From Thermotogaceae bacterium (GTDB taxonomy: Bacteria > Thermotogota > Thermotogae > Thermotogales > Thermotogaceae), in contig JALWSA010000047.1 of NCBI GenBank assembly GCA_026993805.1, forward strand, positions 1 to 47,452: 47,452 nt of DNA, given 5' to 3'. Within the stretch, counting starts at the first letter, position 1, and the number at the start of each line of letters is the position of its first letter. The position numbers were made by a program, and so were the translations under genes. The notes beneath the pieces were generated by a model. It did no database searches. It was given only the letters and a program-made list of their open reading frames with translations, and was not told the origin of the DNA. This document shows positions 1 through 47,452 of this stretch, in pieces.

Positions 1-52
1 GAATCCGATGGGCGATGAGCCCGTGTGGGTTCGAGTCCCACCTCTCGCACCA
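1..52 (+). tRNA. tRNA-Leu, 3' part only
   Basis: This is the 3' half of a tRNA cut by the window start. It shows a long variable arm (GGGC-gatga-GCCC), a T arm GTGGG-TTCGAGT-CCCAC, a 3' acceptor strand CTCTCGC, discriminator A and an encoded CCA. The long variable arm limits it to Leu, Ser or Tyr; discriminator A with an acceptor of the GCGAGAG type points to Leu. The anticodon lies outside the window, so the isoacceptor is unknown. Confidence 0.85.
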
Positions 53-57
53 GGAAG

Positions 58-132
58 GCGGGCATAGCTCAGCGGTAGAGCGCCTGCTTGCCAAGCAGGA
101 GGTCGCGGGTTCGAATCCCGTTGCCCGCTCCA
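58..132 (+). tRNA. tRNA-Gly(GCC)
   Basis: A complete cloverleaf is visible. The acceptor GCGGGCA pairs with TGCCCGC, the anticodon stem is CCTGC/GCAGG around the loop TTGCCAA with anticodon GCC, and the T loop is TTCGAAT. Discriminator T is followed by an encoded CCA. It lies five bases after the tRNA-Leu, so the two are probably co-transcribed and share the terminator that follows. Confidence 0.97.
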
Positions 133-135
133 TCA

Positions 136-161
136 GGCGGCCGGAAGTGGCCGCCTTTTTT
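136..161 (+). terminator. Intrinsic terminator of the tRNA unit
   Basis: A perfect 7-bp stem GGCGGCC/GGCCGCC with the loop GGAAGT is followed directly by six T. It ends the tRNA transcript before the gdhA promoter. Confidence 0.92.
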
Positions 162-186
162 GATGTCGGAGAGTATTTGTGATATA

Positions 187-200
187 TTTCACCAGTGAAA
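187..200. promoter_or_regulatory. Inverted repeat upstream of the gdhA promoter, possible operator
   Basis: TTTCAC and GTGAAA face each other across CA, a perfect 6-bp dyad centred about 60 bases before the predicted gdhA -10 box. There is no T run, so it is not a terminator. A site for a dimeric regulator is inferred; the regulator is unknown. Confidence 0.35.
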
Positions 201-231
201 AATCCGGGGCTAAAAAGATCTTTGGAAAATT

Positions 232-260
232 TTTCTTTGGAGAGTTTGTGATGCTATACT
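232..260 (+). promoter_or_regulatory. Candidate gdhA promoter
   Basis: The -10 box TATACT at 255-260 has an extended TG two bases upstream (TGC-TATACT). The best -35 at 17 bp is the weak TTTCTT at 232-237, as is common for extended -10 promoters. A perfect 6-bp inverted repeat, ACTCCA/TGGAGT at 258-273, starts inside the -10 box and covers the likely start point, so it may be an operator or a hairpin at the 5' end of the message. Confidence 0.5.
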
Positions 261-308
261 CCACGGATGGAGTGCCCCGGAAATTATTGAAAAAAAGGAG
301 GTAGGGTG

Positions 309-1592
309 ATGGAAGAAAGGCAGTTAGCAAAACTTGAACCTATTGGACCGCTCTATGAAATGGCTCAACACCAGTTCTTAAAGGCAGCAGAGCTCATAGG
401 GCTCGAGGAAAACATAAAGAGATTCCTTCTTTGGCCCCAGAGGATCCTCACGGTCCACTTCCCTGTGATGATGGACGATGGCGAGGTTCACGTCTTTGTG
501 GGTTACAGGGTCCAGCACAGCACCGCAAGAGGCCCGGCGAAGGGTGGAATAAGGTATCACCCCAATGTAAACCTGGATGAAGTAGCATCTCTTGCCTTTT
601 GGATGACCTGGAAATGTGCTGTGATGAATCTACCTTTCGGTGGAGGTAAGGGTGGCGTAAAGGTAGATCCTAAAAAGCTTTCCGAAAGAGAGCTTGAAAG
701 GCTTTCGAGGAGATTCTTCTCCGAGATCCAGATAATGATAGGCCCCAACAGAGATATTCCCGCTCCCGATGTGAACACAAACTCCCAGATTATGGCTTGG
801 TTCATGGATACTTACAGCATGAACGTCGGGGCGACAAGCCTCGGGGTAGTCACCGGGAAGCCGGTGGATCTTGGAGGTTCTGAAGGTAGAAACGAAGCTA
901 CCGGTAGGGGAGTCGCGATAGTTGCAAACGAAGCATGTGATGTCCTTGGTATGGACATCAAGGGCGCAACGGTGGCAGTTCAGGGATTTGGAAATGTCGG
1001 TTCCTTCGCCGCAAAGATAATTTCTGAAGAGTACGGGGCAAAAGTCGTTGCCGTGTCTGATATAAGCGGTGGAATATATAATCCCGAAGGTCTGGACATA
1101 GAAGATCTCATCAGGTACAGGGACGAAAATGGAGGAATTATAAAAGGTTATCCAAAAGCACAGCCCATAACCAACGAAGAGCTTCTGACACTCGATGTTG
1201 ACATTCTTATTCCAGCGGCCCTTGAAAACGCTATAAACGCGGAAATAGCGAAAGACGTTAAGGCTAAGATAATAGTTGAAGGAGCTAACGGTCCTACGAC
1301 GGAAGAAGCGGAAAAGATTCTCCTTGAAAAAGGTGTCTTCATAATCCCCGATATCTTGGCAAACGCAGGCGGCGTCACGGTTTCTTACTTCGAATGGGTT
1401 CAGGACCTGCAGAGTTTCTTCTGGGATATAGATGATATAAGGAAGAAACTCAAGAAGATGATGGTAAGAGAATTCGGGGAGGTTTATAAGACGAAGAAGA
1501 AATACGATACCGATATGAGAACTGCTGCTTATATCGTTGCTATAGAGAGAGTGGCCACGGCCGTTAGGAGAAGAGGATATTATCCGATGTGA
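309..1592 (+). CDS. gdhA: Glutamate dehydrogenase
   Basis: This encodes a 427-residue hexameric-type Glu/Leu/Phe/Val dehydrogenase that interconverts glutamate with 2-oxoglutarate and ammonia using NAD(P)H in the cytoplasm. The N-terminal substrate domain carries the PFGGGKGG motif with the catalytic-site lysine near residue 114. The Rossmann domain has GFGNVG at about 226-231. Length matches thermophilic bacterial and archaeal enzymes. The ATG at 309 is chosen because GGAGGT ends six bases before it; a GTG directly upstream is too close to that site. The gene has its own promoter and is followed 64 bases later by glpX, probably in the same transcript. Confidence 0.96.
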   Translation: MEERQLAKLEPIGPLYEMAQHQFLKAAELIGLEENIKRFLLWPQRILTVHFPVMMDDGEVHVFVGYRVQHSTARGPAKGGIRYHPNVNLDEVASLAFWMTWKCAVMNLPFGGGKGGVKVDPKKLSERELERLSRRFFSEIQIMIGPNRDIPAPDVNTNSQIMAWFMDTYSMNVGATSLGVVTGKPVDLGGSEGRNEATGRGVAIVANEACDVLGMDIKGATVAVQGFGNVGSFAAKIISEEYGAKVVAVSDISGGIYNPEGLDIEDLIRYRDENGGIIKGYPKAQPITNEELLTLDVDILIPAALENAINAEIAKDVKAKIIVEGANGPTTEEAEKILLEKGVFIIPDILANAGGVTVSYFEWVQDLQSFFWDIDDIRKKLKKMMVREFGEVYKTKKKYDTDMRTAAYIVAIERVATAVRRRGYYPM

Positions 1593-1656
1593 TTTGATTT
1601 GAATCTTTTCAAAGTTAGCTGATAAACCGAGGGAAAAGGGGAGGGGGGCCGTCGAT

Positions 1657-2664
1657 ATGAGGGAGATCACTCTCGATCTTGTCAGAGTGACAGAGGCTGC
1701 GGCTCTCATGGCAAGCCGCCTTCTCGGAAGGGGTAATAAAGAGGCAGCGGATCAGGCAGCGGTCGATGCAATGCGCGGAATGCTCGATTACATCGACATG
1801 AAAGGCATCGTTGTTATTGGTGAGGGAGAGAAAGACCAAGCTCCGATGCTCTACATAGGTGAAAAGGTTGGAAATTGGAAAGAGGACGCACCTGAGCTCG
1901 ACATAGCTGTCGATCCAATCGATGGAACGAGGTTAGTTGCTTATGGAAGGCCAAACGCCATAAGTGTTATTGCTGCTGCCGAGCGTGGAAAGATAGCATT
2001 CCTTCCCACCTACTATTCCATGAAATTGGCTGTTGGACCGGAACTCGCAGGGAAACTTGACATCAACGCTCCCATTCGGGAGAACATCCGCGTTGCAGCG
2101 GCCATCCTTGGTAAGGACATATCTGAATTCACCGTGGTCATATTGGATAGAGACAGGCACAGGAAGATCATAGAAGAGGTCAGATCGCTTGGTGCGAGAA
2201 TAAAGCTCATAAGTGACGGTGACATAGCAGGTGCTATTGCAACCGCCATGCCTGAAAGCTATGTGGATATGTACATAGGAATAGGCGGAACTCCCGAAGG
2301 AATACTGGCAGCAGCAGCTCTCAGGTCTTTGGGCGGCGAGCTCCAGATGAAGATGTGGCCAAGAGATGAGGAAGAGCGAAAGAAAGTGGAAGAGATGGGA
2401 TACGAAGTTGACAAGGTCTATTACACAGAGGATCTGGTTGGAGGAGACAACGTGATATTCGCCGCAACCGGTATAACAGATGGGGAGTTCTTAAGAGGTG
2501 TGAAGTACGGGAAGCACAGAGCGATCACGGATTCCATAGTCATGAGATCTCGAACGAGAACGGTTAGAAAGATCGTGGCATATCACGATTTGAGGTACAA
2601 GACCCTTCCTTTGAAGAGTGAAGGAGAAACTACTCTTGTGAGAATTGAGATAGGTTCTGAATAG
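1657..2664 (+). CDS. glpX: Fructose-1,6-bisphosphatase, class II (GlpX type)
   Basis: The 335-residue product matches GlpX in length and motifs: GEGEKDQAPML around residues 56-66 and DPIDGT around 87-92, the metal and phosphate site of the inositol-phosphatase fold. It hydrolyses fructose-1,6-bisphosphate to fructose-6-phosphate in gluconeogenesis, which fits a chromosome segment that also handles glycerol-3-phosphate. The ATG is preceded by a long G-rich Shine-Dalgarno stretch. A strong terminator follows. Confidence 0.95.
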   Translation: MREITLDLVRVTEAAALMASRLLGRGNKEAADQAAVDAMRGMLDYIDMKGIVVIGEGEKDQAPMLYIGEKVGNWKEDAPELDIAVDPIDGTRLVAYGRPNAISVIAAAERGKIAFLPTYYSMKLAVGPELAGKLDINAPIRENIRVAAAILGKDISEFTVVILDRDRHRKIIEEVRSLGARIKLISDGDIAGAIATAMPESYVDMYIGIGGTPEGILAAAALRSLGGELQMKMWPRDEEERKKVEEMGYEVDKVYYTEDLVGGDNVIFAATGITDGEFLRGVKYGKHRAITDSIVMRSRTRTVRKIVAYHDLRYKTLPLKSEGETTLVRIEIGSE

Positions 2665-2706
2665 AGATAGAAGAGGAACGCGCACCCCCAGATGATTTTT
2701 TAGGTG

Positions 2707-2732
2707 GCCTGCGCACACGCGCAGGCTTTTTT
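2707..2732 (+). terminator. Intrinsic terminator after glpX
   Basis: A perfect 8-bp stem GCCTGCGC/GCGCAGGC with the loop ACAC is followed by six T. It closes the gdhA-glpX unit. Confidence 0.95.
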
Positions 2733-2781
2733 GCATTTCTACCTTCCATATTGTAACTACATATTTACAGTTCACTTGTAT

Positions 2782-2812
2782 TTGACATGCTGGCCATCGT
2801 TTTTGATATAAT
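2782..2812 (+). promoter_or_regulatory. Promoter of the ugpBAE leader transcript
   Basis: Consensus TTGACA (2782-2787) and consensus TATAAT (2807-2812) are separated by 19 bp. The glpK promoter has exactly the same two hexamers and the same unusual 19-bp spacer. Transcription would start near 2819, about 12 bases before the conserved leader element. Confidence 0.8.
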
Positions 2813-2830
2813 TCTCGTAACAAAGTATAA

Positions 2831-2906
2831 AGGGGATCAGAGAATGAAGAGATCTCCCCGGAAGATGTCCAAGCTTTGGATATTCCTCTGGGGAGATTAA
2901 TTTTTT
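2831..2906 (+). promoter_or_regulatory. Leader RNA with terminator/antiterminator, copy 1 (putative GlpP target)
   Basis: The terminator stem is ATCTCCCC (2852-2859) with GGGGAGAT (2890-2897), then GGAA/TTCC, then a top hairpin ATGTCCAA/TTGGATAT with a 3-base loop; TAA and six T follow. An upstream GGGGA (2832-2836) can pair with TCCCC (2855-2859), taking the 5' arm of the terminator. The block from CAGAGAA to CTCCCC recurs almost unchanged before glpK. GlpP is known in Bacillus to prevent termination in leaders of glycerol genes when glycerol-3-phosphate is bound; assigning these leaders to GlpP is an inference from gene context. Confidence 0.75.
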
Positions 2907-3023
2907 ATTAAAGAAGCTTAATTTGTTTTGATTTCCCTATCATGCGATTTTCAGGTTTTGTGATAAATTTGATAACAATATAAAGGCAGATTTCGAGAAT
3001 CTCTATGAGGGGAGGGGTTTTTT

Positions 3024-4337
3024 ATGAAGAAGTGGCTTGTTTTGGTTCTATCGGTGCTGGTGGTTCTATCGTTCGCCAAGGTCAAGATCCAGTTCTGGCA
3101 TGCTATGGGAGGATGGAGGATCGAGCTTCTCCAGGGCATGGCGGATGAGTTCATGAAATTGCACCCGGATATCGAGGTCGAAGTTCAGTACACTGGATCG
3201 TACAGGGATACTCTGAACAAGCTCATCGCTGCAGTGAAAGCCGGCAATCCTCCGCATGTTGTCCAGATATACGATATAGGGACACAGGTCATGATAGACG
3301 GAGAAATAGCCGTTCCAATCCAGGATCTCATAGATAAGGATCCAACATTTGACATCGGTAAATTCATGCCTCAGGTTCTGAATTACTATCGCATCAACGG
3401 AAAACTCTACTCCATGCCTTTCAATTCGTCCAACCCAATCCTCTATTACAACAAGACTCTCTTCAAGAAAGCCGGTCTCGATCCGAATCATCCACCAAGG
3501 ACATTTGACGAGCTACTCGAATACGCAAAGAAACTCACGATAAAGGACAAGGACGGAAACATAGTCCAGTCAGGTATCACATGGCCACTTCACGCATGGT
3601 TCTTTGAACAGTTCATGGCTGTACAGAACGCACCGCTCGTTGATAACAACAACGGAAGGACGGGAAGACCAACCAAAGCGATCTTTAACAGTGAGGCTGG
3701 AAGGAGATTCTTCAAACTCTGGTATGAGCTCTCCAAGAATGGTTGGATGATCAACACCAAGAAGGAAGACTGGACCGGTGCCAGACAGCTCTTTGGATCT
3801 CAGAAAGTTGCAATGCTGATAAGCTCCACATCCGATGTCGCTCTCATGGAAAAGCTGGCCAAGGAGAACGGATTCGAGCTCGGAACGGCTTTCCTCCCAA
3901 GGCCGAAAGAGGCCAAGAGTGGAGGAGTCGTTATAGGTGGAGGCAGTCTCTGGATAATTGGAGGACATCCGAAGAAGGAAATCGATGCAGCGTGGGAATT
4001 CGTCAAATTCATGGCCTCTCCGCAGCTCCAGATAAAGTGGCATGAGGGCACAGGTTACTTCCCGATAAGAAAAGACGCCGTTGAGATGCTGATGAATCAG
4101 GGTTACTACGCCGAACACCCGAACCACTTGACGGCACTTCTCCAGCTTCTCCTTTCGGTCCAGAATCCCAACACAAACGGAGCCATTATAGGTGCATTCC
4201 CAGAGGTCAGGGATATAATTGAAACGGCAGTTGAAAAGATGCTCAACGGTGAAATGAGCCCAGAGGACGCACTTGCCTGGGCTGAGAAAGAAGCCACTAA
4301 GGCTATAAAGGAATACAACGAGCTCTACGGATATTGA
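3024..4337 (+). CDS. ugpB: ABC transporter substrate-binding protein, UgpB-like (glycerol-3-phosphate)
   Basis: The 437-residue product starts with a Sec signal peptide (residues 1-18, MKKW then a hydrophobic run ending SFA) and lacks a lipobox cysteine. It shares landmark segments with Escherichia coli UgpB as I recall it: FWHAMGG near the N terminus, PFNSSNPILYYNK, FKKAGLDPNHPP, GGGSLWI and KWHEGTGYFPI. It would bind glycerol-3-phosphate or a glycerophosphodiester outside the membrane and hand it to the permeases that follow. GGGGAGGGG precedes the ATG. The GlpP-like leader upstream supports a glycerol-phosphate ligand over a sugar; a polyol or sugar remains possible. Confidence 0.82.
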   Translation: MKKWLVLVLSVLVVLSFAKVKIQFWHAMGGWRIELLQGMADEFMKLHPDIEVEVQYTGSYRDTLNKLIAAVKAGNPPHVVQIYDIGTQVMIDGEIAVPIQDLIDKDPTFDIGKFMPQVLNYYRINGKLYSMPFNSSNPILYYNKTLFKKAGLDPNHPPRTFDELLEYAKKLTIKDKDGNIVQSGITWPLHAWFFEQFMAVQNAPLVDNNNGRTGRPTKAIFNSEAGRRFFKLWYELSKNGWMINTKKEDWTGARQLFGSQKVAMLISSTSDVALMEKLAKENGFELGTAFLPRPKEAKSGGVVIGGGSLWIIGGHPKKEIDAAWEFVKFMASPQLQIKWHEGTGYFPIRKDAVEMLMNQGYYAEHPNHLTALLQLLLSVQNPNTNGAIIGAFPEVRDIIETAVEKMLNGEMSPEDALAWAEKEATKAIKEYNELYGY

Positions 4338-4357
4338 TAGGAAAGGAAGATCAAACA

Positions 4358-4387
4358 AGGGAGAGGGACGAGCTCCCTCTCCCTTTT
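4358..4387 (+). terminator. Intercistronic hairpin between ugpB and ugpA
   Basis: A perfect 11-bp stem, AGGGAGAGGGA/TCCCTCTCCCT with the loop CGAGC, ends in only four T. Such hairpins after binding-protein genes usually protect the upstream message or end part of the transcripts, which gives more binding protein than permease. Partial termination is inferred. Confidence 0.7.
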
Positions 4388-4404
4388 AAATGGGGTGAGA
4401 GAAG

Positions 4405-5274
4405 GTGCACAGAAAGATTTTTCCATATCTTCTCCTTATCCCTACGTTTTTAATCGTTATCACTTTCATATACTGGCCGGCAGCTTATTCCTTTAAGCTG
4501 AGCTTTTATCGTTTGTCGCCGTTTGGAAATAGGATGATATTCGTAGGTTTGAGGAATTTTGATAGGCTCTTTCACAGCGAGGAGTACATCAGAGCCATAA
4601 AGACGACCGTGATATACGTAGGTGCCAGTGTTATTTTGACGATATTTTTGTCGTTTTTCATCGCTTTGCTCCTTAATATGAAAGTACCAGGAACGCCGAT
4701 TTACAAAGCTCTCATATTTATTCCCTATGCCATATCACCCGCCATTGCTGGAACTCTGTGGTCTTTCCTTTTGAACCCCGTTGTAGGGCATGTGAACTAT
4801 TTCTTCTCGAAATTTTTCGGAATAAGCGTTGATTGGATAACCGCGAAACCGTATGCTCTTTACGCCATCATCTTTGCTTCTGTTTGGAAAGTAATGCCCT
4901 TCGATATAATCTTTTACCTTGCGGGTCTTCAGGATATACCGGACGACATAATAGAAGCCACCACAATAGACGGAGCTTCCGCTTGGAAAAGGATATGGAA
5001 GATAATCTTTCCTCTTTTGTCTCCAATAACCTTTTACCTCGTCATAATGAACATCATCTCTTTCATGTTCTCGTCCTTCGCGATAATCGACGTCATGACG
5101 AGGGGAGGACCGGGAGATTACACGACTACAATGATATACAGGCTGTTCCTGGATGCATTCGCATTCCAGAAAACGGGAATAGCTTCTGCAGAAAGCGTTG
5201 TCCTATTCTTGGTGATGATCGTGGTTACCTTTATTTACTTCTATTTTGGGGAGAAGAGAGTCCACTACCAGTGA
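4405..5274 (+). CDS. ugpA: ABC transporter permease, UgpA-like
   Basis: The 289-residue inner-membrane protein has about six hydrophobic segments and the cytoplasmic EAA loop EATTIDGASAWKRIWKIIFP near residues 188-207 that docks the ATPase. It belongs to the MalF/UgpA permease class. The start is GTG, five or so bases after GAGAAGG. It lies between ugpB and ugpE in the same operon and would form the channel with UgpE. No ATPase gene (ugpC) follows, so a shared MsmK/UgpC-type ATPase encoded elsewhere is expected. Confidence 0.9.
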   Translation: MHRKIFPYLLLIPTFLIVITFIYWPAAYSFKLSFYRLSPFGNRMIFVGLRNFDRLFHSEEYIRAIKTTVIYVGASVILTIFLSFFIALLLNMKVPGTPIYKALIFIPYAISPAIAGTLWSFLLNPVVGHVNYFFSKFFGISVDWITAKPYALYAIIFASVWKVMPFDIIFYLAGLQDIPDDIIEATTIDGASAWKRIWKIIFPLLSPITFYLVIMNIISFMFSSFAIIDVMTRGGPGDYTTTMIYRLFLDAFAFQKTGIASAESVVLFLVMIVVTFIYFYFGEKRVHYQ

Positions 5275-5284
5275 GGTGAAAGCT

Positions 5285-6124
5285 TTGAGGAAGTCCACGA
5301 GGAAGCTGTTAAACACGACTCTTGCGGAAATAGCTCTAATCGCGATCACTCTGGTGGTCTCTATGCCTCTCTTCCTGGCGATATCCATAAGCCTTCAATC
5401 GCCAGAGGAGGTTTTTTCCTATCCTCCCAAGATATTCCCCAAAGGTTTGTACTTCAAAAACTACCTCGATGCGTTTAAGCTGGTGCCTTTAACTCGCCTC
5501 ATTCTCAACAGTTTGATCATGGCCGGTGCGATAACAGCCGGTAAGCTCTTTACGGGAATCCTTTCCGGATACGCTTATGCTAACTTCAGGTTCAGAGGGA
5601 AAAACGTTTCGTTCTTTGCGCTTTTTGCCACTCTGTTCTTACCAGCTGAGACCGTGATGATAGTTCCTCTTTTTCTAATAATGAAGAAATTCGGGTGGGT
5701 GAATACATACTGGGCTCTAACAATTCCTTTCATGGCCAGTGCCACAAACACATTTCTATTCCGTCAGCATTTCTTGTCGATACCTAAAGAGTTAGAAGAT
5801 GCCGCCAGAATAGATGGAGCCACGCCGCTCCAGTATTTAACAAGAGTCCTGTTGCCTCTTTCCAAAGCCATGATAGGTGGTGCAGCCATAATAAACTTCG
5901 TTTATGCTTGGAATATGTACCTTTGGCCGCTCGTTGTCATAATGCAAGACGAGATGAAGACCGTTCAAATAGGAGTGAAAATGCTAATAGACGCTGAATC
6001 GGCGAACAACTGGGGAGTGATAATGGCTGGAACCATTGTTGTTCTCATTCCAACCGTTATCATGTTCCTGCTTCTGCAAAATCTCTTCGTGAAAAGCCTT
6101 GTAAGAAGCGGAATGAAAGGATAA
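5285..6124 (+). CDS. ugpE: ABC transporter permease, UgpE-like
   Basis: The 279-residue partner permease of the MalG/UgpE class has six hydrophobic segments and an EAA loop (EDAARIDGATPLQYLTRVLLP). A TTG start at 5285 is preferred because GAGGTGA ends five bases upstream and the protein then begins with the usual short basic stretch MRKSTRK. The longer reading frame back to 5246 would overlap ugpA and lacks a ribosome site. It is the last gene of the importer operon; the glpK promoter begins 13 bases after its stop. Confidence 0.9.
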   Translation: MRKSTRKLLNTTLAEIALIAITLVVSMPLFLAISISLQSPEEVFSYPPKIFPKGLYFKNYLDAFKLVPLTRLILNSLIMAGAITAGKLFTGILSGYAYANFRFRGKNVSFFALFATLFLPAETVMIVPLFLIMKKFGWVNTYWALTIPFMASATNTFLFRQHFLSIPKELEDAARIDGATPLQYLTRVLLPLSKAMIGGAAIINFVYAWNMYLWPLVVIMQDEMKTVQIGVKMLIDAESANNWGVIMAGTIVVLIPTVIMFLLLQNLFVKSLVRSGMKG

Positions 6125-6136
6125 TAGTCTTTTTAT

Positions 6137-6167
6137 TTGACACATCGTGCGTATTTTCTGGTATAAT
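6137..6167 (+). promoter_or_regulatory. Promoter of the glpK leader transcript
   Basis: Consensus TTGACA (6137-6142) and TATAAT (6162-6167) are 19 bp apart, the same layout as the ugpB promoter. The spacers themselves share little sequence, so the spacing rather than a common operator is what the two have in common. Confidence 0.8.
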
Positions 6168-6188
6168 TCAAGCAGGAAAGGTGAATAG

Positions 6189-6265
6189 AGGGGACAGAGA
6201 AATGAAGAGATCTCCCCAGGGGTGTCCAAAAGAAGCTTTGGGCACATTCTGGGGATTAAATTTTT
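6189..6265 (+). promoter_or_regulatory. Leader RNA with terminator/antiterminator, copy 2 (putative GlpP target)
   Basis: The terminator stem is TCCCCAG (6213-6219) with CTGGGGA (6249-6255), topped by TGTCCAAA/TTTGGGCA (6223-6230 with 6237-6244) around AGAAGC; TTAAATTTTT follows. An upstream GGGGA (6190-6194) can pair with TCCCC. Compared with copy 1, the top stem has a G-U pair where this one has G-C, and a U-A pair where this one has U-G, so pairing is kept while sequence changes. Regulation by GlpP, encoded directly after glpK, is inferred. Confidence 0.75.
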
Positions 6266-6289
6266 AGTGAGGAAACTTTGAAAATCTAA

Positions 6290-8334
<2,045 letters not shown>

Positions 8335-8363
8335 TCTCTAAAGGCGAGAGAGAGGGAGAGAGA

Positions 8364-8398
8364 GCCATATCCCACAGAAGTGGGATATGGCTTTTTTT
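8364..8398 (+). terminator. Strong terminator or attenuator between glpP and the GlpA-like gene
   Basis: A perfect 12-bp stem GCCATATCCCAC/GTGGGATATGGC with the loop AGAA is followed by seven T. Only seven bases separate the T run from the Shine-Dalgarno site of the next gene, so no promoter fits between them. Confidence 0.93.
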
Positions 8399-8418
8399 GT
8401 TTTAAGGAGGTGTTGAGT

Positions 8419-9858
8419 TTGAAAGCAGTAGTTATAGGCGCGGGAGTTTTTGGAGCTCTTGTAGCCAGGGAACTGACGAGATACGATCTTGAAGTGACTC
8501 TTATAGAGAAGAACCTCGATGTGGGATGGGGTGTTACGAAGGCCAATTCCGCCATAGTCCATGCGGGATACGACGATCCCCCGGAAACCGTCCGTGCCCG
8601 ATTCTGTGCAAAAGGCAACGCCATGTATGAAGAGCTTTCCAAAGAACTGGACTTTGAGTTCAAACGAGTCGGATCTTTCGTTGTGGCCTTCAACGACGAG
8701 GAACTAAAAGAACTCGAGCGCCTTCTCAAGCAGGGCGAGAAGAACGGTGTTCCGGGTTTGAGAATATTGGAGAGAGACGAGCTTCTTTCGATGGAGCCCA
8801 GTCTCAATCCAGAGATAAAGTATGCTCTTTACGCTCCTACTGCTGGAATCACAGAACCTTGGATGGTTGCAATAGCAGCGGTGGAAAACGCCGTTAAAAA
8901 TGGGTTGAAACTCGTTTTAGGAGAGAGGGTCACGGGCTTTGAGAAGGCAAACGGCAGGGTAAAGAAAGTTATCACCGATAAGAATGAATATGAAGCAGAC
9001 ATAGTGATCAACTGCGCGGGGCTTTATGCTGATGAGATAGCGAAAATGGCTGGAGTGGAGTATGTACCAATCCATCCAAGAAAAGGAGAATACATCTTGC
9101 TCGACAAAAAGCTTCAGGGTCTCGTGAGAAGAGTCATATTCCCTGCGCCTACCAAGATCTCGAAGGGAATACTTGTCCTTCCCACTGTAGACGGTGGCAT
9201 ACTGCTCGGACCGACTGCAGAAGACCTGCCACAAGATATGAAAGACAGGCCCATCACTACCAGGGAAGGCCTTGAGAAGGTTCGAAGTTTCACGAAGAGG
9301 CTCGTCCCATCTATTGATCTTTCCTTAGCTATTAAGACCTTTTCTGGTCTGAGACCCGAGAGCCCGCAAAAGGATTTCTTCATAGGTGTGAGCGAAAGCG
9401 TCAAGAACTTCGTGAATGTCATGGCGACAAGGTCCCCGGGACTGACCGCGGCTCCCGCAGTTGCGAAATACGTGGTGGAAGAGCTCATCCAAGAGAAGAT
9501 GAAGCTGCAGCTCATGAAAAAAGAAAGCTTCGATCCGCATAGGGAAGGGATAAAGCGTTACGCATCCTTACCGCTCGAAGAGTGGCAAAAGGAGATAGAA
9601 AAGGATCCGCGGGCGGGGAGGATGGTTTGCTTTTGCAACGAAGTGACGGAAAAAGAAATAGTCGAGGCCATAAGAAGAGGGGCGAGAACTTTAGATGGAA
9701 TCAAATTCAGAACAAGGGCGATGTTTGGAAGGTGCCAAGGTGGTTTTTGTATGGTGAAGATCATGAAGATTCTGGCGCGGGAGCTTGGAGTGGACATATG
9801 TGAAATCAGGATGAATTCGAAGGGCAGCTGGGTTGTCAATGGGAAGGTGAGAGAATGA
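8419..9858 (+). CDS. GlpA-like FAD-dependent glycerol-3-phosphate dehydrogenase with BFD [2Fe-2S] domain
   Basis: The 479-residue protein has an FAD-binding GAGVFG motif at residues 7-12, a DAO/GlpA-type oxidase body, and a C-terminal BFD-like [2Fe-2S] domain with C404-x-C406 and C439-x4-C444. It likely oxidises glycerol-3-phosphate to dihydroxyacetone phosphate. The TTG at 8419 is preferred: GGAGG ends eight bases upstream and the protein starts directly at the Rossmann strand, whereas a longer frame would translate the terminator hairpin. It overlaps the next gene by four bases (ATGA). Activity on another amine or hydroxy acid cannot be excluded. Confidence 0.87.
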   Translation: MKAVVIGAGVFGALVARELTRYDLEVTLIEKNLDVGWGVTKANSAIVHAGYDDPPETVRARFCAKGNAMYEELSKELDFEFKRVGSFVVAFNDEELKELERLLKQGEKNGVPGLRILERDELLSMEPSLNPEIKYALYAPTAGITEPWMVAIAAVENAVKNGLKLVLGERVTGFEKANGRVKKVITDKNEYEADIVINCAGLYADEIAKMAGVEYVPIHPRKGEYILLDKKLQGLVRRVIFPAPTKISKGILVLPTVDGGILLGPTAEDLPQDMKDRPITTREGLEKVRSFTKRLVPSIDLSLAIKTFSGLRPESPQKDFFIGVSESVKNFVNVMATRSPGLTAAPAVAKYVVEELIQEKMKLQLMKKESFDPHREGIKRYASLPLEEWQKEIEKDPRAGRMVCFCNEVTEKEIVEAIRRGARTLDGIKFRTRAMFGRCQGGFCMVKIMKILARELGVDICEIRMNSKGSWVVNGKVRE

Positions 9859-11066
9859 GAGTCGATGTGATGATTATAGGAGCCGGTGCAGCTGGAATGG
9901 CTGCGGCTATCAAGGCAAAAGAGGAAGGTGCGGAGGTTCTTCTTGTCGAGCGTGACGATAGAACCGGGGGCATTTTGAATCAGTGTATCCATAACGGCTT
10001 TGGGCTTCACTATTTCAAGCAAGAACTCACGGGCCCGGAATACGCCGAAAGATTCCAAGAGAAAATGGATAAGCTTGGGATAAAAGCAGTCACTAATGCT
10101 TATGTTAAGCAGATTGGAAATAGAGAAGTGATACTCGTAACGGAAAAGGGCATTGAGAGAATAGAAGTGGGTGCTTTGGTTTATGCCGTAGGGGCAAGGG
10201 AAAGGCCATTTGGCAGCCTCATGATTCCCGGAGACAGGCCCTCTGGAATCTTCACAGCCGGTGTGGCTCAAAGATTGATAAACATTGAGAATCATCTTCC
10301 CGGGAAAAGGGCGCTGATCCTTGGCTCCGGAGACATTGGTCTCATCATGGCAAGAAGACTCGTTCTTGAGGGAATGGAAGTTGTGGGAGTCGTGGAGAGA
10401 CTTCCCTATCCCGGCGGGCTTCTGAGAAATGTGGTGCAGTGCCTTGAAGATTACGATATTCCGCTGTATCTGTCCAGCACAGTCGTGGAAGTTAGGGGCA
10501 GGGAGAGGCTTGAGGAAGTCGTCGTTGCCAAGGTTGATGAGAGTTTCAACCCGATCCCGGGAACAGAGAAGGTCTTCAAGATAGATACACTCGTTGTCTC
10601 CGCTGGCCTCATACCACAGCTCAAGCTCGTAGATAGCCTTGTAAACAAGAACCCCACTTCTAAAGGAGTGGCGACATCCAACATAGGACAAACTTCGACT
10701 GATTGGATTTTCTCTGCGGGCAACTGCACCGCCGTGTTCGATCTTGTGGATTATGTGACTTACGAAGGAGAAACGGCAGGAAAATACGCTGCAAAGTTTG
10801 TGAAAGGTGAAGTAAAGGGAGGAAGGATACCTATAAAACCTGGCAAAAATGCAGCCGTGGTCCATCCTTTGTGGTACATCCCGATAGAGCCGCTCACGCT
10901 CTACATAAGGGTTAAAAGGCCGATGGAAAAGGGGCGGCTTGTTGCCGGAAAGTTCGAAAGGGTTTTCGAGGATCTTGTTCCAAGTGAAATGCTCAGGGTG
11001 AGGATTCCGGACAGATATTTGGAAGGCCTTGATGAAATAGTCGTTAGCATCGAGGAGGTGATTTGA
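9855..11066 (+). CDS. Pyridine-nucleotide-disulfide type flavoprotein oxidoreductase
   Basis: The 403-residue protein has an N-terminal FAD motif GAGAAGMAAA (residues 8-17) and a second Rossmann motif, GSGDIGLIMARR, in the middle for NAD(P)H. It lacks the redox-active CxxxxC pair of lipoamide or glutathione reductases. In this conserved trio it most likely moves electrons between the GlpA-like flavoprotein, the DUF1667 protein and NAD. The start ATG overlaps the stop of the upstream gene, so the two are translationally coupled. Confidence 0.85.
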   Translation: MRVDVMIIGAGAAGMAAAIKAKEEGAEVLLVERDDRTGGILNQCIHNGFGLHYFKQELTGPEYAERFQEKMDKLGIKAVTNAYVKQIGNREVILVTEKGIERIEVGALVYAVGARERPFGSLMIPGDRPSGIFTAGVAQRLINIENHLPGKRALILGSGDIGLIMARRLVLEGMEVVGVVERLPYPGGLLRNVVQCLEDYDIPLYLSSTVVEVRGRERLEEVVVAKVDESFNPIPGTEKVFKIDTLVVSAGLIPQLKLVDSLVNKNPTSKGVATSNIGQTSTDWIFSAGNCTAVFDLVDYVTYEGETAGKYAAKFVKGEVKGGRIPIKPGKNAAVVHPLWYIPIEPLTLYIRVKRPMEKGRLVAGKFERVFEDLVPSEMLRVRIPDRYLEGLDEIVVSIEEVI

Positions 11067-11067
11067 T

Positions 11068-11484
11068 ATGACAAAAAAAATCGTGTGTGTCCAGTGCCCA
11101 CTGGGATGCAAGATGAAAGTGGATCTTGACGAGAGCGGCTATATAAAAGCTATCTTTGGAAACAAATGCCCAAGGGGAGCTGAATACGCAAAAGACGAGA
11201 TAAAGGATCCCAAAAGGATCGTTCCGACGAGTATAAAGGTCCTTTACGGTGAGTGTATGCTTGCTTCTGTGAAAACTGATAAGCCCATTCCTAAGCGGCT
11301 TATTCCAGAGCTGATGAAGCTTGTGAGGAAAATAGAAGTAGAAGCGCCGGTGAAATCTGGTGATGTGGTAGTGAGAGATCTTTTTGGAACGGGGGCAAAC
11401 CTCGTTGTAACAAGGACAGTTAAAAGGTCTGCTAACTCCTATAGCGAAAACCGTAAAAGAAACATCTGTAAAAGCAGTGCTTAA
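11068..11484 (+). CDS. DUF1667 cysteine-rich protein, oxidoreductase partner
   Basis: The 138-residue product starts one base after the previous stop and has AGGAGGTG eight or so bases upstream. Cysteines C7, C10, C14 and C34 (CVQCPLGC and NKCPRG) look like an iron-sulfur or zinc ligand set near the N terminus. The DUF1667 core appears to end at about residue 118 (GTGANLVVTR). The last 20 residues are Lys/Arg/Ser-rich and unlike the rest, which may mean that an original stop was lost. It is the last gene before a terminator. Confidence 0.85.
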   Translation: MTKKIVCVQCPLGCKMKVDLDESGYIKAIFGNKCPRGAEYAKDEIKDPKRIVPTSIKVLYGECMLASVKTDKPIPKRLIPELMKLVRKIEVEAPVKSGDVVVRDLFGTGANLVVTRTVKRSANSYSENRKRNICKSSA

Positions 11485-11504
11485 TAGGAGCATTTTATAA
11501 GCAT

Positions 11505-11537
11505 CCCCGGCGACCCTCCCATCCCGCCGGGGTTTTT
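11505..11537 (+). terminator. Intrinsic terminator of the glycerol-phosphate oxidation operon
   Basis: A perfect 8-bp stem CCCCGGCG/CGCCGGGG with a 12-base loop is followed by five T. It marks the left border of the A+T-rich accessory island. Confidence 0.9.
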
Positions 11538-11629
11538 AATAATAGCCTTCCACATGTAAACTGACAAGAGGTAACGAAGAAGCAACGCAAGGGTAATGAA
11601 AGTAATGTATTGGAAGATACACCAAGCAG

Positions 11630-11663
11630 TGAAGTAGTAGCCAAAATTCAGATCACATAAAGC
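11630..11663. repeat. IS-end-like direct repeat, copy A
   Basis: The segment beginning TGAAGTAGTAGCC and ending TAAAGC matches 12287-12320 in the same orientation with only a few substitutions. Copy B borders a transposase tail, so copy A is probably the right end of a second, lost copy of the same insertion sequence. The rest of 11538-11741 shows no gene. Confidence 0.55.
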
Positions 11664-11741
11664 TCATTTTTGTATTCGAGCCACCTTTATAGGGTTTTGA
11701 AACATGGGTTCTCAATTTGGATTCAAAGCATTTCTTCACAC

Positions 11742-11975
11742 TTACCTGTACGCATTGCCGCGGGGGCGTATGTCGTGGATCAGATAATCATTATTGATTC
11801 TTTCAAAAATAACCCTTAGCTCTCCAACCCTGAGTCTATACAACCCCTTGAGCTTTCCATGGAGAGGCTTCACATCGCCAGCTGGGAGATTTTCAACAGC
11901 GCGGACTACTCTCAGCTGCTGATCCTTGGAGAGACTCTTGAGGTACTTCACAGCTCTTTTTGACCACCTAATCAC
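11742..11975 (-). CDS. RelE/ParE-family toxin
   Basis: The 77-residue basic protein has the RelE/ParE/YoeB fold signature: an N-terminal helical half (WSKRAVKYLKSLSKDQQ), then KPLHGKLKGLYRLRVGELRVIF and a C-terminal HDIRPRGNAYR with the conserved basic residues. RelE-like members cut mRNA on the ribosome, ParE-like members poison gyrase; the sequence does not settle which. The start codon overlaps the stop of the upstream antitoxin by four bases, the usual antitoxin-toxin layout. Confidence 0.88.
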   Translation of the reverse strand: MIRWSKRAVKYLKSLSKDQQLRVVRAVENLPAGDVKPLHGKLKGLYRLRVGELRVIFERINNDYLIHDIRPRGNAYR

Positions 11976-12181
11976 GGTTGAAGCCCAAGCTCCTTTTTCA
12001 ACTCGTCGTGGTTTATAACGTCTTTACCTTTTCGTGCTTGCTCGACATCTTTCAGAAACTCCTCGTCCGATTCAAGTTCCAGTTGAAGCAGGATATCATC
12101 CCATTCATCGAGAAGCTTCTTTGCTGTCTCTTCATCAATCAGCCTTATTTTTTCCATCAACTTATCCTTGGCACTGAGCAT
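11972..12181 (-). CDS. Antitoxin of the RelE/ParE-type pair
   Basis: The 69-residue acidic, helix-rich protein directly precedes the toxin and overlaps it by four bases. No ribbon-helix-helix or HTH motif is obvious. The second half, with ESDEEFLKDVEQARKGKDV and a final HDELKKELGL, resembles the toxin-wrapping part of RelB-like antitoxins. AGGGAGAG lies nine bases before the ATG. The identification rests mainly on context. Confidence 0.75.
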   Translation of the reverse strand: MLSAKDKLMEKIRLIDEETAKKLLDEWDDILLQLELESDEEFLKDVEQARKGKDVINHDELKKELGLQP

Positions 12182-12220
12182 TCTTCCACTCTCCCTTAAA
12201 AGATTCGGTAATTCCCCTAC

Positions 12221-12285
12221 TCAATCAACCTTCGATATTCTTAACAATTCCTCTAAAAGCCTTTCACCCATCATATTGTACCTGA
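12221..12285 (-). pseudogene. C-terminal scrap of an unknown gene family, copy 1
   Basis: Read on the minus strand this gives RYNMMGERLLEELLRISKVD and a stop. A diverged copy of the same tail lies on the plus strand at 12478-12556. It starts right at the insertion-sequence end, so its upstream part has been lost. The family is not recognised. Confidence 0.4.
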
Positions 12286-12286
12286 C

Positions 12287-12320
12287 TGAAGTAGTACCCA
12301 AAACTCAGACCACTTAAAGC
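12287..12320. repeat. IS-end-like direct repeat, copy B
   Basis: This is the copy of the 11630-11663 repeat that directly borders the transposase tail at 12332-12445. It is probably the terminal part of the insertion sequence on the 3' side of the transposase gene. Confidence 0.55.
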
Positions 12321-12331
12321 ACTCTTTTAAT

Positions 12332-12445
12332 TCATGTCGCTACGGGTCGCTTCCGTTCATAATATACCTCGTCTGATGTCCTATACCCTAAAGCTTGATG
12401 CTGATCCTTTCTACCGTAGCAATTCGTTAAATTCATGAAACACTC
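12332..12445 (-). pseudogene. 3' remnant of an IS3-like transposase (integrase core tail)
   Basis: Minus-strand translation ends in HQALGYRTSDEVYYERKR and a stop, the characteristic tail of IS3-family OrfB integrases (consensus HQALGYRTP.E.Y). About 37 codons remain; the catalytic DDE core and the left end of the element are absent, so it cannot be active. It shows insertion and later decay in this island. Confidence 0.7.
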
Positions 12446-12477
12446 CACACTGTTACCAACATTCTCTCCGCTTCGAC

Positions 12478-12556
12478 GAAAGAAGATAAGTTCAGGTACA
12501 ATATGGGTGGCGAGGATGTGTATAAGGAACTGCTAAAAGTTTTGAGGGCAGGGTAA
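12478..12556 (+). pseudogene. C-terminal scrap of an unknown gene family, copy 2
   Basis: The plus strand encodes KEDKFRYNMGGEDVYKELLK followed by VLRAG and a stop. It matches the minus-strand scrap at 12221-12285 at RYNM-GE and the Leu/Glu-rich helix, and the DNA stretch TCAGGTACAATATG is identical in both. The two scraps face away from the IS remnant between them. Confidence 0.4.
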
Positions 12557-12557
12557 A

Positions 12558-12587
12558 TTGAGGAATTAAATCATGAACCCATTAAAT
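12558..12587 (+). promoter_or_regulatory. Candidate promoter of the defence operon
   Basis: TTGAGG (12558-12563) and TTAAAT (12582-12587) are 18 bp apart. The -10 box lies inside the second unit of the tandem repeat at 12565-12595, so a protein bound to the repeat would cover it. Weak evidence. Confidence 0.35.
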
Positions 12588-12595
12588 CATAACCC
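12565..12595. repeat. Short tandem repeat before the defence operon
   Basis: ATTAAATCATGAACCC is followed at once by ATTAAATCATAACCC, differing by one deleted base. It lies 20 bases before the start codon of the helicase gene. A control site is possible. Confidence 0.6.
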
Positions 12596-12614
12596 ACATT
12601 GAGAGGTGTAAATC

Positions 12615-15600
12615 ATGAGCGAAAACAAAATAGCCCCAAGCATTATAGACAATTCAAAGGGAAGAGAACTCGTTAATGTAATAAAAGATCAGCTTAAAAG
12701 GTCAAAAGAGGCAAAATTTGCCATTGGATATTTCTTCCTCTCTGGTTTCAATCTCGTAAAGGATGACTTTCCCGAAAGTATCGAGAAAAAACCGTTTCTG
12801 AAAATAGTAATGGGAAATGAAACCACATATCCGACCAAAGAAGAGTTAGTCGCAGGATATAGCTTAAGAGAGATTCTCAAGCAAAAAATGATAGAAGATC
12901 TTCAAAGTTCAGAACTTACAAAAGAACAGATAAGGCAGCTAAAGCAACTAAGAGATTTCATAGCCAGCAACATAATAGATGTAAAATTATTTGAAAATTC
13001 CCGACTACACGCAAAACTATATCTTTTTATAACAAAACCAGAGGAAAAATATGGATCCCCTGGACTTGCAGTGGTCGGATCTTCCAACTTCACCGCTGAA
13101 GGACTCACGAAAAACAAGGAGCTTAATGTATTGTTGTCTTCAAGAGAGGAAGTACTTTATCTCAATGAATGGTTTGATAGGCTTTGGGAGGAGTCCATTG
13201 AATTCAGAGAGGATCTATTAAAGGTTATTGATCTATCCGGAGTGCTCCCGAATAGTCCATATCCCAAGATTGGTAAACTTGTAGATCCACAAACCTTATT
13301 CAAATATCTCGTCTACAAATGGTTCGAATGGCGCGTCCTTAATCTATTAAAAAAGGATATTCTAATGGAATTTCAACTTGTCGGTGTATTGAACGCTGCA
13401 AATATAATGAACTCCTATCACGGCGTAATTCTGGCAGACTCTGTAGGGCTTGGAAAAAGCTTTATGGCAAGTGCAATAGTTGAAGAGTTTTTATATAAAA
13501 AACATCCAGGATGGGTTAAGGAAGGTAAAAAACCCGCAGTTTTGCTCATTTTACCACCCTCGCTGATATCTCAATGGGAGGAGCTTCTAATCAGTGATTA
13601 TTACTTTCTAAGGGGATGTAAAAAGAAGCTCATTAAAGATGCAGGCAATTACAGGGTATATGAGGTATACAGCGAACACGAAGATACTTTAGTCGGCAAA
13701 ATAGGTTTTCTATCCATCGGAATTTTTCAAACTATGAAAGAAGACGAATTGAGGAGATTAGCGGACGAATATGATCTTTATGTTATAGATGAAGCCCATA
13801 AATATAGGAACAAAAATACAAATAGATGGAAGAATGTGAGGAAACTTCAGAAAAAAACAGATGACTTCCCCAATAAATTTCTGCTCCTTACAGCCACTCC
13901 TCTTAACAACTCCGTAGAGGATATATTCAACCTAATAAGGCTATTTGTTGATGATACTTTCGCTCCTTTCATGATCAAAAATATCCCAATAACAGAACTG
14001 ATAAAGAAATATAGAGACTTGAAAAGAGAACTCCATAAGAAAGGGGACGACAGTTTGAGGAGAGAACTCAAAGCAGTTGCAACAGAAATAAAACAGAAGA
14101 TTCTCGATGAAGTTATGATCCTCAGGACGAGAAAATACATCATGCAGCAATTCAAAGATTTGAAGGTCAGTGGAAAACCTCTTGTCTTTAAAGACCCGAA
14201 ACCCTATAGCTTGGATTATGAACCATTTTATACGGAAAGATACAGAAAACTCATTTCCAAAATAGGAGAGGCTTTAGAAAAAATCACATTCGAACACACT
14301 AAACTATACGGAACGAGGTATGTAGTATTTGAAGAAGACACAACCGAGGGAGAGGATGAAAAGAAGGCTTATATATATGTGGAAGTATCTGATCTTTTCA
14401 AGCTACTTTTGGGAAAAAGACTCGAAAGTAGCATATACGCTTTTGAAACCACCCTTAGAAGAATATATGAAAAAGAGAAGATATTCTACACTTTGTTCAA
14501 GGCCCGTATTAACGCTATCTTAGGTCACGATGGGCTCTTGGAGCTAATAAAAGAAGCTCTTGAAAGGGCTAAGATAGATAAAGAGCTCGAAGAAATACAG
14601 GAAGAGTACAACATCGAAGAAGAAGATCGTGAAACATGGTTTGACAGAGTTGTCAAAGTCCTTCTTGAGTACGCGGAAGAAATGAAAGAGGAAGGGAAGG
14701 ACTACACCGAGATAGAACTTTTGAAATTAGGTATGAAAAGAGTTCTTGATAATTTGGAAAATGATCTAAAGGCGATGGACAATATCTTTTCAGAACTGGA
14801 TAGACTAAAAGAGTCGAAAAATGGAGGTTATAAAGTCCTTGGCAAGATCCCAAAAGAACAGGAAGATATCGTTGACCTTCCCATTTACTCTTACAGCAAC
14901 GATCCAAAACTCGAGGCTTTAAAGCAAATTTTGGGCAATCCCTTATTTAAATCTGAAGCCTTAAAAGACATACCATCGCTTAATGGCAAAAAAGTGATCA
15001 TATTCACACAGTACAAAGACACCGCATATTATTTGTATCACAACCTTTTGCATTGGATAGAAAACGAGGCGGATCTTCACACATGGCTCAAGGATCCGGA
15101 GAGGAATAGGGTTAAAATCGGTCTTGTGACTGGAGACACTGATACCTCCGCGAAAATCAATTATCTCAAAAGGTTCGCACCTTGGGCGAATAATGGAGAG
15201 GAAGAAATTCAAAAATTCGGGGAAATAGAAATACTCATTTCCACAGATGCTTTGAGTGAAGGGGTTAACCTGCAGGATGCTGACGCTGTTATAAACTTTG
15301 ATCTCCCCTGGAACCCAATGGTAATTGTCCAAAGGGTAGGGCGTGTAAATAGAATAGGAAATGAAAAAGATGTGTATGTTATAAACTACTTACCATCAAA
15401 AGAAGTGGAAATCATAGTCGGCATTTTAAAAAAACTCCAGGAGAAGATAAAAGATATCACTTTAATAGTAGGTAAGGATGTCAGAATACTAACCTCAGAA
15501 GAAGAGGTTAACATTGAAACTTTCGGAGAGAAGATAAAAGACATTTCAAAACTCTCTGTGACGGACCTTGAAGAATATGGTATTTCAGAAGATTTCAAAC

Positions 15601-16298
15601 AATTCATACCAAAGGGAATACCTCCAGAGCAGATGGATGAGTACAAACTCTTGAACATAGTCCAATATGAACTGGGATATTCTCCACAGGATTTCGAAGA
15701 TGTAATAAAAATGGATGATGGTCCTTATTACTCATTTATAGAAGGTGAAGATAAACTCATAAGCATTTACGAATTCTACCGAGGCAGACATAAGATAATG
15801 AAAAAGATAATGAGCATTTCAAAAAATGGAGATATCAAATACGAAACCCCACTTGTCTTTCTCAACCTCATAAAAAGAAGAGAAAAGAATCCATGGAAGA
15901 TAGAGAACGCAATAGAGAATTTAAAGGAAATGAAAGATAAAACAGGAGAAATAGTTGAAGATCTCAAAGAGAAATACCAGCAGGAACAAAAAGGCTTCTT
16001 ATATAATCTATACAATGCCCTTCTTGCTGAAAGAGAAAAGGCGAGAACTATTGAAAGGGAGTTTAAAGTAATCATGAACACGCTTCAAACAATATCGCAT
16101 TACTCCTATTCTCGAGAGATCAAATCTCTTCTTCTGGAGGAAGGAATTGTTGAGGAATCAAACAGAAAAAATGTGATAATCAAAGATTTCCAGAAAACCG
16201 TCGAAACTCTTTATCAATTCTTCAAAGCTAAAGGACTCAGTGATATAGAATCCCTGAAGATACGGGTAAAGCATTTGGGGTGGTACTATGAAATCTAA
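12615..16298 (+). CDS. Defence helicase: phospholipase-D-like nuclease domain fused to SNF2 helicase
   Basis: The 1227-residue protein has an N-terminal PLD domain with H132-A-K134 (RLHAKLYLF) and [10 protein letters not shown], then a superfamily-2 SNF2-like helicase: Walker A GLGKS with K281, DEAH at 392-395, LLTATPLNN, and C-terminal motifs including [12 protein letters not shown] and [10 protein letters not shown] (about 906-915). It is probably a DNA translocase with an attached HKD-type nuclease or DNA-binding module. It overlaps the methylase gene by 11 bases. Such proteins occur in DISARM-like, Hma and related restriction systems. GAGAGGTG precedes the ATG. Confidence 0.88.
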
Positions 16299-19200
16299 TG
16301 TAAAGAAAGTAATAGAAGAGAGCTTGAAAGGTTATAAAAGTAAAACGATAAGAATTTTTAATAAGGGGTATACATTATATGTAGTACCTGAACTGTGTGA
16401 TGAAGACATTAATGTTTTTGAAGGTTTCTTACTTGCCGAAGTAGAAAGCAAAGAAGAACTCACAAACCTCAGGAGCAAATATCGGCCCCCGGTAAGTGGT
16501 TATACTCCAAGAATTGGTTTGATATTCTACGATGGCCATCTTCTCATAAAGGATTACAGGCGGGACAAGCATATTGTAAAGACTCTTAGAAAGATAAACA
16601 AAACATTTATCAATAAACTAAAAAAAGCCTTAACACAAGCAACCAGGGAGAATTTGGAGAAATTATTCGACAGAACCGATGTTATCGAGGAGTTTTACAT
16701 CCTTTTCAAAAAATCACGAGAATATCTGCTAAGGAATGTAACCGGTATCTCAGATGAGAAAAGAAGAGAAGAATTCGTCGACAACTTCATGATGCAAATG
16801 CTTACTTTGTGGTATCTGCAGGAAAAGGGATTTTTCAACAACGACACGAAGTACTTCATAAATAAATTCAAGGAGCTAAAGCAAGAGAAACTATTTTCTA
16901 AGGAGTTCAAAAACTACTATGAATTTCTCACATACTTCTTTGATAAGATAAGCAACAACATTGGAAAGCAATACTATGAAGACGATAAAGTGGGAAAAGT
17001 TGTAGTTGTCGGACCAGCTATATTTATAAATGGAGAACGAACTGAAGCTATATCCATCCCTGATAAATGTTTCTACAAAGAAGGCTTAACGGATATTCTA
17101 ATAAACACGCCTCCCAAGAAAGTAGGAGAAGAAGTTCCGCTTTTGAATCTCTTTGAAAGCAGAGACTGGACAGAGGGAGACATTGATGAGTTCGTCCTTG
17201 GAGCACTCTATGAAAAGCTGATGACCTACGATGAAAGAAAAAAGACAGGCTCATATTACACACCTGGGGAGATAACATCGTACATCTGCAAAAACACCAT
17301 AGAACCGTATCTCCTGGATAGAGTTAATGAAAAATTCAACGAGAATTTTAAAACAATAGATCAGGCAGTTGAAAGCAACAGCAAAGAAGTCCTTTTATAT
17401 CTCTTCGAACAGCTCAAAGAGATAAAAATTCTTGACCCAGCTGTTGGTTCAGGGCATTTTCTTGAAAGTGCTATAAATGTACTTCTCAATATCTATGAGA
17501 AAGTCTGGGAGAAAACCAGAGAGATAGGCTTAAAGAAAGGCCTCACAATTTTAGCATCTAACGAGAAGGGAGAAATTGAAGAGATTGAACTGTTGAGCAT
17601 TAGCGACGAAGAGAAGTTCCGCCTCCTTGTGAAGTTCTTTATCATCCTTTCAAAGAACATCTACGGTGTGGATATAAATCCTACTGCCCTTAAGGTTGCA
17701 AGAGCAAGGCTATTTCTCACTCTGGCAAAACATTTCAAAGCGAGCAAGAAAGAGGAAAACTTCGTCAGGTTTCCAAATGTTCACTTCAATCTGAGAGAAG
17801 GCAATTCGCTTATCGGATATGTCAAACCTGGAAAAGAAAGGTCGAAAAACCTGACTCTATTCGACTTTGTAAAGGAAGAAACAACAGGCTACATCGTTGA
17901 AAAAATAAAAGTTGTCGCTGAGCTAAGGCAATATCTTGAAAAAATATTCAGAAACCTGAATATAGACAGAGATATCGTAAAAGAAATAGAAAAGCTCAAT
18001 GAAATCCTTTCAAAAAAAGCAATCACCTGGAAAGATTTCGAAAAAGTCCTGAGGACGAAGGAAAAGCTCGTAAAGATTCTAATAGCATCCCTTAACTCTC
18101 AATATGCCGTGCCTTTGAATGAGCTTTTAAGGGAAATTACGGATTTATTCAATCAAAAATTGGATGAGAAATTTGCTGGAGAACATAACATCGACCTTGA
18201 AAAACTCAAAAAAACGAAGGCACTTGCATGGGAAAGGAAAATGTTCCACTGGTTCTTTGAGTTTCCTGAGGTGTTTTTGGATAGAGGCGGATTTGATGTG
18301 GTGGTAGGGAATCCACCGTATGGTAGGTTAAAGCAGTTAATTGAAGATAAGAAAGAAAAGTATTTTCTCTCTTCTATTTACGGCAACCTTTACTCACATC
18401 AGGTAGGGAACCTCAACCTCTATAAATTGTTTTTAGAAAGAACCTATAACCTACTGGGAGAGAAAGGCTATTTCTCAATGATATTTCCATCATCTTTTTT
18501 GGGAGAAAATGACTCTAGAGAGCTAAGAAAACTGTTCTTTGAAAACACGGAAGTAAAGAGGATTCTTGAATTTCCAGAAAGGACACGGGTTTTCATAGGT
18601 AACACCCAGGCAGTTTGTATCCTATTCTATAGTAAAAGAAGGGAGGAAGACTACTTAATTAAAATAAAAACAAATATAAGCCGAGAGGAAAAGATGGCTC
18701 TTTCCTCGCTCGAATTTTTAGAAATAAGGAGAAGCGAACTGAAATCACTAACTGGCGATGATTACAGAATACCTTTGTTCTACAACCCCAAAATAGAATG
18801 GGAAATTTTGAAGCACATTTCAAAATACCCACCGTTTAAGGGCACTGCTGAGATCCCGCCAGTTGGTGAGATAGGAGTAGGACATTTAGATGAAACATTT
18901 GATAGAGAATTTATGAGTGATGAGTCAGGAGATGATTTACTTATCAAAGGAATACATCTTGACAGGTATTTCGTGAATTTAGACCCCAACGGGCCTAAGC
19001 CAAGATGGATTGTAAATAAGAAAAAGTTTTTTGAAAAGAAGCCATCTGCTAAGGTTGTCGTTGATGCTATGCCTAAAATCATAGGCAAAGAAGTCCAGAA
19101 TATGGCGCTTCGTCTTAGATTGAATTTTACGATATTGTATAATCCTTATGTACTTACTAACACAATAAGGTACATTTTGGTAACAAGCACCGATTTAACC

Positions 19201-19701
19201 TTGGAGTATATGATCGACGTACTAAATTCATCATTACTTAATTGGAGATTTAAACTATTTTCTTTGACAAACCACATTAAAAAGTATGAAATTGAATCTC
19301 TTCCTATTCCTCGAATCTCAAAAGATAAGCAAAAACCTTTTATCATTCTCGCCAAATACATGCTCTTCCTCAAGCAATATCAGAACTACTTCGCAAAGGG
19401 TGATGATCATCTCAGATACATCATTGATTACTTTGACAATCTCATAGATTGTCTTGTTTACGAACTATATCTTGGTGATGTAGTAAAGATTCCCATAAGG
19501 CAATTTGTTGAGAATAAACTTGTGGATATAGAACTTCCTGAAAATCTTCTTGAATTTCCTGAAAAAGATAGAGAAAGACCACTTAAAACTATTAAAGATG
19601 TATTTGAAAGCCTTGAGAGTGATAAGAAATTAAATGAAAACCTTTACCTAATAAAATTGCATCCATGGATTAAGGCGATATATGAATCTCTGGGGAGATA
19701 A
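16288..19701 (+). CDS. Eco57I-like N6-adenine DNA methylase of a defence system
   Basis: The 1137-residue protein has an N-terminal region of unknown fold, the GSYYTP segment from residue 321, SAM motif [10 protein letters not shown] from residue 383, [16 protein letters not shown], and the catalytic NPPY at 675-678 that marks an N6-adenine methylase. Some 290 residues separate motifs I and IV, as in Eco57I/type IIG-like enzymes, and the C-terminal third resembles a target-recognition region. No confident PD-(D/E)XK nuclease motif is seen. It is sandwiched between the helicase and ATPase genes with an 11-base overlap upstream and a 2-base gap downstream. Confidence 0.88.
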
Positions 19702-19703
19702 AT

Positions 19704-21140
19704 ATGACTGCAGGAATAAAATCCCTCACTATCAAAGGATTCAAAGGCTTCGCAAATGAGATAACGATTGATTTCACGAGAAAAGCAAAAAATCTTGTTA
19801 TCTATGGAGAGAACGGTTCTGGAAAGACATCTATTATGGAGGCTTTAAAGATACTTTTTGATTCTGCTTCAAATAAGATAGAGTTAGAAGAGTTTAGAAA
19901 TATTTTCACGAAAAATGAGATTGAAATATCAATAAAAAGAAAGACAGGTGGAGATATATCTCTAAAAACCAGAATTGAAAAGGGAAAAAATGATAAAGGA
20001 ACAGAAAAAGATGTACTGGTTACAGATCCTGATGGTTATTCACCTGATGAGAAAACCTATCTTGAAGCGTTATCCAGATCTACAAGTATACTAAGCTATA
20101 GAAGACTTATGAAAATCTATGACATGAAAACAGATGAAGATTTTTACGATTTGTTTATCAGAAAAATTATGGCTTATTATCTAATCCCACCAAAAAGAGA
20201 AAGAACTTTATTACAAGAGCTTGAGGATCTTGAAAAACTGAAAAAAGAAAGTCCGAGAGCAAGGAAAAGAATGGAAGAAAAGGAGAAATCAATAAAGGAA
20301 GAGATTAATAAAATTTTTACAGAAATAAAAGATAAATGGAATGAATACATAAAGATTTTCACCGGCGATGATATAGAAGTGGTATGTTCTATTGAAAAAC
20401 TGGGAAGTTTAGATTTTAAAGTTAAGTGGAACGGAAAAGATGTCAGAAACATCCTCAACTATTTAAACGAAGGAAGACTCAATGCCATAGCACTCGGGCT
20501 TTTCCTTGCCTATTATAAAAAATTCAATGTATCACCATATAAGTTGCTTCTTCTTGACGATGTTGTTATTGGTCTTGATATGAGTTTAAGGTTGCCGCTT
20601 TTGGAAATAATTAAGGAAGATTTTGAAAAGGAGTATCAAATCATAATCACCACTTTTGATGAAAACTGGTTTAATCTGATGAAAAATTATCTTGATGATA
20701 AGGAATGGAGATTTTTTAGATTAATAATCAGAAACACAGACAATGGAAATTTGCCTTTCCTTATAGGCATCGAGAACAGTGACTATTTAAATAAAGCTGA
20801 GTACCACTGGCAGAATGGCGATTATTCTGCGGCTGCCCTTTATGTTAGGATTGAGTTTGAGAGGATAGTCACAAAATATGCCAAGGAAAGGGGATTAAGA
20901 GTTAAATTCAAAACCAATAAGATTGAGGATGTATGGAATGTTGTACAGGATAATCTCCCAAGATCCAAAATCTTATGTAGAAGAGTTAACACATATAGGT
21001 CAATATTACTAAATCCTGCTGTTCATTATGACTCTAAACCGAGGTATAAGAAAGAAGTCATATTTGCTATTGAAACCGTAAAACAGCTAAAAGAGAAAAT
21101 CATGCGAGAATTAAAAAAGAAAAAGCATCGGGTAGAATAA
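19704..21140 (+). CDS. SMC/RecF-like AAA ATPase of the defence operon
   Basis: The 478-residue protein has FKGFANEITIDF, Walker A GENGSGKTS with K41, a short charged coiled-coil (about 170-215), and Walker B LLLLDD with D285-D286. After the ATPase lobe, residues from about 360 form a separate helical domain with GDYSAAALYVRIEFERI and RSILLNPAVHYD, reminiscent of HEPN-type helical domains, though Arg and His are eight residues apart rather than four to six. It completes the helicase-methylase-ATPase trio and follows the methylase by two bases. Confidence 0.82.
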   Translation: MTAGIKSLTIKGFKGFANEITIDFTRKAKNLVIYGENGSGKTSIMEALKILFDSASNKIELEEFRNIFTKNEIEISIKRKTGGDISLKTRIEKGKNDKGTEKDVLVTDPDGYSPDEKTYLEALSRSTSILSYRRLMKIYDMKTDEDFYDLFIRKIMAYYLIPPKRERTLLQELEDLEKLKKESPRARKRMEEKEKSIKEEINKIFTEIKDKWNEYIKIFTGDDIEVVCSIEKLGSLDFKVKWNGKDVRNILNYLNEGRLNAIALGLFLAYYKKFNVSPYKLLLLDDVVIGLDMSLRLPLLEIIKEDFEKEYQIIITTFDENWFNLMKNYLDDKEWRFFRLIIRNTDNGNLPFLIGIENSDYLNKAEYHWQNGDYSAAALYVRIEFERIVTKYAKERGLRVKFKTNKIEDVWNVVQDNLPRSKILCRRVNTYRSILLNPAVHYDSKPRYKKEVIFAIETVKQLKEKIMRELKKKKHRVE

Positions 21141-21280
21141 TATAAAATAATATAAAACAAGACACGAATATTACAAGCCAGGTAAATAATTTGGCTAAGA
21201 GATTGAGACAATGACACAAGGTTCCGACAAAGAGGAGAAGCATCGAAGCAGATATTATCATTCAGCTTTCTATGCAAAAT

Positions 21281-21306
21281 AAAAATGCAAAATGAAAAGT
21301 TTTTGG
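21281..21306. repeat. Short direct repeat upstream of the OLD gene
   Basis: ATGCAAAATAAAA is followed by ATGCAAAATGAAAA, close to the OLD start. The rest of the 180-base gap after the ATPase gene is very A+T-rich and shows no clear promoter or terminator. Confidence 0.4.
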
Positions 21307-21320
21307 ATGGAGGGTTAATT

Positions 21321-22832
21321 ATGATAAAGAAAGTAACAATTAAAAATTTCAGATCAATCAAATATCTCGAATTGGAATTAACAAAGTTTAACGCCCTTAT
21401 AGGCCCAAACAGTTCGGGGAAATCAAACATTCTCGCGGCACTTAATTTGGTGGTAGGAGAAACATATCCATCAGTTAGAGCATTCAATGATCATGATTTT
21501 TACTTGTATGATAAAGCAGAAGAAATTGCAATCGAAGTTCAATTTGGTGAACCTCTTTCCTCCTATCCCAATGTTTGCGGTTTCAGATTGACCTATGATG
21601 GCAGCAGTTTAAGATACATCGCTGTTGACAAAAAAGGTAATGTCTTAACTTACAAAGATAAACATGGGAACACTAGAGAATTGAATGTTTCAAATAAAAT
21701 GCGAGATGAAGTAATTATGATGTATCTTCCCTTAGACAGGCAGGCACATCAACAAATAACACCTTCGCAATGGAAGATTTATGGAAAGTTATTAAGACAT
21801 ATTGCATCAGAGATAGGCAATGACATAAAAAACGGATTTAAAAGTGATGTCGAAAGGGCGTTTAGCGAAAAAATATTGCCACATGTGGAAAAAATAGAAA
21901 AAAGACTTAAGAATTTTGTAAAAGAGCAAACAGGTTTAGATATAGCTCTAAAGTTATCTATAATAGATCCAACTAACATCCTTAGAGATTTGAGGCCAAT
22001 ATTGAAATATTCTCCTGACTTCGAAGTGGATGTTGAGTTAGAAGGAGCAGGTGTTCAGAGTGCGGTAGCCATTGCAATAGCAAGAGTCTATGCAGAAGTC
22101 ATAAGACAACCATTGATTTTGGCCATAGAGGAGCCAGAACTTTATCTGCACCCTCACGGCTGCAGACATTTTTATAAGCTATTAAAATTTCTTTCTGACA
22201 AAGGCGTCCAAATAATTTATACAACTCATGAGAGAAGCTTTGTAAGGATAGAAGATTACAAGTCCATTTGCATAATTAGAAAAGAGGGAATGAGTACAAA
22301 GGCTTATAGATACAACTTTGATGTTGAGGATTTTGACTCAATAAAAGCTTCTTCTAAATTTAATGAGGAGTTGAACGAGGTTTTCTTTGCAGATAAGGTA
22401 GTTTTAGTGGAAGGACCAGATGATAAAATCGCTTGTACACTGGCATTAGAAAAATTAGGTGTTGATCTTAATAAACACAACATTACAATTGTAGGATGTG
22501 GAGGGATCAGAGAAATAAAACCTATAGCGGAAATCCTCAGAAGCTTTGGAATCGAAACTTATGTTCTCGTTGATGAAGATCCTGGAAATGCTAATACTAA
22601 CAAAGAAATTCAGCGGTTAAGAGAGATACTAAGGGAGGATAGAGTACTATTGCAAAGTCCCTCATTAGAAGGTATTTTTGTTTTTGAAAAAATTAAAAAT
22701 GACTATCACATAAAAAAAGCAAAAAAATTTACAAAAGAAATAGCTTTAAGGGTTCTACCGGATTGGCTCAAGAAAAACGAACCGCCAGAAGTTTATAAAG
22801 TTTTAAAAAACAAGTTGGGCTTTACTGAGTAA
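21321..22832 (+). CDS. OLD-family ATPase with TOPRIM nuclease domain
   Basis: The 503-residue protein has an N-terminal ABC-type ATPase with GPNSSGKS (K34), Walker B LAIEEPELYLHP and H-loop TTHERSF, then a C-terminal TOPRIM domain with VLVEGPDDK (E364) and LVDEDPGN (D418, D420). This is the layout of OLD nucleases and of Gabija GajA. No UvrD-like GajB helicase or reverse transcriptase lies next to it, so it is a stand-alone OLD here. The ATG at 21321 follows GGAGGG by seven bases. The 180-base gap suggests its own transcript. It may add nucleolytic defence to the upstream trio. Confidence 0.9.
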   Translation: MIKKVTIKNFRSIKYLELELTKFNALIGPNSSGKSNILAALNLVVGETYPSVRAFNDHDFYLYDKAEEIAIEVQFGEPLSSYPNVCGFRLTYDGSSLRYIAVDKKGNVLTYKDKHGNTRELNVSNKMRDEVIMMYLPLDRQAHQQITPSQWKIYGKLLRHIASEIGNDIKNGFKSDVERAFSEKILPHVEKIEKRLKNFVKEQTGLDIALKLSIIDPTNILRDLRPILKYSPDFEVDVELEGAGVQSAVAIAIARVYAEVIRQPLILAIEEPELYLHPHGCRHFYKLLKFLSDKGVQIIYTTHERSFVRIEDYKSICIIRKEGMSTKAYRYNFDVEDFDSIKASSKFNEELNEVFFADKVVLVEGPDDKIACTLALEKLGVDLNKHNITIVGCGGIREIKPIAEILRSFGIETYVLVDEDPGNANTNKEIQRLREILREDRVLLQSPSLEGIFVFEKIKNDYHIKKAKKFTKEIALRVLPDWLKKNEPPEVYKVLKNKLGFTE

Positions 22833-22980
22833 TAATCCACCCATGATGGATACTTTTAAAAAGAGGGGGTAAATGTGCCAAACCTTGTATAGTTACTTCG
22901 CAAATTCTAAGGTTGGAAGAAATCAAACCGTGTTGCAGCATGTGAAATGGGGGTAATAGCTTTCAATAGAACAATGCTAA

Positions 22981-23223
22981 GAGCTCAAGGAAGATAGCGA
23001 TAGTTGTAAGAACAGAAGGTTTTACCAAAAACAGCAAAGTGGCAACGAGGGAAATATAGGGGAATATTTCTCCGTTAAAGAGAGGCTTTTGAAATACCAC
23101 GAGTCACCACCTGAGTCGGTTTTGGTGAATTGTGAAGTGTATGAGTTTAGGTACGATGTGAAGTTACGAAATCGCTTTAGGAAAAAACTATCCTCCATCG
23201 AGGGTCTTCGTGGGAGCTTTTGA
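22981..23223 (+). pseudogene. Remnant of an unidentified gene
   Basis: One plus-strand frame stays open to TGA at 23221-23223 and contains the protein-like segment FSVKERLLKYHESPPESVLV and EVYEFRYDVKL; a neighbouring frame upstream contains IAIVVRTEGFTKNSKVATREI before a stop, as if one gene had suffered a frameshift. No start codon with a ribosome site is seen, and the 3' part runs antisense into the Panacea fragment. The stretch 22833-22980 shows nothing else. The family is not recognised. Confidence 0.3.
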
Positions 23224-23599
23224 TGAGTTCGGATGTTGAAATTGATCCAAATTGCCTAACAATGCGCTCTATGACTGCCTTCTCTTTTGGGGTCAAGTAT
23301 CTTGTTGCTGAAGGATCCTTCAATTTGATCTTAATCATCTCGGAATCGTCTTCTTTTAGGTCGCAGTTTACCTCCACGATTCCGGCTTCTTCAAGCAAGT
23401 CCACAAGCAGTTCATGATAATGCGGGGAAGGTCCGCGAGGCGGATGAGCGTAGGCAAGCCCAGTCAATGTTTCCACATTCTCATCGAAATATCTCGAATC
23501 CACAAACCACAGGAGTTTCATCAAACGGACTTTTGTGATGTACTTGTGTCCAAAGATCCTTTGCAATGTTTCAAGAATATAAGCGACTGTGCCGTACAG
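23177..23599 (-). pseudogene. Panacea (SocA/DUF4065-like) antitoxin domain, cut off by a frameshift
   Basis: The minus-strand frame reads LYGTVAYILETLQRIFGHKY, then MKLLWFVDSRYF and LAYAHPPRGPSPHYHELL, typical of Panacea antitoxin domains. It has no plausible start of its own. It joins the upstream zinc-finger/HTH gene if one A is removed from a run of six (T run at 23600-23605 on the plus strand). The C terminus (HEDPRWRIVFS) is also shorter than expected. Either a broken gene, transcriptional slippage, or a sequence error explains it. Confidence 0.75.
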
Positions 23600-24155
23600 T
23601 TTTTTGGAACTTCACCCGTCCCCTGTTCAGCATCGAGAAAGCTTCCTCTAACTCTTCAAGCTTCCTCTTCACTATGGAGCGCTCGATTTTGTTTTTGATT
23701 CTTTCGTAATCGACTTTTGCCAGGTTGTCTTTTCGGTCTTCAAGCAGAGACAGGAGAAATTTCGGATCTTCTGCCTGTTCTATCAGGTTACTCACGGCTT
23801 CGCTCGGAAGTGAACCGTTCTCATACCTTGCCAGCCTTGGGCGACTGATACCCAGAATACGAGCAAACAGCTCTTGGTTCAAGCCGTATTTCTTTCTGAT
23901 CTCTTTGATCTGCTCTGGCGTGACCAGTCCATGCCTTTTCGCATATATTCTATAAGCCTTCCGTAGTTTTTTATTTTCCAAATGGATGTCGGAAAGCTCA
24001 GCACCACACCTTTTACAAACCGGAACCTCAGCGGTTATCGTGATTTCATCACCGCGAACATTGTAAGTTTCCTCTCTTCGAACTATCTCGTATTCCACAA
24101 AATCATAGCAGTTCTCACAAAAGAGCTTCTCTGCAGGTTTATCAAATTTAAGCAT
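23571..24155 (-). CDS. MqsA/YgiT-like zinc-finger and HTH antitoxin
   Basis: The 194-residue product has a zinc-finger module with C13-x2-C16 and C47-x2-C50 (FCENC and VCKRC), followed by an XRE-type HTH at about 90-125 (LNQELFARILGISRPRLARYENG), the YgiT-type zinc-finger/helix-turn-helix layout. It would repress its own operon and neutralise an MqsR-like toxin; the remains of such a toxin lie just upstream. The ATG at 24155 fits GAGAGGTGATC. The last 11 residues come after a frameshift that separates it from its Panacea domain. Confidence 0.8.
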   Translation of the reverse strand: MLKFDKPAEKLFCENCYDFVEYEIVRREETYNVRGDEITITAEVPVCKRCGAELSDIHLENKKLRKAYRIYAKRHGLVTPEQIKEIRKKYGLNQELFARILGISRPRLARYENGSLPSEAVSNLIEQAEDPKFLLSLLEDRKDNLAKVDYERIKNKIERSIVKRKLEELEEAFSMLNRGRVKFQKTVRHSRLYS

Positions 24156-24173
24156 CGTGATCACCTCTCGAAT

Positions 24174-24384
24174 TCATGAAAAAACACCTATACACTGTGA
24201 TGGTGAAGGCTTGCTAGAAAGGAAATTTATGACATCTTCAGCCGTCCAGCCTAACTTGGATAAGAACTCCTGATTCTTTTGGTGCCTTCCAACGAAGTAA
24301 ACTCTCTGAGCCAATACTGCTTTTTTGAACTCCTTTATGAAGAGCTCAACCTTAGCTTGAACCCTTCTCGCTCCTTGTGTTCAT
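24174..24384 (-). pseudogene. Decayed MqsR-like toxin
   Basis: The minus strand starts MNTRSEKGSS and stops; in the next frame it continues KVELFIKEFKKAVLAQRVYF, then KNQEFLSKLGWTAEDVINFLSS, and stops at 24174-24176. This matches the N-terminal two-thirds of MqsR-type mRNA interferases (helix, basic R-x-KN segment, LGLT.EDV.). Both a frameshift near the start and the loss of the C-terminal third make it inactive. Its place directly before the MqsA-like gene supports the call. Confidence 0.55.
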
Positions 24385-24542
24385 AATGATACACTCAATA
24401 AGCAAAATGCAATAAAAGGTGGGGTGGTGAATATCTGCTTGTCATGTCTCTAAAATCGCCTCGCACCCTTTACAACCGCATCGCTTTTATAGTATCATTC
24501 GATCCGGCATGGCTGACCCGCATTTTGGTGGAGTTTTGGTGA

Positions 24543-24571
24543 TTGACCTGAAAAAAGGGTGTTGGTACAAT
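24543..24571 (+). promoter_or_regulatory. Promoter of the ribosomal-protein operon
   Basis: TTGACC (24543-24548) and TACAAT (24566-24571) are 17 bp apart, 42 bases before rpsL. A 7-bp inverted repeat GGGTGTT (24557-24563) and AACACCC (24573-24579) encloses the -10 box exactly, which suggests an operator. No other comparable promoter is seen in the next 19 kb. Confidence 0.8.
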
Positions 24572-24612
24572 AAACACCCAGGTTTTATTTGACATGAGAA
24601 GGGAGGGAAAGG

Positions 24613-24987
24613 ATGCCGACTATCAATCAACTTGTAAGGTTTGGCAGGAAGATGAAGAAAAAGAAGAGCAAGGCACCGGCTCTTCAGGGGCATCCTCAGA
24701 AGAGGGGAGTTTGTATAAGGGTTTCCACGATGACGCCGAAAAAGCCGAACTCGGCTTTGAGAAAGATCGCAAGGGTCAGGCTTTCGAACGGTATAGAGGT
24801 CACGGCTTACATTCCGGGAATCGGGCATAACCTTCAGGAACACTCCGTTGTTTTGGTCAGAGGCGGAAGGGTTAAGGACCTTCCTGGAGTCAGGTACAAG
24901 ATCATAAGAGGAGCACTCGATGCTGCGGGTGTTGAGGGAAGAAAGCAGTCGAGATCCAAGTACGGAACTAAGAGGCCCAAGAAGTGA
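24613..24987 (+). CDS. rpsL: Ribosomal protein S12
   Basis: The 124-residue protein of the small subunit decoding centre begins [13 protein letters not shown] and contains [12 protein letters not shown] with the lysine at which streptomycin-resistance changes occur; it is the sensitive type here. The [14 protein letters not shown] loop is intact. AGGGAGGGAAAGG precedes the ATG. It is the first gene of the operon. Confidence 0.98.
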
Positions 24988-24992
24988 GGTGA

Positions 24993-25466
<474 letters not shown>

Positions 25467-25470
25467 TCGA

Positions 25471-27549
25471 ATGAAGGAAGTGGCGGCACTCTATGTCCCG
25501 TTGGATAAGATAAGGAACATAGGAATAATGGCTCATATAGATGCAGGTAAGACCACGACTACCGAGCGGATTTTGTATTACACTGGTAGAAAACATACGC
25601 TCGGGAGCGTGGACGAGGGTACCGCCACGATGGATTGGATGGTACAGGAAAAGGAAAGGGGAATAACGATAACAGCCGCAGCCACTACATGCTTCTGGAG
25701 GGAGCATAGGATCAACATCATAGATACGCCCGGACACGTGGACTTCACTGCCGAGGTCGAGAGGTCCTTGAGAGTGCTCGACGGTGCTGTAGCGGTTTTC
25801 GATGCCACGGCAGGAGTTGAGCCTCAGTCCGAAACCGTTTGGAGACAGGCGGACAAGTACGGTGTTCCGAGGATTGCTTTCATGAACAAGATGGACAAAA
25901 TAGGTGCGGACTTTTTCATGGCGATGAAGACGATGGTGGACAAGCTCCATGCGAATCCCGTTCCAATCCAGATTCCAATAGGAGCAGAGAAGGATTTCAA
26001 GGGTATCATAGACCTGATAAAGATGAAGGCCATCTATTGGACGAGCGAAGATGGCAGCGAGTATGTTTACGAGGACATTCCGGAAGACTTTGTGGATCTT
26101 GCTGAGGAATGGAGGGAAAACCTCGTTGCCAAACTTGGTGAAGAATTCGATGAAGTAGCAGAACTTTATCTGGAAGGTGCCGATATCTCCGAAGATATTC
26201 TTATAAAGTATTTGAGACTTGGAACGCTTCAAGGAAAGCTGGTTCCCGTTCTTGCAGGTTCTGCGAAGAACAACATAGGCATACAACCACTGCTCGATGC
26301 TATAGTGGACTTTCTTCCATCGCCGCTCGACATGCCGCCTGTTAAGGGATGGGATCCCAAAACCGGTGAGGAGGTTAGAAGGGCGCCGAGTGAGGAGGAG
26401 CCTTTTTCTGCACTGGTATTCAAAGTTCAGGTGGATCCCTACATAGGAAAGTTAACATACTTCAGGGTTTATTCTGGAAAATTGAAAAAAGGAAGCTATG
26501 TTTGGAATTCGACCAAAGGTCAAAGGGAAAGAATTTCAAGACTTGTTTTCATGCATGCTGACAAGAGAGAAGATGTCGAATATGTTAGGGCAGGGGATAT
26601 AGCAGCGGCGGTTGGTCTTAAGATATCGACTACAGGTGACACACTGTGCGATGACAAGGTGCCTGTAATACTTGAGAAGATGGATTTTCCCGAGCCGGTT
26701 ATATCCATAGCCGTGGAACCTCATTCGAAGGCTGACGAGGACAAGCTTGTGAAGGCTCTGAACGCTCTTGCTGAAGAAGACCCGACGTTGAGGATAACCG
26801 TTGATAAAGAGACCGGAGAGACGATACTTTCCGGGATGGGAGAACTTCACCTCGAAATAATAATCGACAGGCTCAAGAGGGAGTTCAACGTTGGAGTTAG
26901 AGTCGGAAAACCACAGGTGTCCTACAGGGAGACCATAACGGTTGCAGCTGAAGCTGAGGGTAAGTACATAAGGCAGACCGGTGGAAGAGGTCAGTACGGT
27001 CATGTCATAATGAGGTTTGAACCGATAGAGCTTGACAAGCACTTTGAGTTCGAGGACAAGACGGTTGGAGGAGTCATACCCAAAGAGTTCATACCCGCCA
27101 TTGAAGCTGGAGTAAGGGAAGCCATGGAAGTCGGGATACTCGCAGGATATCCAGTGGTAGGTGTAAAGGCAATACTCCTCGATGGTTCTTACCATGAAGT
27201 GGATTCATCTGAGATGGCGTTCAAGATAGCTGCTTCGCTTGCGTTCAAGGAGGCGATGAGAAAGGCTAACCCGGTTCTTTTGGAACCAGTTATGGAGCTT
27301 GAGATAACGACTCCGGAGGAGTACATGGGTGGTATAATAGCAGACCTGAACTCGAGAAGAGCGAAGGTCGAAGGCATGGAGACGAGAGGGAATGTTAGGG
27401 TTATAAAAGCCCATGCACCACTATCTGAACTCTTTGGATACGCAACGGTTTTAAGATCTCTCAGTCAGGGGAGAGCCACTTATATCATGAGATTCTCGCA
27501 CTATCAGGAGGTACCTGATAGGGTGAGGAAAAAGGTCGTTGGATATTGA
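25471..27549 (+). CDS. fusA: Elongation factor G
   Basis: The 692-residue translocation GTPase has [10 protein letters not shown] at residues 21-30, DTPGH, NKMDK, and the five-domain layout. The ATG at 25471 sits five bases after rpsG and uses AGGTGGTGAT at the end of rpsG as ribosome site; an upstream in-frame start would add ten residues encoded inside rpsG. The C terminus ([17 protein letters not shown]) is of the usual type. Confidence 0.98.
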
Positions 27550-27578
27550 TAGAAATTCGGGAAAAGGAGGGTTAAAGT

Positions 27579-28781
27579 ATGGCAAAGGAAAAGTTTGAAA
27601 GAAAGAAACCACACGTTAATGTCGGTACTATCGGGCATATAGACCATGGTAAGACCACTCTCACGGCTGCTATAACCAAGTACCTTTCTTTCAAGGGATT
27701 CGCTGATTTCATCCCATTCGAGCAGATAGACAAGGCTCCTGAAGAAAAGGCAAGGGGAATAACCATCAACATAACCCATATCGAGTACGAAACGGATAAG
27801 AGACACTATGCACACATCGACTGTCCCGGACACGCTGACTACATAAAGAACATGATCACCGGAGCCGCCCAGATGGACGGTGCTATACTCGTAGTTGCCG
27901 CAACGGACGGTCCAATGCCGCAGACGAGGGAGCACGTCCTTCTTGCAAGGCAGGTTAACGTTCCTGCTATAGTCGTTTTCTTGAACAAGACCGATATGGT
28001 CGATGATGAGGAAATGATTGAGCTTGTGGAAATGGAAGTCAGGGAGCTTCTTGATAAGTACGAATATCCCGGAGACGAGGTTCCGATAATCAAGGGTTCT
28101 GCTCTCAAGGCTCTCGAGGGTCCAGACAATCCCGACGATCCTGTTTACAAGCCCATTCAGGAGCTTCTCGATGCTCTCGATAACTACATACCCGATCCCG
28201 TCAGAGAAGTGGATAAGCCGTTCCTTATGCCGATTGAGGACGTCTTCTCCATAACCGGAAGAGGAACGGTTGTTACCGGAAGAATCGAAAGAGGAAGGAT
28301 CAAACCCGGTGACGAAGTCGAGATCGTTGGTCTGACCGATGAGGTGAAGAAGACGGTCGTTACGAGCGTTGAGATGTTCAGGAAGATCCTCGACGAAGGT
28401 CTGGCCGGTGACAACGTTGGATGTCTGCTCAGAGGTATTGACAAAGACGAAGTTGAGAGAGGACAGGTCTTGGCAGCTCCCGGAAGCATCCATCCACACA
28501 CCCAGTTCAAGGCTCAGGTCTACATTCTCAAGAAAGAGGAAGGTGGAAGGCACACTCCATTCACGAAAGGTTACAAGCCGCAGTTCTACATCAGAACGGC
28601 GGATGTTACTGGAGAAATCGTCGAGCTTCCTGAAGGTGTCGAAATGGTCATGCCTGGAGACAATGTCGAGCTCACCATAAAGCTCATATACCCCGTTGCT
28701 ATAGACGAGGGAATGAGGTTCGCAATAAGGGAAGGCGGAAGAACCGTTGGAGCAGGAGTCGTCACGAAGATAATCGAGTGA
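27579..28781 (+). CDS. tuf: Elongation factor Tu
   Basis: The 400-residue GTPase brings aminoacyl-tRNA to the ribosome. GHIDHGKT is at residues 19-26, followed by DCPGHADY, and NKTD replaces the more common [16 protein letters not shown] marks domain 2. AAAAGGAGGG precedes the ATG. Its stop codon lies inside a hairpin that separates it from rpsJ. Confidence 0.98.
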
Positions 28782-28805
28782 GAGGGGCTGACTGCCCCCT
28801 CACTC
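28776..28805 (+). terminator. Hairpin between tuf and rpsJ, partial terminator or processing site
   Basis: GAGTGAG/CTCACTC and GGGGC/GCCCC stack with one bulged A into a 12-bp stem with loop TGACT, including the tuf stop codon. Only CTTT follows, so full termination is unlikely. It could uncouple the str genes from the S10 genes or protect the tuf message. Confidence 0.6.
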
Positions 28806-28831
28806 CTTTAACCACAGAAGGAGGGTAGGGT

Positions 28832-29140
28832 ATGCCTGAACAAAGGATAAGGATAAAGCTCAAGGCTTACGATCATGAACTTCTCGATGAATCCGCTCGT
28901 AAAATAGTCGAAGTTGCCAAGGCAACTAACGCGAAGGTTTCTGGTCCGATACCCCTGCCGACAGAGAGGACGCTCTACACGGTGATCAGGTCACCCATGA
29001 AGCACAAAGACTCGAGAGAGCACTTCGAAAAGAGAGTGCACAAAAGACTCATTGACATAATAAATCCATCGCCGAAGACCATAGATGAGCTCATGAAGAT
29101 AAGTCTGCCGGCGGGTGTCGATGTGGAGATCAAGCTCTGA
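28832..29140 (+). CDS. rpsJ: Ribosomal protein S10
   Basis: The 102-residue 30S head protein, also the NusE antitermination factor that binds NusB, shows [15 protein letters not shown] and a GPIPLPTE loop. AGAAGGAGGG precedes the ATG. It starts the S10 segment of the operon; its partner NusB is encoded at the other end of the window. Confidence 0.98.
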
Positions 29141-29156
29141 TCGGAGGTGCGTGGAG

Positions 29157-29804
29157 ATGAAAATGATAATAGGTAGAAAGATTGGAATGACGCAGATATA
29201 CGACGAAGATGGAAATGCCGTTCCAGTCACAGTGATAAAGGCTGGACCTTGTGTTGTTGTGCAAAAGAGAACCCCGGAAAACGACGGATATTCCGCAGTC
29301 CAGCTTGGGTTCGAAGAGATCCCCGAAAAGAAAGTGAACAAGCCTATGCTTGGACATTTCAAAAAAGCCGGGGTCAATCCAGTGAGGATACTCAAGGAAT
29401 TCAGGGTTGACAACGTTGATGAGTACGAAGTCGGACAGACCATAGATGTTTCCGTATTTCAGCCGGGAGATGTTGTCGATGTAACAGGATGGAGCAAGGG
29501 TAGGGGCTTTGCTGGAGCCATGAAAAGATGGGGCTTCAGGGGCGGTCCTAAATCCCACGGATCTAAATTTCACAGGATGCTTGGATCCGTTGGACAGCAC
29601 ACCGAGCCATCCAAGATTTTCAAGGGAAAGAAGATGCCAGGTAGATATGGAAATGAGAGGGTTACTATAAGGAATCTTAAAGTCGTAAAAGTGGACCCAG
29701 AGAACAATCTCATAGTGGTTAAAGGTGGTGTTCCAGGAGCGAGGGGCGGCCTCCTTCTCATAAGGAGCGCAAAGGCCCCGAAAATAAGGAAAGGGGAGGA
29801 GTAA
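29157..29804 (+). CDS. rplC: Ribosomal protein L3
   Basis: The 215-residue early-assembly protein of the 50S subunit has [16 protein letters not shown] at the N terminus and the [14 protein letters not shown] and [10 protein letters not shown] segments that reach the peptidyl-transferase centre. The ATG at 29157 is chosen because GGAGGT lies nine bases before it; the longer frame runs back into rpsJ. Confidence 0.96.
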
Positions 29805-29807
29805 TCC

Positions 29808-30476
29808 ATGGCTGTCGTTGATCTTCTCAATGTGAAAGGTGAAAAGGTCGGGACAATTGAGTTGAAGGATGAGGTTTTTAACATAGAACCGAACCAGGAT
29901 GTTATGTGGAGATATGTTGATATGCAGCTAAATAACAGAAGAGCCGGAACAGCCTCCACCAAGACCCGTGGAGAAGTTTCGGGTGGAGGAAGGAAGCCTT
30001 GGCCGCAGAAACACCTTGGAAGGGCCAGACACGGTTCTATAAGGTCACCGATTTGGAGACACGGTGGAGTCGCCCACGGGCCAAAACCGAGGGATTGGAG
30101 CAAAAAACTGAATAAGAAGATGAAAAAGCTCGCTCTGAGGAGTGCTCTTTCGGTGAAGTTCAGAGAAGGGAAACTCCTCGTTTTGGAGGATATAACCTTT
30201 GAAGAGCCCAAGACCAGGCGGATGAGGGAAGTCCTCACCAACCTGAATCTGAAGGATGAAAAGGTTCTTTTCGTTCTCCCATGGAAGAGAGAAGAGTACA
30301 TGAATGTAAGACTTTCTGGAAGGAACATTCCGAATGTAAAAGTCTTGATAGCAGATAATCCTGGCAATGGAAAAACGAATGTGGACGGGCTCAATGTTTA
30401 CGACATGCTCAAGTATGAGTACTTGGTCCTGACAAAAGACACGGTAAAGAAGATAGAGGAGGTGCTCGGAGCATGA
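29808..30476 (+). CDS. rplD: Ribosomal protein L4
   Basis: The 222-residue protein lines the exit tunnel with its extended loop ([19 protein letters not shown], about residues 61-79), where most bacteria have RQKGTGRAR. In Escherichia coli L4 represses the S10 operon; no matching leader is apparent here, since no promoter precedes rpsJ. It overlaps rplW by four bases. Confidence 0.97.
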
Positions 30477-30775
30477 GGCAAGAGAAGCTCACACCTTATG
30501 ATATAATCGTTCGTCCGATTCTAACTGAGAAAACCCACAGAATGATGAACGAGAGGAAATATGTGTTTGAAGTCAATCCTCTGGCCAACAAGGGCCAGAT
30601 TAGGGAAGCTGTTGAGAAGATATTCAACGTGAAGGTTGAAAAGGTAAATGTCATGAATGTGAAGCCCAAGCCGAAGAGAAGGGGAATATACACCGGAAGA
30701 ACGAGGAGATGGAAAAAAGCCATAGTGACTTTGAAAGAAGGCTATGTTATAAAAGAGCTCATGCCGGAGATATGA
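30473..30775 (+). CDS. rplW: Ribosomal protein L23
   Basis: The 100-residue protein sits at the tunnel exit and is the docking site of trigger factor and SRP. The segments [10 protein letters not shown] and [17 protein letters not shown] are typical. The ATG overlaps the rplD stop by four bases, with a Shine-Dalgarno site (GGAGGTG) inside rplD. Confidence 0.97.
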
Positions 30776-30789
30776 AGGGGTGAATGAGT

Positions 30790-31617
30790 ATGGGATTGAA
30801 GAGATTTAAGCCAGTTACCCCAGGTAGGAGATTCATGGTAGTACCGGATTTCTCGGAGATAACTAAGAAAGAACCCGAGAAATCCCTTTTGGCTCCACTT
30901 CACAAAACGGGTGGTAGGAATCACCACGGAAGGATAACCGTTCGCCACAGGGGCGGAGGTCATAAGCGCAGGTACAGGATAATAGATTTCAAGAGAGATA
31001 AGAGGGATATACCGGCAAAGGTCATCGCCATAGAGTACGATCCAAACAGAACCGCAAGAATTGCCCTTCTTCTCTATGCTGATGGCGAAAAGAGGTACAT
31101 ACTCGCTCCTGCCGGTTTGAAGGTAGGAGATGTTGTCATGGCTGGAGAGAATGCCGAGATAAGGCCGGGTAACGCGCTGCCGCTCGAAAAGATTCCAGTG
31201 GGAACAATAGTTCACAATGTTGAATTCAAACCTGGAAAGGGCGGGCAGATCGCACGTTCTGCCGGTACATACTGTCAGATAATGGCGAAGGAAGGTGGCT
31301 ATGCCCTTTTGAGGATGCCTTCTGGTGAGCTTAGAAAGATAAATGTAAAGTGTTATGCCACCATTGGAGCAGTGGGAAGGGAAGAGCACAAGAACGAGTC
31401 ACACGGTAAAGCCGGTAGGGTCAGATGGCTTGGAAGGCGTCCACATGTCAGAGGTATAGCGATGAACCCCGTGGATCACCCGCATGGTGGAGGAGAAGGA
31501 AGAGGAAAAGGGCATCATCCGACGAGTCCTTGGGGTTGGCCCACCAAGGGATACAAGACCAGACGCGGTCGCAGATCGTCTGACAAATTCATAGTCAGAC
31601 GCAGGAACGAGGTATGA
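30790..31617 (+). CDS. rplB: Ribosomal protein L2
   Basis: The 275-residue protein is needed for subunit joining and peptidyl-transferase assembly. [19 protein letters not shown] and the C-terminal [12 protein letters not shown] with the key histidine are intact. The ATG at 30790 stands seven bases after AAGGGGTGA; another ATG at 30784 lies too close to it. Confidence 0.97.
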
Positions 31618-31630
31618 AGGGGGTGAAGTT

Positions 31631-31915
31631 GTGGGAAGGTCGAAGAAAAAGGGACCTTATGTACATCCAAAGCTCTTGAAGAAAGTCAGAATGCTGAATG
31701 AAAAAGGAGAAAAGAAGATAATAAAGACCTGGAGCAGGGCATCGATGATAACCCCCGAGATGGTTGGTCATACCATAGCAGTTTACAATGGAATGAAGCA
31801 CATTCCTGTTTACATAACCGAGAGCATGATAGGGCATAGGTTGGGAGAATTCGCTCCAACAAGGCGCTTTGGAGGACATGCGGATAAGAAAGCCAAGAAG
31901 CTTCAAATGAAGTGA
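31631..31915 (+). CDS. rpsS: Ribosomal protein S19
   Basis: The 94-residue 30S head protein begins at GTG with [12 protein letters not shown] and ends with [27 protein letters not shown] precedes the start. Confidence 0.97.
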
Positions 31916-31928
31916 GGAGGGAATCCAG

Positions 31929-32402
31929 ATGTACAAAGTTAAACTGCCCAGAAGAGAAGATGGAAAGAGAGTAAAAAGATCGGTTTTTCATAGAATTAGA
32001 AAAGAGCAGGAGGCTGCCGCGCCGAGAATAGAGGCAAGAGCTGTTGCAAAGTACATAAGGATATCTCCGAGAAAGGCCAGAAGCGTTATCAACGCTATAA
32101 GGGGTAAGGATGTAAATGAGGCTTTCACCATTTTGATGTTCTCGCCTAAAAAGGCTGCAAGGATCATCTATAAGGTTCTTCAAAGCGCCGTTGCAAACGC
32201 TGTGAATAACTTCAACCTCAACGAGGACAGCTTGTATGTCGCAGAAGCTTATGTAAACGATGGTCCAAGGCTAAAGAGGCTTTGGCCAAGGGGTAGAGGC
32301 AGGGCCGATATAATCAAGCACAGGTATTCTCACATAACAGTTGTCGTTAGAGATAGGGAAAAAGAGAAAGAGTTAAAAGAGTCGAATAAAGAGGAGAGGT
32401 GA
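31929..32402 (+). CDS. rplV: Ribosomal protein L22, N-terminally extended
   Basis: The 157-residue protein has the normal L22 fold from about residue 36 ([19 protein letters not shown]), with the tunnel hairpin ending in WPRGRGRAD. About 33 basic residues precede it; such an extension is known in Thermotoga. A charged C-terminal tail ([14 protein letters not shown]) is also extra. AGGAGGGAA precedes the ATG. Confidence 0.96.
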
Positions 32403-32406
32403 TAGA

Positions 32407-33036
32407 GTGGGTCAGAAAGTTCATCCACGCGGTTTTAGACTTGGTGTGAGTGCCGAATGGCAGACGAGATGGTTTAACGAGAAAAACTACGCCGAATGGC
32501 TCTTGGAAGATGAGGAGATAAGAAAGATCATAAAGTCAAGGTACTACAGCGCGGGAGTCAGTGAGATATACATAGAAAGGCCTGATGATAATCACGTGCA
32601 TGTGACCATAAAGACGGCGCGTCCTGGTGTGATCATAGGAAGAAAAGCTGCGGAGATAACCAAGCTCAGGAATGACCTGCAGGCCAGGTTCAATAGGCAG
32701 TTTGTTATAAACATCGAGGAGATAAAAACGCCCGAGACCGATGCACAACTTGTGGCTGAGAACATAGCCATGAGAATAGAAAGAAGGGCTTCTTACAAGA
32801 GAGCGATGAAAAGAGCGATTTCCGATGCCATGAGGAAAGGTGCTAAAGGGATAAAGATAATGGTCGCCGGTCGTCTCGGAGGCGCTGAAATAGCGAGAAG
32901 AGAGTGGTATCTGAGGGGAAGGCTTCCGCTCCAGACCCTCAGGGCGATCATTGACTACGGTACCGCTACCGCACAGACCAAATACGGGACTATAGGAATC
33001 AAAGTCTGGATTTACAAAGGAGACGCAGAGGTTTGA
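32407..33036 (+). CDS. rpsC: Ribosomal protein S3
   Basis: The 209-residue protein at the mRNA entry site starts at GTG with [14 protein letters not shown]. The KH domain has the [12 protein letters not shown] signature and the C-terminal half includes [29 protein letters not shown] overlaps the end of rplV as ribosome site. Confidence 0.97.
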
Positions 33037-33052
33037 AAGGGGGAATATGCCC

Positions 33053-33481
33053 ATGTTGATGCCAAGAAGAGTTAAATACAGGAAACAGCAGAGAGGAAGA
33101 ATGAGGGGAAGAGCAAAGGGAGGATGTCAGGTCGATTACGGTGAATGGGGTTTGAAGGCCCTCGAGCCTGCATGGATCACGGCTCAACAGATAGAGGCAT
33201 GCAGGATCGCAATGATGAGGGTCATGAAGAGAAGAGGAAAGATATGGATAAAGATCTTCCCCGATAAGCCATACACGAAAAAGCCAGCCGAATCCAGAAT
33301 GGGTAAAGGAAAAGGTAATGTCGAAGGATGGGTTGCAGTTGTGAAACCCGGAAGGGTTATGTTCGAAATAGGTGGTGTCGATGAGGAAATAGCAAAAGAG
33401 GCGTTGAGATATGCCGCATCGAAGCTTCCAATAGCCACAAAAATAGTCGAAAGGCACCATCTCGGAGGTGAGATGGTATGA
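33053..33481 (+). CDS. rplP: Ribosomal protein L16
   Basis: The 142-residue protein near the A site begins [17 protein letters not shown], the standard L16 start. An ATG at 33047 is possible but is only three bases from the GGGGG ribosome site. It overlaps rpmC by four bases. Confidence 0.96.
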
Positions 33482-33678
33482 AGGCTGCCGAAATAAGACA
33501 GTACACGGATGAGGAACTCAGGAATTTGCTTGAAGAGAAAAAGAGGCAGCTAATGGAACTCAGATTTCAGCTCTCTATGGGACAGCTTGAGAACTACGCA
33601 CTGATAAAGCAAACCAAGCGCGATATAGCCAGGATAAAGACCATACTCCGTGAAAGAGAGCTTGGAATAAGGAGGTAA
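33478..33678 (+). CDS. rpmC: Ribosomal protein L29
   Basis: The 66-residue two-helix protein of the tunnel exit region begins [18 protein letters not shown] and has the [10 protein letters not shown] turn. Its start overlaps the rplP stop as ATGA. Confidence 0.97.
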
Positions 33679-33683
33679 TGGAT

Positions 33684-33986
33684 ATGTCGAGAAAAAGAGT
33701 TGTAGGTGTCGTTGTGAGTGACAAGATGGACAAGACAGTTGTGGTTAAGGTTGAAAGGTTCGTTCAACATCCCAGGTTTAAGAAATACATAAGGAGATCC
33801 AAGAAATACTATGCACACGATGAGAAGAACGAGTGCAGAGTTGGAGACACCGTTGAAATAGAAGAGACAAGGCCTCTGAGCAAGCTCAAGAGATGGAGAG
33901 TCGTTCGGATTGTCAAGAGGTCAGCTCTGGCTGAGGTTCCTGAAGAAAATTTAGAAGAGGAACCAGTAGAGGAAGGGGGTAGCTGA
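33684..33986 (+). CDS. rpsQ: Ribosomal protein S17
   Basis: The 100-residue protein has an OB-fold core ([21 protein letters not shown]) and an acidic tail of about 20 residues absent in E. coli. The ATG at 33684 lies eight bases after GGAGG; an ATG at 33678 overlaps the rpmC stop and is too near the site. Confidence 0.96.
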
Positions 33987-33988
33987 TC

Positions 33989-34357
33989 ATGATAAGACAG
34001 GAGTCCTATTTGAATGTAGCTGATAATTCAGGAGCCAAAAAGCTCAGAGTGATAAGGGTTTTAGGTGGTTTTCATAAGACTTTTGGGACGGTTGGCGATG
34101 TCGTTGTTTGTTCTGTTAGAGACGCCGTTCCAAATTCACAGGTTAAAAAGGGTGAGGTTGTTAAAGCGGTTATAGTCAGGGTTAGAAAGGAGATCAGAAG
34201 AAAGGACGGTACATACATCAGATTCGATGATAACGCAGCCGTTCTCATAGACAAATTCAATGAGCCAAGAGGAACGAGAATATTTGGACCAGTTGCGAGG
34301 GAACTCAGGGAAAAAGGATTCATGAAAATAGTTTCCCTCGCACCAGAAGTGCTTTGA
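33989..34357 (+). CDS. rplN: Ribosomal protein L14
   Basis: The 122-residue protein at the subunit interface begins [19 protein letters not shown] and ends with [38 protein letters not shown] stretch at the end of rpsQ provides the ribosome site. Confidence 0.98.
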
Positions 34358-34373
34358 AAAGAGGTGATGAGCT

Positions 34374-34691
34374 GTGGCCGCGAAGATAAAGAAAGGGGAC
34401 CTCGTTGAAGTTATATCCGGTAAAGATAAAGGAAAGAGAGGAAAGGTTTTGAGGGTTATACCCAAGGAGCGGAAGGTAATAGTCGAAGGAGTGAACATCG
34501 TTAAGAGACACCAACGCCCGAACCCGAGGATGAGAGAAGGAGGAATAGTCGAAAGAGAAGCTCCAATATACGCGAGCAAAGTCATGCTCGTGTGCCCGAA
34601 TTGCGGACAGAGGACAAGGGTTGGATTCAAGGTTGTGGACGGAAAAAAGGTGAGATACTGCAAAAAGTGCGGAGAGATCATAGACAAATGA
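34374..34691 (+). CDS. rplX: Ribosomal protein L24
   Basis: The 105-residue assembly initiator of the 50S subunit starts at GTG (GAGGTGATGA upstream). It has a KOW motif ([20 protein letters not shown]) and a C-terminal CPNC...CKKC pair that could bind zinc. Confidence 0.97.
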
Positions 34692-34705
34692 AGGGGGAAT
34701 GAATC

Positions 34706-35257
34706 GTGAGGTACGAATACATCCCGCTTAAGGAAAAGTACGAGAAAGAAATAGTACCCGCTATGATGAAGGAATTCGGATACAAGAATAAGCTGCAGGT
34801 CCCTCGCGTTCATAAGATAGTGATCAACATGGGAATAGGCGAGGGTGCCAGAAACCCGGATCTCATAGAGCAGCACGCAAAGCAACTTGCTCTAATAACT
34901 GGCCAAAAGCCGCTGGTAACAAGGGCGAGGAAGAGCATTTCCAACTTCAAGATAAGAAAGGGAATGACTATAGGATTGAAAGTCACCTTAAGGGGAGCCA
35001 GAATGTACAATTTTCTCTACAAACTCATAAACATAGCGCTTCCAAAGGTGAGGGACTTCAGGGGCTTGAATCCGAATTCCTTCGATGGAAGAGGAAACTA
35101 CACATTCGGTTTAACGGAGCAGTTGGTTTTTCCAGAAATAAGTCCTGACGAAGCCAGAAGGGTTCAGGGAATGGATATAACCATAGTCACAACTGCCAAG
35201 ACTGACGAGGAAGCGAAGAGACTTTTGGAGCTTTTCGGAATGCCTTTCAGGAGGTGA
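34706..35257 (+). CDS. rplE: Ribosomal protein L5
   Basis: The 183-residue 5S-rRNA-binding protein starts at GTG with [20 protein letters not shown] and shows [10 protein letters not shown] and [27 protein letters not shown] stretch precedes the start. Confidence 0.98.
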
Positions 35258-35263
35258 TTGTTT

Positions 35264-35449
35264 GTGGCTAAGAAGGCAATGGTTGAGCGCTGGAAGAAGC
35301 CGAAAAAATACAAGGTGAGAGAGTACACAAGGTGCAGAATATGCGGTAGGCCCAGGGCAGTTTATAGAGAATTCGGTCTGTGTAGAGTGTGTTTCAGAAA
35401 GCTCGCTTTAGAGGGAAAGCTCCCCGGTGTTAAGAAGGCGAGCTGGTGA
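35264..35449 (+). CDS. rpsN: Ribosomal protein S14, zinc type
   Basis: The 61-residue short, zinc-binding form of S14 carries CRICGRPR and CRVCF. The GTG at 35264 ([12 protein letters not shown]) follows AGGAGGTGATT; a TTG directly after the rplE stop would add two residues but has no usable ribosome site. Confidence 0.97.
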
Positions 35450-35462
35450 AGGAGGGATAGAA

Positions 35463-35867
35463 ATGTGGAGCGATCCCATAGCGGACATGCTAACGAGGAT
35501 AAGAAACGCGAATCTCGTTTACAAGGAAGTCGTAGATATTCCAGCTTCTAAGCTTAAAAAAGCCATTCTTGAGATATTGGAAAAGGAAGGTTTCATCAAG
35601 GGGTACAAATACATAGAGGATGGAAAGCAGGGAATACTCAGGGTCTATTTGAAATACAAAGGTGACAGAAGGCACAGAGAGAGGGTCATACACGGAATAG
35701 TGAGGGTATCTCACGCCGGAAGAAGAATATATGTCGGAAAAGATGAGATTCCGAGAGTCAAGAACGGACTCGGCATCGCTATACTCACAACTTCTAAGGG
35801 AGTTCTCACCGATAAAGAGGCGAGAGAGCTGGGAGTCGGAGGAGAGGTAATAGCATACGTGTGGTAA
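35463..35867 (+). CDS. rpsH: Ribosomal protein S8
   Basis: The 134-residue 30S assembly protein begins [18 protein letters not shown] and includes the [15 protein letters not shown] signature. The ATG at 35463 follows AAGGAGGG by seven bases. In E. coli S8 represses the spc operon. Confidence 0.97.
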
Positions 35868-35880
35868 GGAGGTGTGGGCA

Positions 35881-36435
35881 ATGTCGAGGCTTGCCAAAAA
35901 GCCCATAAAGATACCGAGCGGGGTTGAGGTTAAGGTTGAAGGAAATGTCGTTAAGGTTAAGGGTCCAAAAGGAGAGCTCCAGCAGGAATTCCTGCCGTAT
36001 GTGAAGATAGTCGTCGAGGATGGTGAAATCTGGATCAGGCCCAACGAAGAAATGGTGAGGAGAAGGGCCGATTGGAAGAAGATAAGGACGTTCCAGGGTA
36101 CATACTGGTCCATCGTGAGAAATATGATAGTCGGCGTTACCGAAGGCTTTAAGAAAGAGCTTGAGATAGTCGGTATAGGTTACAGGGCTCAGCTTAGGGG
36201 GAATCAGCTCGTTATGCAGCTGGGCTACTCCCACGATGTAGTCATGGATATTCCTCCGGACATCAAGGTTGAAGTTCCTGCTCCAAATAAGGTTATTGTC
36301 TCCGGTGTTGATAAGCACAAGGTTGGTCAGTTCGCAGCTGATGTTAGAGCTTGGAGACCACCAAATGTTTACACCGGTAAGGGCATAAGGTATGTCGGAG
36401 AGGTTGTACGCCAGAAACAAGGTAAGAAGGCATGA
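35881..36435 (+). CDS. rplF: Ribosomal protein L6
   Basis: The 184-residue protein with two related domains begins [17 protein letters not shown] and ends with the [19 protein letters not shown] signature. The ATG at 35881 lies eight bases after AAGGAGG; an upstream GTG is part of that site. Confidence 0.97.
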
Positions 36436-36450
36436 AGGGGGTAATGCGGC

Positions 36451-36819
36451 ATGATAAAGAGGATAGATAGAAGAGAATTGAGAAGAAGGAGGCACTTAAG
36501 GGTTAGGAAAAAGGTTTTCGGAACGCCGGAAAGGCCCAGACTTGCCGTCTTTAGATCCAACAAGCACATATACGCGCAGATAATAGACGATACAGTCGGA
36601 CACACGCTTGTAGCCGCATCCACTCTCGACAGGGAGCTCAGAGATAAACTCCAGAAAACCTGGACAAAAGAGGCCGCAAGAGAAGTTGGCAAACTTATAG
36701 GAAAGAGGGCGTTGGAGAAGGGTATAAAGAAGGTTGTGTTCGATAGAGGCGGGTTCAAATATCACGGCAGGATCAAGGAACTCGCGGACGGCGCCCGCGA
36801 AGCCGGACTCGAGTTTTGA
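36451..36819 (+). CDS. rplR: Ribosomal protein L18
   Basis: The 122-residue 5S-rRNA-binding protein begins [17 protein letters not shown] and has [20 protein letters not shown] and [23 protein letters not shown] precedes the ATG. Confidence 0.98.
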
Positions 36820-36833
36820 GGGAGGTGTAAATT

Positions 36834-37364
36834 GTGGCTGAAATCGCTCAAGAAATAAGAGAAGAATACGAAAACTTTGAGGAAAAGGTTATAGAAATCA
36901 GGAGAACCACCAAAGTTACGAAAGGTGGAAAGAACCTTTCTTTCCGTGCTGTCGTGGTTGTTGGTAACAGAAAAGGAAAGGTAGGACTTGGTATAGGAAA
37001 GGCTCGTGAAGTGCCTGATGCTATAAGGAAGGCAATAGCCGATGCCAAGAAGAATCTCATAAATGTTCCTTTGATGAACGGAACGATACCACATGAAGTA
37101 GTCGGGAGACAGGATGCTTCTAAGGTTCTGCTAAAGCCCGCTGCTCCGGGTACTGGAATCATCGCAGGAGGAACTGTCCGTGCAGTCGTCGAACTTGCAG
37201 GAATTCAGAACATACTTACCAAGTCTCTTGGTTCTAACAATGCCCTTAATCTTGCAAGGGCAACGATAAACGGTTTGAGAGATCTGCTCGATCCGAAAAA
37301 AGTATCCCAGCTCAGGGATATAAGCGTTAATGAAGTTTACAAGGGTGTTAAAAGGGAGGGATAA
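36834..37364 (+). CDS. rpsE: Ribosomal protein S5
   Basis: The 176-residue protein at the mRNA entry site starts at GTG. It has the double-stranded-RNA-binding-like N domain with [17 protein letters not shown] and the C domain with [25 protein letters not shown] precedes the start. Confidence 0.98.
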
Positions 37365-37366
37365 TT

Positions 37367-37561
37367 GTGCCCAAGATGCTGAAAATAACCTTGGTCAAGA
37401 GTCCAATTGGGTATTCCTGGGATCAAAAGGATACCGTTAAAAGACTCGGACTTCGCAAACTCAACAAAACAGTTATTAAGCCCGATAATCCGCAGATAAG
37501 GGGAATGGTAAGGAAAGTCCGACACCTGGTTAAAGTAGAGGAGATAGAGGCTGAGGAGTGA
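37367..37561 (+). CDS. rpmD: Ribosomal protein L30
   Basis: The 64-residue protein starts at GTG two bases after the rpsE stop with [20 protein letters not shown] and has the [14 protein letters not shown] signature. AAAAGGGAGGG lies in the end of rpsE. Confidence 0.97.
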
Positions 37562-37577
37562 AGGGAGGGAATCGGAA

Positions 37578-38021
37578 GTGAGGCTTGAAGATTTGAGACC
37601 TTCTCCGGGAGCGATGAAGGAAAAGAAGAGGAAAGGAAGGGGTCCTGGATCTGGCCTTGGAAAGACTGCTGGTAGGGGTCATAAGGGCCAAAAAGCCAGA
37701 GGGGACAGCAAAGTGGAACCCTGGTTCGAAGGTGGTCAGACGCCACTCCACAGAAGACTTCCAAAAAGAGGTTTTAAAAACTTCAACAAGAAATATTACG
37801 CTGTTGTGAATCTCAGGACTCTTGAAGAGAGATTCGAAGAGGGTGAGGTCGTAACTCCGGAAGTTCTTCTTGAAAGGGGAATAATAAAGAAGATCATGGA
37901 TGGAGTAAAAGTGCTTGGAGATGGAGAACTCACAAAACCGCTGACGGTGAAAGCCCATGCTTTCAGCAAGTCTGCGAAAGAGAAAATAGAGAAAGTCGGT
38001 GGCAAAGCTGAGGTGATATGA
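37578..38021 (+). CDS. rplO: Ribosomal protein L15
   Basis: The 147-residue late-assembly protein begins at GTG with [20 protein letters not shown] and has the Gly-rich [19 protein letters not shown] extension and [15 protein letters not shown]. One base separates it from secY. Confidence 0.97.
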
Positions 38022-38022
38022 G

Positions 38023-39312
38023 ATGTGGCAGGCGTTCAGAAACGCCTTCAAGATACCTGAACTCAGAGACAGGATAATATTCACGTTTTTGATGCTCGCA
38101 GTTTTCCGTCTCGGAATCTACATTCCCATACCTGGCATAAACCTTCAGGCTTGGAAGGAGATGTTCCAGGGTTTTAGTGGAGGCGCTGCAGGAGGTCTTA
38201 TAAGTTTTTACGACATATTCGTCGGAGGTGCCCTGAGGCGTTTTTCGATATTCGCCATGAGCGTTACTCCGTACATCAACGCCGCTATAATTTTGCAGCT
38301 TCTTTCCTCCGTTATTCCCTCTTTGAAGGAAATGCTTCGTGAAGGTGAAGAAGGAAGGAAAAAGTTCGCTTACTACACGCGGAATCTCACTGTTCTACTC
38401 GCCGCAATCCAGTCCTTCATGATGGTCTTTGCGCTTGGAAAGAGCAACCCAAGCATTATGGCTGTGAACTTTATGAGTTTTCTCATTCTCGGAACGGTCT
38501 CTTTGGTTGCGGGTACAATGTTTCTTCTCTGGATAGGTGAGCTCATAACCGAGAAGGGAATAGGAAACGGTGTGTCTGTATTGATATTCGCTGGTATAGT
38601 TGCAAGGTATCCTGGGTATTTCGGAAGTGCAATACTTGGTAATCTGAACCTGGTAGGTTGGATATTCCTCATTGGTATCTGGATTTTGACCATAATAGCC
38701 ATCGTGTATGTTCAGCAAGCCGAGAGAAGGGTCCAGATACAGTACGCTCACAGGGTAAGTGGTAGAAGGGTTTACGGAGGAGCTGCAACCTACATCCCGA
38801 TAAAGGTTAATCACTCTGGAGTTATACCGATAATCTTTGCAGCGGCAATCGTTTCTCTTCCGTCTGCTATAGCGAACATGACCGGAAGCGAGACTCTGCG
38901 AAATCTATTCGGTGTTCGGAGTCCGCTCTACCTTTCCATATATGCACTTTTGGTGTTCTTCTTTACGTACTTTTACAGCGTTGTCGTCTTTGATCCGCAT
39001 GATATATCCGAGAACATAAGAAAATACGGGGGATACATACCTGGGCTCAGACCTGGTCCGACAACGGAGAAGTACTTCCACAACGTTCTCAGTAGGGTGA
39101 CTTTCGTCGGTGCTATCTTTTTGGTTCTCATAGCGCTCCTTCCGTATTTCGTCCAGATGGTGATCAATGTTAATGTGTGGATAGGTGGAACTTCGGCACT
39201 GATCGCGGTTGGAGTTGCTCTTGATATAGCACAGCAGATGGAAGCACACCTTATGATGAGGCACTATGAGGGCTTCATAAAGAAAGGAAAACTCAGGGGG
39301 AGAAGGGCATGA
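38023..39312 (+). CDS. secY: Protein translocase subunit SecY
   Basis: The 429-residue channel protein of the Sec translocon has ten hydrophobic segments. [10 protein letters not shown] follows the first segment, and the plug region and [16 protein letters not shown] are present. The cytoplasmic loop [12 protein letters not shown] is the ribosome/SecA contact. It starts one base after rplO and overlaps adk by four bases. Confidence 0.98.
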
Positions 39313-39953
39313 TAGATCTCATCTTTTTGGGACCACCTGGTGCGGGAAAGGGAACTTATGCGAAGGAATTGGTTAAGAAGCTCGGAATACCGCACATATC
39401 CACTGGAGATATGTTCCGGGAGACCGCGGCTTCTGGCACAGAGCTTGGGAACAAAATAAAGGAGATCATGGAAAGGGGAGATCTCGTTCCCGATGAGCTC
39501 GTTAACGAGATGGTGAGGCAGAGGCTCTCGAAAGAAGATTGTAAGGAGGGTTTCATTTTAGATGGGTATCCCAGAACTGTGAATCAGGCAAAGGCGCTGG
39601 ATGAGATCTTGAGAGATCTTGGGCGGGAGGTTACTGCAGCAGTCTTTTTCGATGTTCCAGAGGAAGTTGTTGTTCAGCGTCTCACGAATAGAAGGATATG
39701 TCCAAAATGTGGAAGAATATACAACCTTCTGACGATGCCACCAAAAGAGGATAATCTCTGTGACGTTTGTAAAGTTCCGTTGATTCAGAGAGACGATGAC
39801 AAAGAAGATGTCGTTAGGAGAAGGTACAAGGTTTACATGGAGAGCACTCTGCCGGTTGTCGATTACTACAAAGATGCCGGGAAACTTCACAAGGTAGATG
39901 GAACTCTTGGGATAGATAGAGTAGTTGAGGAGGTATTGAAGATAATAAGATGA
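39309..39953 (+). CDS. adk: Adenylate kinase
   Basis: The 214-residue kinase catalyses ATP + AMP to 2 ADP. The P loop GPPGAGKGT lies at residues 8-16, with DGYPRT for AMP binding. The lid is the long zinc type, with CPKC and CDVC. Start and stop overlap secY and map by four bases each. Confidence 0.98.
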
Positions 39954-40702
39954 TCAGAATAAAAACACCCCAGGACATCGAAAGGATGAAGGTAGCAGGA
40001 ATGGCTGTTGCGACGGTTTTGAAGGAAGCAAGGAAAGTAGTTGTTGAAGGAGCTACGGCGAAGGATGTAGAAGATCTGGCTCTTAAGATATACAGGGAGC
40101 TCGGTGTAAAACCCGCTTTCAAGGGATACGGTGGATATCCTTATGCGACATGTGTTTCTGTGAATGAAGAGGTTATCCACGGTTTTCCAAAAAAGAGCAA
40201 GGTCTTTAAAAAGGGAGATATAGTCTCGATAGACACCGGGGCCATTTACAAGGGATGCTATGGAGATGCCGCTGTTACATATGCTGTAGGGGAAGTAGAC
40301 GAGCTTTCAAAAAGGCTCATGGAAGTTACCTACAATGCGCTAAAAAAAGCTCTTGATTTTATCAAGGAAGGCGTTAGAATAGGCGATGTCGGTCATGTTA
40401 TCCAAACCTACGTAGAAAGCAACGGATTTAACGTGGTCAGGGATTTCGTTGGCCACGGTGTGGGTTGTGAACTGCATGAAGAACCGCAGGTTCCAAATTA
40501 TGGGAAACCTGGTACTGGTTTGATGCTCAGGGAAGGAATGACTCTGGCGATAGAGCCCATGGTTACGGCAGGGACATGGAGAGTGAAGATTTTGAACGAC
40601 GGTTGGACTGTGGTGACTGAAGACAGAAGTAGGTCGGCTCATTTTGAGAAGACGATACTTGTCAAGAAGGACGGGATAGAGGTATTGACTCCGTGGGAGT
40701 GA
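39950..40702 (+). CDS. map: Methionine aminopeptidase, type I
   Basis: The 250-residue enzyme removes the initiator methionine. The pita-bread fold is shown by [19 protein letters not shown], metal ligands in [16 protein letters not shown], the [12 protein letters not shown] histidine segment, and LAIEPM. Two Asp, one His and two Glu ligands are all present. The start overlaps adk as ATGA. Confidence 0.97.
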
Positions 40703-40706
40703 GAGG

Positions 40707-40937
40707 ATGGGCAAAGATGATGTCATCAAAACAGAAGGAACGATACTCGAAGCATTACCAAACGCTATGTTCAGAGTTGAGCTTGATAACGGCCATGTCA
40801 TACTGGCTCATATTTCCGGGAGAATGCGTAGAAACTTCATAAGGCTTGTTCCCGGAGACAGGGTCGTTGTCGAGCTCTCTATATACGATTTAACGCGCGG
40901 AAGGATCGTTTACAGGAAAAAGCCAGAAAAGAAATGA
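40707..40937 (+). CDS. infA: Translation initiation factor IF-1
   Basis: The 76-residue OB-fold factor blocks the ribosomal A site during initiation. [21 protein letters not shown] and [17 protein letters not shown] are typical. It starts four bases after map; GTGAGAGG serves as the ribosome site. Confidence 0.98.
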
Positions 40938-40954
40938 AAGGAGGAGAGATATAT

Positions 40955-41071
40955 ATGAAAGTGAGGGCTTCGGTTAAGAAGAGATGTGAGCATTGCAAGA
41001 TTATCAGGAGGAAGGGCAGGGTTTACGTTGTATGTAAGGTTAATCCAAAGCACAACCAGAGGCAGGGTTGA
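40955..41071 (+). CDS. rpmJ: Ribosomal protein L36
   Basis: A short 38-codon gene reads [20 protein letters not shown] and then [18 protein letters not shown]. The zinc ligands C11, C14, C27 and H33 are present, the usual zinc form. GGAGGAG lies nine bases before the ATG. It sits in its standard place between infA and rpsM. Confidence 0.97.
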
Positions 41072-41087
41072 GGGGAGGTAAGAGGGA

Positions 41088-41474
41088 ATGGCTCGTATAG
41101 TCGGAGTTGAAATACCTAATAATAAGAAGGTTTGGGTCGGGCTCACTTATATCTACGGTATAGGAAGAACGAGGGCTTTTGAGGTTTTGAAGGGAACGGG
41201 AATCGATCCGGATAAGAGAGTTAAGGATCTGACGGAAGAGGAGATAGGTAAGATAAACAAGTTCATACAGGAGCATTACAAAGTGGAAGGAGAGCTCCGA
41301 ACGGAAGTTCAGAGGAATATAAAGAGGTTGATTGATATAGGGTGTTACCGCGGCTTGAGGCACAAGCTTGGGCTTCCCGTGCGCGGCCAGAAGACCAGGT
41401 CCAACGCCAGGACCAGGAAGGGTCCGAGGCCGAAGAGGATCAAGACCAAGAAGAAAAAGAGTGAAGCCATCTGA
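41088..41474 (+). CDS. rpsM: Ribosomal protein S13
   Basis: The 128-residue 30S head protein begins [19 protein letters not shown] and has the [18 protein letters not shown] segment and a long basic tail. GGGGAGGTAAGAGGG precedes the ATG. Confidence 0.98.
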
Positions 41475-41487
41475 GGAGGGATGAATT

Positions 41488-41883
41488 GTGCCGAAAAAAA
41501 GAAGAAGGAGTGAGAGAAAGAGGAAGAAGAAAATCACCGTAGACCACGGAATAGTCCATATAAAGAGCACCTTTAACAACACTATAGTCACCCTCACCGA
41601 TGTGAACGGAAACACTCTCACTTGGGCCAGTGGTGGAACTGTGGGATTTGAAGGTACGAGGAAAGGCACACCTTATGCAGCGCAGCTCGCAGCGGATAGA
41701 GTTGCAAGAGAAGCGCTGAAAATGGGCGTAAAGAGAGTGGATATATGGGTTAAGGGACCTGGACCCGGAAGAGAGGCTGCCATAAGGACTCTTCAGGCAG
41801 CAGGCCTCGAGATAGGTCAGATCAAGGATGTTACTCCAATTCCTTTCAACGGTGTGCGGCCTAAAAAGCGAAGGAGAGTATAA
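41488..41883 (+). CDS. rpsK: Ribosomal protein S11
   Basis: The 131-residue platform protein starts at GTG (GAGGAGGG upstream) and shows [27 protein letters not shown] and the final [10 protein letters not shown]. Confidence 0.98.
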
Positions 41884-41898
41884 GGAGGGGAAAAATAT

Positions 41899-42528
41899 AT
41901 GGCGAGATATACGGGGCCAGTTTGTAGGCTTTGCAGAAGAGAAGGCATGAAGCTCTATCTGAAAGGCGAGAGGTGTTACACCGACAAATGTGCCTTCGAG
42001 AGAAGGCCGTATCCTCCGGGACAGCACGGAAGGAGGAGGGTTAAACTCACGCAGTACGCCATTCAGCTCAGGGCTAAGCAGGCAATGAAGAGAATGTACG
42101 GAGTGCTCGAAAGGCAGTTCAGAAGGTACTTCGAAAGAGCCCAGAAGATGAAGGGAGACACGCGTGAGAACTTGGTGAGGCTCGTTGAGTCAAGGCTTGA
42201 CAATGTGGTTTACAGGCTTGGGTTTGCCGTTAGCAGGAATCAGGCACGCCAGCTTGTGAATCATGGACATTTCCTCGTGAACGGCAAGAAGGTGGACATT
42301 CCCTCTTATCTCCTCAGACCAGGTGACGTCGTTGAAGTTAGGGAGAAGTCAAGATCGATCGAGCCGATTCAGAAGGCCATCGAGTTCAACAGAGGAAAGG
42401 ATATAATGCCATGGCTCGAGGTCGATTACGATAATTTCAGAGGAAGCTATCTCAGATATCCGAAACTGGCTGAGGTCAGAGATCTGCCTGTTAATGTCCA
42501 GGATATAATCGAGTTCTATTCGAGGTGA
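41899..42528 (+). CDS. rpsD: Ribosomal protein S4, zinc type
   Basis: The 209-residue 30S assembly initiator has an N-terminal zinc knot (CRLCRREG...CYTDKCAFE), [11 protein letters not shown], and the S4 RNA-binding domain ([20 protein letters not shown]). In E. coli S4 regulates the alpha operon. AGGAGGGG precedes the ATG. Confidence 0.98.
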
Positions 42529-42534
42529 TAGCGT

Positions 42535-43557
42535 ATGACGGTATTTGTAATGCCAAAAAGGCTGAGGTTAGAAGAGACGAAAGAGGGTCCCGATTATTAT
42601 TACGGAAAGTTCATACTTTCGCCGCTTGAGAAGGGGTATGCCATAACGATTGGAAATACCCTCAGGAGGATTCTGCTTTCGTCCATACCCTCTCTGGCCG
42701 TTACAGCAGTTAGGTTTATAAAGCCAGAGAAATACCACGAGTATGACACCATAGATGGGGTTAAGGAAGATATACTCGAGATCGTTCTCAATCTAAAGGA
42801 AGTTCAGTTCAAGGCTACTGTTCCAATAGAGGAGAGGCAAAGACTCGTGGTTAAGAAAAAAGGCCCTGGACTTTTAAAAGCGGGTGATATTCAGACACCT
42901 GCCGGAATTGAGGTGGCAAATCCTGACTTTGTCATAGCACATCTCAACGAAGATGCCGACGTAGAATTCGAGATATATGTTGAGATGGGAAAAGGGTATG
43001 AGCCGGCGTCAGAAAGGGAAGAAAAACCGGAGATAGGTTGGATACCAGTTGACGGCGTCTTTTCTCCCGTTCTTAAAGTGAATTTTCTGCAGGAGAATGT
43101 CAGGGTCGGTAAGAGAACGGACTACGATAAACTCGTTTTGGAAGTATGGACTAAGAAGTCCATAAAGCCTGAAGAGGCCCTGAGAAAAGCGGTTGAAATA
43201 ATGATAGATCACCTACAAGTGATAAAGGAAGGGCTTCCGGAAGTTGAGACTTTAAGACTCGAGACACAGGAAATTGCAGAATCTGAAGAGGTACCAGAGG
43301 AAGAAACAGGCAAGATGCTTGAGGAAGAATTGATGGATATAAAGATAGAGGATCTGGGGCTTTCCAAGAAGATCGTTAATTCTCTCAAGAGAGAGAAGAT
43401 AGAAACGGTAGCCGATCTGCTTAAAAAAGGTGAGAAAGAGCTCCTCAAGATAAAACATTTCGGTCCCAAATCTCTGGAAGGCTTGAAAAAGGTTTTAAAA
43501 GAGAAGCTTGGTATAGAACTTGGAAAGGAGGGAACCTCGGATGAGGCACAGAGTTAA
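42535..43557 (+). CDS. rpoA: RNA polymerase alpha subunit
   Basis: The 340-residue protein has the N-terminal dimerisation domain ([20 protein letters not shown]), an acidic linker near 240-265, and the C-terminal helix-hairpin-helix domain ([16 protein letters not shown]) that contacts activators and UP elements. The ATG at 42535 follows GAGGTGAT by six bases; an ATG five codons later is less well placed. The 3' end overlaps rplQ by 17 bases. Confidence 0.97.
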
Positions 43558-43936
43558 AAGACACAGGATTAACAGACCCAAAGATCATAGAACTGCCCTC
43601 CTGAGGAATCAGGCAAGGGAATTAATAGAGCATGGTTCTATAGTTACTACTATTTCCAAAGCGAAGGCTTTAAAGGTCTTCTTCGATAAACTCATGAGCA
43701 AGGCCGTCAAGGCTGCTTCGGCGGATGATAAGATAAAGAGCATGAATCTTAGAAGACAGATAAACAGACATCTCAATGACAAACGGCTCACAAACAAGTT
43801 CGTTGATGAGATTGCATCAAGGTATGTTGGAAGGTCTGGGGGATACACCAGGATAGTCAGAATAGGGTACAGGAGAGGCGATGGAGCGGAAATGGCAATA
43901 GTCCAGCTTGTTTCTTCGGAGACGAGCGAAGAATGA
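43541..43936 (+). CDS. rplQ: Ribosomal protein L17
   Basis: The 131-residue protein begins [20 protein letters not shown], the conserved L17 start, with AAGGAGGGA seven or so bases upstream inside rpoA. A longer frame from 43520 would add seven residues not seen in the family. It ends the operon. Confidence 0.97.
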
Positions 43937-43966
43937 AAGTTATCGGTTGTAGCGTATAACAAGCTG

Positions 43967-43993
43967 AAGCCCCGGAAATCCCGGGGCTTTTTT
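43967..43993 (+). terminator. Intrinsic terminator of the ribosomal-protein operon
   Basis: A 9-bp stem AAGCCCCGG/CCGGGGCTT with a 5-base loop is followed by an uninterrupted T run. It ends the transcript begun before rpsL. Confidence 0.93.
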
Positions 43994-44066
43994 GTTTTTA
44001 AACGTTCCAGGAGTGGTAAAATCATTACCCGTGGAGCTAAAATGAGATTCCCGAGAAGGTGATATT

Positions 44067-45338
44067 TTGTACGAGATCATAGCTTCAGTCGCCATATTCT
44101 TCACTGTTTACATATTCATAGTCACAGAAAGGGTTCATAGAACTGTTGCGGCAATGATTGGAGCTACAGCTCTCATGTTCATGCAGATATTCGAAAACCC
44201 CCACGAAGTCTACATAAGATATGTCGATTTCAACACGATATTTCTTCTCATAGGTATGATGCTCTTCGTTGCTTCAATGAAGACAACCGGTTTTTTTCAA
44301 TATGTCGGAGTCAAAGGGTTAAAACTTTCCGGTGGAAGTCTTAAAAGGCTGTTTTTCACCCTGACTCTTTTGGTGGCAGTTATATCGGCTTTTATTGACA
44401 ATGTCACAACCGTTCTCATCTTCGTTCCGATGACACTGGCAGTTGCAGATGCCGTAGGTTTCGATCCAACGCCCTTCATTTTGGGAGAGATATTCGCTTC
44501 CAACATAGGGGGAACTGCCACTCTCATAGGTGATCCTCCCAATATACTCATAGGTATGGCCGCACATCTTTCCTTCATAGACTTCATCATAAACCTGGCT
44601 CCGATATCCATAGCTATATTCGTTGTGGTTGATCTCTTTCTTTTATTCGTCTATAGAAAAGAGCTCTCTCAGGATTTTTCAAGTTTGATAAGAGAAGGCA
44701 TGTTCCAGGAAATCAGAGGTCCAAAGCTCATACTCGGAGAGATTCTGCTCGGTGTGACGATCACCCTGTTTTTGTTCCAGCACAAACTCAACATTTCCGG
44801 CTCTTCGATAGCGCTTATGATGGGGTTTTTATCGGTGCTTTTCATAGAAAAGGACAAGGTTGAGGATTTCTTGAAAGAAGTTGATTGGGGAACGATTTTC
44901 TTCTTTTTAGCGCTTTTCATAATAACCGGTGCTCTCGAAGAGACAGGCGTCTTAGAAAAGATAGCACATTTCATGGTGGCGATAGCGGCAGGGAGTGCAC
45001 AAAGACTTGAAGTCATATTGATTTCGTTTTCTGCGTTTCTGTCTGCCTTCGTTGACAACATTCCCTACACCGCTACGATGATACCCGTTATAGAATCTCT
45101 AAAGAATATAGACCCGCATGCTTTTTCCAACCTTCAGCCGTTCTGGTGGGCCCTTGCCTTGGGTGCCTGCCTTGGTGGGAACGGAACTCCCATAGGTGCA
45201 TCTGCCAATGTCGTTGCCCTTCAGGTGCTTCGACAGTATGGAAAAGAGGTCAGTTTCAGAAAATTCGTTAGAGTGGGAATGTCGGTTGTTCTCATATCCG
45301 TCGTTATGTCTGTTTTCTACATCTTACTGAGATTCTGA
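44067..45338 (+). CDS. ArsB/NhaD-like (ion transporter superfamily) permease
   Basis: The 423-residue inner-membrane protein has 11-12 hydrophobic segments in two related halves. Each half has a helix-break segment: SAFIDNVTTVLIFVPM then ASNIGGTATLIGDPPNILIG in the first, and SAFVDNIPYTATMIPV then GACLGGNGTPIGASANVVAL in the second. This marks the ArsB/NhaD/CitMHS superfamily. The substrate (arsenite, Na+/H+, or an organic or phosphate anion) cannot be told; no ars genes are near. Start TTG at 44067, five bases after GAAGGTGAT. Confidence 0.85.
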   Translation: MYEIIASVAIFFTVYIFIVTERVHRTVAAMIGATALMFMQIFENPHEVYIRYVDFNTIFLLIGMMLFVASMKTTGFFQYVGVKGLKLSGGSLKRLFFTLTLLVAVISAFIDNVTTVLIFVPMTLAVADAVGFDPTPFILGEIFASNIGGTATLIGDPPNILIGMAAHLSFIDFIINLAPISIAIFVVVDLFLLFVYRKELSQDFSSLIREGMFQEIRGPKLILGEILLGVTITLFLFQHKLNISGSSIALMMGFLSVLFIEKDKVEDFLKEVDWGTIFFFLALFIITGALEETGVLEKIAHFMVAIAAGSAQRLEVILISFSAFLSAFVDNIPYTATMIPVIESLKNIDPHAFSNLQPFWWALALGACLGGNGTPIGASANVVALQVLRQYGKEVSFRKFVRVGMSVVLISVVMSVFYILLRF

Positions 45339-45350
45339 TCTGTGGTAATA
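45323..45350 (+). promoter_or_regulatory. Candidate nusB-fhs promoter
   Basis: TTACTG (45323-45328) and TAATAT (45345-45350) are 16 bp apart, at the end of the permease gene. The transcript would begin only a few bases before the nusB ribosome site. Moderate to weak evidence. Confidence 0.4.
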
Positions 45351-45374
45351 TACGCGAAATAGGAGGTGATCTGT

Positions 45375-45806
45375 ATAAAACCTGCCACGAGAAGGAGCAG
45401 GATGAGGGAAGCGGTGTTCAAGGCCATATTCCAGATGGATTTCACAGGAGATGACCCTGAGCAGGCCATAGAACAGTTCATAGAGAGTTGGTTCGATGAG
45501 AAGCTCAGGGAAGATGCTTTCAAATATGTAAAAGGAATCAAGAGTAATTTGGAGTACATAGATAGTCTTATAAGAGAGAAGCTTGAGAATTGGGCCTTTG
45601 AGAGGCTCTCATCCGTGGACAGGAATGTTCTGAGGCTTGGAACATACGAGCTTCTCTTCGAAAGTGACATACCAATAGAGGTTACGCTCGACGAAATGAT
45701 AGAGCTTGCCAAGAAATACGGAACGGAAAACAGTGGTAGGTTTGTGAACGGGGTTCTTGATAAAATAGCGAAGGAGCACGCACCGCAGGAAAAAAGGGAT
45801 TTGTGA
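45375..45806 (+). CDS. nusB: Transcription antitermination factor NusB
   Basis: The all-helical protein binds S10 (NusE) and boxA RNA in rRNA antitermination. [33 protein letters not shown] and [21 protein letters not shown] are diagnostic. The family start (a short MK.P.RR lead) corresponds to an ATA codon at 45375, eight bases after AGGAGGTGAT. The only standard alternatives are a GTG at 45366, which lies inside that ribosome site (146 residues), and an ATG at 45402, which would remove part of helix 1. The start is therefore uncertain; the gene is not. Confidence 0.85.
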
Positions 45807-45820
45807 GGAGGTGATTTCAC

Positions 45821-47452
45821 ATGGGCATTCCAAGCGACATAGAAATTGCGAGACAGGCGAAGTTGAAAGAGATAATGGAGATAGCCGATGGTCTTGGGAT
45901 TCCAAAGGACCGGCTTAAGCCCTATGGTTGGTACATAGCGAAGGTGGATCATACATATTATAAGGAGATCGAAAACAGAGAAGATGGAAAGCTAATACTC
46001 GTTACAGCTATAACTCCAACGCCGGCTGGTGAGGGTAAGACAACCACAAGCATAGGTTTGTCCATGGCTCTTAATAAGTTGGGTAAAAAGACCATAGTTG
46101 CACTTCGTGAACCTTCGCTCGGACCGGTCATGGGTGTTAAAGGAGGAGCGGCCGGAGGAGGTTATTCCCAGGTTCTTCCGATGGAGGATATAAACCTCCA
46201 TTTCACTGGAGATATCCACGCAGTTGCCGCAGCCCACAACCTTTTGTCTGCGATGATAGATGCACATATCAAGTTTGGAAACGAGCTGAATATAGATCCA
46301 ACGAGGGTCTTCTGGAAGAGAACCGTTGATATGAACGACAGAGCTTTGAGGCAGATAGTCATAGGACTTGGCGGAAGGACAAATGGAGAGCCGAGGGAAG
46401 ATGGGTTCATAATAACTGCCGCTTCCGAGGTTATGGCAATTCTGTGTCTTGCAAAAGACATTCCCGATTTGAAGGAGAAGCTTGCAAGCATAGTCATAGC
46501 GAGAAAGAGAAACGGTGACATCGTGAGAGCTGGGGACCTCAAGGCACAGAACGCCATGGCTCTGGTCTTGAAAGACGCGATAAATCCAAACCTTGTTCAG
46601 ACGATAGAGAACACGCCGGCATTCGTTCACGGCGGTCCTTTTGCCAACATAGCCCACGGAACGAACTCCATAATAGCCACGAAGCTTGCTCTTAAGCTTG
46701 CACCTTATGTCGTGACAGAAGCAGGTTTCGGTGCAGATCTTGGAGCCGAGAAATTCCTTGACTTCGTCTCTGTTGCAGCTGGATTCAAACCCTCTGTTGT
46801 GGTTCTGGTTGCCACGGTAAGGGCTTTGAAATACCATGGCGGCCAGAAGCTGGACGAAGTGAAGCAGGGTGTCGAAAACTTAGAAGCTCTCGAAAAGGGC
46901 CTTGAAAACCTGAAGGTACATGTTGAAAATCTCAGGAAGTTCAAGATACCGGTTGTGGTAGCTCTTAACAGATTTGCAACGGATACGGAAAAAGAGCTCG
47001 ATACGGTCATGAATTTTGCAGAAAAGCTTGGAGTTAAGATCTCCTTGAATGAGGCCTTTGCCAAGGGAAGTGAAGGGGCCATAGATCTTGCAAACAAAGT
47101 TTTGGAAGAGGTCGAGAAGGGAGCGGAGTACGAGCCTATATACAGATGGGATATGAGCATAGAAGAAAAGATCGAGATTCTCGCCAAAGAGATATACAGG
47201 GCAGGAAAAGTGGAATACACATCCGCCGCAAGGAGCAAGCTCAAATTCCTGAAAAAGCACGGTTTTGATAGCTTGCCGCTCATAATGGCAAAGACTCAGA
47301 GCTCTATAAGCGACGATCCGAAAAAACTTGGAGCGCCGCAGGGCTATACTTTCACCATCAGGGACTTCGAGATCTCTGCAGGAGCTGGGTTCGTCGTGGC
47401 CCTCGCAGGAGACATCATGACAATGCCGGGTCTTCCACAGGTGCCGCACGCC
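45821..47452 (+). CDS. fhs: Formate-tetrahydrofolate ligase, 3' end cut by the window
   Basis: The frame is open for 544 codons to the window end. The enzyme makes 10-formyl-tetrahydrofolate from formate, ATP and tetrahydrofolate in one-carbon metabolism. The ATP site [16 protein letters not shown] lies at about residues 67-82; [24 protein letters not shown] and [13 protein letters not shown] follow. Family proteins are about 555 residues, so only some 10 residues are missing. AGGAGGTGATT precedes the ATG, 14 bases after nusB, in the same operon. Confidence 0.97.

Follow-up and report, generated by a model that had tools for sequence, protein, structure and literature searches.

The window, by which we mean the whole 47,452-nt stretch analysed here, contains three operons on the + strand: ugpBAE, glpK-glpP and an operon headed by glpO. 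Their genes are as follows.

3024..4337, + strand: ugpB-type substrate-binding protein
4405..5274, + strand: ugpA-type permease
5246..6124, + strand: ugpE-type permease
6302..7792, + strand: glpK, glycerol kinase (TIGR01311, 787 bits against a cut-off of 590)
7747..8334, + strand: glpP, glycerol 3-phosphate (G3P)-responsive antiterminator family regulator (PF04309)
8419..9858, + strand: glpO/glpA-like FAD oxidoreductase with a Fer2_BFD domain, which opens the third GlpP-type operon
9855..11066, + strand: second FAD/NAD oxidoreductase of the glpO operon
11068..11484, + strand: DUF1667 protein of the glpO operon

The GlpP protein matched PF04309 (G3P_antiterm) with 207 bits against a curated cut-off of 27, covering 173 of 173 positions, and has relatives of solved structure (PDB 3kts and 1vkf). 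A Pfam scan detected the G3P_antiterm domain only; neither the CAT RNA-binding domain (CAT_RBD) nor a PRD was found in the protein. The gene is the single PF04309 gene of the genome and lies inside the glpK operon; the initial annotation had placed it directly after glpK, and the two genes indeed overlap at the 3' end of glpK.

Leaders preceding the three operons

The sequence upstream of ugpB, glpK and glpO displayed the following features.

2782..2812, + strand: promoter of ugpBAE (TTGACA, 19 nt, TATAAT)
2832..2859, + strand: antiterminator hairpin of the ugpB leader (arm1 GGGGA, tandem core AGAGA-ATG-AAGAGA, arm2 UCCCC)
2851..2906, + strand: terminator of the ugpB leader (two-part stem and U-rich tail, by folding)
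6137..6167, + strand: promoter of glpK-glpP (TTGACA, 19 nt, TATAAT)
6190..6217, + strand: antiterminator hairpin of the glpK leader (GGGGA and UCCCC, core AGAGA-AATG-AAGAGA)
6213..6266, + strand: terminator of the glpK leader (by folding)
8345..8398, + strand: third leader, preceding glpO (GA-rich core at 8345-8362 abutting a terminator at 8363-8392, then a T run; arm1 weak only)

The 19-nt spacer of the ugpBAE promoter falls outside the 16-18 nt spacing range of the promoter scan. The leaders at 2831-2906 (ugpB) and 6189-6265 (glpK) were located correctly by the initial annotation, and the block CAGAGAA(A)TGAAGAGATCTCCCC that it described is present in both. The exact 17-mer AATGAAGAGATCTCCCC occurs twice in the 1.69-Mb genome, only in these two leaders; the remaining matches all carried three mismatches, and the reversed control likewise gave two matches.

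Folding recovered both of the structures that had been claimed, a terminator and an upstream GGGGA arm competing for its TCCCC strand. The terminators of the two leaders amounted to about -28 to -29 kcal/mol, and the competing GGGGA hairpin to -8.4 kcal/mol in the ugpB leader and -5.9 kcal/mol in the glpK leader. When growing transcripts were folded, the GGGGA hairpin appeared before the terminator. The top stems differ between the leaders by G-U/G-C and U-A/U-G exchanges that keep the pairing, also as claimed. In both leaders an intrinsic terminator sits between the promoter and the glycerol gene, the arrangement that marks a GlpP-type leader; both are genuine conditional terminators. The third leader, in front of the G3P oxidoreductase operon, and the tandem RGAGA core had both escaped the initial annotation. 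In the glpO leader, where arm1 is weak, the core would have to act by itself.

Consensus and covariation of the element

Comparison of the leaders gave the consensus arm1 - RGAGA-N(2-6)-RGAGA-(AA) - arm2, in which arm2 doubles as the 5' strand of the terminator. The arm sequences differ by lineage, and the pairs nevertheless remain complementary (GGGG/CCCC, AUAUGGU/ACCAUAU, GUGGU/ACCAC, GGCU/AGCC, and GGUC/GACC). Of the cells scored for covariation, 90.9% were paired, and 52 were double-changed against 25.8 expected, a value as high as which was reached in none of 500 shuffles. Searched with a descriptor containing both competing arms, the glpP loci (523 kb) yielded 29 elements, and five shuffles yielded none. 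When arm1 was not demanded in the search, it was still present in 114 of 150 elements, compared with 22 after shuffling of the upstream sequence and at most 85 after swapping of the upstream sequence between elements.

Two covariance models were built, neither of which spans all arm types; a single model was not obtained because MAFFT set the arms out of register. In Rfam, no family scored above its gathering score over the leaders, and only tRNAs were matched. The simple pattern GGGGN{1,6}AGAGAN{2,6}AAGAGA is not specific across the phylum, being about as frequent outside the glp/ugp loci as its reversed control.

Distribution of the element

Among the heat-loving Thermotogota, the element lies in front of glpO, glpK, glpF, glpP, and ugpB; in Bacillota it lies in front of glpD. 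A gene for a membrane alpha/beta-hydrolase is also among those preceded by it. The covariance model R1 was trained on glpO, glpK, and hydrolase leaders only, and it recovered ugpB leaders genome-wide despite the absence of any ugpB leader from the training set. The initial annotation had expected such a search to return leaders confined to glpP-containing genomes and placed before glp and ugp genes, and had named wide occurrence without glpP as the contrary outcome. Strong R1 matches were nearly confined in this way: they were found in 47 of 79 genomes with glpP and in 1 of 24 without it (Fisher 5e-7, an optimistic value since the genomes tested are related). The lone exception, G056, is only 71% complete, and glpP was not detected in it. 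Several other R1 matches, at C64:9288 and C17:9612 in the window's own genome and in G001 (C22), G054, and G061 (C6 and C2), lie in coding sequence or lack a terminator, and were dismissed as chance.

The proposed inclusion of a Ugp-type importer in the regulon was borne out in about 25 genomes. Leaders were found at 23 of 56 ugpB-type genes in glpP-containing genomes and at none of 15 in genomes lacking glpP (p = 0.001, optimistic for the same reason). In two of the latter (G098 and G099), UgpB is 83-86% identical to that of the window, and the TATAAT box of ugpB leads straight into the ribosome site, with no leader and no terminator. The importer is not a universal target, because 33 of 55 ugpB-type genes in the other glpP-containing genomes were scanned as lacking the element, although two of these (in G096 and G049) have one on inspection.

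Proposed mechanism and alternatives

The three leaders are very likely switches that work by GlpP-dependent transcription antitermination, very probably flipped by GlpP when G3P is present. From the features described above we infer three things: GlpP as the binding protein, G3P as its signal in this organism, and the core as the point of contact. RNA polymerase would first yield a hairpin with the two RGAGA repeats in its loop, the 3' arm of which (UCCCC in the window) would also be the first strand of the intrinsic terminator. In the absence of G3P, the stronger terminator would displace the hairpin, and transcription would stop short of ugpBAE, glpK-glpP, and the glpO operon. GlpP with G3P would bind the tandem RGAGA core and keep the shared strand from the terminator, allowing the polymerase to pass. 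By taking up and phosphorylating glycerol compounds, the cell would in this way induce the very kinase, oxidoreductase, regulator, and ABC importer involved, a positive loop.

The same regulator and regulon might operate differently, with GlpP sitting on the GAGA core beside the terminator as a steric block and the hairpin being an accessory rather than the switch. A 4-bp arm1 is missing in 36 of the 150 core-plus-terminator elements, about a quarter, so an antiterminator hairpin cannot be a general requirement; moreover, several glpK and glpO leaders of the Thermotoga family have a -10 box ending 3-9 nt 5' of the core, which should place the RNA start at the core. We nevertheless consider this reading rather unlikely, as compensating changes preserve the arm1:arm2 pairing in most elements, a pattern left without explanation if the pairing were functionless. 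It is improbable that another protein is the binder in this organism, or that in some relatives the GlpP paralogue solved as PDB 1vkf takes this part: Thermotoga-type genomes possess two PF04309 genes each, and G089 and G095 retain elements with the paralogue-like gene only, but the one PF04309 gene of the window's genome lies in the glpK operon.

Structured leaders with mutually exclusive folds in front of metabolite genes would also suit a riboswitch binding G3P or glycerol directly, without GlpP. The near-confinement to glpP genomes, a loop of 13-21 nt with two short repeats that is small for an aptamer, the absence of an Rfam match, and the requirement of the known Bacillus leaders for GlpP (PMC9604022) make this very improbable. 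Unregulated, constitutive attenuators are hardly credible either, given that the elements precede one pathway only, share a core between two phyla, have a covarying competing arm, and disappear along with glpP. The sole point in favour of such attenuators is that terminators in 5' UTRs are common.

Relation to known systems

GlpP is among the long-known antiterminators. Like the LicT/SacT/BglG proteins with their RAT, it would involve an antiterminator hairpin that shares a strand with the terminator and is stabilised by protein; unlike them, GlpP lacks CAT_RBD and PRD, and its RNA is a tandem-RGAGA loop rather than a RAT with bulges. Short repeated purine-rich motifs form the RNA signal at the terminator for TRAP. 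They do so for HutP as well (PMC7430163). Both of these GAG/NAG repeat-binding proteins are unrelated to GlpP, and the GlpP element has two RGAGA repeats only.

In B. subtilis, GlpP antitermination acts through a GlpP site and an intrinsic terminator in the 5' UTR, and by description the glpD, glpFK, and glpTQ leaders likewise comprise a promoter, a GlpP site, and such a terminator (PMC9604022). Among the Bacillota compared, other than B. subtilis itself, many glpD genes are preceded by the tandem RGAGA core and competing arms seen in Thermotogota. Compared with B. subtilis, the targets here add an ABC importer, glpP itself, an anaerobic-type oxidoreductase operon, and the membrane hydrolase. 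The initial annotation had taken the use of GlpP on an ABC glycerol-phosphate importer to be new. The novelty is confined to the ABC type, which is not known as a GlpP target, because GlpT of B. subtilis, another glycerol-phosphate importer, is already known to be under GlpP control (PMC9604022). By its own account, the only published survey of Thermotogales regulons that we found did not study the GlpP regulon.

The window UgpB scored 266.7 bits against the NCBIfam equivalog, below the cut-off of 411, and this is still its best family by far. All four phosphate-contacting residues of solved UgpB (Tyr, Ser, Ser, and Tyr) are kept. The ligand of the importer is uncertain because the three published glycerol-contacting residues, Glu88, Trp188, and Arg393 (Phaeobacter numbering), are replaced with Asp, Leu, and Ile, respectively; the classical Glu, Trp, and Arg residues are retained in L250 (G087). 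We tentatively suggest, at somewhat less than even confidence, that one GlpP recognition element, two RGAGA repeats set against a terminator strand, is common to Thermotogota and Bacillota in two forms (an antiterminator hairpin, or a core at the RNA 5' end), and that it has recruited into the glycerol regulon the membrane alpha/beta-hydrolase and an ABC importer whose cargo is not free G3P but another glycerophosphate compound.

The consensus, the two covariance models, and the gene list make the target RNA of GlpP directly testable and allow its automatic annotation in two phyla. The leader forms with and without arm1 make it possible to ask whether GlpP stabilises a hairpin or blocks a terminator strand. 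In E. coli, ugp is among the phosphate-starvation (Pho) operons, and it is from that setting that the importer family is known elsewhere; in the window, it lies downstream of an RNA switch of carbon use.

Leaders in the window

The initial annotation placed two terminator/antiterminator leaders before ugpB and glpK, and the window sequence bears out both positions. A third GlpP-type leader, absent from that list, precedes a glpO-like operon.

2831-2906, leader before genes for a UgpB-type binding protein (UgpB, 3024-4337) and two permeases
6189-6265, leader before glpK, which is followed by the overlapping glpP
8345-8398, leader with a GAGA-rich core abutting a strong terminator, between glpP and an operon encoding a GlpA/GlpO-related FAD oxidoreductase that carries a Fer2_BFD domain, another FAD protein and a DUF1667 protein

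The genome contains one gene of PF04309, the GlpP antiterminator family. In the ugpB and glpK leaders, a TATAAT box (19 nt from TTGACA in both) lies about 20 nt upstream, and the parts follow in the order GGGGA, AGAGA-ATG/AATG-AAGAGA, UCUCCCC and a long two-part stem, which ends with GGGGA and then a U-rich run. The second arm (arm2) doubles as the 5' strand of the terminator, and two folds compete for it: the terminator (-28 to -29 kcal/mol) and an upstream hairpin (-8.4 kcal/mol for ugpB and -5.9 kcal/mol for glpK). On transcript prefixes the upstream hairpin was the earliest fold and was displaced only once the last GGGGA strand was made. The 1.69 Mb genome has exactly two copies of the 17-mer AATGAAGAGATCTCCCC, one in each of these leaders.

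Between the glp genes and the translation genes, the window also contains a probable defence island (12615-22832), with the following candidate members.

within 12615-22832, PLD+SNF2 helicase (HKD+Snf2 model, 7e-166)
within 12615-22832, type IIG-like methylase
within 12615-22832, SMC-like ATPase and OLD/GajA-like nuclease

The element across the phylum

PF04309 was found above the cut-off in 79 of 103 phylum genomes (glpP+). A descriptor that required a pair of RGAG/GAGA repeats flanked by complementary arms, the second of which had to form part of a terminator, gave 29 matches across the 523 kb of 40 glpP loci and no match in five shuffled versions. The arm pairs differ by lineage (GGGG/CCCC, AUAUGGU/ACCAUAU, GUGGU/ACCAC, GGCU/AGCC and GGGUC/GACCC) with complementarity kept, and the third, terminator strand changes along with them.

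The covariance-model search proposed in the initial annotation was carried out with R1, a model trained on 13 hairpins from glpO, glpK and hydrolase leaders, with no ugpB leader included. At E up to 1e-3, R1 matched in 47 of the 79 glpP+ genomes versus 1 of the 24 glpP- genomes (Fisher 5e-7); the single exception, G056, is 71% complete and has its match before glpO. The gene behind the matches is glpO in most cases; glpK, glpP, glpF (MIP family), ugpB and a UgpA-like permease gene also occur, as does a membrane-anchored alpha/beta-hydrolase of about 600 aa, which directly precedes glpK in some genomes and is possibly a lipase or esterase releasing glycerol. A few weak intragenic matches, with no terminator, were dismissed as chance.

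Membrane-anchored alpha/beta-hydrolases (600-690 aa) behind a GlpP-type leader
L063:5269-7062
L060:5817-7607
L218:615-2423
L247:655-2457
L253:51-2111

Elements were also seen once each before a PHO4-family phosphate/sulfate permease and an iron alcohol dehydrogenase (loci L215, G035:C24, and L227, G016:C1), both possible further regulon members.

In Thermotoga-type genomes, the glpO operon is followed by a second, divergent PF04309 gene (L055:14634-15122 in G090, and at the corresponding position in G091-G094). This protein, and not the glpK-linked GlpP, matches the T. maritima chain of PDB 1vkf near-perfectly (E = 1e-100), so the structure solved from Thermotoga is apparently that of the paralogue. 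G090 belongs to the same family as the window, and its match fits the assignment of the phylum to Thermotogota.

Arm pairing and the proposed mechanism

The arms covary. Among 59 distinct sequences, 90.9% of cells were paired, in an alignment that was fitted to the model and hence biased toward pairing; 52 cells had changed on both sides versus 25.8 in shuffles, none of 500 shuffles reached the observed score, and slid registers lowered pairing to 21-48%. As an independent check, 150 elements were gathered by core and terminator with arm1, the upstream arm, not required. Of these, 114 had an arm1 of 4 bp or more; the number fell to 22 when the upstream sequence was shuffled, and to no more than 85 when it was swapped between elements.

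The competing folds, the covariation, the regulon and the co-occurrence with glpP are shown by the data; the mechanism inferred from them is that GlpP with glycerol-3-phosphate (G3P) would bind the tandem RGAGA core, and the shared strand would thereby be withheld from the terminator. The upstream hairpin may be the switch in this process or an aid, because the remaining 36 elements, about a quarter, have no arm1. Some of these have a -10 box ending 3-9 nt before the core, so that their RNA should begin at the core.

The importer as a probable target

Upstream regions of 70 ugpB-type genes were searched and the window's ugpB was added to the counts. The element precedes 23 of the 56 such genes that lie in glpP+ genomes and none of the 15 from glpP- genomes (p = 0.001, which is optimistic because the genomes are related); inspection revealed two more, in G096 and G049. 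Genomes G098 and G099, of the same family as the window, have no glpP and encode a UgpB 83-86% identical to that of the window; their ugpB ribosome site directly follows the TATAAT box, with no leader between. In genus g27 (L255, L258 and L259), elements lie upstream of a gene for a UgpA-like permease only 34-38% identical to the window's, and thus a different sugar-type importer may share this control there.

The description of the window's system as a Ugp-type importer stands, the nearest solved structures to its binding protein being UgpB proteins; G3P is only a candidate cargo. In Phaeobacter UgpB, the phosphate is contacted by Tyr, Ser, Ser and Tyr, and the glycerol part by Glu88, Trp188 and Arg393 (PMC12718374). 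The window protein has all four phosphate-contacting residues, and the equivalents of the other three are Asp, Leu and Ile; the leader-bearing UgpB of genome G087 (L250) keeps the classical glycerol-contacting residues. The substrate is possibly a glycerophosphodiester or another glycerol phosphate; the window's genome encodes one GDPD-family protein.

Relation to the Bacillus system

In Bacillus, the leaders that control glpD, glpFK and glpTQ each contain a GlpP site followed by a terminator, and induction is lost when glpP is deleted (PMC9604022). Of 80 glpP loci from Bacillota other than B. subtilis, the descriptor matched 31, and a second covariance model, R2 (consensus GGUC-GGAGA-NNN-GGAGA-GACC), gave 52 matches in Bacillota glpP loci. 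In a genome-wide scan of 28 Bacillota genomes, 18 of 20 matches lay before glpD. The presence of the same element before Bacillota glpD ties it to the known Bacillus GlpP system.

Control of this kind is already known, and older papers on B. subtilis leaders may describe parts of the consensus. A literature search for the ugp operon together with antitermination found no report. Judged by the literature search and Rfam, three things are new: a consensus that spans two phyla, an arm1-less form of the element, and its use on an ABC importer.
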